DNA from: Jaapia argillacea MUCL 33604
Lineage: Eukaryota > Basidiomycota > Agaricomycetes > Jaapiales > Jaapiaceae
Reading direction: 5' to 3'
Length of the DNA stretch: 64,000 nucleotides
Assembly: GCA_000697665.1 (NCBI GenBank)
Contig: KL197710.1
Location: 967,406 to 1,031,405, forward strand
Shown here: positions 1 through 64,000 of the stretch, piece after piece
Layout: the number at the start of each line of letters is the position of its first letter
Numbering within the stretch: position 1 is the stretch's first letter
Made by a program: the position numbers and the translations under genes
Notes under the pieces: generated by a model
Database searches by the model: none
What the model was told of the DNA's origin: nothing
What the model saw: the letters and a program-made list of their open reading frames with translations, nothing else

Positions 1-140
1 TTGCGATATCTTGGCGCGTGACGTGCAGTTGTGCCTCGTGGATAGCAGAGCGTTAGCTGAGGATTTGATGGAATTGGTGCTGAGTGGATCGCGTGGAGGA
101 GTCGGCTCTTGTTTTCTCCCTTCCGTATCCCTTGCCTGAG

Positions 141-147
141 TATAAAA
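141..147 (+). promoter_or_regulatory. TATA-like box upstream of VTA1
   Basis: TATAAAA lies about 190 bp before the VTA1 start codon. A C/T-rich tract follows at about 165-195, a combination common in basidiomycete promoters. Promoter use is inferred from position only. Confidence 0.45.
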
Positions 148-334
148 CACCAATATCGCTCCATGCCATCCCCATCCCCCCTCCCCTTTCCTGTCGTGTG
201 CGAGCTAGCCTCCATGTTCTGATCATGTCTCTCTAGTCTGACTCCTTATCCTTACCCACACAATCTCAAAGTCAAGGAAAAGCGACCTCAGTTTCATCAC
301 ACCTCCGATACGAACGAACGACACCACCCACACC

Positions 335-2336
335 ATGTCCACAACTCCAAACCTCGGTCTCCCTCCCATCCCCCCGGAGCTCAAATCCATCTCGCCCTAT
401 ATCCAACGAGCAGAAGAACTCCACACCAAAGATCCCATCATGTCCTACTGGTGTACGTCCCCCTTCCCTACTACCCCATCCCACTAACCCTCTCTCAGGC
501 GCATACTACGCAACCCAAACAGGAATCTCCCTCCGCTCCCCAACACCCGCCTCCCGCTCCTACCTCCTCAGTCTCCTCACCCTCCTCGAATCCTTCAAAG
601 CTTCCCTAGGCTCAAACGACGCTATAGAAAACGAACCTGCCTCTGTCGCTTACGTAGAGAACTTTGGCTTGAAAGTCTTTGGCGTTGCTGATGAAGAGGA
701 TAGAGCGGGGAAGGCGACGAGGAGTACGGCCAAGAAGTTTTTGGCGGCTGCGAATTTTTTGGAGCTGTTGAGGATTTTTGAGGGGGCTGGAGCTGATGTT
801 TGTGTCCTTTCCCCCCTCTTGCTATGCACTTGTGTCTAATGCCTGTCGTTACAGCATGAAGACAAGATCCGATACGCGAAATGGAAAGCGGCAAATATCG
901 CTAAAGCCTTCCGCGAAGGCCGCAAACCAACTCCAGGACCCGCAGGCTCAGGTTCTCCCATTCCTAGCGTCCCAACGAACCTCCCATCCGAAACTTCCCC
1001 AGGCTCCACCCCCCAACCTCTCGACACACACCCCGCCTCCCCACCAACCCCTCGTCAGAAATCAACCTCACCACCACGTCGTTCCCCACCAAACCTCAAC
1101 ACCGCACCAGGATCAGGATCCGCCCCATCGTTAACGCGCAAGACTCCCTCTCCCAACCTCGACTCTTCCGATATCGCTCGCGCCAACATCACACCTCCCC
1201 GAGCGGGTCTAGGAGGAAACGTGGGAAGACCAGACTCTCCTGGGAGTTGGAGTACGTTGGCTACTCCTGGTGGAGAGGAAAGTGAGGATGAACGTGGTCG
1301 GGTCGTTTTTGGCGGGTCTTCTCGTGGAGGTGTTACGAGAGGTTCTGGGAGGGGTGGTGGTGTACCGGGCTCCAAACACCCGCAGAGTGGGTTGAGGAAA
1401 GCTTGGGTATCGGAAGATGTCGGAGCACCTTCTTCACCTACCTCCCTCTCTCCATCCGACGCTATCAGTAACACCCCTTCCTCCGTCGGTGTTTCGGCTC
1501 TTAGTTTCGGAGGGGTCACTCAACCTGTTACGTCCCTCCATTACCCCGGATCGGATGTGGGGAGTGGGACTACGACGACGGCTGTTGATCTAGATTTTGT
1601 CGCTCCTGCTGCCTTTGGCAAGCTCGAGTCTCCTCCGAGGGCTTCAAGAGGTATCCCTCCTAGCCCACCTACTCCTACCAACAAACGACTCTCGCCGCCC
1701 GGAGGGGGGAGGGTGGTGGTACCTATAGCTGACGAACCCGAACCTGGAGAACCGGTTATTGGGAGCGTACCATTACCACCTGCGAGTGTACACGAGGATG
1801 ATTCGTTTGTGCATTTGAGAGCTGCGGGTGATGTGAGGTCTGGGGTTGGGGGTGGAGGGGGATTGGGGTTGGGAGGGGGCCCTAGTGCGCCTCCTCTTGG
1901 TGGTGATGAGGATGGGTATGGAGGAGAGTTCGGGTATGGACAACCTTATCAACCTTCTGTGCCTAATAATTGGGCTCCTCCACCTCCACCCGCTGCACCT
2001 TATTATTCGCCGCCGCCTTCGGCTCCCCAATACCCCTCCCATTATTCTCCTCCGCCTACCCAACCACATTTCCCCCCTCCTCCAACTCAACCTCATTTCC
2101 CCCCTCCTCCAACACAACCTCACTTCCCCCCTCCTCCTACACAACCTTACTATTCACCTCCTCACACCCGCGCACCGGTCCCACCGTCACCTTCACCCCC
2201 ACCACCAGATTTAACACCGGTGATGATTGCGAAAGCGCAGAAACATTGTAGGTTTGCTATTTCGGCTTTGGATTATGAGGATGGGGAGACTGCTAGGAAG
2301 GAGTTGAGGGCTGCTTTGGCTTTGTTGGGGGGTTAG
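335..2336 (+). CDS. VTA1: Vta1/LIP5-family ESCRT regulator, 632 aa
   Basis: Predicted activator of the AAA ATPase Vps4 in ESCRT-III disassembly at endosomes. Exons 335-452, 499-797 and 855-2336 join in frame. The N-terminal ~170 residues form the Vta1 MIT-like domain: it opens with MSTTPNLGLPPIPPELKSIS, contains VENFGLKVFGVADEEDRAGK, and reaches IRYAKWKAANIAKAFREG after the second intron. A long low-complexity Pro/Ser/Gly linker follows, including several near-identical TQPHFPPPP units. The protein ends in the short C-terminal Vta1 helix pair (about DLTPVMIAKAQKHCRFAISA to the terminal LLGG), the Vps4-binding part in the family. It is much longer than yeast Vta1 (about 330 aa) because of the linker. 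The start is the first ATG of the domain frame. Family assignment is firm; linker function is unknown. Confidence 0.93.
2045..2160 (+). repeat. In-gene tandem repeat, PPPTQPHF units
   Basis: About four copies of a ~24-bp unit (CAACC-CA-TTTCCCCCCTCC-like) encode TQPHFPPPP repeats in the VTA1 linker. The units are imperfect, and the last ends TQPYYSPP. This is the kind of array that changes copy number by slippage. Confidence 0.8.
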
Positions 2337-2460
2337 GGGAGTTGGAGGTGAGGTTGAAGTTGAGGCTGAATGGTTGAAGTTGAGGTTGAGGTTGAGGTTG
2401 AATGGCTGAAGTTAGAGTTGAGGATGAATGGTTGAAGATGAAGATGAAGTTGAATGGTAG
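2336..2460. repeat. GTTGAG/GATGAA simple-sequence tract
   Basis: Directly after the VTA1 stop there is a purine-rich, imperfect hexamer array (GTTGAG, GTTGAA, GATGAA) of about 120 bp. On the minus strand it reads as a Ser/Thr-rich open frame, which is a by-product of the repeat. Confidence 0.8.
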
Positions 2461-3709
2461 TTTGTGTTTTGGGGTAGAGGGATGAGACGTGGCGACCTAG
2501 TTTGGGTGGGTGGGTGGGCTGGGATACTCGTCGCCCTTTGGTTCTCTCCTTCGTAACCCTCTCGTCAAGAAGAGGCGGGTCCCTCACCCTTTCGTTCATT
2601 CCCTTCAGTTCAGGTGTGATACCGAACTCCGTTTGACTCCTCGTGCAATCCTCGTTTTGGCTTGGGGCTCCTCCTCCTCTGTCCTCTCACTACGTCTTTT
2701 TTCGTCCTGGTCGACTTTCCCTACCTCGTCGTTCACACATCAAGCTTTCTTTTTGTTTGCGGGGTGCTTGTGATGAGGTTTGTGTGGTACCAAGTCGAGT
2801 CGTCCTGGTGACTTGATTCCTTGGCGGACCTCCCCACGTTCATAGGGTCTGGAATACCCTGCTCGACGTCATGCATTCCATCGCTCCGATCTTATCCTCC
2901 CATCTGCATCCACTCTACGAACGATCATGGCGTATGCTATGGCTATGGTCATGTCCTTATGTCTCGTTCGGTTCCTGGTGACTGAATTTCCTCGCAATCA
3001 TGGATGCAAGTTCCCATCTCTACACATCAATCCCTTTCCCTCCGCTCCACTCCTGCGCCATCTCCGAAACTCGACTCACCCGTCCCGTCCTCTCCTCTCA
3101 TCCATCATATTCTGTCCTTCCCACAAAACCATAGAAGAGGAATTGTATTCTTCCGGAATTGTGAAGGGTGGATTTGCGAGAGTTGATGGAATGGGTGCCG
3201 TTTCTTGTTTGGTGGGGGTTGTCAGGCTTTGATAGTCTCTGGAGTTGTTGAAGGTGAAGTTGGTCGATGCAGGCTGGTTGAGCTCGTTTCCATGCATTGC
3301 GACTATTTATTCCTCGCACTGGATGGCCTTTCTTCCTCGGTATGAAAGTATGTTTCATGTCCCCCCATGTCTCTATATTTTCTGTACTCCCTCGCTCCGT
3401 CGTTCACTAATCCACCAAATCGCTGGCACTCGATATTTTGGAAGTAAATAGGTATTGTAACCCCCCTCTAGCACGGTATTCTTATCTTCTAACTAATCAG
3501 TCCTTTGTACGCCGTTGTTGTGTTTGAATTAGTGTGGTATAGCTGGCCTATGTATGCAGATTTGTAGAGGAGTGATTGTAGAGTACAAAGTGAATGCAAT
3601 GATGTTTGTGCGATATAATACGAAGGCGAAGACACTAAATGCGACAAGTACAATGGTGAGATAATATATAGCACAAGAGAAGAGCAACCATTAATGTTGT
3701 AAAGGATTC
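2461..3709. other. Convergent intergenic region, no gene seen
   Basis: About 1.25 kb separate the ends of two convergent genes. Short open frames on both strands show no domain, no plausible intron chain and no shared frame. It may hold 3' UTRs or a noncoding transcript; nothing in the sequence decides this. Confidence 0.5.
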
Positions 3710-4893
3710 TCAAGGTAATGACATGTTCGTAGACGCTGGACTTTCCATGAGATGATGTCGATCTTCACCCAAACGAGTCAACAGCGGTGCTGGGATGTTC
3801 ATTGGAGCTGGCTTCGTGTCGCTAGGTTGCGTCGGGAGGGAAACAGTATCCGCCTTGTCAAGCTGTGGGTTCGACGGAACGGGGGTGGACGCCGAAGGTA
3901 TGGGAGGCGTCAGCGACGGTTGTGCCGTCGAAGCAGGAACAGGCATTGATTGGGATGTTGTAGCGAGTTGAGGTATCGACGGAGAAGTTGTCCTCTCAGT
4001 TTGGTTGGTGTTGTTTCTGGAGTTGGTGAAGAGGTCCATCGTTGGAGGTTCGAGAGCGTGGAAGGCCGTAAGTGCTTGCGAGAGTTCGTCAAGCTGAAAC
4101 ATCCTTTGTATCAGTTGACCATACATTGCAAGGCCAGAGGACGAATCACCTTGTTCATAATCCCATCAATAGCTTCCTTCCTTCCCGTAAACCTATCAGC
4201 CAATTTCTCAAACTCCTCATCCCTATCCCTCTTCTTGTTCTCCTCATCCTCCCCCTCCGTATCCGGTTCACCCTCCGTATCCCAAACCGATTCCCGATCC
4301 TTCAACCTCATAGTAGTACTCACAATCCTCTCTGCAACCACCCTCTTCTTCCCTGCCTTGTTCAAACCGGCTTTGGCGGGGTCGTTTAGACCGATACCTT
4401 CCATTTGGACGTGCATGGTGGCGATTTGGGATTCCAAGAGACGGATAGATGCGAGGTGGGACCAGAGGTCTTCGCGGGAGGATTCTGGGGGGTCGGAAAG
4501 AGAGGTGGAAGGGAGGGGTCGGAGGTCGCCAATAGGGGCTCCGGTGAAGGGGTCGTATATGCGGTTATTCTGAGAGGACGAAGAGGATGGCTGGGGAGGA
4601 GACTGCGACTGCGACTGAGACGGCGGAGGAGCCTCCGGTTTGGCCAATGGCTCGACACTGTATGGCTCACTGACTTGTGGTACTTCTAGGTCCGGAGGAT
4701 AGTCAAGAGAAGCATATATTTGGGCCTCCTCGAGAGCTGCCGCTGTAGCAGCATCCTCTGTCTGTGGACCATTTACAGGCGTGTCCTGAAGATCTGTGGC
4801 TTCTGTACTGACTCGAACCTCAGTCCCAGGTTCTGTAGACTGGTCATTTCCTTGCTTGCTCGACTTTGTCACGAACCAGGATGTTCCAAACAT
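3710..4893 (-). CDS. Uncharacterised acidic Pro/Ser-rich protein, 375 aa
   Basis: No family is recognised. Two exons (4893-4150 and 4093-3710) join in frame across a 56-bp intron with donor GTGATT and acceptor TTTCAG. The N-terminal half is acidic and rich in Ser, Pro and Gln. A central stretch (about residues 150-250) is charged and probably helical, with an RDRDEEFEKLADRFTGRKEA-type segment that continues across the intron as NKLDELSQALTAF, suggesting a coiled coil. The C-terminal ~110 residues are Pro/Thr/Ser-rich and disordered. There is no signal peptide or membrane segment. The next gene upstream, POP3, lies on the same strand. It could be a scaffold or transcription-linked protein; this is a guess. 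Confidence 0.72.
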
Positions 4894-5131
4894 TTCAGCA
4901 GATGGCGAGAGGGAAAGAAATAAATTCCTGATTGGGACCGTGGATTGATCAGGTGCTGGTGCGCACCTGACTTCGCACGCGACACTCGGAGAGACCCAAA
5001 GTCAGTAACTGAGTAAGTATCATCATACTGCTACTAGCATAAACCTTGCATGAACCGAACAGAAATTTCGAGACATGGGCCGATGAAGGTTCAAAACTCG
5101 GAGGTGGAATACCTCCAAGAGAAACACGTTA

Positions 5132-6099
5132 TTAGGAAGGATTCGAGTCACTAGCCACAATCTTCACTCTCTTCCGAACCGTCTGCTTCTTCAGCGTATT
5201 TCGCTCTTTCGCCGCTTTTTTCGCCTCCGCTCGAAGCTGCTTGGCGGCCTTCACATCCTTCGGTGCCGATGTACGCAGCTGTTTGATGTGAGTTGGCTCC
5301 AGGGTCCGTTCTTGCGGAGCAGACAAAGACTGCGGTGTTAACCACGATGCCGAAAGCACGGGGACGCTACCAAGGAGAGCCTCCAGGGCTGCAAGACCCG
5401 GAGCTGCAGCCTACGGAGAGGGATAAATGAACCACCGTAAGAGCAAGCTACCAATTGAATAGGACGAACATCTACAGCCAGGATCGACACTCTTCTGAGG
5501 CCGATGGCCTCGGACAAGATGAACTCGGAGCCTTTGGGCAAAGGCACCAGTCTAATGGAATCTTGGTGCGCTCCAGACGAACCACGTCCACGGATAGCAG
5601 AATTGCAGGAGGCCACGAGATGGGGGATATGCCCAACAAGCATCGGCGGATCGACATCTGCCCGACAAACAAGGATAAGTCTGATTGGACTCAGCTCCGT
5701 AACGGTGGTTTCTTTGTTGGAGAAAACGATGGTTTGACGATTCGCGCGGACCTGGGATTCGAGTCGTTTCGTAACTTCGTTGATACCGAATATGAGGTGG
5801 TGGAGAATAGGAGGCGGAGCAAGTGTCACGGTGTCTTCAGGTTCATTAAGGTTTTGGATGCCGGCGTGAGGATCGGCACCCTCAAGAGTAGTTTGAGGGG
5901 AGTCGATGTCCATATTGCTAGGCTCTTCGTTACTGGGCCTTCGTTTCTTAGCTGATGGCTCCCCTCCTCCGGACCCGAGTTTTGCGACCCTACGAGCTCG
6001 CTTCCTCGTCCGACTCTGCGATTCACGGAGCTGATGATAGGCCGCAACCCCCTCAGCCATGGAGACAATGGAAGCTAAGATTGAGTTCTGAACGTTCAT
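5132..6099 (-). CDS. POP3: Pop3-like RNase P/MRP subunit, 308 aa
   Basis: Predicted protein subunit of nuclear RNase P and RNase MRP, which process pre-tRNA and pre-rRNA. Exons 6099-5452 and 5410-5132 join in frame across a 41-bp intron (GTAGCT...CCGTAG). A basic nuclear-type segment (SRTRKRARRVAKLG) near residue 35 precedes the L7Ae-like Pop3 core. The core contains LSPIRLILVCRADVDPP, then VGHIPHLVASCNSA, then IRLVPLPKGSEFILSEAIGL, then RRVSILAVD. These match the family pattern of a cofactor strand followed by VRLVxLPKGS. A Lys/Arg-rich C-terminal tail (KRVKIVASDSNPS) is typical of RNA binders. The ATG at 6099 is chosen; the frame is open further upstream without another ATG. The protein is longer than yeast Pop3 (195 aa). 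Confidence 0.8.
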
Positions 6100-6721
6100 T
6101 GGTACGGAGGGCCTGGGTGATGGGGTCAGAACGGTGATTGTGAACGAACGACAAAAGAAAGGCACCACTGAATGTGGAATGGGTTGTCTAGGACGCTCTT
6201 GAATACAACTTTTCGCTCTAAGCTCTGTTTGGCCTTTGCACGGTTAGAGACATTTGTGTGCATCCGAGCAGTCCTCTCCGACATATTGCGGCTGGCTGGA
6301 GATAGTCAAGTGGTAAATGAAAAGAAAAGAATTGTCGATCACAGCTGTGGTCACCGGTCACTGGTGGCAGTACGATATCCATTTTGGGTAGCCAATTTTA
6401 TTGGCCAGGATATTCGGGACTGGTTTGTGCTCTGCCTTGCTCCCAAGCTTGCCATCAGTCTTGCATCAGTTCCGAGAAAATCCTGGGATCGATGGAAATA
6501 GGTGAGGACGTTTGCAGCCGGAGCGAATCCTGACCCAGGCTGAGGGTTTTACGCGATTTTCCCTCCTAGCTAGGATGCCATTCCTCTCCACTGCAGTTGA
6601 CATATTGGAACCAGGGGTACTCCCCTAGTTCGTCGAGCACTGCTGCATTGGTTTTCCATCCCTCTTGCATCGTCGTTCTGATCTGGAGGCCCAGACCATC
6701 AATTCCCCCCGCCGATGCTCG

Positions 6722-7222
6722 TCAAGACCGAGCAAGCGCCCAGCATTCTGTCTCCATTTTCCCTCCCTCGGCAGTCGATCCGCCCAAGCTTTGAAGACAT
6801 CTCGGTATCGATGGCCGGCCATCATGCTCGGATTCCTGGGATGACAGTGCATTGCAACGGGTTTCTGGAACTGTGTTACACAATAGCAAGAACAAATGAA
6901 ACTTGGATTCGCGGCTCAAGTTTCGGAACATTCTGGCACAGCTTCTACCCTCCTGCCTCCACGCCTTCGATACCGGATACGACACGATCGCTGAGAATTC
7001 CTCGCGTTCTTCCTTTCGAACCTTACCAATAGATCTTGTCAGCCCGCGAGGACAGGACAACCAGCCGTTATGGGCTGAACTCGTGTTACCACACAGCTCA
7101 AGCCGATGTTGCTCAGTTGCAGTGTAAGCTGCACCACACACCCTGCACTTGGTGTATGATTTCTTGTCCTCGTGGAGCTCGGAAGTAGCGAAGGATGGTG
7201 TGCCTGAGTCATGGACACTCAT
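6722..7222 (-). CDS. Possible small cysteine-containing protein, 166 aa
   Basis: An uninterrupted 166-codon frame runs from ATG 7222. It has a C-x2-C pair (KCRVCGAAYTATEQH) followed by ELCGN and SCPRG cysteines, suggesting a zinc-binding knuckle, then a basic region. The sequence GTAAGG at 7026 and CACAG at 6871 could bound an in-frame 156-bp intron, which would shorten the product to 114 aa. No homologue is recognised. The overlapping minus frame at 6625-6852 could be an alternative last exon. It sits between the divergent POP3 and GNAT genes. Coding status is uncertain. Confidence 0.3.
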   Translation of the reverse strand: MSVHDSGTPSFATSELHEDKKSYTKCRVCGAAYTATEQHRLELCGNTSSAHNGWLSCPRGLTRSIGKVRKEEREEFSAIVSYPVSKAWRQEGRSCARMFRNLSRESKFHLFLLLCNTVPETRCNALSSQESEHDGRPSIPRCLQSLGGSTAEGGKMETECWALARS

Positions 7223-7285
7223 ATCTCCTATTTGGTCCACATACCATGCATGCTAACATAACTCCACTGCAAAGTAGTTAGAAAT

Positions 7286-7292
7286 TATAAAA
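7286..7292 (+). promoter_or_regulatory. TATA-like box of the first GNAT gene
   Basis: TATAAAA lies about 95 bp upstream of the ATG at 7387, a normal fungal spacing. A similar but weaker GGTATAAGAG sits about 95 bp before the paralogue's ATG near 10,275. Confidence 0.5.
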
Positions 7293-7386
7293 GCTCGAAT
7301 GGATCGACTTCAAGGTACCACCAACAACACCTCTTCGTCCCCCTCGAGTTCCATACCCAGCAGTCCCCTCTCCCTTCACTCTCACG

Positions 7387-8409
7387 ATGCCTATCTCGAC
7401 CGCGACCACATTCGAAATCGTCTGTTACACCTCCCCTTCATCCTTTCCCTCTTCGCTATGGGAGGCAATGGAGGCAAACCAACTCAACTCGAATATCATC
7501 TTGCCTCATGCCCAGAAATGTCTAAAGGCAGAGAAGCGTGGAGAGGACATTGGCAACCAGACCTGGATCGTCTGCTCCACGAGATCTTCCATTGATTTCG
7601 TCCTTGCGTGCACGGAGGGAGGATTGGGCACTTATCCCATTTTCATCTTCGCAACGTCTCCCGTGGACGAGCTCTATAACCCCTCTTTCGTCAATCCTCG
7701 CATCAAGGATCTCGCTCTTCAGCTCTCCACCCAAGTCCCCAAAAGTCGAGTCTTCTCGATCTTCGCCCCCGAGTCCATCACCTACTCCTTCGCCGAAGCT
7801 TGGTCCAACCTCACCGGTGTCCAACTAGCCAAGAAACCGGTCTATTACCACGCTACTTTCACTTATTGCACCCGCCGATCAGTCTTTCCTCCTCGTTCGA
7901 TGACCGTCATGCCCGGTTTAGCATTCCGCCTCCGTCTGGCGGAGCCACGAGATATCCCCCACGTCGCCCCCCTCTCCCAGCAATTCTCCGCTACTTCACC
8001 ACCTTTCGTACTCTCAGCGGAGGCAGCTCTCCTCGAGACCGAGGCGCTCATCCGTGATCGTCAACTTTGGGTCCATGAAGTTAGGGAGAATGGTGGAGAG
8101 CCAGAAATTGCGTCTATCGTCGCATCCACCCGAACCAGCGAGAAGGTTGCGGGGATCACAAAAGTTTATACCAATCCACTTTGGAGAAAGAAGGGGTGTG
8201 CGGAGCGCTTGGTCCGGATGGTCACAAGAGAGCTGTTGAAGACGAAGGAACGCGTTGTGCTCTATGTCGGTCTCGGCAACTCGGCCGCAAATGTTTACGC
8301 TCGGGTCGGGTTTGCGGGGTTGAAGGATACTACCATCCCAGTGGAAGGCGTGGACACTTGGTTGGAGCTTGGGTTTGATACCGATGTCGTTGAGCTTGGG
8401 CATTGGTAA
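7387..8409 (+). CDS. GNAT (FR47-like) N-acetyltransferase, copy 1, 340 aa
   Basis: Predicted acetyl-CoA-dependent acyltransferase of unknown substrate. It is a single uninterrupted exon. The N-terminal ~170 residues form the weakly conserved domain usual in these fungal proteins (TWIVCSTRSSIDFVLACTEG; VFSIFAPESI). The C-terminal GNAT fold runs from about residue 175. Motif A is visible as VAGITKVYTNPLWRKKGCAE, with the R-x-x-G-x-A pyrophosphate loop, followed by VLYVGLGNSAANVYARVGF (motif B) and a terminal ELGHW. There is no signal peptide. It is a clear paralogue of the gene at 10,370, which has the same orientation and the same ending. This copy lacks the intron present in the other near its 3' end. 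Confidence 0.88.
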   Translation: MPISTATTFEIVCYTSPSSFPSSLWEAMEANQLNSNIILPHAQKCLKAEKRGEDIGNQTWIVCSTRSSIDFVLACTEGGLGTYPIFIFATSPVDELYNPSFVNPRIKDLALQLSTQVPKSRVFSIFAPESITYSFAEAWSNLTGVQLAKKPVYYHATFTYCTRRSVFPPRSMTVMPGLAFRLRLAEPRDIPHVAPLSQQFSATSPPFVLSAEAALLETEALIRDRQLWVHEVRENGGEPEIASIVASTRTSEKVAGITKVYTNPLWRKKGCAERLVRMVTRELLKTKERVVLYVGLGNSAANVYARVGFAGLKDTTIPVEGVDTWLELGFDTDVVELGHW

Positions 8410-10369
8410 CTGGAGTTTTTTTCTTGATCTTGCTTCTCCTAATAGTGCGCAATGCATCTAATCGGACTCTTGATTCTTGGCAATACCAATCCCCAAACCC
8501 CAATGTAGCCATATACATAGATCATCCATCATTGTACTATACACATCGATATCGCACACAGTCAATGTCATCTTCTCTCACCGTAACCCTGATTATGAGC
8601 GTGCAGTTAGAAAGGTCCTATGATAATTGTTCCGATGCTAGCCTTTGGGTGGCGTTAGTCGTCTAACTTCCTGATCCCGTGTTCGTAGGTTCGACTCAAA
8701 ACATCGTAGAAGATAAATGGTTTAGGGAGGCTGACCGATCATGATCAGAAAGAAACGTCGATAGACGGCCACGCTGCGGGCAACTTGGGGCTATAATAGT
8801 TGATATCGGATAGTTAGGGCAAGACTAATTATGATCGCAACCGAACGTTGGTGGAACCGAACTACGTACTAGTACTGTGTGCGAAGGCTGGCAGCCGAAA
8901 TACCCATGGTAAAAGTTGGCGATGAACCATCTTTCCGCGCTCACACATTCAAGTTCCTGATAGCTCCTCGTTCCCTGGCAGTTCCTGCGCTCGTTCCAGC
9001 CAAGTGGCAGGCTGACTTATGCAGAGCACTCAGACACTCTACCTACACTGATTCTAGTCCCCAGTCATGATCGCAGCGACAAATTACAGTACTTCTCGAT
9101 ATCGCAGCAAGTGACCTCATCCGACTACCAACAGTTGTGTTCATCTGGCAACTTAGCAAGTTCCCGGTCCTCAAACCCTACGTTCGTCGGATCTTCCGAT
9201 CATGGCATTGGGGGTTGGTCCTTTGGTGGACACGATTGGCAAGGGGGGGTTAGCAGCTCTTTGGCATGACACCTGCACTGCCAAAAATCAGATCTACGGG
9301 CGCTTGTTTCACCCCACGAGTCACTTTCCGTCATAAACGCTGCCGCTCGATGCTAATATCATCTTCAGGTTTATCAAAGAGAAATGCCGGCTATCTATGA
9401 TTTCCGATCGATAAAGAGCTCTTGTTCTCTATAGTGACGAACTGTTCAATGATAACCGTGAGCGCTTAATACTTATCCTGAGTTTGGCCATCTAGACTGT
9501 CGTAGAGTGTGTACTACAGCCTTCCAACCCAGATACATCGCTTGCACCACTGCTGATTCAACATTGACTCACAGTCCCCACAAGGGAAGAACCTCACCCC
9601 ACCGGAACATGACTCTGACCGAGCCATCATCTCGTCGTCCAAGGTCATATTTTCCTAGGGTCCGTGTCATCCATTCCAAACTATCCGAGCATCGTACTGC
9701 GCTGTCTTGCGAATGGTCCGCGACGAGTAATACTTCGAAGCGGAATCACCTGAAAATTTTCTGTGTGGCATTCACCAAGTAACCTGTGCGCGCAGCATCG
9801 CCACTTTCTCTGGTGAGATTAGATATCAAAGGTTATTGTACCTGGCTGACTCGAACGTATAGATTTATCGAGGGATTGACCGGTGATCCCGATGCTCGTT
9901 ATTCTGAAGCGAAAGAAGCCCCTCCCCAAATTAGTACACCGGAACCCAATAGGTCCGAACTGATGAACATGGTGGTGCTACCCTTCCACATTCTCGAGCG
10001 CGAATCCACGGTACCACGGCTCTCCTGGAGCAACGATTGTGTCTTTTCGGTAAGACAAGAAGACATCCAGTACGCTTCGGAGACTGCGGCTTGTGCTCGG
10101 TATATTCATAATTGCTCGTGGATTATGCTGAGTTCCAATGCTCCCTCTCTGGGATGCTACCTGCATGAGGAATCCGGGTAGCAGCCATATCCGATCCTCA
10201 GCATATAATGAGAAATCCACAGTCGACCACCTACCACTTGTGGGCGACCGAGCAACTTGATGGTAGCTTGATGGTATAAGAGGAGCTGAGGCGGTCGAGA
10301 AACATTTATCAACTATCTTCTTCATCACATCTTCCCCTTACCAACTTCTCCCAGCGATACCCAATAACC
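8410..10369. other. 2-kb intergenic region between GNAT paralogues
   Basis: Only short unsupported frames occur here, the longest being 131 codons at 9786-10181 on the plus strand with no recognisable domain. I see no GNAT remnant, tRNA or repeat. The last ~150 bp (from about 10,220) should contain the promoter of the second GNAT gene. Confidence 0.5.
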
Positions 10370-11503
10370 ATGCCGAGTCCCCCATCTTCCAACCTTCCTT
10401 CCGGCACCGTGACCTGCTACAAGTCAGCGCTCGACATTCCGCAAGGAATTTTCGACGCGCTGAAAGCTGACACAATGGCAGAATGCCGAACGAACGTCAT
10501 TCTTTGCCATCTCCTCAAACGAATCGACGCTGAACGAAGTGGAGAGGCCCCTAAGCCAGGTGAATTCTGGATTACCTGCACCACCCATGCCCCACGTACG
10601 ACACAGCCCACCCTCGACCTCATCCTCTCGTGCTCCGAGGGACCATTAGGCAAATACCCCGTCTTCATTACATCCACCCAGCCCTTCAGCCATCTTGTTG
10701 AAACCGCATACATCAAAAATCGAATGTACAAGGTGGTTGGGGAACTCGCCACCCTCGTACCCCACTCCAGGGTGTTCTCCGTATTCGCTCCACAGCCGCT
10801 CAGCATGCTTTTCGCCTCTATGTGGTTTCAAGCCACTGGCATCGCCTCCGTTCAGCCCTTCTATTACGAAGCCACCTCCAGCCTCTGCACTCGACGCTCG
10901 TTCGTCAACCATCCTGCGCCGTCTCCCATCCCCGGATTCGTGTTCGATCTACGCCTCGCAGTCCCATCAGATTTGATAGCAGTGGCTGAACTGTGCAGGT
11001 TGTTCGCGGCCACTTCTCCCCCGTTCTCCCTTACGCCGGAGAAGGCTGAGAGGGAAGCAGCCATTTTGATTGAGAAACAGCAATTATGGGTCCATGAGAT
11101 TAAGAGGGGTACCACCGGTTACCCATCCATTGCATCAATTGTGGCTGTCACGAGAGTCAGCGGCAGGGTCGCCGCCATCACGAAAGTATTCACGAATCCC
11201 TCATGGAGGAAGATGGGCTGCGCTGAGCGATTGGTCAGACAAGTCACGAAGCAGTGAGTTGCCACAATTTTTTTTCATGGCGCAGGATTTTGGGCTGATA
11301 ACCGGATCATCGCGTATAGCTTGCTGAAGACCAAAGAAGCTATCGTGCTTTACGTCGGCTCTGGAAACAATGCGGCTCACGTTTACCGAAAGGTTGGGTT
11401 CCAAGGTCTTGAAGACGGTGGCGTTGAATGGGGTCGAGAGGGAGTTGAACCGTGGGTTGAGGTGGGATTTGATCCCCGCGTCGTTGACCTTGGCCACTGG
11501 TAA
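10370..11503 (+). CDS. GNAT (FR47-like) N-acetyltransferase, copy 2, 355 aa
   Basis: A paralogue of the gene at 7387. Exons 10370-11253 and 11320-11503 join across a 66-bp intron (GTGAGT...TATAG), restoring KHLLKTKE, which matches RELLKTKE in copy 1. The domain layout is the same. The N-terminal half carries LDLILSCSEGPLGKYPVFIT and VFSVFAPQPLS. The GNAT half carries VAAITKVFTNPSWRKMGCAE (motif A, R-x-x-G-x-A), VLYVGSGNNAAHVYRKVGF and a terminal DLGHW. The N-terminal 30 residues and the loop before the last strand (GVEWGREGVEPW) differ most, so the substrates may differ. The pair arose by tandem duplication long ago, judging from the extensive divergence. Confidence 0.88.
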
Positions 11504-11927
11504 GAGCGCTCGGTAGCGCAGCATTGTGAGTATCGATTTTTTTTAGTGGGGTCGGATCACGGCATTTATGTCTTTGGTTCGCAGATTGCAAACCCGTTTT
11601 ATTCCCTCTCGACGACATTTATGATAGTATTATGTCTAATATTGGGCGCTTTCTTTCTATTTCGCAGTGCTCGTTCGACTTTTTCTTCTCTACCTTCTGA
11701 TACCCTTTCTCTTCGGCTGTTTCACAGGGTCTTACCGGTGCTGTGTTTGCTGTACTTGTCATATGTGATTTTCACGCCTGCTTCCACGCCTTAGACGCCC
11801 GTCACTCAGAATATATATCACCGGTGGAGCACCCGTATTCGCGTATACCATATCACGTTCATGTAATACAAGACATATGTTCGCCTCGATGTACCACAGC
11901 GCCCGAGCTTATTGGGGCCGTGCTTAA
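11504..11927. other. Convergent intergenic region
   Basis: About 420 bp lie between the GNAT copy 2 stop and the 3' end of the membrane-protein gene on the other strand. One 82-codon plus frame with hydrophobic content (11546-11794) has no supporting context. Otherwise nothing is seen. Confidence 0.5.
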
Positions 11928-12715
11928 TCATCCCTCCAATTTACCGATCAACCAAGCACTCGCCACAATCTCACCAAGGAAAGCAGGGGCATGAACCCAT
12001 CTCGCCTCATTCGTCGGAGCACTCCCAAAACTGAAATGAGCCTGCTGTAACACAAATACGCCCAACACTGCCCACAACCAGTTTTGATTCCTCTTGTACC
12101 CTCCTCTGGTGGCGAGAGGAGAGAAAGAAGTGTAGAACCACAGACCAAGGAGGAATATTAGGGTTTCTGTGATGAAAGTGGCGAAGGGGAAATCGAAAAT
12201 GCCGGTACCGAAGGCGGTGGTGGAGGATGGAGTGATTTTAACGTCTGCTCGGTGAGTGGGCCATTCGAGCAAGAAATGGGAGGTTGAGGCAATGATTATG
12301 GCGAGTTGATCTCGGAGCGTAACTTTGCGATCTGTGGTCAACGTGTAGGTCGCGGCGAGGATGGCACCTAGTAATCAAGAAGAGTCAAATCTAATCTAAC
12401 TTGCTCGGGAATAAGTCGGGAGGACTTACCGGCAACGGCCATCCCAACCAAGGAGTGACTATATGAAATAGGCTGCATATGGGAAACAACCTCCTTTTTT
12501 CGCGATGGAATTGTCGACGCGGAATGATTCAACACCGAGGAAGTTGAGGGTGAAGAAAACAACGTCGGGAAGGCATCCTGCGAGGCAAAGCAGGGAAAGG
12601 GGTACACCCGGAGCAAAGGGCTTGGCTATGAGGCCTGATAGGCGAGGAATCGATCACTAGTCAAGGGGGTGTATTTGGGTATGAACCAACCTGAAGCAAA
12701 GTGCGCGATCCACAT
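11928..12715 (-). CDS. Small multispan membrane protein, possible YdjM-like fold; one-base frame break
   Basis: Exons 12715-12691, 12634-12430 and 12367-11928 are bounded by good splice sites. Together they encode about 220 residues with four to five membrane segments. Visible pieces are MWIAHFASGLIAKPF, a hydrophobic LSLLCLAGCLPDVVFFTLNF helix, PISYSHSLVGMAVAGAILAA, SHFLLEWPTHRADV, and two further helices near the C-terminus. The spaced His/Asp residues (AHF, PDV, YSHS, SHFLLEWPTHR) recall the YdjM/DUF457 family of membrane metal-dependent hydrolases; this is only a resemblance. The exon lengths sum to one base too many. The two halves of exon 2 lie in different frames around a run of six T at 12495-12500, so this is either a sequencing slip or a real frameshift. 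Its start is 320 bp from the divergent dCMP deaminase gene. Confidence 0.55.
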
Positions 12716-13036
12716 TTTTGCGAGCTCAAGTGAGTGGGGTGCGTGATGGGTTAATGAAAGGGACTTTTATGTCGTAGAGACGACCAGACGGGCTTATATG
12801 TGGCCTGAAGAATACGGTCATGACGATGGATTTGACCGTCGAGGACCCAAGTAAGGCCTTGTGAAGCATGTCGACGTCAAGACTCCAAGGACCAACTTCC
12901 CAAAGCCCCCGTGAACGATGGCAGCCACGTGCCACCCGTTTTGTCACCGACAATCAGTGTTAGTCATTTGTCCTGTAGATCTACTAAATCATGAATGTTT
13001 GAAACCTGGTTACCTGGCCACTGAGCGTTACCCACC
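12716..13036. promoter_or_regulatory. Divergent promoter region, membrane protein / dCMP deaminase
   Basis: A 321-bp gap separates two genes transcribed away from each other, so both promoters must lie here. No clear TATA box or other named element is visible. Confidence 0.4.
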
Positions 13037-14499
13037 ATGTTCATCGCAATCATTGGTACCCGTTACTCCGGGAAGTCGACAGTGGAGGACTACCTGGTCC
13101 ACCTCAAAGGCTTCACCTGCATCCGCCTCAGCAGCGACGGAGATGATGCCTCGCAGGTACGTCGAGTGTGCCAACTGTGTAAACAATATCATCCAATGAA
13201 CAGGCATAGTCGGCACAGTCTTCAAATTGGGAACCCTCCGAACCACCCAGCACCAGTTCCACCCCTGCCTTGTCAAATGCGAGCTCTTCCCAGACATCCC
13301 TCCAAGAGGCACTCGCAAGGACCACCTCCCAGTCATTCTTGTCAATGACACCTCCATTATCATCTGCGCCTTCTTTTGAGTTACCTACCCCTACCGTTCC
13401 CCCGTTGGCATTTTCTTCCGCTTCTCGTATGCTCAGCTACGTGACACAGAATTGGAGAACAGATTTCGTCACTGTTGACCTCAACACGAAGGAGCTCTTG
13501 GAGGGGTTCTCAAGACGACCATTCTTCATGGTGGTCAGCGTCGATGCCCCTCTCCTTTGTCGATTCCGTCGTTCGAGAAAGTACGCCAAGTCCCCCTTCC
13601 AGATGAATCAGTCGACCGAAACTAGGCTTCCTTCATTTGTTCAGTGCCAACCTATCTCTGGAAGAATTTGTCGAAGAGAATGACCAGCTCGTATACGGTC
13701 AGGGTCAGACTCCCAAGACTGGCGAAGCACCCAATTTCTCTTCATTAGACAGCTTACGGCACTCGGTCAATTTGCACATTTTGAATGCCTTTGACACCGT
13801 AGCTGCACTACATGCTCATCTGGAAGAAATAAACGTCGTCAATCCTGAGCGGGTGAGGCCCCATTGGGACACATACTTCATGGTGAGTGCGTTTCGTACA
13901 CTTGCAGTGTTGTTCTGATTCTGATTCTGCACATTCAGACGCTCGCTTCTCTTGCGTCACATCGGTCAAACTGCATGAAGCGGCGCGTCGGGGCTATCCT
14001 CGTCCGAAATCATCGTATTGTGGCGACAGGGTCAGTTCCCCCACATCAGGTTACGCGAAAGACCAACTCACGTGTCTTGTAGATACAATGGAACTCCTCG
14101 CGGAGTGAAGAATTGCAAGGATGGAGGATGCCCCCGATGTAACAGCGGAGCTAAGGAGGCGGACGAGTGTCTGTGTCTCCACGCTGAAGAGAATGCGCTA
14201 CTAGAGGCAGGACGTGAGAGAGTAGGGGAAGGGTCTGTCCTCTATTGCAACACGTAAGTCGAATCCTCCCATGTTATCGTAGTCCAAGTGTTAACTCTAC
14301 TTCCAGCTGTCCTTGTTTGAAGTGTACCATCAAGATAATCCAGACAGGCGTCAAGGAAGTCGTGTACAACTTGACGTACAAAGTGTACGTTAATCCCCTT
14401 TCCTCTATTTCGCTAGCTCAACGTCGCAGAGACGACGCTTCAGCTAGGTTGTTCAATGAAGCTGGTGTACAGTTGCGAAGGCACGCACCTCCCTCTTAA
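13037..14499 (+). CDS. DCD1: Deoxycytidylate (dCMP) deaminase, 379 aa
   Basis: Converts dCMP to dUMP, feeding thymidylate synthesis. Seven exons (13037-13156, 13210-13580, 13645-13882, 13939-14030, 14083-14253, 14307-14384, 14430-14499) join in frame. The N-terminus (MFIAIIGTRYSGKSTVEDYL) resembles a P-loop kinase start, as in yeast Dcd1. A Ser/Thr/Pro-rich insert follows (about residues 41-90), then RRPFFMVVSVDAPLL. The catalytic part starts at HWDTYFMTLASLASHRSNCM and holds RRVGAILV, ATGYNGTPRG, GGCPRCN, the zinc/proton-relay motif CLCLHAEENALLEAGRERVG and the ligand motif CPCLKC. The allosteric and catalytic layout matches fungal dCMP deaminases; only the Ser-rich insert is unusual. Confidence 0.95.
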
Positions 14500-16129
14500 T
14501 TGTTGGGCAGAATCTTAGTCGCTTTTAGATACCCCATCGTTGAATATACCCCGCGATGATATGATAAGCCCACTCCTCTCAGTTTCTTGCGGTCGGTCAT
14601 TTGGCCGAGTAATTGGTCATTAGATGCTGTTTGCACAGGGGAACCGAGAGGATTTTCCCCCTGAACCTGATGGATCATCGTCTGTGTTTCTGACTGGCAG
14701 TAAGCCAATAAATTCGACCCAGCAGCAACCTCCCCGTTTCATCATCCTTTCCTGCCCGTCGCCAGCTGCTCACGAGTCTTCAAATTACAATCCCATCTCG
14801 TCTCCTGTAAGCCCATGGATAAGCTGAAACCCTGAAGACCTTTTCGCACGCTTGTTGGCGGGATGTAAGAAACAGTGTTGCAACGAAGGCTTTCAGCAAG
14901 CCCAAGTCGCGATCGTCGGTGGGAGATCACGGGTACCGCATAGTACCACCTGTCTGGACGCGCTTCTCATGTTGTTCGGTTCTCGAAAGTCACTCAGAGC
15001 ACAAGCAGAGATGTTCCCCCCGATCAGTTGGTTATAACTCTGAAGAGATCGTGTATAAAAGATTCCGCCAACCGACGACTAAGAGTAGGCCAAGCACGTA
15101 GCAAGTATTTGGATAGCGGAAAGAAGGAGAGGTGAGCGACGAACGGCGGCAAGAGGTTGTATTGATACAGGAGGATTAGCAATGAATAGAGTTCGATGAC
15201 GGGTGATCAGAGTATTTCAAGAGGACGGAGATGCCGTTCCAGCACTGAAAACATTGTGGGATCTTCTTCTCACTGCCAAAGCCAAATCCTAGGGTAGATG
15301 TTGGGACAAGATACGGGAGGAGTACGGAAGAAACGAACCACGACTAGGCTGGAGAGACTCAGACGCTTTGAACGGAGTTGGTTCGGGACGCTTCCATTAC
15401 CCGGATGTGCCTGCAAAGCGGCATCAAGACTGCATACTGCACCAGTCGCCTCGTTTGAGATTACTTCGTCCTAGGGACCGATGTTAGTAGAAGGTATCTG
15501 CTGAAGACCAAAGTAAGACCGACCGACGACACGGTGGGGAAAGGGCGTGAAGCTTGGTCTCGATAATCCACGGTCACCTGGTGACCACACGCCCAAGAGT
15601 TCAGAAATACTGCGTACGGAGTTTTGAAGATGATTACACACCATCAGTGGATCCTCGAACTGTGCAGGAGAAGAGGTTGGATGCAAAGCACGTCTCTTTC
15701 GACGGGAATTGCGGGAAGCGGACAAGTCAGCGGGGAGCTGGGCTTGCGTAATAACGAGAGTAAAAGAAGGGTAAGTAGGCTGGAGTGGCCGCATCATCAT
15801 GGTTCAAGTCCACGGATATGGCGCCAGTACAGGACCTGTGACAGAAAAGCGAAGAAGTGAGTGGTGGTGGGCGAAAAGAAAGGCCAAGTAGCCAGATGAG
15901 CCAAGAGACCGATAAATAGTGTTGAAGCATATTTCATATCGCCGCTGTCCAAGTTAGACCATTGCCCGTTTTGGAGATGCGACGCGACGAGCTCGGAAGA
16001 AGCTTTGGCAGCGACGGCCACGAGTAAATGAACACCTGCTTGACGCTGAGGCTGGCTGCACAACCTGCACTGATGACGAGTGCGTGGGCTCCGGATACGC
16101 ACTGGAGAAATGGTGTCGACCATTTGTAA
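14500..16129. other. Gene-poor 1.6-kb region
   Basis: There is no recognisable gene. TATAAAA occurs at 15054-15060 on the plus strand with no convincing coding frame downstream. Minus frames at 15471-15800 and 15797-16123 include a hydrophobic stretch starting MKYASTLFIGLLAHLATWPF near 15935, but I could not link them into a gene. They may be alternative 3' parts of the gene at 16,130-17,623. Confidence 0.4.
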
Positions 16130-17623
16130 CTACCAGGAACAACCACTTGCTTTTGAATGCTCCCGATAGACTGCCATCACATTCAGAGAACGTGACTCGT
16201 ATTTCTTCTGGCGACATCCAAGGATACTCAGAGACTGGTCCTGCTCGTTCAGTGTATTATCTGCACCTTCATTCAGATTTCACAATAGAAGTCGATGTTG
16301 CGTCTGGCTTCCTACCTTGAGCGATGTATGCACCGAGTCCCTGCGATCGAGGGTAATCGAGAGCAGCATATCTGGTCCAAGATGAAATCAGTATGATCCT
16401 CTCATCTTCGTTCGACTTTCACAATTCTCTCCACAGAAAAACTCGGCCCAATTCCCATCCCAGTCATTATCAGTCACATGACGGCATGTCACGTCACACA
16501 TCGGACTCTCAACGACGGCTCGTAACACCCAACATGCCTTTCTGCAACTTCAATCCGCCCCCCCACACACTCATCCGAGGTCATTTTTCCAAAGCATCCG
16601 ATATCATGCAAGTTTGTGTGACAAAAGACTCCCAATGGTGAAAGACCAACTCACATTCGTCCAAACGACGTCCCAAGAGCCTCACAAGAGAGGGACCGTC
16701 CCTCAGGGCATCTCCCCGTCAACATAAAATGAAGAAATGTTCTGAAAACAGTTCAAGACAAGCGACTCACCTGCAAGGCGAACCGTGGAGACCATCCAGA
16801 CATTCGCTCGACGGGTGACTCCGCCGGGGCCTCTCCAGATGGCTCCCGCCACATACCAACTGCTATGATTCTCCACGTCCCATTGAATGAGCTGTTAAGC
16901 AGCGCGATTCATGGTCGATATTGTGGGATATCGCTCAAGGCGATGAAAAATCTTGTTGTGGTTCTTGTCAACTTGTGTGTTGGGTCTGCTCCCCCGTGAC
17001 TGTGGATGCTACGACCAAGCTCTTGTGGTTACCCAAATGAACCAGATACAAGCCGTCTGACAAGATAGAACCCAAGAAATAAATCCCCCAGCCCGCAATA
17101 AATTTGTGTAGCAAGTTCCAGCGGTCCCAGTTGCGTCGCGATCATCGGTGACTTCATCGCCTTTTCCTCGTCCAATAAATCCACTTGGTGGGCCAACGTC
17201 GAGAGGACCAAAGGGAAACCTGTTCGCAGTACAAGGACGGGGCAGTCGTTCAAATGAAAACCACGGGGTTGCGGCATTGGAGGAAATATCACGATATGGA
17301 CCCGCAAAAGGATAGCCGATGATCGCCGCACTGACCACTTTTTCAAGTCCGCCGACTGTCGACCCTCGAGCCGCCATGCTCACCAATCTGCCCAGTTCTG
17401 CTCTCCGATACCTAGAAAATTAGTCCAGGGTCTTCGGAACTACATCTGGTTTCAAATAAAGCCAAGAGTTTGTACCGATTCCACCGTGTTGACTAAGACA
17501 CCCCCAAGTCAGTCAACCTGAAGCTTTCCCTCGCTCCGCATGCCACGAACAATCCCGTCGACAATAATCCGATGTTCTCTTCTGTCTCGTGTCCTCTCCT
17601 ATATCTCACCGTGAAAGCGCCAT
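16130..17623 (-). CDS. Unknown eight-exon protein with a hydrophobic centre, 218 aa
   Basis: No family is recognised. A chain of eight exons (17623-17610, 17492-17476, 17397-17293, 17219-17033, 16891-16771, 16680-16655, 16371-16316, 16260-16130) has GT-AG borders throughout and sums to 657 bases without a stop. The middle reads VVSAAIIGYPFAGPYRFPLV, then LELATQIYCGLGDLFLGFYL, a likely membrane-associated helix, then SFNGTWRIIAVGMWREPSGE and GRIYAALDYPRSQGLGAYIA. Support comes from frame continuity across many junctions. The first two exons are tiny (14 and 17 nt) and the most doubtful; a start at ATG 17377 is the safe alternative. The ATG at 17623 overlaps an ATG of a plus-strand frame, so at least one of the two starts is wrong. 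Confidence 0.42.
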
Positions 17624-18414
17624 GCTTTTTACTCGTCATCTTTTATTCCCAGGTCCCCGTTCCACCAGTGCTCCCCTCCGCTCAGCACCTTGGCGATCTT
17701 TCCGCGAACCAGTCTCCAAGCAAGTGATAACGGCCAGCCAGATTATTGGACGACGAATACCTTAACGGCCTTCCAAATTTTACCCTGGTCCTTGTTGGCC
17801 TAGTCGGCTTTGGCATTTTCTCGACCAATATCCCGAAGGGTCCATCGTCGTCCTTGACGTCAGTTGGCCGGCTTTCGCCTAGGAGGAGTCCTTCAGACCT
17901 TCCTGACATCGTGGTGGCTTTAGAGTGGCATCGAAGAGATATCAACGTACTCGTATGTCGTTTCGTCGTTTCATTCCGTAACATTATGTCCGTTTCTTAT
18001 CCACCCTCTCTAGATTCAACACAAAAATTCTCGTTGTCCAGCCCAACGGTCAAACGGTCTTCGATCTATCATCCTACATCCGAGACCACCGAGTCAAATT
18101 AGGAATGTTCAACACGCGTTCGCCCAAAGTAACCATCGATGTTTCTCGAATGTGGTTTCATGAACGACCTCACGCCGCCACCTTCGACCAAACACGAAGC
18201 GCACAGGACATATATGCCCAGCTTAGATTCTTCATCCTTCCGAGGCGTTTATCTGATTCATCGCGTTGGCCCGAAGGCACCTGCCGATAGTTCTTTACCC
18301 ACGGACTGGTCGACGGATAAGATTCTAAACTTCTTTCCACTCGCCGACACTCATAAATATTCATTCACCAAGTTCCTCGTCTCTCCTATCTTAGTCGAGT
18401 CGACCAGACCATGA
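17622..18414 (+). other. Unresolved coding-like segments, possible mitochondrial protein
   Basis: The frame from 17622 starts MLFTRHLLFPGPRSTSAPLR, an Arg/Ser-rich leader resembling a mitochondrial presequence. A good acceptor near 17998-18011 precedes a segment reading FNTKILVVQPNGQTVFDLSS. A possible intron (GTAACC at 18129 to CACAG about 18206) would join it to KDIYAQLRFFILPRRL and a stop near 18290. Other frames (91 codons, ending 18414) compete. I could not find a phase-consistent join of the first and later parts, so no CDS is asserted. Confidence 0.25.
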
Positions 18415-19083
18415 CCTCGATTGAAGGTCGCCAGATAGGTTAGGGTTTTGGCAAACGAACTGAAACTCCATACGCAGAACTCAAAGCCCAGCAATGTTCT
18501 ATGTATGACAGACGCTTCAAGGAATCTACACCTTTACGTCGCTTTGATACCCCTGCAGACTCGGCTTGAGCTACCTGAGTCGGGGTACCGTTACGGTCCA
18601 ACGCATTGTTGACACAAGTTTCGTACACAACTATGCTGGAGAAACAGTGGGTTAGATTATCGGGGCCAGTTGTGTGTGACTACTAGCGATTCAGTACCCA
18701 GCCCTGCGAACTATTTGAAACTTGCACCGAGGGACTTTGGAATAGTATCGCCACCCCAAATGAAAGTTCCCTTCCCATATCTTCCACGTTTGAGGCATTG
18801 GTGGTGGGTAGAAGGGCATCGACAAAAATCAGTACTTACTGCTAGCTCACTGGCTGCTGCGCCCACCGCTGTGGTTGCATCAGTGCTTGGGCTTCTATGC
18901 CACTGATGTTCCCACGGTTTCTAGCACCGACTCTCATGATCCGGAAAACTGACCTGGCTCACATTTCTTGACTTCCTCACGCTGGCGTGTTTCGAGAGTT
19001 TTCTGTCCATGGAATAGGCTATCATAATCTCACGGACATCGGTATAACTTAATCTCACTTATCTGACAACGGAGGCACTCCCC
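18415..19083. other. Intergenic region upstream of aminodeoxychorismate synthase
   Basis: No supported gene or named element is seen in about 670 bp. The promoter of the downstream PabA-PabB fusion gene should lie in the right part. Confidence 0.45.
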
Positions 19084-21557
19084 ATGTCTCTTCGAATCCT
19101 CCTCGTCGACTCGTACGACTCCTTTACCCACAAGTAAGTTGCCAACCGAACATTCCTCGATCTCTCTGACTGTCGCACAGCCTAGCGGCTCTTTGTCGTC
19201 AATCGATTCCGCACTCTCAAGTCCACATAATTCAAAATGACACCTTGACTGCTTCAGCCCTTCTCCCGGCTTTATCGTACTTTTCCGCAATCATAATCGG
19301 ACCTGGCCCTGGATCCCCCCTTTCGCCCTCGGACATTGGCGTCATTCCGCGTATATGGTCTGCTTCACCTTCTGAGATCGCACCGGTCTTCGGGGTGTGT
19401 CTCGGGTTGCAGAGTTTGGCGGTGGAGTGCGGGGATGCGGAGTTAAAGAGGTTGAGCGTTGTTAAGCACGGCCAAATCAGCAGGGTTGAACACGATGGTA
19501 GGGAGATATTCAAGGGTGTCGGCCTTGTGGACGCTGTGAGATATCACTCCCTCCACGTCGAGTTGCCCGCGGATGGAGATGTAGAGGCACTTGCTTGGGC
19601 TGATGACGGAGAACACGAGAATGGCAAGGTAGTCATGGCAGTCAAACATAAATCCAAACCGTTTTGGGCTGTTCAATACCACCCAGAATCGGTCAAAACC
19701 TCTGGTGGAGGAGTAGAAGTGTTCTCTAATTTCTGGAGATTGGCAACCGCTTGGTCGGCTAGCCATGGGAGGATCGTACAACCTTGGGACGACTTCGCAC
19801 AGAACCTATTTGGCGATTCTTGGCCCAGGGTCAGGATGCACACCCCTCCCAGCAGTCCAAAACTCGAGGGTACACCCACCGTATCGACGACTATCCTCCA
19901 TCTGCCCGGTTTGGCTGCAACGACTGTATGCGAACTCTTTGGAGCAGCAAAGGAATCCAACCCGTTCGTTCTCCTTCAATCCGCATCGAGCCCAGGCCGA
20001 TTCTCCATCATTGGCGCTCTTTCCTCGAGCACTCCGCACATCACTTACCACCTCGGGGATAGTTTCCTTACATTATCCCAAGGGAAACTCTCCAGGAGGG
20101 CGTCACTAGGCTCTCGTGACATTTGGGCTTGGCTAGCATCCTTCATGCGATCGCGGAAGGCTATAGGTGGAGAGCAGGCCGTTCCGTTTTGGGGTGGATT
20201 GGTCGGATATTTAAGCTATGAACTCGGAGTTGCTTCTCTCACCTCCATTCCAGTCCATCAGAAGAGGCATCCAGACGTCAACCTGGTGTTTGTTGAGCGG
20301 AGTGTCGTGGTCGACAACCTCACTGGCGATGTATACGTCCAATCCATCATGCCCGATGATCATTTATGGCTCTCAGAGACCTCCGAGACACTGAAGACGT
20401 CGCACCGCGAATTCCTCGACAAACCCTTGGCGCCGGTCATTCCCCAAAGTAAACGTCGACTCTCGGCGAAACGCAGTTCAAACGTCACCGTGTCACTTCC
20501 AGATAGACGAGGTTACATCTCTCGAATCAAGGAGGCCAAGGATTTCCTTTTGAGTGGCGACTCCTACGAGCTTTGTCTGACTGCGCAGACGAAGGTTACC
20601 ATCCCTTCCCCTTCTCTCTTCCCCTTGGTCTCTTCGTCGTCTCGCTCGGAAGCCTCAAAGACACCTTCCTCCTCCTCCTGGAAGCTCTACACTCACCTTC
20701 TCGCTACCAACCCAGCCCCGTACTCCGCCTACCTTCGCCTCCAGCCCACAACACTCCTCTGCTCCTCCCCGGAGCGATTCCTCTCGTATACGCGACCACC
20801 TCACACCATCTGCCAATTGCGCCCTATCAAGGGCACGATAAGGAAATCCCCGGCGGTTGGAGTTAAAGGTGGTAGCGGAATGATAAACAGGGAAGAAGCG
20901 GAGAAAGCTCTGAGGGGCAGTACGAAAGAGGTTGCCGAGAATTTGATGATCGTCGACCTAATCCGACATGATCTATTCGGTGTTCTTGGTCCTTGTGTGG
21001 AAGTCAAAAGCTTTTGCGGGGTGGAAGAATATGAGACTGTTTGGCAGATGGTCAGCGTCATCGAAGGGAAGGCTGGAGGAGAGGGGGACGGCGAAGGCTT
21101 AGACGAGGAGGGTGAGTTAGGATGGGAGGTGTTGAGGAGGAGCTTTCCTCCCGGTAGGTTGAGCTGTTCTTTTCTCTTCTCCTGAACCGTCTAATCATCG
21201 TTTCTTGTTCTAGGGAGTATGACAGGAGCACCGAAGAAACGGAGCGTCGAGATCTTACAAGCCCTCGAGGAGACCGAACGGAGCGTCTACTCTGGCGTTT
21301 CCGGCTACTGGGATGTCGGGGGTGGGGGTGATTGGTCCGTCATCATCAGAAGTTGCTTCAAATATGATGACGGCGTCCCTGCCCATATGTCGTCCTCCGA
21401 ACACGAGGTCGATTCGAGTAACCTCCCCCTTTCGGAAGAGTGGACCATCGGCGCCGGCGGTGCTATCACCGCGTTGTCGGATCCTGAAGCCGAGTGGGAT
21501 GAGATGGTCATCAAGCTCCAAAGCGTCCTGAGAGCTTTCGAGGCTGCCACTTCCTAA
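19084..21557 (+). CDS. ABZ1: Aminodeoxychorismate synthase, PabA-PabB fusion, 788 aa
   Basis: Makes 4-amino-4-deoxychorismate from chorismate and glutamine, the precursor of p-aminobenzoate for folate. Exons 19084-19133, 19181-21153 and 21214-21557 join in frame. The N-terminal glutamine amidotransferase starts MSLRILLVDSYDSFTHN, with PGPGSP, the nucleophile motif FGVCLGLQ (Cys about residue 90) and AVQYHPES (His about 184, Glu about 186). The C-terminal chorismate-binding domain carries LSGDSYELCLTAQT, SSPERFLSY and RPIKGTIRKS, then ENLMIVDLIRHDL, SMTGAPKKRSVEI and a terminal TIGAGGAITALSDPEAEWDE. PIKGT, rather than the PIAGT of anthranilate synthase, identifies aminodeoxychorismate synthase. 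The length fits fungal fusion enzymes. The cytosolic location is inferred. Confidence 0.96.
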
Positions 21558-21778
21558 TCTTTAGTTCCCGCAAACTCCAAAGACGAGGAAGGCACCGTCC
21601 AACGTCCCGGCTTTTGGTCTTCACAGCTGCATGGGCAACACACTGAAGCCTCACTCCGTCTGTTCATCGCCCTCGAAGTTGCCCCGACCCACATCATTTA
21701 TCTGGTAATCTATCGCATATATATTCCCTCAAAACATACACACAACATACAGCATACAATCCCGATCTCAAGCTCCTT

Positions 21779-22000
21779 GGTACAATCCAACCTGTACCGC
21801 CGACCTCACATTGTAGCAATATCGAATTCAACATTCACCTCCACGTAGTTTGGAGAGTGCACATACCCTACCCTTCCTCGTCTGTTAATACTGTGCATAG
21901 ATGGTTCCATTCACCGGAGCCGTACGATAGCTTTACGACTTGCTTAGAGGTACAATCCAACCTGTACCGCCCATTGTAGCAACATAGAATTCAACTTCAC
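21779..22000. repeat. Imperfect direct repeat, ~55 bp, two copies
   Basis: GGTACAATCCAACCTGTACC begins at 21779 and again at 21949. Each copy is followed by a CATTGTAGCAA(T/C)AT-GAATTCAAC stretch. The first copy carries an extra GACCTCA insertion. The unit is repeated with 170 bp spacing in the shared 3' region of two convergent genes. Confidence 0.8.
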
Positions 22001-22049
22001 TTGAAAGTGGAACATTACAGCGTGGCGTTTAGGGCAAACGGAAGGGAGC

Positions 22050-23464
22050 TCAAGCCATCAGCGCTATATGGCGGAGCTCGCTGATAATATAACCGTTAGT
22101 GAAAATGAAAGGATGATGGTTGAACAAACTCACTTTTGAACCTGTTGACCAACTTTCATGGGTTCGTAGAGAGGCTCCTCTACTTCGACCATTTTGCCCA
22201 AGTCAAACTCGTTCGCTCGAATTGCCTTGGCTCGGTCGGCTAGTGACGGTATGGGGACGAGGTCGTAGTCGGACGATAGATGCCAGAAGAACGTGGAAGA
22301 GATCCGGATCAGCGGGCGGTCTGGATTTTCTCTCTTTCGACGTTGAATTGTCTGCACCCCCAGGCTTCCATTAGCAATTTCAGTGTCACGCCTGAATATA
22401 GTACATACTTCAACGGTGTTCTCGTTCACCACGACCTCATGATAGCCAGCCTTGACCAAACCGCCCGTGATATGTTCTAATTGCTTTCCAGCCTGAACCA
22501 GTAGATACCTCCCGGTGGCTGGGAACTTGACTGGAATCCGTTTACCGGTGTTACGTGCCCATATATGAAGCCCCGGGTAGCGGGAACGACCATGAATTGT
22601 GAGGAAGTTCAGATCGGTGTGGAAGCCGGCAAGAATTGTGTCTTTTTCATAGTATTTGCGGAGATCTGAGGCAGTTGGAGCAAGGAGATGTGGCCTGATA
22701 GACAGAACATGGATGAAGATCTTGTAAATTCAAAATGACGAACTTACCCGTAGCGACCAGCTTCTGTGAAGGTATCCCGAGAGAGACCAAGCCCGATTGC
22801 AGCCATTTCTGCCAGATTCTCAACACTGATTACAGACGGTCAGGCCTTAGAATTCTGCTGCAAATCACCGGTCAAGACATACGCATCCTTCATAGACTTG
22901 CCCCACTTCTCCATAATAGGTTCCCATCGTTTCTTGATGTCTTCAGATTGCGGGACGACGTTCTGGGCATTCAAGGATGGGAACAATGTCTTGTACGGCG
23001 GCTGAGCACCCATCTTCCAGAAGAACCTGCATTTCGGGTCTGGTTGGTGCGCAGTGATGTCAAGGGGTCTTTCAGAGGGTTCCAAGCCAGCGATGACCGC
23101 TAGGCAAGGGGCATGGACTGCACAGCTAGGTTTCTCTGTGTTCTCTAGGGTGACACCGACTTGGTAACCCAATTCTGGACACTCGTCTTTCTGCAAATCC
23201 GGCAAAGGCTGATTGAAGTAATCTTCAAGGAGGTCGAGGAAGGCTGTGTTATCGTCTTCAGAGACCCGTGAATCATGCAGTATGAGGGCTCCATATGTAA
23301 TCAGAGCATCGGCTGCCTAATCCGCAGAATCGGTCAAACCAGGATGTATGTGGATGGGGCTGAGATCGGCGTACCTTCTTGCATTCCTGGACAACCGCCT
23401 CAGAGGCGGTTGTTTGCGACAGGAACAAATCCAGATCAACCACGGGGAGCGTTGGCAAGGACAT
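22050..23464 (-). CDS. 2-oxoglutarate/Fe(II) oxygenase, isopenicillin-N-synthase-like, 378 aa
   Basis: Predicted non-heme iron dioxygenase of unknown substrate. Six exons (23464-23375, 23316-22883, 22825-22748, 22694-22409, 22351-22134, 22080-22050) sum to 1137 bases in frame. The N-terminal DIOX_N part runs MSLPTLPVVDLDLFLSQT to YGALILHDSRVSEDDN. The double-stranded beta-helix contains ILAGFHTDLNFLTIHGRSRY, with the H-x-D iron ligands, then GRYLLVQAGKQLEHITGGLV with the distal His, and RISSTFFWHLSSD. The usual R-x-S co-substrate Arg may be the R of LIRISS. Fungal homologues are usually annotated as clavaminate-synthase-like. The last exon is only 31 nt (ELRHIALMA); a read-through stop right after QVQK is the alternative end. 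Confidence 0.88.
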
Positions 23465-23827
23465 GGTGGTCAAGAAATGTGGAAGTGATAGCCTGAGAAG
23501 TCTACTTTTGACTACCAAAGCTCCGAGACGAGATAATCAATTCGAGAGATATCCAACTCGCTCCCTTCATCCTTCAGTTTTCGTCGATCCATATTTTTCC
23601 AGACAAGTTCCTGGGTAGCAGATGACTTGAATCGGAGTCACTTTCCGTCACAAAGCTGGGTCGCAACCGTCAGAATGCCCGAGGCGTGGACCAGAGGCCG
23701 TGCCACAGAGTCAGCAATTCGCCATTGAAGAGGACCGGGATTTGCCGCAGCGACTTGTACTTTCACGCCTCCACCTGCCTCCACCTCACACCTTACTCCC
23801 GTACCACCACCACCTCACGACCCCAAC
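23465..23827. promoter_or_regulatory. Divergent promoter region, oxygenase / UBC12
   Basis: A 363-bp spacer lies between two genes pointing apart. A CCACCTGCCTCCACCT-type pyrimidine-rich tract at about 23,765-23,825 precedes UBC12. No TATA box is evident. Confidence 0.4.
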
Positions 23828-24690
23828 ATGATCAAGGTAAGCACAGACCGTGGTTTGTCAGACATAAAACTTTGATAACCCGTCGTGATAGATCTGGAGT
23901 ATGAAGAAGAACGAGGATGCGGCCTCGAAGAGGAAGCCCAAGACCAGTGCTGCTCAGATTCGAGTACAGAAAGGCAAGTCGACACGTTTTTTAACGAGGA
24001 AGGATGAATATCTCATTTCTCATATATGCTACAGACTTGACTGAGCTCGAGATGCCGGCGACGATGAAGACTCACTTTCCCGATCCCGCCGATCTCCTGA
24101 ACTTTACGTTGACTATCACTCCTGACGAAGGTGGGTCTCTTGTGTTCACGCATTGACATACCAGTCACCTTATTCACGAACCAATACACCCCCCCATCTT
24201 ATCAGGGATGTACAAGGGTGGCGCATTCAAGTTCTCGTTTGCCATTAACACCAACTATCCACACGAACCCCCAAAGATCAAATGCACACAAACGGTATGC
24301 GCTGTCCCCCTCTTTGACGCTGGTCGCAGTTCCGCAGCTTCTCTTATTGATATGCTTGTTCCATACAGATCTACCACCCAAATATTGATCTCGAGGGCAA
24401 TGTTTGCTTAAACATTCTTCGAGAAGATTGGAAACCCGTGCTTAACCTCAATTCCGTGATGGTTGGCTTGCAATATCTCTTCCTTGAGCCTAACGCCGAC
24501 GACCCATTGAACAAGGGTAAGTCACGCGACACGCCTTATTTTCACTGTTGGGATCTAACCGAGCTTATCTCCTACAGAGGCAGCCGAAGAGTTACGCAAG
24601 AATCGAGAACAATTCCTGGTTAACGTGAGGAACTCGATGCGGGGCGCCTACATCAAAGGCGTTCAGTACGACAACGTCCAGGCAGAATGA
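23828..24690 (+). CDS. UBC12: NEDD8-conjugating enzyme Ubc12, 178 aa
   Basis: E2 enzyme that passes NEDD8/Rub1 to cullins, activating SCF-type ubiquitin ligases. Six exons (23828-23836, 23892-23973, 24035-24130, 24206-24294, 24369-24516, 24578-24690) join in frame. The N-terminal extension [20 protein letters not shown] is the NAE1-docking tail of Ubc12 proteins. The UBC fold carries [40 protein letters not shown] and [20 protein letters not shown], with the active Cys at about residue 105. It then carries [20 protein letters not shown] and DPLNKEAAEEL. Intron 2 starts with GC (GCAAGTCG) instead of GT; only that border keeps QKDLTELE intact. The F-box gene at 61.4 kb belongs to the pathway Ubc12 activates. 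Confidence 0.97.
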
Positions 24691-25113
24691 TCTTCCGAGA
24701 CCTCCTACCCTCACAAACCCACTCTATCTCTCCTCATTCCAGGTTTCCTGCCTTGCGTCACGTCGGATACGTCGAGCGTTCGTGTCTCATACCACCCCAG
24801 CCCATTCCATATAGGTTGTGCGGTTTTTCGTCCTCTAAAGTCATCCTAGTAATCTGCATACTCACGGCGATAGAGGGCAAGCGTCGACTCTTTATGTGGC
24901 ATAGACCAGAAGTGTAATGATCTTAATACTCCTCATTTCTCTTTCCCCATCTCATCGTCGCTGTCGTCGTTGTCATTTCATCGTATTTTTCCCGGTCACA
25001 TACATCTGTACCTATCGTACAACTTTCCATCTACTGCAAGGACAGGTTCCATTTCCTCGAAGTACTGTGTAGTGAAAGGCCTCCGAGCTTGGTAATCATT
25101 CGCAACTGATGGC
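24691..25113. other. Convergent intergenic region
   Basis: About 420 bp lie between the UBC12 stop and the HIU hydrolase stop. The region is T-rich with scattered CTC tracts consistent with 3' UTRs. No gene is seen. Confidence 0.5.
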
Positions 25114-25664
25114 TCAACTCCCTCGATACGTCGTATAGGAATATGGACTGATTAACAGAGGGATATGGAAGTGTTCAGAGGCGTTCTCGACTTCGAATGT
25201 GATCTAATCGAGGGAGTTCAGCGAGAATGTCGCCCGGCAAGTTCAGTGGAGATTATTCACCTCAACCCACGGATAGAAGCACTTTCGATCCGAACGGGCA
25301 AAGTACCCCCTGGTCATGAAGATGACCTTGTAAAGCCTTCCAGCTTTAAGTTCTGCCTTTAGCCCAGAGTCGGGGGAAGGGAAAAGGGTGGTGCAACGAC
25401 CATCGGAATCGGTCACTCTGAAAAGAAGAGTCGAGGTGAGGTACAGTGAGGCAGATGAATGATAGACATACCCAGTCGCGAAGACTTCGAACGAGTTCAA
25501 ATCATCCTCTCGTTGTTGCTGTACAGACACGGAAACACCAGCGGCTGGCTTTCCGATGGATGAATCGAGGACTGCCATCGAATCGGCATTCAGTCAACGC
25601 TGGTGACTGATTGGGCAGCGGGAAGAACTGCAATACCATGACAAGTAATGGGAGACTTCGACAT
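25114..25664 (-). CDS. 5-hydroxyisourate hydrolase (transthyretin-like), 124 aa
   Basis: Hydrolyses 5-hydroxyisourate to OHCU in urate breakdown. Four exons (25664-25637, 25571-25472, 25417-25261, 25203-25114) sum to 375 bases. The N-terminus MSKSPITCHVLDSSIGKPAA includes the catalytic His (about residue 9). The middle has VTDSDGRCTTLF and YKVIFMTRGYFA, then CFYPWVEITFEV. The end is HFHIPLLISPYSYTTYRGS, carrying a second active-site His and the diagnostic C-terminal YRGS. All family landmarks are present and the length is normal. There is no obvious SKL-type peroxisomal signal. It shares a 114-bp divergent promoter with RRP1. Confidence 0.96.
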
Positions 25665-25778
25665 GGCAGGCAATAAATCAAGAGAAATACCAAACGAGAA
25701 ACGGAAGGTCCGACTTGAGTGAAGCAGGTTGGAGGTGAGTTCCCAAAAAGGAAGTCGGCAAGTTTTCGACTAACAGCC
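25665..25778. promoter_or_regulatory. Short bidirectional promoter, HIU hydrolase / RRP1
   Basis: Only 114 bp separate the two divergent start codons, so the genes must share promoter sequence and one 5' leader may overlap the other's core promoter. No TATA box is seen. Confidence 0.55.
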
Positions 25779-26961
25779 ATGGCTGAAGCTCCCCCACTCG
25801 CAAAATATCTGGCGTCAACAGGTGCGTCGTTGTATCAGCAGAAATCTCGGGCAATAGTAACTGACAAGTAGGAAGACAAGAAGACGCGGGACAAAGCTGT
25901 CAAGAATTTGTCTCAGTTCCTTTCCGACTCTTCGAGAGATGCCATCCCAAAACCTGAGATGGCAAAGTTGTGGAAGGGCATTTTTTATTGTGAGTCCAAT
26001 CCCCTTACCCTTCTTCTGAGTATTCCCTAACGGGTTCATGTTGTAGGCTTTTGGATGTCAGATAAACCATTAGTCCAGCAAGCTCTGGCGAATGAACTTG
26101 CTGAGATTGTCTTGACAATCGCGACTACTTCAGCCTCTCTAGCCTTTCTCTCAGGGTTTTGGGAAGCTGTTGTTAGAGAATGGAGTGGTCTTGACCGGCT
26201 GCGGTGTGTGCATTATTTCTTTGCGATGCATAGCAATGCGTTAAGCAGACCTCTAGTATGGACAAGTACTATATGCTCGTTCGCAGATTCGTCAATGCCT
26301 CTTTCAGGCTTCTTATGCGGGCTGGGTGGGATACCGACGCTTGCGAAGAGTATAATGGTATTTTAACGAGAACCGGTGGTCCGCTATGGTGAGTTACGCA
26401 AATTCATCCATCGTAGCATATACTCAAGCGACACCTTGTAGTCCCGATGACAATCGCGTTCCTGGAAGTTTATCATATCACATTGCAGACATCTACTTGG
26501 AAGAGTTGGATAAAGCCCTGTCAAATCCACCAATTCCAGACCCCCTTCCAGCTCCCTTGTCAACACTTCTCTCCCCATTCTTCTTCATCGCTGCTCGTAC
26601 TCCGTCTGCCATCACCTACAAACGAATCCAATCATCCATACTCGACCCTATGTTCATAGCCTTGAATCCAAGTCGAGCAAAAGAAGAAGATTCGTCACCC
26701 CAGAAAAAGCGCCTGAGACTGGACGAACCGACATTTGAAAATTTGGTGGGCAATGCTTGTATGTCGGATCCTGGGAAGGAGGGAGTTGTGGGGAGAGGGA
26801 CGTTGCGAGGTTCGCTGTTGAGACGGATGTTCGAGATTGCGAGTGAACAGGATACTAGAGACTCGAATCGGAGAAAACTGTATGCTGTTTGGAGGAGTTG
26901 TAGGGAGGAAGACGAGGAGGGCGAGGGGGGAAGCGATGAACGGTTATTAGACGCAAGCTAG
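25779..26961 (+). CDS. RRP1: Rrp1/Nop52-family ribosomal RNA processing protein, 321 aa
   Basis: Nucleolar factor for processing 27S pre-rRNA into the 60S subunit. Five exons (25779-25821, 25876-25989, 26047-26203, 26257-26388, 26442-26961) join in frame. The Nop52 domain is clear: PPLAKYLASTDKKTRDKAVK, LSQFLSDSS, MAKLWKGIFYCFWMSDKPLV and QQALANELAEIV. It continues with FWEAVVREWSGLDRLRMDKY, YMLVRRFVNASFRLL, then PGSLSYHIADIYLEEL and LLSPFFFIAARTP. The C-terminal part holds a basic cluster (PQKKRLRLDE) that may be a nuclear signal. It ends in an acidic tail and is shorter than many fungal relatives, lacking a long C-terminal extension. Confidence 0.94.
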
Positions 26962-27438
26962 TCGTCCCTTTCCATTGCATTTGCTTGTTCGGGATGTACA
27001 TGTTGGTGGAGAGACGTTTGGGCGTTGCCCGTGTTCCATAATTAAAATCGTTCTCTCGATTCATAGCAGGATACTCGACTTTTTTTCACCGCTTTGGAAC
27101 AATCATCTGCAGGGAAGCAGGAGAGGTAACACCCCACTACAAACCGCCGTCTAAGTTATCGACGAAGAAATACTCAATCTCTTGACCCTCATCAAAATCC
27201 TAACAGGAACGATCATCGCCTCGTAAGCCTTGTCGTAGGCTGCAGAAATCTCTCAGACCATGGAACATGGTACTCAAAGCAGCTGGAATCTATGGGCATT
27301 CAATGCACGTGTATTACATTCCTCCATGGTGCCCCCAGCCTGGTATAAAGAAAATTACATTATGTACAACTTCTAATGTCTCATCGTGTCTCGAGGCACC
27401 AGAAAGCCAGCGTCTATGCCCGAAAGGCCTTCGTACGC
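26962..27438. other. Convergent intergenic region
   Basis: About 480 bp lie between the RRP1 stop and the 3' end of the small membrane-protein gene. AATTAAAAT at about 27,040 could serve a polyadenylation role. No gene is seen. Confidence 0.45.
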
Positions 27439-27882
27439 TCACTCCAAGATGATGTCGAGATACACGTTCCGCCATTGATCAAACTCGTCCCTCTGCTTAC
27501 GCCTCCGCTCTACGTCAAGGTGACGGTGAATGGCTACGAGTGGGTGTCGACCCCTCGGGTCGCCATGACCGCGATGATGGGGAGGGCTAATGGTGGGGCC
27601 GGTTGAGGTGGGCTGCAGGTATGTGTGATTTGATCGAGTTTGCTGGGATGAGACTGCAGATCCAAAGTCGGTGAGTCATTGGTGAGGCAAGGGTGGCGGG
27701 AGAAAGGCATACCTTGGTGTCCTGTATTGACTCCAGATGAAGGCTCCGACAGCCGCTTCAAGGGTTGCGAAAAGAACCAGCGACTCATCGAAAGGAATCG
27801 GAGTTTTAGCCGGCGTGGTCAATGTAGGGGAAGTACGCTGAATACTCACTGGCAAGCGGGCTTGGACGACTAATGGCAACAT
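27439..27882 (-). CDS. Small single-pass membrane protein, 83 aa
   Basis: No family is recognised. Three exons (27882-27850, 27783-27713, 27586-27439) sum to 252 bases in frame. The product is MLPLVVQARLP, a hydrophobic helix SLVLFATLEAAVGAFIWSQY, a short Pro/His/Gly/Arg-rich linker, and a strongly charged helix HLDVERRRKQRDEFDQWRNV before a terminal LDIILE. This layout (N-terminal anchor, C-terminal charged helix) is common in small mitochondrial inner-membrane assembly factors and ER subunits. That comparison is inference only. A TATA box lies 131 bp upstream. The other frames over these exons are shadows. Confidence 0.6.
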
Positions 27883-28612
27883 TGTGGATTGAGTGGTGTG
27901 ATGAAATGGATTGTGGTGGTTGGGGTAGGAGGATGGGTCGTTACGAGCAGAAGAGTAGTGGTGTTTTGATTGAGTGGTGGGTGTGTTGGATCACAAGCAC
28001 AGCAGGGTGTCGCTTTTATACCTGAATCAGACCGTCGTACGACCCACATGAGGACATGTGTGTAGGGCTGGTACGGAAAGCAGGGAGCTGGCTTGGTCGA
28101 GATGTCGCGAGCATTCGGATAAGGGTAGAATCATCTAGCCTGACAGCACAAACAAGGTGACCGTAGAAACAGATAAACATAGTACCATTTCGGAGGGGAC
28201 TGAGATTAGCAGGACCGAAATTACCAACGGAATAGATTCGAGACGGTATTCGAGACAACATCGCCGCCCAAGTCAAGGTCAAGGCTCGAATGGCCAGAAG
28301 CCCGCACAGCCACAAATTACCTTACATTGCTAGGTGACGTCACGAAATGTCACACACGCGCCCATAATTTGTCTGCATGGCCCCTTCATCCTGGTCTAGG
28401 TATCAAACACGTTGTTACCAGACAGTGAGAGATCTCCCATCTCCACAAGTTCGGCACCGATAAAGCCCCTCTAGAAGCCCCATGGCCGGAGACATCCAAA
28501 TGAATCTGCGTCTCGGCGTACATCGGTTGAAACATTGTCGGGATGGTTCCTTTGAAGGTGACGAGCAATTCGACAAGAAATCAAAGGAGGTTGTACAAGA
28601 TAGATATCGGAA
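27883..28612. promoter_or_regulatory. Upstream region of the small membrane-protein gene, with TATA box
   Basis: About 730 bp lie between the TBC gene's stop and this gene's ATG, both on the minus strand. TATAAAA on the minus strand at 28,020-28,014 is 131 bp before the start codon. No other gene is supported. Confidence 0.5.
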
Positions 28613-30870
28613 TTACAAGTCCGGAAGCTCTCTTTGTATCAATCTCGTCCATGTGCTTTCTTTCCACCACTCATCCATGCTATCAATCCGATCCCAGAGC
28701 GTCTCTTCGTCAACCCCATAAATCTCATACTTCCCACCATCCAACGGCCGACCATCGCGCTTCGCAACTTCCAACGCAGCCTTGTTCTCCCCTCTACAAA
28801 TGTCCCAATATCACATCGGAAATCTGCGCATTTTGAATTGGGTAGATGGCTCACCTTAGAAGCTCCAACAGTTCACGCCGATCGGGAAAGAAGAGACGTG
28901 GTTCCAACACGGCCAGGATCGCTAGAGCCGCTCGGTATAGGAACGAGTCCCCTTCAAGGAGGAGGACGTCCCATATTCGAGCACAGGCTTCGAAGGGTAA
29001 ATGGTCCAGGAATAGCGGCAGCAGCCAGTCGGGGAGATACGCCGCCGGGGATATTTGATGTTGCTTGAAGTTGAAGTAGACTGAGCGGGGGGTCAGATTA
29101 TGTCAGTCACCAAGACAGAGAAAGGTCTCGTGAGTTAAGGTTTGACGGTGCGGAAGACGGGCGACCTACTCTTCGGCATTCCATCCGCTAGTAAAGTGTC
29201 GAAAATCCTAGCCAAATATTTGAGAAGGATCTCCGAAATGGGGATGAATGCAAGTTCACCTGTAATATGCCTCAACCTGGCAAAGCGAATGAGCTACTCC
29301 ACCAAGCCGTGCATAACGAGTGACTCACATCGTCCTTGGCCGCCATCCCACCATAGAATGACCGCAAACAATGTCTCTCGAGAAGGTTCCTCATAACAAC
29401 AAAAGCCTGTGGAGGTGCCATATTAATCAAAAACATCCCTGCTACCTTCGAGATGCCTCCAACGTATCCCAATCCCTCATCCGACCTGGACACGACCCAT
29501 GCACACAGCAAATCCTTGAGATCCTGGTATAAAGGTCCCGTATCCGCTCGAAAGATATGCAAGGATGGAAGAGTAGAGAAGATATCATCCTCCATAAGGC
29601 TTATTGTGGTCGTCGGGAAAGTCCCAGCTGCGATTGCACGCTTCGCTCTTGCCAGGCATGTTCGATAACTGTCTGATTGAAAGTATGGAAAGCGAGCGAT
29701 TCATACAGCGCGGTATAGTGGACGGGAAGGGGTATCTACCTTTACTCAAGGCAAGGGGGTTTCCAACTGCATGCTCCCACATCGTCGCTCTTAGTTTGGT
29801 AGGAATACCGCTCCACCATAATCGCCTCAAGGCGGGATTTCGGTTTACTATTCGCCAATCAGGTAGGATGATTTTCTCCCAGACGTGAAGGGACTCTTCG
29901 ACTTCTCGTTCTCGTTCTAATCGTCGTTCTTCGAGAGCCTTTCTCCTCTTCTCCTCTAGAATGCAACCAACGGGGGTCAGAGGCGCATATGAACAAGGCG
30001 AAGTATCTCACCAGCTGCTCGACTACGTTTCATCATGGCTTCCCAATCTGCCATATGCTTCTTATCTTCTGTACGACTCTTCGGGGGCAAGAAGGAGGGT
30101 CTGGTTTTGCTAACGACTTTATCCAACATGCTAGGGCCATGGGAGCGTGTCGGTCGGTGTGATGAAGGTTGCGGGGTTCTCGGCGATGACGGGGCTGTGT
30201 TGGATGAAGTCGCTGGAGGACTTGAAGGCGGTGTCCATGATTGTCGAATTGTTATTGGAGGGATGGTGGGGCTAGGTGTGCGTGGTGGAGCGTGTTCAAC
30301 TGAAGGTGGGTCATGCGAAAAGGCAGGGGTAGTTGGTGAAGTGACAACCTCCACTTCGACCCCACCGTGCGTGTTGGAAGCATCGATATGAACGACTGGA
30401 TATGAATGGGGGGTATCCTCCTCGTGCGTCGGTTCTTGATCGTGACTGTTGTCAGTCTGTTGGCTGTCGGTCTGATGATGGCCATTCCCAAGGGATACTT
30501 GAGAGAAATCGTTTTCTAGAGAAGATGCAAGTTCAGTCGATCCTGGAGGCGAAGGTGATCGTTCCGGGGGCGACTCCAGATGCGGGGAGGAATGTGTCGA
30601 AGGCGACACTGAGCCATGAGTGCCATCGAGATCAATTGTGGATATCGATTGATTTGGGTCCTCAGATAACCCAATCTTTGTGGCCAAGTCGTCCACATCG
30701 TCGTCTCCAGCGCCCAGCCAGCCCAAGTTCTTGGATAATTCATGGCGGATTGCGGCAGCCTCTGAGCTGAACTCAAAAGTTTCTGCATCGTCGCCTTCCG
30801 AAAATGCGTCGTCGAAGTTCAGCGACTCGTGAAATTTAGAATGGGATGGGAGGTCGTCGTCGCTGTGCAT
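28613..30870 (-). CDS. TBC-domain protein (TBC1D12/14-like), 626 aa, catalytic fingers missing
   Basis: Relative of Rab GTPase-activating proteins. Seven exons (30870-30012, 29955-29740, 29672-29329, 29276-29260, 29207-29170, 29080-28855, 28793-28613) sum to 1881 bases in frame. Residues 1-290 are disordered and Ser/Pro-rich. The TBC domain starts RRLWWSGIPTKLRATMWEHA and includes LARAKRAIAAG. It continues with LPSLHIFRADTGPLYQDLKD, YVGGISKVAGMFL, LPDWLLPLFLDHLPFEACAR and IWDVLLLEGDSFLYRAALAI. The canonical IxxDxxRT arginine finger is replaced by DDIFSTLPS, and the YVQG glutamine finger by YVGG. It is therefore probably a Rab-binding pseudo-GAP. It diverges from the GCP4 gene across 185 bp. 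Confidence 0.92.
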
Positions 30871-31055
30871 GATCAAGTCGCGGAGCCTAATGACCGTGGC
30901 TGTGCTTCAATGAAGGCGGTCTGGCTTACGTCAGACACGCGCTCGTCGTTCGCGATAACGGCGACGACGGTTGCACAGCTCAGAGCCACGGTTTGGTGAG
31001 CGATCTTGCACTGATTCACGCGCCTGTCTGATGTCCAAAGCTGTCTTTCGCCGCA

Positions 31056-33412
31056 ATGATCGCAGAGGTCCTCCTCGTTCTCGCCGGACACGACTCTTCA
31101 TTATTCCCTATCGACCATACCGTTAACCCAGCCTTCGCACCCCTCCTCCACCCAGGCGAGCAACAGTGCTTGGAAGCGCTTGGTCTCATCGCTTTGCGAT
31201 ACAAGAAAATCAGGGATGCTTGCTCAGTTTTGGCGCGATCTCAATCACGATACATCTGCGCTCTCTGTGCAACCCTCAAACAAATCCTTCGAGATGAATA
31301 CGAGGAACTCGTCATCGACACAGAGGCAAAGGTTCTCAAACGCGATGCCAGCCTAGTGGCAAGAGGATGTTTCGTCCCTCTTTCTTCGATAAGGGCGACG
31401 TTTGCGGAATGGGACGCTCCATTCGCGGCCCTATTATCGCTGCTCAAGGACCTCGAGTCTCGAGCCCAATGGCCGCCAGGTGTCCTAATAGATATGCTCA
31501 TGACTCGGTCCCAGACCGGAGTTCATCGCATTTCTGAAATCCTATCCAGATTGTGTACAGCGGTCCAAGCCGTCTGGAGGACACAAGTAGTTGCTTTCTT
31601 GGTCCATGGATCGTTATCGCCCACCGAGCCTCTGGCTTCGGCCAACTACATCCTAGTAGAGGGAGCTCTGCCGTCATGCGTTTCGACCCAATCGCGCGAC
31701 TCCATCGTTTATGTTGGTCGAGCCATTGGAACCGTAAAGTCCGAGAAGTGGCAGAAGCAATTACCACGCAGCTTGGCCCTCGAGCATACGAAGATGCTTG
31801 AGACGGTGCTTCCCGAAGACCGCCATACTTTTGATCGCGTTGTTGCTGAAATTAGAACGAATCTCAGCGAGTGGTTGTGGGTGAATGTTCTGACCCGGAG
31901 AGACGTCGAGGAAGCTGTGGACTCTCTGTGCGTCCTCTATCCTTGCCCTTTGTTCGGCGGCTAATACAGCTGGGATGTAGTGCCAGCTACTTCCTCCTGA
32001 GAAATGGAGAATTCGGCCTCTCGCTGATACGAGAGATTGAGCGACTCAAGGTTTCTCGATTGACTGCCCGCTCGGGTCCTTCAACCATGATACGAGAGCA
32101 GGATCTGCATCTAGCACTCCTTCGAGCGTCTCTTGGGACAACCGCCGAGCATGATCCATCCCTCTCCCGTCTTCGCTTCCAACTTCCCTCCGGGCCTCTA
32201 CGACCTCTCCTACCCTCCCTTGCCAACATCGCGTCACGAAACGTTTCAACAACAATGCCGGACTACACAACATTTGACGACCTCATCCTCGGCACCCCTC
32301 TTATCCTCACATATGCCGTAGCGTGGCCATTGGATCTCTTTCTCCAACCATCGGATCTCCAGATATACGCCGCCCTCTTCGCGTACGTCGCGTCCATTCG
32401 AAAGACCCACACACGGATACATGGGTGTTGGTCTTCACTATCGAATGCCCAACGCGCCCGTCGAAGATGGACAGGCCTAAGTGAGGGCGGTACCTCAGAA
32501 GATCTTGAAGTGAGGAAGGAACTCTTGCGGTGTGGCTGGGGCGTTGTAAGGGAGATGAACTGGTTCCTGGATACCCTCCTCGGATATGTCATGACAGACG
32601 TAATCGACCTCGAGTTTCGAAGATTGAAGACCCTTTTACACAAGTCAGCTGAAGGAGGGAACCCAGGTAGAGCTACGCCTGTACCACGAGATGACCATGC
32701 TGTCGGAAAAGAAGGAACTAGCCAAACTGGTGCCCCTCTCTCTTCTTCACAGAATAGTGCTGGTGGAGCACCGTCTCTGCCTTCACACCTGGATTTCACT
32801 ACCCTGCGGAACATTCATAGCACGTATCTAGAGCGCTTATCCATTGGCACGCTACTCGCCAATCAGGAGTTAACAGCCATCCTTCGTCCCATCTTGGAGG
32901 TGTGCGAACGGTTCGTGGCCCAGGTGGAAAGGTGGGGAGGTGATGTGTTGCCTGCACTTCTGTTTGAAGGCAGTCTGGCCGCTGGTGGGCACGACAAAGT
33001 GGGTGCAATGGTAGAGGAAAGAAAGGGCGTGGTAGCCGAGATCAACACCGTGCGTGCTGCCAAGGTCTTGCTCTCATTCATCATGAACTAATATTCTCCT
33101 CAGACTTTGCAATCGTTGTTGGAATCATTCTACGAACAGTTGTCTTTATCGACAAGCCGGCAGCCCTTTACAGCCACCGCCGATGCCTCGAAATCGATGC
33201 TCTTCCATGCGAACGGCCTCAATGTCTCTGGCTTGCATGCCACGTTCATGAGATCCAGGGGTGCGAAAGGTTTAGAAAATGACGGAGAAGCACGACGGCA
33301 CGTTGAACGATTGTTGCTGCGATTGGACTTTAATGGAGGGTTTTCTAAAACCGGTATCGGGCGAGGTGTGATGGACGCTGATGACATACTAAAGCAGGGT
33401 GGTCTGGTGTGA
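31056..33412 (+). CDS. Gamma-tubulin complex component, GCP4-like (Spc97/98 family), 749 aa
   Basis: Subunit of gamma-tubulin ring complexes that nucleate microtubules at the spindle pole body. Exons 31056-31927, 31981-33049 and 33104-33412 sum to 2250 bases. The N-terminal GRIP1 part has MIAEVLLVLAGHDSSLF, LLHPGEQQCLEALGLIALRY and GALPSCVSTQSRDSIVYVGR. The C-terminal GRIP2 part starts at ASYFLLRNGEFGLSLIREIE and includes YAVAWPLDLFLQPSDLQIYA, REMNWFLDTLLGYVMTDVID and IHSTYLERLSIGTLL, ending FSKTGIGRGVMDADD. The order PGEQ, LRNGEFG, then WPLDLF is diagnostic for the family. Length and short N-terminus fit GCP4 rather than GCP2 or GCP3. Confidence 0.93.
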
Positions 33413-33616
33413 ACAACGAATGATGATTCTTCCATAACCTTCTATTACTACCTGCTTCACCTATCTTCACAAGTTCTGTAAAGTGTGAACCTCAGCGACC
33501 GATGGGGGATCTACTCTTTGATCAGTGAAAAGTTATGAAATGGCGTAAGTGGGGATCATTATTATCTAGCCGATGAAGCGATAATCAGGATTGAGTTTCC
33601 TACCGAAGACTCGAGT

Positions 33617-33623
33617 CTATAAA
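33617..33623 (+). promoter_or_regulatory. TATA-like box close to the upstream start of pyrophosphatase
   Basis: TATAAAT lies 28 bp before ATG 33645 and about 100 bp before ATG 33717. Depending on where transcription starts, mRNAs may include or omit the first ATG. Confidence 0.4.
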
Positions 33624-33644
33624 TTCCCTGCCCTATTGCCTGGC

Positions 33645-34953
33645 ATGCCCCGTCTGCCTTCCTCTGCCCTCAACCGTCTCGCTCAGCAGACGCGATACTT
33701 TTCTGCTTCCTCTACAATGGCCACCCGTAAGTCCCCCCACTTCCCGCTGCATCATCAGCTCATCGTCGCGTGCAGAATATGGTACCCGCCTCATCGGGGC
33801 TGCCAACACCCTTGGTAAGTTTTAACCAACCGGAAGCTCATTTTATCATCTTTATCGACATTCCGGTGAATATCAGAGCATCGCGTCTACATCGAGCAGA
33901 ATGGACAGGTCGTTTCGCCCTTCCATGACATCCCGTTGTTCGCCGACCAGAGCAATGGCATCCTCAACATGATCGTTGAGGTCCCTCGCTGGACTAACGC
34001 GAAGATGGAGATCTCCAAGGAGGAGAATTTTAATCCTATTAAGCAAGATATTAAGAAGGGTCGCTTGCGCTTCGTTCGCAACTGCTTCCCTCACCATGGC
34101 TACATTTGGAACTATGGTGCATTCCCTCAGGTTCGCGAAGTTCACGCTCTTTCCCTACAATCAACTCATTTCTGTTTTCCGGGTCATTTGTAGACCTGGG
34201 AAGACCCTTCGCAACAGCATGCTGAGACCAAGGCCAAGGGCGACAACGATCCCCTCGACGTCTGCGAGATCGGCGAACAAGTCGGCTACACCGGTCAGGT
34301 CAAGCAAGTCAAGGTCCTCGGTATCATGGCTCTCCTCGACGAGGGTGAAACCGACTGGAAGGTCATCGTCGTCGACATTCAGGACCCCCTTGCCTCCAAG
34401 CTCAACGATATTGAGGATGTTGAGAGGCACCTTCCCGGTTTGATCCGCGCAACCAATGAATGGTTCAGGTTAGTGTCCACCGGCCTCTCCGACTGCTGTT
34501 CGCCCAACTAAGCTTTATCGTCTGCTCGTCAGGATTTACAAGATCCCCGATGGCAAGCCCGAGAACACTTTCGCTTTCTCAGGAGAGGCCAAGAACAAGA
34601 AATATGCTACTGAGATCATCCATGAGTGCCACGAGGCCTGGCGTCGTTTGATTGTTGGAGAAAGCCCAGCGAAAACCCCGTCCTACGAGATTGCCATGTA
34701 TGCGCTCCGCTTTTTGCCCTCACGGGTCCAACTGATTTGCCCCATCTCTCAGCGTCAACTCCACTGTCCCGAACTCTCCCGCCTACGCCCGTCGGGGTGA
34801 TCCTGTTTTTGCCAGCATTCCCCCGGATTCCAGGAGGCCTCCCGCTCCCATCGATCCTTCCAGTCAGTACCCACCTTTTTTTTTTTGAATCAATTTCAAC
34901 TGACGACCCTCCCAGTTTCAAAATGGTTCTACATATCATCTGCCCAGGTTTAG
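33645..34953 (+). CDS. IPP1: Inorganic pyrophosphatase, family I, 320 aa (296 from second ATG)
   Basis: Hydrolyses pyrophosphate to phosphate, driving biosynthesis. Seven exons (33645-33726, 33776-33814, 33877-34130, 34194-34468, 34533-34697, 34753-34862, 34916-34953) sum to 963 bases. The core begins [20 protein letters not shown], includes [20 protein letters not shown] and [20 protein letters not shown], and holds the metal-binding signature [11 protein letters not shown]. It continues with [20 protein letters not shown] and [10 protein letters not shown] and ends [11 protein letters not shown]. From ATG 33717 (MATQYGTR) the protein matches cytosolic enzymes. From ATG 33645 it gains 24 residues ([20 protein letters not shown]) rich in Arg, Ser and Leu without acids, like a mitochondrial presequence. 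Confidence 0.96.
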
Positions 34954-35114
34954 GCGCCATAATCTTCATACTCTCGTACAATGCAGTTTCGACGAGTTGT
35001 TCGTTATCATCCGGTGGAAACTGCGAGAACCTCGTGATTCACGTTCAATGTTTAAACTAATGCTACAAAATCAACGGAAGGGGGACACCAGCAACAACAT
35101 CAATATTTCAATGG

Positions 35115-38100
35115 TCACCGTGTCGCCTTTTCAGATCCTGCATCTGCTTGCGCTGGAGGATATCGACAATATCGATCGGAGATGAAAGTAACAGTCCACG
35201 TTCCTGTAAAGTGACTTAGCGCGTGTCCCTCGAAGGGAGAAGGCGGCTTACCCTCCAGAGCAGAGTATATCGAGTACTCGTTAGTGGTCACACCGGATAC
35301 CGTATGCGTTTCGAGGACCCTACCAGGCTTCCCTCCCTTTCGAGTGCTGGGTTCCGCCCTCTGATATGTGAACGTAAAGGGGGGTTCACCGACCAGAGTG
35401 AACACGATTTCTGCTTGATCCCCTAAGGCAGAAACTGTGTGAATATCTAACAGATCCATAGGCCCAATGAACGAAACCATACCTTCGTGGATGTCCTGGA
35501 ACACCCTCTTCCCATGCCCGACCTGTGCAGATGGAAGGGAATGAACGGCATACCGTAGGTCCGTCACCGCGGTTTTGCACATCTGATTTTGGTGTGCGAT
35601 GGAGGTAACGACGAACTCTCCCGGTTGTTGTTGAACAATGGAGAATGGGGATACCTTTGCTTCTTGAGAGTATGATTTTGAATGGACACGATACCTAGGA
35701 TCGGAAGGAGGGTGAGAATTTGTTCATACATGCGGAATATATGCGCACCCTATGGTCCATGGAGGTGTTCCTTCTAGAGAAAACCTCGATGTTTCACCAA
35801 GGCAGAAGTAGTCACGACGATCAAATGGAATGATGGCTGCAGTCTCTGCAACGTCAACCCAGATCGACCGGGACAAGGGGTCGGGAATGGCTTGAGTGCA
35901 ATGGGATGAGTCTTGAACGGATTCAATCGTCACCAGGTGGGGACCAATAGACTTGAAAGTGTAGGAGGGGAGTTCCATTTTCCAGGACCGTCCAGGAACT
36001 TCGATTGCTTCCGTATGTACTTCGCTTGCAGCCAAATTCTTGACAGACAGTCGGAGCTGGAACGGAGGTTTGCCTTCGAGCATGATGAGGCCGTCAGAAG
36101 ACATTGGGTCTCGCGGAACCAAGGTATCACCAAGGCAGAATGTGATCCTATTTCTGTTCCTGAATTGTGCGGATGGGCGCATCATCACTTCCTGTTCGAA
36201 TAATAGACGTTCGGAACGAGGTATGATGGAGTTTTTGTGCTTCGCCAGAGGATATGCTGCGTCGCCGATCTGCTTGACTTCATAGTACATCCTTCCAGCA
36301 TCGGCAGTGTGTAATTGGAATCTAGTGCGGTGCTGAATGCTACTGAAGGTCGGCTGGTCCAAGAGCTTCATCCCACCCGCGTCGTTGTCTCGGGCCACAT
36401 TGTACATGATCTGGAAAGGAGGTCGACCTACCACCAACCACTTGTGAGACCCGTTCTCAACACAATGAGGACTGAAACGTACCTGTGAGCTCGAGGTCTG
36501 CATGATCATCCGTTCCTTCACAGATTGGAGGCAAAATGTAGGACCCGTTGTATGACTCGAATGTCGCCTGTATGTCCAAAGTCAGCTGAGCGTGTGGCCG
36601 GGGAATCCAATCAACTCGGTAAGTAGCTTCGTCAGCAATGACGGATCCGGGACATTGTGAGTCGGAAACCTGTGAGGTAAAACTGTTAGGGTGAGGAGGC
36701 AGAACATTGAACTTAACTCACCTGAAGGATCTCGTACACTCCTTTGGTTGTAACAGAGAGCTGGTCGTTGGGATTCGTCACAGTAACTCGCTGTGTAGAT
36801 TCGGGGTCGCCAACGAGTCCATATCTGATGCGCCAAGGCTAGAAACCGTGTCAGCGATCTCAGATCGTCAACGACAACTGACAAACGCACACCATCCCCA
36901 GTCAATCGCAGTGGAAGTTTGGCTGGTTCATGTTCCAAGACGGTAATATTCCGCTTGCCATCTTTGCCGTAGAATTTTGCAGTGGGCTAAGTGGCCATTT
37001 AGTCATAGTCACGAGAAACAGCGGAGAATGGGCGAACCTTAACCCTCCGAACATTGACTGAGATGCCCGGCACAGTAATAGAGCGCTTGCAGCCGGAGTT
37101 ATCTTCGACGCTCACTAGGACGTATCGATAGGACTCAGCGCAATGTCCGAATGATGAGCGAATTTGAACGCATACCGAGATCAATCTCAAAAGACCCGCC
37201 TTCTTTGTCAATAGCTTTCGGGATGGGTATCTCCAAAGTCTTTCGTGTCGTCACAATCTCGGGGAACTTGATGAATTCAGAAGTCGTCGGAGAGACGATC
37301 TGAACCTCAAGATTCCACGGCCCATTCCCCTGTGGCAAACAAAGTCGAGCGGAGAAGGTATCTCAAACAAGCGGGGCACTTACCCTAAATTCAACGTCGA
37401 CTGGAACTGTACTCCCGGAGCAGCTGCTGATCATCTTTTTACCTCGCCCAGCAGTCCCCGTTTGAGCGAAGTCGGCAGATGCCAGAGGGTGCACGATTTG
37501 GTCGATGCTAGGTCCCTTCAAATCGACCTTCTTATAGTTTGCGTCGCTCAACTGAAGGAAAGTGTAAACATAATGTCCACTTCTTTCTGGCTGGAGGGTG
37601 ATCTCTCCTCTCGATGTTTGGAACGTCTTTACGAGTTCACGCGCCGGCTCGTTGTCGCGTTGGGTCCGATAGTAGACTTGGAAGGGAGGAGTACCGTGGA
37701 TAACAAGTGAGGCCGATACACCAGTATCGCCAGAACTAAAATAGTCAAAATGGAAAACATAAACATTCACTACTATTCAAGAAAAGCAGAAAAGACAACT
37801 ATAATCTCACCATTCGTGGATTCGCTTCCACTCGATATCAGCACGAGGGAGAGGCATCTCTATGACTTTGCAGGTCTCGGGGTTTAGAACGTCACCGTCG
37901 CAGTACTTTCCCTTAACGCCCATGATGGTATACTCGCCAGGAGCATTCGCTCGTAGAGTCAAGTCCTTCTTATCCTTCTGGGTTTCCAACGACCGCGTCC
38001 AAGGGCGATAGCGCTTGTTCTTCGTAGCCTCATCAACGTCAAGCGGAGGTTGATACTTGATGGAGACGTCCCAAGGTGCATCAAGGGAATCTGCATCTTT

Positions 38101-39812
38101 GGTGGATATGAGGAGGGGCGCTTCGGAGCCGATCAACAACTTCGCTGGTTTTCCTGGCCCACAGTCTCGAAATGACACAGTTGGACGACGGAGGACAGTC
38201 AGGGATCGGGTGGTCCGAGAGTTAACAACAGAGGTAGTTGTGGCGTCGACGTCAGAGAGAGAACCTGAGCCCGCAATGACACCAGCTTTCCGTAAGACGT
38301 TATTGAGGTTCGAAGAGGGTAGCGTGCCAGCGCGAATGACGTTCCCGACTCCGTCGGTGACGGTCTCTAGCACATATGCGTGGCTACCCAGGGCATCCAA
38401 CGTGACAGAGAGGGGGACCTTTAGTTCTTGAGGAACATTCTTCCCCCCTCTCCGCTTCCATTGGTGCCCACTTTCGGCCATGTCGGCATTGTCGTCTGGG
38501 TTGGGATGGTGTTCTTCATGGTTGCCCTCGATGCCCTCGACCATGAAATACTCTCTCTTCCCATTGATCTCCTTGTACCATTTCAGACTCATAGGCGGAA
38601 CCCCAAAGATATTGATCTCAAAGTTGAGATCTTGATGGTCTCCGGCACAGCGTACGTTATCCCCTTGTACGACAGGATCTTCGACAAACTCCGCTCGAGG
38701 ACAGGGAACCACGGTGACATCGGAAGGGTAGGGTATGCGCGCTTCAACATTCGAAGAATCGTAGACATGGAGGAGGCGGAGGGTGCCTGGTTTACTCAGT
38801 TTGATATGGATCAATGACTGCGTTTTCTGCAAGGCGGAACCCGACGTCGAATCTTGGTCTTCGTGATCATACTCGTCGTAATCTTCATCATCCACTTCGT
38901 GTTTCGCGCCGGGGTACGCGCGAGTAAGCTTTAGCTCCTCCAATCTTGCATTTTCGATCGCTCTGAGCTCCTTCCCACTAAGCTCCAAGAACTCGACCTT
39001 CCCTCGTCCACCACCTTTGCCCTTCTCTCGATCTCCGTCAACATCATCGGTATAGCCCAGAGGAGTCAGTGAGTACTGGACACTCGACGGACTGGTGTTG
39101 TTCAATAAAATTGGGATAAGGACACTCGTTCCCGGGGTCGATAGGCAATACGTTTGGCCGTCTGGGTTAAGGTGGGCCGTACTGATAGGTGACATACGAA
39201 CGGTATGTTGGCCAAGAAGATGAGCGTCATAATCAGCGGTACTTGATATCAATCCAAGGGATATCATTGTGATGAGGTCAGAAAAGTAGAAGGGGCTGGG
39301 TGTGGCAACAACGTCTTGGCGTCCTTCGGAAGCTCATGCATTAGTCAGTGGATGCAGCTACAGACGACTTGCGCACCTAACAAGGACGATGGAAGGATAC
39401 TTCGAGTCCTGACCCCAGCTAAGTTCAAACTGATACCCCCGAATAGGATGCCGTCCATGAACCAGAAGGACGCGATTTGGAGTATCACGACAGCTTTGCT
39501 ATAGTTTAGTCGAGGAATACGCAGTCGCGACAGTATAGCAAGGTATGCTAAATCGACTGAAAGCCATTTTGCACTGTATGAAAAGGAGGCAGCTTCGTCG
39601 GAGGTGAAGAGGTATTGAACAAAGTCAAATAGTTTGATCGCCTACAGGCCACAACTTCGTTAGTGGAAATGTCAGTCTGATAGATATTCTGGGCTCACCT
39701 GACACAACAGACCTAAACTCAGATAGTAGAGTCTCTGAGAGGGGATATCCAAGTATTTTTCGGGGATGAAAGGCTGTGGTGTTGGCGGTGGGGGTGGCTT
39801 TGCGCCGGACAT
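35115..39812 (-). CDS. POM152: Nucleoporin POM152, 1361 aa
   Basis: Membrane ring protein of the nuclear pore complex. Twelve exons (39812-39699, 39641-39377, 39323-37811, 37735-37384, 37329-37176, 37114-37038, 36986-36891, 36838-36722, 36669-36483, 36427-35749, 35694-35252, 35203-35115) sum to 4086 bases without a stop. The Pro-rich start MSGAKPPPPPTPQPFIPEKY precedes three hydrophobic segments (RLYYLSLGLLCQAIKLFDFV; KWLSVDLAYLAILSRLRI; VVILQIASFWFMDGILFGGI), then GRQDVVATPSPF. The rest is luminal and made of repeated immunoglobulin-like domains with the recurring signature GxPPF or GxPPW. Examples are IHGTPPFQVYYRT, LTGRPPFQIMYN, LEGKPPFQLRL, LEGTPPWTIG and VGEPPFTFTY. The length matches yeast Pom152 (1337 aa). 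Antisense open frames up to 129 codons are shadows. Confidence 0.96.
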
Positions 39813-40204
39813 AATGCAGAAGTCAGGGATGAGATGTCAGATTACTATAGCGACATGCAGGTGGCGGCAGATATTGAATAATGCGGGAATAAATGTTGGT
39901 CGGTAGGCAAGTGCGTCAACAGCAGAGTGAAAGGAATTTGGTCAAGCGCGACGAACGCACGTGACGCAGTGCCGTGACAGTGACTGATCGAATGTGACGC
40001 TCGGTGTGGCAATGTCGGAGTTGACTTGGACAATCTTTTCACTCTTCACTTCTTCCACCGTCTTCAATCTGGCTGTCAAACACAGATGGCGTTTCCCGGT
40101 ATGCTGCTGCATGCTTTGCCCCGCCAACTTGCTGATCCAAATCCTCAGATTCTTCCGTAAATGACGGAGGCTCCTGGTCCCAGCTGTCGCAGTTGCCTCC
40201 AAAG
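39813..40204. promoter_or_regulatory. Divergent promoter region, POM152 / RNase III-like gene
   Basis: A 392-bp spacer lies between two genes pointing apart. Minus-strand frames inside it lack support. The exact 5' end of the plus gene is uncertain because an untranslated or very short first exon could lie here. Confidence 0.4.
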
Positions 40205-41803
40205 ATGAGGCAATCAGCTGGGGGAACGGCCTCCGGGAATCTTAAGCGCTCGTTGTCTATGTCAAATGGATCCATCCCTTCTTTACCAAAGCTCTCTGGC
40301 GACATTATCTTGGAAGTCTTCACCCACCGATCACTCAGATTCGAGGGTGCACCGCAAAATGAAGAATTTGGAGATAATGACCGCTTGGCCGAACTAGGAG
40401 AGCGTGTTTTGGTCGCAGCAGTCACCTTTTGCTTGTTCAGTAAAAGACCTATGTTGAGCGCAAACGAGATAATAGTATGTAGATTATTGTTGCTCCATGT
40501 AATCCAGCCTTCTCATCCCGTTCCTTGTTCCAGAGTCAAAGAGACTCGCTTCTGTCCGAGAACATGGACGGCTGGATTTCAAACTATCGGCTGAGGGAAA
40601 AGCTTCGCTGCTCTCATGATGCTCTGCCATCCATCAATAGTCCCAAGGTATGTCCGTGCCATCGTTCTTCGACTTGGATAACGGTTGCTGACTCGTACCA
40701 GGAAACTCGTCTCCTATTCACTTCATACGTCGGAGCGGTATTTGCACAGAGTGGTTTTCGCGTCGTACAGGATTGGATCAGTAGGCTTGTCGACCCTGAA
40801 TCTGATCCCCCTGCCCTGCCAGAGCCAGAGGTGCAAATGCCCCTCCCAATGCCGCCCAAGAGATTCAAGAGTGAATCTCTCTATGCTATGCCCATATCGC
40901 CTCCCCCAGCCCCCCCGCCGCCTGTCGCCGCTCCTCCCCCTCCCCCTCTCCCTCCCACTCCAGTGACCCCTATGCCATCCATCGTTCCCTCTGTCGGGAT
41001 GTCATACTTGCAGATATTCAATCAGACTGCCAATCAGCGTAGGGTAGCCGTCGATTACCCATCTGAATTCGCCGGCCCTCCCCATGCTGGAATGTGGAAC
41101 GTGAAATGTATCGGTATGTGACCCTTCCAAATGCTTCCGATACTACCCAGCTCAAATATATAACATCAATCAGTCAACGGAGTGGAGCGGGGTCGAGGAA
41201 CAGGCCAGAGCAAACAAATCGCGAAAGAGGAGGCCGCTCGACAAGCCTTCTATAGCATGGGATGGGCTCAATACCATCCAAACCTCAACGGATCACAACG
41301 ATTCTCGGATTCACCAGTTCCGTCTCCAATGAAAGTCGAACCCAACGAACCTGCAGTACCTCCACCCCCACCCCCATCTCATCCACCACCTCCGCAACCC
41401 TCACTCCCACCCCCTCCCCTTCCCAATCCTCTCGCCCCAGCGCAACCTAGCATGGCGTTTCTACCCCTCTTCAATCAGACTGCCAACCAACGTCGACATA
41501 CGGTCGACTACGTTGCTGAATTTGCAGGGCCGCCTCATGCTGGTAGTTGGCACGTACGGTGCATTGGTGGGAAAATTTTCCTCCCACATGATTAGTCGAG
41601 TTGCTGATGGGTCTCACGAACGTTATTCAACAGTTGATGGCATTGAAAAAGGCAAGGGGGTGGGAGTGAGCAAGCAAGTAGCCAAGGAAGATGCTGCCCG
41701 ACAAGCCTACTACACAATGGGCTGGGCACCACGTATGTTCTTCCGTCTCTCTTCGGCCCCCTCCTAACACGAACCGTCATTCATGAATTCAGGAAGCTAC
41801 TGA
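40205..41803 (+). CDS. RNase III-like domain with two dsRBDs, 432 aa
   Basis: Double-stranded RNA-binding protein, probably not a nuclease. Six exons (40205-40474, 40534-40647, 40702-41113, 41174-41566, 41634-41732, 41793-41803) sum to 1299 bases. The N-terminal part is RNase III-like: DIILEVFTHRSLRFEGAPQN, then NDRLAELGERVLVAAVT where the family has NERLEFLGDxVL, then NYRLREKLRC and LFTSYVGAVFAQSGF. One catalytic Glu is Ala and the signature Asp is Glu. Two dsRBDs follow, each preceded by a Pro-rich linker. Both start IFNQTANQRR or LFNQTANQRR, share EFAGPPHAGxW and end AKExAARQAxYxMGWA. Their near identity shows internal duplication. The layout resembles Agaricomycete proteins kin to mitochondrial mL44. 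Confidence 0.88.
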
Positions 41804-42520
41804 CTCACAAATAAAACCAATACCTCAAATCCAAGTTCATTTGACCTTCTTCAAACAATTCACAAAGTTGTGCCAATGCACTATCATTATTGCTGTGTTT
41901 CGTCCGCGTTGAGCAGGCCGAGAGGAATCGCTCCTGCCATGATGCTCCCCGCTGTGTGTCCGTCGATGACGTGAATGCGGAGCCTGGTGTTGGATGGCAG
42001 CATCTCGATGAATTTCATCCTTTTCCCGTTCATTCCCTTCTAGATGCATTTGCGTGGTGCGTACAACTTGGGCCCCAATAGCTTTGGTTGTACGCACTGC
42101 GTTTGTGCTGTTTCTTTCACCCTTCTTGATATGATGTTTTTCACCTTTGGGCCTTTTCTGTCTGCTTGCTTTATGCCGACGAAACACAGCGACCACGGTA
42201 GTCCATTGGCTTTTTTTTGTGAATTGTTTGGGGTTGGTCACCTTTTCCATTTCAGATTGTTGTCGTTCGCAAACGTAAGTCAAATAACGCTTCATGCCCC
42301 GTTCAATATTTTTAGGCTTGGACCTCATTCCTTTCAGCACTTAGTCAACCTGTGCGTTGTCGTCTGTTTGCTTAGCGTTCATCAATAACAGGACCCTCGC
42401 ATTTCCGGTCTATTACAGTCCTTTGAGTTACGACCCTCATGATTACGACCAACCCCTCCCGAGCTGTAATGATTCACGACACACACACGATGTATATAGG
42501 TAGATAACATGTCCACTCCT
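41804..42520. other. Convergent intergenic region with long unexplained minus frame
   Basis: A 167-codon minus frame (42340-41837) is Lys/Arg/His-rich and has no recognisable domain. A second minus frame inside it encodes LPSNTRLRIHVIDGHTAGSI followed by MAGAIPLGLLNADETQQ, preceded by a possible acceptor (TCTAG). Plus frames also overlap. No phase-consistent gene could be built, so coding remains open. Confidence 0.35.
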
Positions 42521-43257
42521 TTAGCTGCTTAAATACCAGAAAACGGCATACGCGCCAACCAAATACAGGAGAATCTTAAATTGAGGATCTAGGTTCCTCA
42601 GTCCAGCAGTTGCACCTTCGACGAGATCGGGTTTAGCTGGTGCACCACCTAAAGTTTGACCCTGGCCTGTGAAGGCACCTGTTGATGAGGACGACGATGA
42701 CGAATATTGTCTCAGACCTTCCTCCAGCGCGCTGATGGGGCAAACCGTGAGTAGGAGAAAGATGGGATCGTCAAAACTCACGCTTTGTTGGCTCCTCGTA
42801 CTTGATGTACTTTGGTTGTGCCTTTCAAGAAGATAAATGTCGGCCTGTGGATATAGGGAGTCATTCTAGGAGCAAAGAAACGGAACGACGGGATGCGACT
42901 TGCATGGCCGAGACACTATACAAGCTTGCGACATCCCTAGCAGCATCAACGTCGCATTTCAGAAAGTTGACGTTCTTGTACTGCTTTGACAGAGCTTCGA
43001 ACGTGGGGGCTATCATATGACAAGGCCCGCACCTTCAAATTCCGGTCGGGTCAGCTGAACCAGTTGACGAAGGGATGACGTGGAAGCCAAACCATGTTGC
43101 ATGGAAGTCAATGACCTGGTGTGGTGAAACCATTCAGCCCTTGGTCCACTGGAGACGCCGGGTCAGGTAGATGTGGCATACTGACAGAAAGTTTGTCCTT
43201 CGAGGTGCCCAGGATTCCGTTCAACTGAGAAACTGAGGTCAGGTGGGTAATCGACAT
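42521..43257 (-). CDS. Thioredoxin with C-terminal membrane anchor, 165 aa
   Basis: Disulfide reductase domain facing the cytosol on an internal membrane (inferred). Five exons (43257-43186, 43115-43093, 43032-42904, 42844-42782, 42731-42521) sum to 498 bases. The thioredoxin fold reads [36 protein letters not shown] (active Cys about 33 and 36) and KNVNFLKCDVDAARDVASLY. It continues with SVSAMPTFIFLKG (cis-Pro) and VHQVRGANKAALEEGLRQY. A Ser/Gly linker of about 40 residues follows. The protein ends in the hydrophobic tail FKILLYLVGAYAVFWYLSS, placed as in tail-anchored proteins. Intron 3 has a GC donor (GCAAGTCG), needed to keep AMPTF. It diverges from histone H4 by 260 bp. Confidence 0.93.
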
Positions 43258-43517
43258 CACTAGATGATAGTTCCTGGCGAGAAAAGATGTAGAGGTGGGC
43301 AGGTCCGCAGGAATACGAGTCAAGCCTTAGGCAGCGCACGCTGTGTTGCGAGCCGATGTGGGCTTCATTACGTGATCGCCAAATGCAGACAGCAGCGTCA
43401 AAGGAGCGCTAAACGACGTCCACCACAACGACCACCACTGTCACCGCATTCATCGGCCTCCGCATCTGAATTCCTCCCCACTTCCCAGCTCCCAAACACA
43501 CAATCACTTTATAACAG

Positions 43518-44073
<556 letters not shown>

Positions 44074-44367
44074 TTCTTCCGATAAACACTTGACTGCCTA
44101 TTTCTTGGATGTATTTTGTACCGTGCGTTGCTCTTCGTGTCCATGATTATTCCTCTCTATCTAAAGTTGAAGACTCGTGCAAAATGAGGGAATCTATGCG
44201 GGGATGTTCATGCGATTCTATGGATCCATGTGGGCGTTAAGGGAATACAAATCAAAACAAAACAATCTAAGGCAGTGGCTTTGAACGCTGAGTGAAGGTC
44301 CTGGGTGTGGTCGCAGGGCGGGGAGCTCAAGCAACCGTCGTGATCGGCAAACCTACTCAACAAGTGG

Positions 44368-46395
44368 TCAGTCGCTGATGAGGAGTTCAGGCAATGGGAA
44401 CACACCTGTGCTGGGCCGACCACCATCCCCTCGACCTGCAAGACTGGTTTCCTGGTAGTGACGAGGAGTAAGAGAGGTCAGCGCAGCCTTCGTGGATTGT
44501 TCCGCATTCCCATCATCCAACAACGACAATTGCGCTAACTCGGAGCGAGGTATGATTTGTTCGGCAATGACACGGCCAATGTCCGAGCTATGGGGTCGAG
44601 GGGTTCTCTGGGTAGGATTGGTTGGACGAACTCGAGGCGTACTCTCTCCAACAGAAGCCGCCCTCGGTCGCAGAGGGGGATGTGCCAATGGTGTACGCTC
44701 TTTTCGGTCTAATTGGGATGGTGAAGTCTGTGGTCTGGGATTGTTCGCAGTGGCAGAGTGGGAGCGGGATCGGGAATGCAAGTTCCAAAGTCCTAGCTTC
44801 TTTCTATGGTAAGGAACCGGCGACGTACTCTCTTTAGGTGAGCGATAGTTTGGGGATAGCGGCGAGATAGGCAGTGGCATCCGGGGCGGCTCCATCTTCT
44901 GGACAGAAGCTTTCAACGCCACCTTCTTTCGGAAGATGTTCACCACTCCGACGTTCTTCCCCGTACAAGGACGAAGCAGACCAGGAGAGCAAGCAAAACG
45001 CAAAGGAGTCAGAGTTTTCTCGCCGGGAATAATCTTGCCCGTCCCTTCCTTCCTGCGATCCATAACCATATACTCGAACTTCCACTCGAGTTTCAGTGGA
45101 GTCACCTGGGGGTGGCGAGATGGAAGCGCCTCGGTGCCGTGGGCGGAGTAGACGCCGTTCGACTTGATACATAGTGATGCAAAGCGAGAGACATAGTCTC
45201 GCGATTCCTCCTGATTGACGGTGACGCGGCGGATGAGGGGAGGGCTATCCAGGGCGGAATGATGGAATGCAAAAGCATCCCGCTTAACGGGCAGAAAGTC
45301 GACGGACCCAACACAATCCTCATAGTCTTCTGCGACACGCCTCAGAGTAACAAGATCCTGGCTTTGATCCTTGAAGATGCGATTCTCTTGCAAGAACCGA
45401 GAGGCTGAGGGAGGCGTATATCCGGTGAGCCTGAAAGCAGGGTAGACGGGACGGAAACCTTCTTGATCGATCCAGACTTCGATGGTAATCTCTTTGAGCC
45501 AGGATAGACCGTCGGGCAAGGATGGAAATCTCGAGTCATGGTTCGCGATGGAAGTTGCAACGGTGGATGAACGAGAGAACGTCTTGCTATGGGTTAATCT
45601 CGACAAGGCCGAGCCAGAGGAACTGGAGGACCGAGACGACCGAAGGGAAGGTGAAGCGGGTCCTGGAAAGCCTCGAGGTCCACCAAAGGGATTGCGGAAA
45701 TAAGGAAGAAAAGTTTCATCCCCAGAAGAACGGGAGCCTGAGGGTACATCAGAGTCAAGGATCCGGTGACGATCGTGGCCGTTAGGATTGTGGATAGCAG
45801 AGCGTCTCTTGAGATACCGAGGATCTACTCCAGATATCCTAGAGATGGTTGACTCTTCCCTCGATAAGACCGATGGAGGTGAAGGGGCGAAAACAGCAGG
45901 AGACAATGTTGATGCAGAGTCCAACGGATACATGAGAATCTCTTGAGTATCTGCCCCGGCATCAGTCTGTAGGACCTCTTGGGGCATTCTTAGGTGACTT
46001 GTAGAGCTGCCTTCATCAAAAAACCCGTCAGGGAGGATGTGAAAGGTTGGCAACGGCATGGCGTTATTCTGAGACAAACGGCGCAGAGGAGAACCGCGAT
46101 CCATGGTGACCAGGTAGGGTAGATGTCTCCCAGTCCGAGCGCTGGCCTTTGAGGATGGAACGGTGGAATCAGGGAGGACAGCTGGAGGGGAAGGTAAAGG
46201 GCAATGCTGAGAAAACTTAGAGTTCAGTGGGGTTTCGCCACTCGACACAGCTTGCACGCCAAAGGTGTCAGCGCTGTGTATCGACTCTGAACTGCGGGTC
46301 GCGGTAAATGCATTTTGAAGGAGCCACAAGTCGTCCGCAGAGGATGGGCGGGTATGCATGCTGTAGCGCTCGCGGTCAGACGGTGTCGCGGTCAT
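44368..46395 (-). CDS. Gene X: uncharacterised Ser-rich protein, 675 aa
   Basis: No named family is recognised. It is a single long exon from ATG 46395. Residues 1-280 are Ser/Pro-rich and disordered. A folded-looking middle (about 290-520) begins LKEITIEVWIDQEGFRPVYP and includes FRLTGYTPPSASRFLQENRI and LEWKFEYMVMDRRKEGTGKI. It ends LLRPCTGKNVGVVNIFRKKV. The C-terminal ~150 residues are again basic and Ser/Pro-rich. Similar middle domains occur in other Agaricomycete hypothetical proteins as far as I recall, without function. Its first ~140 codons reappear as a damaged fragment at 51,222-51,700 because of the local tandem duplication. Confidence 0.8.
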   Translation of the reverse strand: MTATPSDRERYSMHTRPSSADDLWLLQNAFTATRSSESIHSADTFGVQAVSSGETPLNSKFSQHCPLPSPPAVLPDSTVPSSKASARTGRHLPYLVTMDRGSPLRRLSQNNAMPLPTFHILPDGFFDEGSSTSHLRMPQEVLQTDAGADTQEILMYPLDSASTLSPAVFAPSPPSVLSREESTISRISGVDPRYLKRRSAIHNPNGHDRHRILDSDVPSGSRSSGDETFLPYFRNPFGGPRGFPGPASPSLRSSRSSSSSGSALSRLTHSKTFSRSSTVATSIANHDSRFPSLPDGLSWLKEITIEVWIDQEGFRPVYPAFRLTGYTPPSASRFLQENRIFKDQSQDLVTLRRVAEDYEDCVGSVDFLPVKRDAFAFHHSALDSPPLIRRVTVNQEESRDYVSRFASLCIKSNGVYSAHGTEALPSRHPQVTPLKLEWKFEYMVMDRRKEGTGKIIPGEKTLTPLRFACSPGLLRPCTGKNVGVVNIFRKKVALKASVQKMEPPRMPLPISPLSPNYRSPKESTSPVPYHRKKLGLWNLHSRSRSHSATANNPRPQTSPSQLDRKERTPLAHPPLRPRAASVGESTPRVRPTNPTQRTPRPHSSDIGRVIAEQIIPRSELAQLSLLDDGNAEQSTKAALTSLTPRHYQETSLAGRGDGGRPSTGVFPLPELLISD

Positions 46396-46533
46396 TCGAT
46401 AAGTACAAAACCCTGGATCCGATGGATCTTACTATCCAGGTAGTTGGATGCAGCGACTCCCAGGACAGATCTAGAGGGGGTAGCAGACAAGTATTCGAAA
46501 CTGATACAGAAGTAATGTATACATTGCTATCCA

Positions 46534-49500
46534 TTAGGTTGCTTGGCGAACGTCGCCCATGATCTGAACAAGAACTCTCTGCTGCGCTCGAACCCACCTC
46601 ATAATGTGTTCTCTCTCCTTTTTCTCCGTAAGGAAGAGAGGAGCGTTTAGTGCACCTGGTAAAAAGCCATGAGTTAGTCGAGTAGATGAGAAAGTCAAGG
46701 ACAACATACCGAGATAGGCCAGGCGGATGTCATCCAAGATCCGTCCCAAATTTTTCTCCAACTTAACTTGTACATCATCGCATAGCTTTCCCCTCAGGTC
46801 GGACGCAACACCATGGACGAAACACTCGAAAAGGTGCCCACAACTCTCCCGAACGTATTGTTCGTTAGCGCTCTGTGGAACGGGATTAGGTGGATGGCTG
46901 AACAGGACGAGGTCTACCACCAACCTTCATCCTCTGATACATCCCAGGTCCAGATTCCTTACCCACTGTCTTGTAGTGCGGTTTGAGGGTCTCCTTGATC
47001 CTGGATTTGAAGGAGTGGCTAATGTCTCTGAACAAAGAATGAGTTCTATTACTCAGACGACATCTTCCATACGTGTAATCACCTTTGACGCAATGAAACA
47101 TCCTTCCTGACCTTTATTGCACGCGACACCATCTTTTCCTTCACAGAAACACTGGATAGCGCGCGCTCGATGGACTCTTGCCGATGCGGTGGGACGTCCT
47201 TCTCTAGGGAACTGTCTAGGAGCCCTGAGAGATAAGAGGAGGTGACCGGACACTGACCTAGCTCTTTCATGGCTTCTACAATAGCTCCCAGAAGATCCTG
47301 ATAAGACCCATAAACTTTAGGTATAAAAAAATCTAAACTTGTAGTATACCTCCTCGAGTTGTGTGAAGATCGCTGGGATACGCACGGTGAATACCTGGAA
47401 CCATCTACGGGCGGATCAGTTTTTAAGAATCAGCCGAAAACCCAGGACGCACTCCGGAGTGATATTGGGATAGACATGTTTAATTAGATCGCGATTGAGA
47501 TCGATAGTTCCGTGCTCTCCTTGACGTCTCATACACGCTGCGTATGCTCTCCAATGATTGGCTTTAGCGGTGTCGTTGAATACTTGCCCGCATCTGTCTC
47601 GAGCCTGGTCCGAGATTAGAAAAGGCCCGATGATGAACGCCAAGAAGACTGTACATCTATCACTTGAGGTTTGAGATGGCTGTTGACAAATTCTCCAAGT
47701 AACTGCTCAATCTCGGACATACGTCCGCGGACAATCCTTCGATTGTCCTGAGACACAATCAATATCTAATCAAGACCACCGCCACACTTACTCACCTCGC
47801 TTTGCTTCTTGAGGGTAATTTTGGCCTTTTTCTCGTAAGGTCCCAGATCACAAGGCTGCCTGCTGTCATCGTCAAAATGTTGTCGGGCTTGATCGAATAG
47901 CTCATTTGTGTCTGTGAGTACACGAGTTATGTGTCGGACATTTCTCGTCGTCCCATAGGTAACAATGTGTTCCCTCAAATCTGGAATCTGAGTCTGAAAC
48001 CGGTAGTCTTAGCTGAAGTCTGATTCAAGGAGAATCCGACATACTTCTTGCTCTTGAGCAAAGATAAGGGGTTCCCCAAACCTCTGCAACTCCAAGTAAT
48101 CATGTGTGGCAACACAAAAGATTGGGAGGCGAGGGAGACGCTGAGGAAGGTTAGCAAAGCCTACACCGAGAAGAGGTAGAGGAACGGTTACATCAATGGA
48201 TAAGGCCCCACATATCTCGCCAAGAATATGTTCGAAGCCGATGACTACGCGCTTGGATCTAATTTTCTAGAGTGGTTTCGGCGTCTGAGCCTTAAAGTGA
48301 CTGAAAGTGTAGTGATACACTTACAGCAAGTAGAGACTTCAGTTGCTTGGATTGATTTATATATTGTGGCCCCAGAGCGTCGAGTCGCACGTCAATCTGG
48401 AGATTATGGTGAGCACTTCCATGGACTGAAGGCCCGCCATACGCACACCTTCGATTTGCTTCTTGAGTGCGAGAGCAGCCTTCGATCTGGTCGTCTTCAT
48501 GGATCGAAGTTTCTTTTCGAGATTTTGTTTCTCAGCTTTGTACCGATCAACAGTTGTGACTTGCTAGGCTGAGGAGTGAGCAATTTCGAATGAAGGCACT
48601 GCGGGGGCTGCACCTCGTGGAGACCGCGTATCACATTTTCATCGCCGTAAGGCATGTATTGATCAACTTCATGGAAATCAACTGGCATCTTGATGAGAAA
48701 ATATGAGATAGTTAACTAAACAAGAATGTGGATCTTACATCGGCCATCGTGAAAACCAAGGAAAGGGAACAGTCGGCGAGTCTCCCGTCGGAGAAAAGGC
48801 GCTTGATACTGAAGGGCCAGTAAGACCAGCCAACGATTGCGGGTGCGTCTTCACTCACAGCGTCTTCAATTTCTCCAGAGCATCCTAACAGCGACCCCTT
48901 GTGAGACTCGATGAAATTGTTCAGATTTCCAAATGAAACTCACAAGGTTGTCGATTGCCCTCTTTTGCTCCACCACTTTCCGAGACTGTCATGGCGGTTT
49001 TGAGGATTCTGAGACATTCCGGTACTCACCTAAGAGAAGTGCATCAGACTTTACTAAGTACTCTGTCGCCAAGTTGTTTCTGTGAACACAACACTCGTCA
49101 CCATGTTATCCAAGGTGTACAGAGGCTCTAACCTGACAGAGTTAGCATCCCCACTTCCGGGTACATCCACCAACGTAACGCCGGTAGACAAAGCTGGAAA
49201 TTTACCAAATACTTGGATCCTGGGTGAATCTGAGAACTGATTTTCAAACGCAGAGCTCAACTAAAACCATACTTCTTCGCTAAAGACCATAACTTGGAAA
49301 GAGTTGGCCGTGGCTCTTTAAGACGAAAACATACTCTCTACCGTGGGATCCCCAGTAGTGTCGGTTCGGTTGCCGGCCATTCGGTGATATAGCTGGTATC
49401 CAGCATAAGATCAGTTTAAAGGAGGCTTCATATAAAGTACTTACCATCTTCTGCAATTCCGAGGGGTCCGGCGAACTGAGATATTCCGTCTGACCAAGGA

Positions 49501-50419
49501 CATCCTTGAAGCCTCCTTGTGACAAGATTTGATCAACATCTAATGATCTAATTGACTGTTCTGTGACACTAGAGTTCCTGAAGGTTAGTATTACGGTCGG
49601 CTTAAAACCTGAGACGCACTGGGGACAAACCTGGCAGGTACACAAAGCGTCAGCATGGGAAATCACAGAGGTTAGTGTGGGATGCTCACAGCTTTCCACC
49701 GTGCGTCCACTTCCATCAAGAATTTTCTATCTTCTTGTGACCCATCTAAGCTTTGCGAACTAGAAACATATGCTTAGTTGGAATGCATACAATCAGTTGT
49801 CAAATGCATACAAATCAGCCTGCAAAGCAAGTACTTCCTGAGATTGTGCAAAGTAAGAACAGGAAGGGCTGCTAGTCAAATGGCAGTAGTTCACCTCTTT
49901 CCATTCCTCTTCCTCTCGGAAAGTAATGATAGCCTCATAGTGCTGGATATCTTTGAAGGAAAACTCGGTGGGCACTGATGTACAAGCGCGACCCTGAGCC
50001 ACCCGCATAGTTCAGTCATGATACCGGATCAAGACGAAGGATGGATACCCACAGACGAGGATGTCGGTGCAACCGAAGCATCAAGCATTGCGTTGAGGAG
50101 GCTACTTTTGCCGCAACCAGTTTGTCCGACGATAGCGATTTGACATGGCTCTGGCAGGTTGGCTATCTCTTCCATATTCTCGTTCCATACCTTCCTTCGC
50201 TCGTCGCTCAGCGAAGCCTTTGCTTTGGATAGGAGCCCAGATAGCTCAGGAAAGGTGCTAGCCAAGCCTTTGACGCGATCAACTAGGTCGACATCATCAA
50301 TGTCGGTCAACTCGCTGGGCTGAAAGCAAATGGGATCGAGGATGGTGAGCTTAGAAATGCATGAATGGGGCAAACAATCCTCACCGCGTCAGAATGAGCA
50401 TCGGACATGGGTTCGTCCA
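46534..50419 (-). CDS. SLIP-GC-like dynamin-superfamily GTPase, copy 1
   Basis: Large multi-exon GTPase of the nuclear GTPase SLIP-GC (NUGGC) type, a family widely spread in mushroom genomes. Exon 1 starts at ATG 50419 (MDEPMSDAHSDA). Exon 2 carries CQIAIVGQTGCGKSSLLNAM (G1 P-loop). The next has GRACTSVPTEFSFKDI, where the Thr is the G2 switch. VTLVDVPGSGDANSV (G3, DxPG) lies at about 49,140-49,195, and a YLVKSDALLL G4-like motif at about 49,035-49,065. A charged helical C-terminus ends near 46,534 (KKEREHIMRWVRAQQ). There are at least twelve short introns; I did not resolve every exon, so intactness is not proven. It is the older-position partner of the copy at 51.9-55.8 kb. Confidence 0.78.
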
Positions 50420-50775
50420 TAGTTCAGGATAGAAGTCGAGAGCCTCTAGAAATCTAGCAAGGAAGGAGGAGGAGGCGGGGAAACGACGAACAAGGACGAG
50501 ATGGAAAGCCGTTTCATCTCATTAATCAGAACGAATTACAGCCCCGCGCCGCAGGCATGGATCTCAGATCCATCCGGTCCATCAAGAAGACAGTCAAAAG
50601 GCAGTAACTGTGAAAGGGAAGGTCAAACACAAGGACAAGACTGTCTTCATCTGTCTTCATCCGTTCGGCGTTCATCGAGCGGGGCTCCAAATTAGGTAAA
50701 AGATGGTCATTTGTCGACCTCAGGGTGCATGCAGAATCCAGATATTCTCTATTAGGCAAACGAACATCCGCTTGG

Positions 50776-51221
50776 TCAACTGTACACATTCGCCCGCACC
50801 TCTTTCTTCGTTACCAAAGGTCGATTCTTTAGCAGACAATGATCGCCAACAGAGTTGAATGCTCTCCATTCCTTGCCTGGAGCCCAAAGCGTCCAAGTGA
50901 GGAGTGAGGAATGCCGGGCGTTTAGGAATGGAGCACAGTAGACACGTTCCCAGTTGTCCGAGTCGACCGAGTATCGGGGCTTGTGTACGAAGGAGAAGGG
51001 GTGACCTAGGAAGTCGAGTCCACGTCGACCTAAAGCAAGGGCCATCAGAAGATTGATTTCAAGCTAAAATAGATCCACACGTAACTATAATGGGTTGGTT
51101 CTTCCTTATGAAGTCATCCAAGCCCTGCGGAACAACTCTTGTGAACAAGTCAAGGGATAAGGTAGCTACATAAATCTCTCCTTCCTGTGCGCCTGAGATG
51201 CCAATATCCCCAACCAAAGAT
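50776..51221 (-). pseudogene. ALG9 3' fragment (duplication remnant)
   Basis: The sequence closely follows the last two exons of ALG9 (56,146-56,540): PRYSVDSDNWERVYCAPFLN, HSSLLTWTLWAPGKEW and KNRPLVTKKEV are recognisable. It then skips about 540 bp of the parent gene (jump at about 51,137). It resumes with the exon-5 stretch around the HKEERF region and stops at the junction at 51,221. It lacks the whole 5' half and any promoter of its own, so it is a dead fragment. Confidence 0.88.
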
Positions 51222-51700
51222 GGCCTCGTGGGGCATCCCTGGTTGACTTGTCGAGCTTCCGCCATCAAATAACTCGTCAGGGAGGATGTTGAAGGTGGGC
51301 AACGGCACCGCATCATTCTGAGACAAACAGCAGAGAGGAGAGCCACGATCCATGGAGACTACTTAGGTAGGGCAGATGTTGCCCAGTCTCGGCGCTGGCC
51401 TTTGAGGATGGAACGTGAGCCTCGGAGGACAACCATGAGTGAGGAAGGTATGGGGCGATTTCGAGAAAACTTGGAGATCCGCTGGTTTTCGCCACTCGAC
51501 ACAACTTGCACGCCAAAAGGGTCAGCGTTGTGTATCGGCTCTGAACCGCGGGTCGCGGCAACGGCGTCGCGAAGGAGCCATGGGTCATTCACAGAGGATG
51601 GACAGGGATGCATAGCAATCAAGTTACAGTGTCGCTCGGTGGGTAGGGTTGAAGCTGGTTGAAGCCCCGACTCGGAGTAGCTGGACCGTGTCACGGTCAT
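51222..51700 (-). pseudogene. Gene X 5' fragment (duplication remnant)
   Basis: Matches the first ~140 codons of gene X (46,395-45,973). The shared pieces are MTVTRSS versus MTATPSD, WLLRDAVAATRGSEPIHNAD versus WLLQNAFTATRSSESIHSAD, and FGVQVVSSGE versus FGVQAVSSGE. The frame is then disrupted: later pieces (GSPLCCLSQNDAVPLPTFNI) are in another frame. It is followed directly by the ALG9 fragment. It is not expected to make a functional protein, though gene X's promoter may have been copied with it. Confidence 0.85.
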
Positions 51701-51863
51701 TCAACACGAAGTCTGCCACGAAGTCATGCCAGTTAGATTTCGATGCACCGACACATTACAGAGAGCAGGACAAATACACAGAAGTAATCAACAAGTAGTA
51801 GTAGGAATATACTGGTACAGAAGTAATTTATATATCGACACCCATGACTGGGAGCCAAAAGCA

Positions 51864-54800
51864 TTAGCGTCGATTCAAAGTTTCTTGAGGAAGCTCATTC
51901 AATAACTGAGCGAGAACTGTCTGCTGTTCTCTAACCCATATCATAATCTTCTCTCTCTCCTTCTTCTCCGTATGGAAGTGAGTAGCCTTTAGTGCACCTG
52001 GTAAAAAGCCATGGATTAGTGGAATAGATGAGAAAGCCAGTGGACAACGATTGGACGAACTGAGATAGGCCTGGCAAATGTCATTCAGGATCCGTTTCAA
52101 AAATTTCTCTAACTTGACTTGTACATCATCGCATAGCTTTCCCCTCAAGTCGGACGAAGCGCCTCGAACGGAGCACTCAAAAAGGTGCCCACAGCTCTCC
52201 CGAGCGTATCGTTCGTTGGCGTTCTGTATAGCGGAATGAGACGGAGGGGCTGGACAAGAAGAGGGATACTACTGACCTTCATCCTCTGGTACATCCCAGG
52301 GCCGGATTCCTTACCCACCGTCTTGTAGTGCGGTTTGAGGGTCTCCTTAATCCTCGCTTTGAATGAGTGGCTGATGTCCCTGAACAAATCATGAGTTCTA
52401 TCCCTCACACACGATGCCTGTCGTGTGTGTGCAATCACCTTTGACGCAATGAAATATCCTTTCTGATCTTCCTTGCACACCCCTTCACCTTTTCATTCGT
52501 AAATACGCTGCGAAGCGCGCGCTGGATGGAGTCTTGCCGATGGGGCGGGGCATTCTTCCCTGAGAAATTGTCTGGGAATCCTGAGGGTCGAGATTAGGTG
52601 AACGGACACTGACCTAGCTCTTTGATGGCTTCTACAATAGCTCCCATAAGATCCTGACAAACAGAATAAGCTTCAGGTATGAAGAAGGCCAAGGTGATAG
52701 TATACCTCCTCGATAAGTTGCGTTAAGATCGCTGGGATACGTTTGGTGAACACATGGAACCACCTGAGGGCGGGTCAATTTTCAGTATTTAAAGGAAAGT
52801 CTGGGACGCACTCCTCATAGATCTTGGGATAAATGTGTTTGATAAGATCATCATTGAGATCGATAGTTCCGTGCTCTCCCTGACGTCTCATACATGCTGC
52901 GTATGCTCTCCAATGGTTATCCTTAGCGATGTCGTTGAATACTTTCTTGCAGCTGTCTCGAGCCTGATCTGAGAGTTAGGAAACGCCTAACGACGAACGC
53001 CAAGGAGGCCTTACTTCTATTACTTGAGGGGTGAGATGGCTGGTGACAAAGCGTCCAATTTGCCGCTCAACCTCGGCGGTACGTTCGCGAAGCATCGTTT
53101 GACCCTCCTAGGACACAATCAATATCAAATCAAGTCGATCACCGTACTCTTACTCACCTGACCCAACTTCTTGAGGTTACGCTTGAGCGTTTTCTCGACA
53201 GATCCCAAATCGACAAGCTCCCTGCTGTTATCGTCAAAATGTTGACAGACTTGGTCGAATAGCCCATTGGTGTCAGTGAGTACACGCGTTATATGTTGGA
53301 GATTTCTCGCAGCCCCATAGGCTTCAATATGTTCCCTCAGATTTGGAATCTGAGTCTGAAACCTGTGGTCTTAGCTGAGGTCTGATTCAAGGAAAATCTC
53401 ACGTACTCCTTGCTCGTCAGTGAATATAACGGGTTCGTTAGACCTCTGCAACTCCAAGTAGTCATGTGTGCCAACGCAAAAAATTTGGAGGGGAGGGAGA
53501 TGCTGCGCAATGTTAGCAAAGCCTGGACCCAGACGAGGCAGAGAACGGGTTGGTTACATCGATGGACAAGGCACCGCATATTTCGCCAAGAATGTGTTCG
53601 AAGCCAATGACTACACGCTTAGATCTGATTTTCTAGAGCGGTTTCAGCATAGGGAGGCTTTAAGTGGAATGCTCCACTCACAGCAAGTAGGGACTTCAGC
53701 TGCTTGCATTGATGTACGTATTGTGGCACCAAGAGGTCGAGTCGTGCGTTAATCTATGGAGATACCATGATGAGGACTTCCATGCACTGCAGCTTCGCTA
53801 TACACACGTCTTTGATTCGCTTCTTGAGTTCAAGCGCAGCCTTCGTTGTGTTCTTCCTCATCGCTCGAAGCTTCTTTTCACAACTTTGCTTCTCAGCTTT
53901 GTAGCGATCAACGGTTGTGATTTGCTAGGTTGAGAAGTGAGCAATTCTGAATAAAGTCACTGCGGGGGCCTGTACCTCGTGAAGACACCGTATCGTGTTT
54001 TCGTCGCCGTAAGGTGTGTATTGATCGACTTCATGGAAATCAACCGGTGTCTTGATGAGAAAATATGAGATAGACGGCTAAAGAAGAAGGTAGATCTTAC
54101 GTCGGCCATAGTGAAGACCAAAGACAGGGAAGAGTCAGCGAGTCTCCCGTCGGAGAAAAGGCGCTTGATGCTGAATGGCCAATAAGAACAGATAATGACG
54201 GGGGTTACACCTTCACTCACAGCATCTTCAATTTCTCCAGAGCGTCCTGGCGGTGACTACTTCGTGAGTCTCGATCAGATTGTCCAGATTTTCAACTTAA
54301 ACTCACGAGGTTGTCGATTGCCCTCTTTTGCTCCACCACTTGCCGAGACTGTCAAAGCGGTATCCAGAATTCTGAGGCCTTCTTGAGCTCACCTAAGATA
54401 AGCGCATCAGACTTTACTAAGTACTCAGTCGCCACATTGTTTCTGCGAACAAAAATTGCTCGTCACCATGTTAATCAAAATGAAGCAGAGGCTCTAACCT
54501 GACAGAGTTGGCATCCCCACTTCCGGGTACATCCACCAATGTAACACCAGTAGACAAAGCCGGAAATTTACCGAACACTTGGATCCTGTGTGAGGTTGAG
54601 ATATAATCTTGATAAGTAGAGCTCGAATAAACGCCGTACTTCTTCGCTAAAGACCACGACTTGGAAAGGGTTAGTCATGGCCCTGTCAAAGGAAAACACA
54701 TGTTCTACCGAAGGATCCCCAGTAACGTCGGCTCCGTTGCCGGTCATTCGCTGGTACAACTGATGTCCACCATACAATCAGTGTAAAGGGTGCTTCAAGT

Positions 54801-55787
54801 TGAAGCACCTACCATTTTCTGCAGTTCCAATGGGTCCGATGAACTGATGTATTCCTCCTGACCAAGGATACCCTTGAGGCCTTCTTGCGACAAAATTTGA
54901 TCAACATCTAACGATTCCAGCGACTCTTCTGTGACACTGGGGGCGCTCAATGTTAGCATTATGGCGTCGGCTGAACACCCGTAACTCACTGCGGACAAAC
55001 CTAACGGGAATACAAGGCATCAGATGGGGAATCGCCGAGGTAAACGTGGGATTCTCACAGCTTTCAACCGCGCGCCCAGTTCCATTAAGGATTTGCTATC
55101 GTGTTGTGACCCATCCGAGCTTAGAGAACTAGGAATATGTGCTTAGTCGGGTGAGATATGTTCAGGGTCGAAGGCATACAAATCAGCGTGCAAAGCAAGC
55201 AATTCCTGGGATTTTGCCAAGTAAGAATGTGAAGCGCTGCGGGGTTAAAGGACAGAGGTTCACCGCTTTACATTCCTCCACATCTCGGAAATGTATGATG
55301 GCCTCAAAGTGCGGGATATCTTTGAAGGAGAACTCGGTGGGCACTGACGTACATGCACGACCCTGAGCCACTCGCATAATTCAGGCTCGATAGCAGACCA
55401 AGACAAAGGAGGGATACCCACAGAGGAAGACGCCGGCGCAACCGGAGCATCAAGAATTGCGTTCAACAAGCTGCTTTTGCCGCAACCAGTTTGTCCAACG
55501 ATGGCGATTTGACATGGCTCCGGCGGCTTGACGATCTCCTCCAGATTCTCCTTCCATATCTTCCTTCGCTCTTCGCTCAAGGAAACCTTTGGTTGGTCTA
55601 GGAGACCGAATAGCTTGGCAACGTTGTTGACAAAGTTTCTAGTGCGATCATCGAAGTCATCAACAATGGCGGTCAACTCGCTAGGCTGAAAGCAAACGCG
55701 GGGTCGGGACAGTGAGCTGAGAAACACATGAATGGTACAAACAATACTCACCGCGTCGGATTCAGTGTCGGGCATGGGTTCGTCCAT
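51864..55787 (-). CDS. SLIP-GC-like dynamin-superfamily GTPase, copy 2
   Basis: Tandem paralogue of the gene at 46.5-50.4 kb with the same exon order. It starts at ATG 55787 (MDEPMPDTESDA). The P-loop CQIAIVGQTGCGKSSLLNAI, the switch segment GRACTSVPTEFSFKDIPHFE, VTLVDVPGSGDANSV (about 54,495-54,555) and a YLVKSDALIL G4-like motif are all kept. The C-terminus (GKLCDDVQVKLEKFLKRILN ... KKEREKIMIWVREQQ) extends a few residues beyond copy 1. Changes are spread along the gene and include many conservative substitutions, suggesting selection on both copies. Not every exon was resolved by hand. Function in fungi is unknown; the human relative is nuclear. Confidence 0.78.
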
Positions 55788-56145
55788 AACTACGGCGGGT
55801 CAACGCAAAAACCGGAAGGCGAGAGAACCTCTCAAAAGGTAGCAAGAAAAGAACTGGACACAGGGAAACAGGTCAAGAGATGAATGAGAGGCCCATTTCA
55901 TCTCTTGTTCACGACGAATTACAACTCCGCGCGCCACCCCCAGGGATCTCAGATCCATCCAGCCCGATCATGACAAAAGGCAAAAGGTTCATATCTGCAA
56001 AAAGGAACAATCAAGGTGAAACGCAAGAAAACGGCTCTTTATCAGTTCGTTGGAGCGGGGCTCGAAAGATAGGCAAGGAATGGTCACTTCTCGACCTCAA
56101 GGAGCACGCAGATCTTCTCTATTAGGCAAACCAACATCTGCTTTG

Positions 56146-58562
56146 TTAATTGTACACATTAGCCTGCTTTACCAGTAACTCCACCTCTTTCTTCGTTACC
56201 AAAGGTCGATTCTTTAGCAGACAATAATCGCCAAAGGAGTTTAATGCTCTCCATTCTTTGCCAGGAGCCCAGAGCGTCCGAGTGAGGAGCGAGGAATGTC
56301 GGGCGTCTAGGAATGGGGCACAGTAGACGCGTTCCCAGTTGTCCGAGTCGACCGAGTATCGGGGCTCGTGCACGGAAGAGACGGGGTGATCTGGGAAGTC
56401 GAGGTCAAGGAGGTAATGACATTTGTTCACATCGACCTGAAGAAAGGGCGTTAACAAAATGATTTCAAACTGAAACAGATACGCACGTAATGGGTTGGTT
56501 CTTCCTTGTTCAAGTCATTCAAGCCCTGCGGAACAACTCTTGTGCCCCGTCTCCACCACAATCCGCTCCCTCTGCCCTTGCCTTCCCAGAAATGCCCAGG
56601 CAACAAACCCTCGAATTCGCTCTTCACAAACTCGACTCTCACACCATCTGGAACAAGATAATGCCCAGGGAATCGATACCACTCCTTTCCCAAGCATAAT
56701 GTCAACCCGAATTCCTTGATAGGCGACAAGTCGATGCGCGGGAGCTCCTCTTCTGTCACGTGTGGTGGAGGAGTTGGGAGGTAGCCAGTAACATTGAGAA
56801 GACGAGGCATTTCAACTGAAGTGAGGGAGTAGGTGACCGAGAGGGGTGCGTGATAATAATGCCAAAGAGCCATGATCCGAGAGATCGAAAGGACCACAGC
56901 AGCGCAGACTACGGATGAAGTCGCCGTTCGGAAGATCGATGTCCGAGAAGCCTGCAAGCAACTTCAGCATTGGTAACCTTCAAATTCAAGGGAAATATTT
57001 ACCTGGTAAGGCGACTTAGTGATCTTGATAAACACAGTCTCCAACCAGCCTCTCATCAGATATAACGCCACAGCGGCATTGAAACAAATCAAGGGATAAG
57101 CTGGGTACATGAATCTCTCCTCCTTGTGCGCCTGAGATGTCAATATCCCCAACCAAAGATATAAAGGAGCCAGTCTCAACGCCAAAACCGTGAACGGCGA
57201 GCTCTGCTCTGGACTTGATTTGTAATACCCGAGTCGTTTGCGGTCCACCAGGTAGGTGATACCGAGAGCAGGGAGGGAGATCAGGGAGATGGGGAAGATG
57301 ATGTTGAAGTTGAGGAGGAGGTTTAGGATATAGAAATACCAGGGCTCGGTGCCATAGAGGTCTGGACCTCGCGAAGACCCCCCGAAGATGTTATACCGGA
57401 CGATGTTCCAGGGTACGATGGATAGTCTGCCATAAGCCAAACTGTCAACCCCAACGACATAGACCTGATGGGATTTATCATGAGGAGGCACTTCAGATGA
57501 ACTTAAACGATAACCCACAAAAAGGAGGGAGGACACGACGCCCGACGCGAAGAGACGGAGCCATCTCTTGGATAGCCATGATGAGTAAGTGCCGGAAGGG
57601 ACATGATCGCCACTATAAACGAATAACTCCTCAAACACAAACGGTATTGCGATCGCCAAAGCGAAGGGCCATCCCAGGATTGCTCCCGCAGCGAAGCACA
57701 CGGTAGTGAACAGGGTCCTATTACCGTGGTTTTCGCTGGTAGGTTCCATTGCGTACGAGAACGCGTACATGATCGCGTACATCGCAAACGACGATGGTAG
57801 GAAAGCTGAGAGAAATTGAGACATCCGGCGGGGATTCAAGATGGAAGATATGCTTACCTGTGGACGCATTCCACATACCAGCACTGAAAAAAAGCATAAA
57901 GAACATATATCGACCGACCCTCCGATTGACCTTTTCCGTCACAGACCGGTAGAATTTTGCTTCGCAGAACGTGCAAATAAACGCCAGGAATATTCGGACG
58001 GCGAAGAAGGACATTCGCTACGAGCAAGGCTTCAGTGCAAATCCATCGAAATCGCCATTACAACTTACCTTGTCTACAGCTAGCCACGAGGGAATTCGGG
58101 CAGGCAAAACGTGCAGAAGGATGTAAGCCCAACTCCGTATGGCATACACTGGTGAGACCTCCCAAGTCTGGAAACCATATCCCTTGTCCAAGTAGTGGAG
58201 AGGCTCCCAGAAATTATACACTAGAATATTGTATTTTCGTGAGATGGGAGCGTGAAGGGATGTACTCCACGCGAAAGAAGACGCACCTTCGTCACAATCT
58301 TGTATGTTGGAATACATCGCGGCACTCACACGAACAAGAAGGAGCAACCGAATGGCCATAGAGAAGCTCGGAGTCCATGCTGGCTTTGCCGTTCTATATC
58401 CAAGGTTTGCCAACGAGAACAAGAATAGAAGAGATTAGAGATTTACTTGCGAACTTGGTCGTGCAGCATAACTGGTTCCTTCAACTTCACAGGCTTAGCT
58501 GGTGAAGGCTCGGCATTTTGTAGCGGTCTCCTGAAACGGAGATTCTGCACGTTTGCAGACAT
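56146..58562 (-). CDS. ALG9: ALG9 alpha-1,2-mannosyltransferase, 697 aa
   Basis: ER multispan enzyme adding dolichol-phosphate-mannose-derived alpha-1,2 mannoses to lipid-linked oligosaccharide for N-glycosylation. Seven exons (58562-58447, 58393-58287, 58220-58069, 58017-57858, 57805-57003, 56951-56487, 56436-56146) sum to 2094 bases. The first luminal loop carries the catalytic acidic motif DCDEVYNFWEPLHYLDKGYG, followed by FQTWEVSPVYAIRSWAYILL. Many hydrophobic helices follow. The family signature SQAHKEERFMYPAYPLICFN lies in exon 5. A soluble-looking C-terminal part includes YRFPGHYLVPDGVRVEFVKS. The position of HKEERF separates it from the SMP3 and ALG12 families. The 3' ~1 kb was duplicated leftwards. 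Confidence 0.95.
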
Positions 58563-59088
58563 TTAGTGAGTCGGTGAGCAATAGAGGGCAAGCTAGGCAA
58601 GGGTACAGAGCATGGAAATTGTCGGCAACCACAGCTCGCTGTCAGTCGGTGATGCAACTACTCTTCCACGTTTCGGCGATCAATGCGGCTCGGAAGTTAT
58701 TTCCAATGACCACTTCCTCCAACTTGCTGCAAAGCAGTATTGATACTCGACCATGTCCACAGCTGCAGGGCTCCTATACGTCGCGATGGAATTTTAGGCC
58801 TCGCATATACTGACATCCTACCGGCATTTCCGAGCCAAATCCCCTTAATTATGGACAGCACTACTCACTGGACAAGTCTGGCAAGAGCATCGCCATTTTG
58901 AGCATCCAAGGTCTTTCGGTGTTCTTGTCTTGACAGTAGCTGCACAATGGAAGGAGCCCCAAATACTGAAAGCGGGAGACTTGAACCACCCTTTCTCTCC
59001 TTCCCCGATCCCCCCTCCCAACTCCTCCCCCTCGGTGTCCAGCTTCATCCCAAAGACTTGGAGCCTCAGCCCGTCCTCACCTCTCAGA
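58563..59088. promoter_or_regulatory. Divergent intergenic region, ALG9 / DUF6533 gene
   Basis: A 526-bp region must contain both promoters. A CT-rich run (CCTTCCCCGATCCCCCCTCC) lies at about 59,000-59,025, just before the DUF6533 start. No other gene is seen. Confidence 0.45.
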
Positions 59089-61126
59089 ATGGGCGATACC
59101 ATCGAAACAGCTCAGCATTTTATCTTCGTGTAGGTTCCTTGAGGTTTGCTTATTTCCGATGCCTTGTCACGTTTAACCCGTCGTCTTCCAGCACTCAGGT
59201 CTACTTTTGTTGTCAGTGAAAACCCTCCATTTCCAGATTCTCCATACTGATTCGTCTTGCAGCTATGTGTACGGTTGATATTGTGCCGGCGGTACCAATC
59301 TGCATACTCAGTACTGTTCACAGATGCGGTCGTCCTTTGGGATTGGATCATTAGTTTGCATCGAGAATGGCGCTTCGTGAGTCCGTCCTCTCGTTCCTTT
59401 GCTTGATTAGATTTGAATGCTGCATTTCTTCTTAAGATTTGGAAGAGTCAATGGACGCCCGTCAAAGCCGCCTATTTGTTCTGTCGGTCCGTCGTCCCAA
59501 CTCGTATCTACAAGAACTCTGGCCTGAGTTAACCACCTGGTACAGCTACTGGGTCATCGTCACCGTTCCTTATCTGCTATATTGCTTCGTCGGCAATCAT
59601 TCTTTCGAAACCTGCCAAAGAATTTTTAAGGTCGGTTAATCTTCGTCCAACCCAAGGTCCCTGCCCCTCACAATGGTCCTTAGATACCGGTGGCGCTCGC
59701 CATGTGGAACCAAGTCGGCTCGGAAGGCGCGCATATATTCATCTCTCCATCAAACCTGCTTTGACCGCGAGCATATAGTCGTCCTCCTAATCCGGACATA
59801 CGCGTTCTTTAACAGGAATAGATATCTGCTATGTTTCCTAACCTCCGCTCTCTGTGGCGTTGTTGCATATCAGTTGTACGTGGATATTTCTCAGATGGAC
59901 TGTGAGTTGATTCGTAGCCTGGTGCAGTATGATTCCTCATCACTGCGTTTTCTCCACCAGTGTTACCTTTTGTAACCCCACCCTTCGTGAGTGGTCGCAA
60001 AACTATGTGCCATCCCGTCTTACCAATTACTGTGGTCTTCAGACTTCTGGTCCTTGTTTTCCCATGTCCATTCCTCACTCTGCACACCTCCTTGGTAAAG
60101 TACCTCCCGCTTCATGCCCTAGAATTATTCCTTACTTACCTCCAATTTTTAGGGTTCTTCGTAAGCTTCTCATCCGTTTTGATGTCAGTTTCGGTGACTG
60201 AGACACCGATCGACAGATTGCACCTCTTCTGTTCGACACCCTTGTCACCTCAGTCACGGTTTGGAAGGCCATCACTATTCGCCGTCGGAGTGGAATCTCG
60301 AGTAGTCGCCTCATTCAGACTTTTCTTAGAGAAGGTTTGGTATCTCCCTAGTCCACTTGTTCACTTTTCCTAACTACGGTACTGAAGGAGTCTTTTACTA
60401 CCTCTTGATCTCTATCGCAAACCTGGTCAGTCCCACCCGTCGACTACGCTTCGTTCACTGACCCAATTCATTGACAGATCAACGGTATCTTCTACCTCCA
60501 GTGAGTCGTTAATATTTATTAAACCCAACCTCCTTAGACAGTTTCTCTAGACCTCGCCAAGTTATATCTGCTATCAACATTCCTTTAAGCGTTATGATGA
60601 GCCCCTTACTCGCTTGTCGCCTGGTCAGTTCACTCCTGTGGGTAAACTCCCGCGGTCTGATATCATCCAGATTCTCGATCTCCGCGAGCGAGGCTCTGAG
60701 ACTGTTGCCCAATCCACACTGGGAGCCTTCGCTGCCTATTCTCCAACCTCCCCCTCGAACAAGTCCACCAAGACTTCCAGTCCCATCACTCGTTCAAAAG
60801 GGTCGCCTGCACCTGGCCTCACTGGCTTCCGTTTCGTCACCGGGTCTGGCCCTGCGACATACAAAGCGGAGGTCGTGCTAGGTGACGTCGTTGCTGGTGG
60901 CCCAGGACAAGGAGAGCTTGATGGTGTGGAACTGGAGAACGTCAACTTTAATGCCCTAGTGGGCGCTAGGGGAAGTTATATGGCGGGGGATGAGGAAGAT
61001 ATTGATGCCTTGTATCTCGGGGAGAAGATGCAAGTCGAATCAGCCCCCGTTTTCAGGTCGTTTGATATCGAGGATGGAGTTAGAGGGATTAGAGTCGATG
61101 TAGAGACTATGTCGACGTCTATCTGA
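59089..61126 (+). CDS. DUF6533 seven-helix membrane protein
   Basis: Basidiomycete-specific membrane protein family of unknown function. The start is MGDTIETAQHFIF. The DUF6533 signature spans several exons: RRYQSAYSVLFTDAVVLWDW, IISLHREWRF, then IWKSQWTPVKAAYLFCRYWV and IVTVPYLLYCFVGNHSFETC. Further helices follow (VVLLIRTYAFFNRNRYLLCF; LTSALCGVVAYQL). The intron between VGSE and VVLLIRT seems to lack a GT donor, so that border is tentative. The C-terminal ~170 residues (from about 60,614) are soluble, with Ser/Pro/Gly-rich and acidic stretches ending DVETMSTSI. Exons between 59,930 and 60,560 are not resolved. Confidence 0.75.
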
Positions 61127-61429
61127 GCGGTTTCCTTCCTTTCTGAGTTTCTGGTTCTCATCTTGGTCGTGTGGGAGTAGTTAGCGTGGGTGTATTCTCG
61201 CAGTCTCGCCACACTTGTGTCTCTCCTGGTTTCCTCTGTCGCAATGTCGCCTTGTTCTCCTTCGGAATAAATCCTCTTTGATCCAGCATGCGCCATGAAT
61301 GACTACCTTGCACATCGTGGTGGGATGGGAGGTCGAAGCAAACACACCATTTAGGAATCTGGGTGGCCAAAGGTAGCACGTGAGACTCTGCTGAAGTTGG
61401 TTGCGAAAGGGAAAGGACCCGGCGCAGGA

Positions 61430-62274
61430 ATGTCTCTCCCAACTTCCACGACGTTTATACTCCTCTGGTTACCACAAGAAATCCTTCTTCATATCTGTGC
61501 GTATCTCTTCTACATGTTTTTCGCATACGTATACTGAATCATATCACGTAGTCTCCTATCTCGACCTTCCGGAACTCCATGCCTTAGCACAGATTTCGCC
61601 ATTCCTCACGAGTCTAACTGCGGACCCCGTACTTCATCGTCAAAGGATACTCATTGTTGCACCATCTCGAGTCGGACATTCGTTGTTCGGGCAGAGTCCC
61701 GAGGGATTTGCGTTGAGGCCCACCGTTGGAGACCTTGTCCATCGGGGTGTTATGAGGGGCTTGGGGATAGAGCGGAGGTGGAGGATGGGGGCATACTTTT
61801 ACACGACTCTGGTGCGTGTTCACTGTCCCTTTCTAGGGTTTCGTTTGGTTGACAGAGTGATATGGCCCGTTTGAACAGTCCGTGAAGCAGTATGAAGCGT
61901 CTCGTCGCCTACAACGAAGGCACACATCGGACGTGCTCACCATCCACCTTCGGAGACGTTCTCCTACTCCGGAGAACGCCATGGAGATCCTCCGGAAAGC
62001 TGGAATTCTCCCTGACGCAGAATCATCCTCGCTATTCATCTCTCGTCCCCTCATACCCATCATGCACAAGCTCAAGTGGTCCATTCAGAAGGATAAGCTG
62101 GCAAAGATGGTGAGAGACAAGTCATTCGGTACCATAGTGGGTGGATCAGGGGGCGTTGGTGCCTGGCTGGAGGCGAAGGGGAGGAATGTGGTGAAGGAGG
62201 GAGAGAGGGTTCGGTTAGCTGTATGTCCCGGTGTTCGGAAGATTGTGAGGTTTTATGAGGAGTTAGCGAGATGA
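61430..62274 (+). CDS. Small F-box-like protein, 240 aa
   Basis: Putative substrate receptor of an SCF ubiquitin ligase. Exons 61430-61496, 61552-61811 and 61879-62274 sum to 723 bases. The N-terminus MSLPTSTTFILLWLPQEILL continues HICIFSYLDLPELHALAQIS and PFLTSLTADPVLHRQRI, fitting the F-box pattern LPxEILxxIFSYLxxxxL. The rest has no leucine-rich repeats or WD repeats. It includes RRWRMGAYFYTTLSVKQYEA and a Lys-rich helical part ending RFYEELAR. Related proteins are conserved across fungi without assigned substrates. Confidence 0.82.
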
Positions 62275-62662
62275 TGCGAGGTTCTCAGCTATTGTATGCG
62301 ATTGTGACATCAGGTGTTGTACCTTTATTTATGTCGGGAGAGATTAGCCCGTATTTCGGACATTGTTACACGTTATGCTTATCCTTCATGTTGTATGGAC
62401 TGTTGTTTCCATAGGTATATCATACCCCGCCCTCATTGTATATCCACGGGATATTCTGCGATACACTGGACGATTTACTTTACGCACCAATGCATCACCC
62501 TTTACCCTATCAATGGCAGTTCCGGGTCCGTCTTCCCGAAAGGTTGTCCTTGCTCCCACCATCAGGGGGTATTTCGACGCGGTCGTCACGTGAGTTGCTT
62601 TTATGCCGAATAAGTCAGCCTCTTCCTCCCATATCATTCTTTCATGAACTCTTCCACGCACC
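62275..62662. other. Intergenic region, F-box / CutC
   Basis: Open frames of 76-120 codons occur on both strands, but none has a recognisable domain or extends into the flanking genes. The promoter of the CutC gene should lie here. Confidence 0.4.
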
Positions 62663-63822
62663 ATGTCCCCATTTACAGGAGGTCGCATCCTGATAGAAGT
62701 CTGTGTTGATTCAGTAGAATCCGCTGTCGCGTTCGTGAGCTCCATCAATTTTCATCGAAACTCTGTGTTCAAGCCTAACTGTTCATAAATGTCCAAAGTG
62801 CAGTTCGAGGTGGTGCTGATCGCCTAGAACTATGCGGAAATCTCGGTATCGGTGGGGGAACAACACCTAGTATGGGACTGCTGAAGATGGTTCAGCGTGC
62901 GGTACCTATGACCCCGATCATGGTGAGTCGTATATCGTGGGCAGAGGATCCCGGTTGCTCATTATCTTCCTTGTGCACTCCCTCTATGATGCAACAGGTG
63001 ATGATCAGACCTCGGACAGGAGACTTTCTGTACTCTGAAGATGAGCTCGACGTTATAATCCAGGATGTTCGGGTTTTTAAGGCATCTGGTCTCGTTGCTG
63101 GAATTGTGATCGGGGTATTGACCAGCGAAGGCTGCGTCGATATCAAAAAGACTAAACGGTTTGGGCTGGCATGGCCTTCTTTCATTCCATGCCTAATTAC
63201 TGGTTGTCAGTATCGTTGAAGAGGCATCCCCGCTGCAAGGTAAGTTGTGCTATCATGGCTTGTTCGCGCCTCGTTCTCAGCTTCAGAAAGTTTGCTTTCA
63301 CAGAGCTTTTGACATGACACGGGATGGGACTGAGGGTTGTCGCATATGTTTCTCCACGTCTCACAGATCGTCGCTGACTACGTTTCTTCAGCTTTCGCGG
63401 ATCTTTCCTCGATTGACGGCCTCACTCGCATCTTGACAAGGTTAGCCAGATTCGCTGAGGCCCATCACGTCACTCAGTCGCTCCCCAGTGGCCTTGGAAA
63501 ATCTGCGCCTTCGACTTTGCCGGCATTGGAGAATCTACTCCATCTTGCCGATAAGCAGCGGTCGAAGAATCAAGTGGTAATTCTTCCAGGTTCGGGGATT
63601 AATCCCGGCACGATAGAGTCCATCCTTGACTCCCTGTTGCCTCTCGGACTTCGTGAGATACACCTGAGCGGTGGAAGCTGGATGAATGGAGGAATGGTCT
63701 TTCGGCGAGATGGTATGGGTATGGGTGTTGATGGGAATGGGGAATGGGGGATTTGGAGAACCGACCAGCAGACCATTAGATCCCTCAGAACCATCGTCGA
63801 CCAAGCCTGTGGCTCACCTTGA
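62663..63822 (+). CDS. cutC: CutC-family copper homeostasis protein, 269 aa
   Basis: TIM-barrel protein linked genetically to copper handling, with no proven reaction. Seven exons (62663-62730, 62799-62922, 62998-63158, 63211-63239, 63291-63335, 63392-63440, 63489-63822) sum to 810 bases. Landmarks in order are ILIEVCVDSVESAVAAVRGG, ADRLELCGNLGIGGGTTPSM, VMIRPRTGDFLYS, GIVIGVLTSEGCVDI, VCFHRAFDMTRD, ILTSG and VVILPGSGINPGTIESIL. These are the standard CutC strand-loop motifs. Two exons are below 46 nt. A Gly/Met-rich stretch (DGMGMGVDGNGEWG) near the C-terminus is unusual. Length is normal (bacterial CutC about 250 aa). Confidence 0.93.
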
Positions 63823-63939
63823 CTCCAGTCAGTCTACACCCAGTGTGTAGCTCTCACTTGACAAACTTATCGAATCAATTTCAAATCCCACTTGCCAAAA
63901 GTGTGACACAGTCACTCCGTCACTTCGATCTGCCCTGCC

Positions 63940-64000
63940 ATGTTGGCTTCGATCTTGGTACGACAGGGATTCACCATCGCTGCGTCTTCCGACGTGTCCG
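63940..64000 (+). CDS. Possible 5' end of a gene leaving the window
   Basis: An ATG at 63940 opens MLASILVRQGFTIAASSDVS and the frame is still open at the window edge. The leader resembles a mitochondrial presequence or the start of a membrane protein. Only 20 codons are visible, so this is weak. Confidence 0.2.
   Translation, partial: MLASILVRQGFTIAASSDVS

Follow-up and report, generated by a model that had tools for sequence, protein, structure and literature searches.

Two GTPase genes lie on the minus strand of the stretch of DNA analysed here (64,000 nt at C2:967,406-1,031,405, hereafter the window), and around them lie whole and partial copies of the same two neighbours, an ALG9 mannosyltransferase gene and a gene that we call gene X. 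How did this arrangement arise, and are both GTPase genes being maintained? The data presented below make it very probable that a single old tandem duplication gave rise to a complete second GTPase, that both GTPases have been maintained since, and that the partial copies of the neighbours were stillborn.

Geometry of the duplication

In order to determine how the repeated pieces are arranged, we compared the window with itself by blastn. Three collinear matches on the same strand were obtained, which together form one tandem diagonal (Table 1). Copy 1 of the unit measures 5,248 bp (45,975-51,222) and copy 2 measures 5,937 bp (51,224-57,160), in agreement with the diagonal of about 5.3-5.9 kb that a previous sequence-only reading of this DNA had expected on a self dot-plot. 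The repeat is head-to-tail on the minus strand, is collinear and contains one internal junction. Its breakpoints are located within gene X at about 45,975 and within ALG9 at about 57,160; the positions predicted earlier, 45,973 and 57,160, were right within a few bases. Read along the minus strand, ALG9 is followed by GTPase 2, the gene X head, the ALG9 tail, GTPase 1 and gene X, and the self-comparison thus confirmed the gene order that had been claimed. One tandem duplication broken in gene X and ALG9, as had also been proposed, accounts for every aligned piece, all of which fall on the single diagonal.

Table 1. Position of the genes, fragments and self-matches in the window
Feature	Position	Strand	Description
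Full gene X, outer copy	44368..46395	-	single open frame, 675 aa
GTPase copy 1, Dynamin_N + DUF7605	46534..50420	-	29 exons in joint model
Upstream region of GTPase 1	50421..50780	-	co-duplicated with the gene; 95 of 333 aligned bases differ from that of GTPase 2
ALG9 tail fragment (dead)	51,222-about 50,774	-	two pieces, in-frame stop, 1-base gap
Duplication junction	51222..51224	.	head of gene X abutting the tail of ALG9; at most 1-2 shared bases, by eye
Gene X head fragment (dead)	51224..51613	-	80 of 385 aligned bases differ
GTPase copy 2, Dynamin_N + DUF7605	51864..55787	-	29 exons in joint model
Full ALG9 mannosyltransferase gene, outer copy	56146..58562	-	open six-exon spliced model, 712 aa
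Self-match 1	46,564-51,143 ~ 51,906-56,544		78.6%, E 0.0 (blastn)
Self-match 2	45,975-46,359 ~ 51,224-51,613		79.1%, E 9.2e-90 (blastn)
Self-match 3	51,144-51,221 ~ 57,083-57,160		89.7%, E 5.5e-23 (blastn)

The junction shows microhomology of one or two bases at most, which suggests that the duplication originated by replication or end-joining. The poorly aligned spacer between 51,614 and 51,905 was suspected to hold an insertion. A genome-wide comparison returned the spacer itself as the single match, and a repeated element is therefore not supported.

Both outer genes are open. The frame of gene X opens with an ATG at 46,395 and closes with a stop whose last base is 44,368, and a Pfam search with this outer copy returned no family. 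The longest exon frame of the outer ALG9 (56,964-57,938) matches the Pfam family Glyco_transf_22 (PF03901) with an E value of 1.1e-44. These genes had been described as having escaped destruction. They are indeed whole, but this is automatic with a tandem duplication broken inside genes and does not reflect a lucky escape.

A second copy might also be produced by the assembly, for instance if two haplotypes had been joined in one contig. However, divergence between the copies amounts to 21% in DNA and 27% in introns, both are found inside one contig together with a junction between gene fragments, and the flanks of the duplicated unit are not repeated. We regard such an artefact as barely conceivable. 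A search of the whole genome (43.7 Mb, 95 contigs) gave three matches, two of them within the window and the third a distant one on contig C7 (47% over 36 residues); no third close copy was found.

The arrangement resembles that of known tandem duplications at the DNA level that are broken inside flanking genes: in these, too, the unit is head-to-tail, the outer genes are both whole, the internal pieces are truncated and the central gene is complete. Nothing essential differs here, except that the event is old (dS about 0.36) and that the dead pieces can still be recognised. It is thus an ordinary but clean tandem gene duplication, which leaves the general view of gene duplication unchanged. 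We propose that the segment copied by one tandem duplication extended from the interior of ALG9 through the whole GTPase to the head of gene X, which would have taken in the intergenic DNA upstream and downstream of the GTPase. The outer ALG9 and gene X would have stayed whole by geometry, while a second complete GTPase would have been gained together with an upstream region of its own. The ALG9 tail and the head of gene X inside the repeat would have been stillborn and would then have decayed, and purifying selection would since have kept both GTPases.

Gene models of the two GTPases

The two GTPase genes were modelled jointly by dynamic programming on their alignment, in which aligned codons and shared splice sites were scored. 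Once a first model was known, a refined model was fitted with relaxed acceptor and donor penalties. This refined model is common to both copies and consists of 29 exons separated by 28 introns, whose positions correspond between the copies. The introns of this genome are short and closely spaced, which suggests a basidiomycete fungus. Its 747 codon pairs contain neither a stop nor a frameshift in either GTPase, and the second GTPase is thus complete, as had been claimed. The last exon was modelled to 46,609 in copy 1 and to 51,951 in copy 2, and the open frames of these exons continue to stops at 46,534 and 51,864, respectively. Between the two copies, the 2,247 exon columns contain two gaps, both of 3 bases. 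The 1,227 aligned intron columns contain 17 gaps with sizes of 1, 2, 4 and 9 bases, of which 11 are of a single base.

It could be argued that one of the GTPases is a pseudogene that is intact in appearance only. The first joint model pointed in this direction, as it required a 7-base microexon and, in copy 2, a non-GT donor, and a lesion was suspected in copy 2. With relaxed penalties, these were replaced by a phase-0 intron common to both copies and an exon of 20 bases encoding (L/S)WSLAK. We rejected the lesion because two paralogues from the same genome (L034 and L036) carry the counterpart WPLIR at this exon. Several splice sites of the joint model are weak in both copies, and the models were built from sequence only, which also speaks for a pseudogene. 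Under the refined model, however, no lesion is found in either copy. Outside support for the model comes from this WPLIR counterpart and from the Pfam cut-offs, which both proteins pass; passing that of DUF7605 in particular argues against a pseudogene.

Selection on the two GTPases

Over the 747 codons of the GTPase pair, dS is 0.356 and dN is 0.137, giving a dN/dS of 0.384 (2dlnL 60.4 against 1), a value that is biased low by construction because the joint model was chosen partly by its coding score. A second codon model led to a dN/dS of 0.39 (interval 0.35-0.45 on a grid with steps of 0.05). The introns of the two copies differ at 334 of 1,227 aligned bases (0.272, JC 0.338). The copies are as diverged at synonymous sites (0.36) as in introns (0.34). 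If one copy had been neutral since its birth, the expected pairwise dN/dS would be at least about 0.5. The value lies below this limit, which shows that constraint acted on both copies during most of the period since the duplication and argues against a pseudogene.

We also simulated neutral decay in three settings of 40 runs each and counted the runs that retained at least 740 lesion-free codons. None of the 40 runs did so when both copies were neutral, and none of 40 when one copy was neutral throughout and the other was frozen. These two settings yielded short chains, with means of 9 and 210 codons, respectively, and not long lesion-rich ones. When one copy was neutral for the last quarter of the time, a single run of 40 remained lesion-free; the failure of the other 39 speaks against a pseudogene. 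Taken with the absence of lesions, the dN/dS and the DUF7605 match, this leaves the pseudogene reading with very little credibility.

A total of 169 amino-acid differences separate the two GTPases. Those polarised by the paralogues are evenly distributed, with copy 1 carrying 10 and copy 2 carrying 7, and 23 were compared without assignment. Both GTPases have been kept under purifying selection since the duplication. Maintenance of the extra GTPase had been suggested before, and the dN/dS of 0.38-0.39 and the lack of any lesion bear this out; the conclusion for both copies is founded on reading-frame integrity together with a dN/dS below 0.5.

The upstream regions of the two genes were compared over the interval that begins near the ALG9 stop and ends at the start codon of the GTPase. 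Their JC distance is 0.359, with 11 gap runs. As this matches neutral divergence, no conserved promoter block is seen at this resolution. The upstream divergence suggests that GTPase expression may be split between the copies, and divergent expression would be a reasonable explanation for the retention of both GTPases.

The dead neighbour fragments

To complete the JC distances along the unit given above for introns and upstream regions, the gene X head shows a distance of 0.243 and the ALG9 tail a distance of 0.110. The sequence-only reading had stated that both fragments have decayed. In the gene X head, indeed, one gap of 1 base and another of 4 bases shift the frame. In the ALG9 tail, the in-frame stop sits in the first piece, further gaps are present besides that of 1 base, and a deletion in copy 1 has removed 538 bp of the ALG9 coding sequence (56,545-57,082) between the two pieces. 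Decay is thus visible as a stop, frameshifting gaps and deletions, but by identity the ALG9 tail is the most similar piece, with about 90% against 84% for the GTPase coding sequences. Since a dead fragment is more alike than the coding sequences of the GTPases, raw identity is misleading on maintenance. The stillborn fragments and the shared introns provide instead internal yardsticks for the retained gene.

When two pieces of the ALG9 tail are pooled, 30 of 294 bases differ (JC 0.110 with an SE of 0.020), which is the lowest divergence in the unit. A fragment that has been dead since the duplication is expected to show at least half of the neutral distance. Half of the intron distance is 0.169, and the ALG9 tail falls below it. 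Fitted neutral distances are 0.35 (0.30-0.42) for the GTPase, 0.38 for the gene X head and 0.17 (0.10-0.28) for the ALG9 tail. Part of the reason for this low divergence is that the partner of the fragment is a conserved gene. The deficit could have arisen because a once complete ALG9 copy was truncated late, because the fragment underwent gene conversion by ALG9, or because the local rate is low.

The high similarity of the tail to ALG9 raised the suspicion that the fragment is under selection. Its dN/dS is 0.47 (0.25-0.95) over 113 codons, one of which was dropped for the stop, and its codon differences comprise 16 amino-acid changing and 12 silent ones, including intron-edge, stop and post-stop codons. 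Because of this 16:12 ratio, the in-frame stop and the interval of dN/dS, we retained the fragment as dead. For the gene X head, dN/dS is 0.56 (0.35-0.90) over 129 codons. Both values are what dead pieces compared with conserved genes would give. With such wide intervals they are not clearly distinct from the GTPase value. The dN/dS between the GTPase copies, which had been suggested as a check to be set against the divergence of the fragments, lies below 0.5.

Late truncation would imply a different history, in which a larger duplication included a complete second ALG9 and gene X, and a later deletion fused the remains of gene X to the ALG9 tail. The fragments would then have died long after the doubling of the GTPase. 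This would account for an ALG9 tail that is too little diverged (JC 0.110 against at least 0.169; fitted 0.17 against 0.35) and for the sharp rise in differences per site beyond its stop codon, from 0.10 to 0.285. However, such a scenario requires an extra event, and the gene X head does not show the deficit, with its fitted neutral distance of 0.38. The dN/dS of the ALG9 tail fits a dead piece compared with a conserved gene, and the deficit would be explained as well by gene conversion or by a low local rate. We consider this two-event history improbable and retain a single duplication with stillborn fragments.

Domains and relatives of the GTPases

In both proteins, a Dynamin_N domain is followed by DUF7605. 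Dynamin_N (PF00350) scores 60.7 bits in copy 1 and 57.7 bits in copy 2, both above the Pfam cut-off of 27 bits. DUF7605 (PF24564) scores 34.3 and 28.0 bits in the refined models, both above its cut-off of 27; under an earlier model, the score of copy 2 was 19.7 bits and below this cut-off. The G motifs had been reported to be kept in both copies. We take GxxxxGK[S/T] and DxxG as the definitions of the G1 P-loop and of G3, and these motifs are present in both as GQTGCGKSS and DVPG, respectively. At the place where we assume G4 to lie in GTPases, with [N/T]KxD as its motif, both proteins read TMAD. The G4-like motif is thus non-canonical, which makes ordinary guanine specificity less certain but does not affect the profile match. 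Judging from these domains and motifs, both proteins are predicted to be dynamin-superfamily GTPases, and both are probably active. With their constrained coding sequences and freely diverged upstream regions, the two copies might have taken on split roles, as a regulator-effector or hetero-oligomer pair whose function is specific to this lineage, for example in a nonself response; this reading, to which we give little chance, would mean that the duplication founded a two-component dynamin-like system.

The duplication also draws attention to a GTPase family with Dynamin_N and DUF7605. Eight candidate paralogue loci of the same genome were compared: L033, L034 and L036 match at E <= 1e-3, L037, L038 and L040 match weakly (E 0.05-0.77), and L035 and L039 gave no match. 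The first three are distant from the duplicated GTPases, with 24-46% identity over the listed matches, with the exception of a 14-residue stretch at the P-loop. Alignment with the G domain was obtained for the paralogues at C47:59.9 kb, C47:69.3 kb and C1:3.015 Mb, which lends further outside support to the joint model. A search of the genome with the DUF7605 profile detected one exon, at C1:3.018 Mb, and missed the GTPases of the window because their exons are too short.

The literature searched contained no paper mentioning DUF7605, and among the titles listed none concerned such a GTPase family; the three papers that mention the nuclear GTPase SLIP-GC are fish studies, judging from their titles. 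In the style of the G domain only, the two GTPases presumably resemble this vertebrate nuclear GTPase (NUGGC), which we take as a lead. Among solved structures, the best sequence match is the bacterial dynamin-like protein 5owv (E 1.8e-5). It is not a close relative, and the match spans residues 227-320 of an early copy 2 model, corresponding to part of the G domain.

GTPase genes elsewhere in the genome

Among the 46 Dynamin_N matches listed for the genome, 12 fall within about 95 kb of contig C7, a stretch that includes loci L011, L013, L015 and L016. All 12 are hits to the P-loop, and the open frames that carry them are 214-558 aa long. The single C7 frame examined, in L013, scores 43.8 bits as a member of the AIG1 family of GTPases (cut-off 27), and the stretch has the appearance of a sizeable local group of AIG1-like genes. 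On contig C47, the paralogous GTPases L033 and L034 are spaced by about 9.4 kb and possibly form a further tandem pair.

Coordinates of the loci and window features
Feature	Sequence	Position
Stretch with putative AIG1-like genes	G000:C7	1,111,243-1,206,574
AIG1-family frame	L013	1462-2403
L033, GTPase paralogue of the same family as the window's GTPases	G000:C47	56,500-64,500
L034, GTPase paralogue of the same family	G000:C47	65,500-74,000
ALG9 tail fragment	window, minus strand	50,774-51,222
Direct repeat	window	41,017-41,102; 41,470-41,555
Inverted repeat	window	41,852-41,927; 42,155-42,230

Fragment divergence and repeats in the window

The Jukes-Cantor distance of the ALG9 tail fragment (0.110) is lower than the divergence expected of a dead piece as old as the duplication. 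Comparison of the window with itself by blastn also revealed a direct repeat (73% identity), whose translation appears similar to two successive double-stranded-RNA-binding motifs, and an inverted repeat of 76 bp (75% identity).
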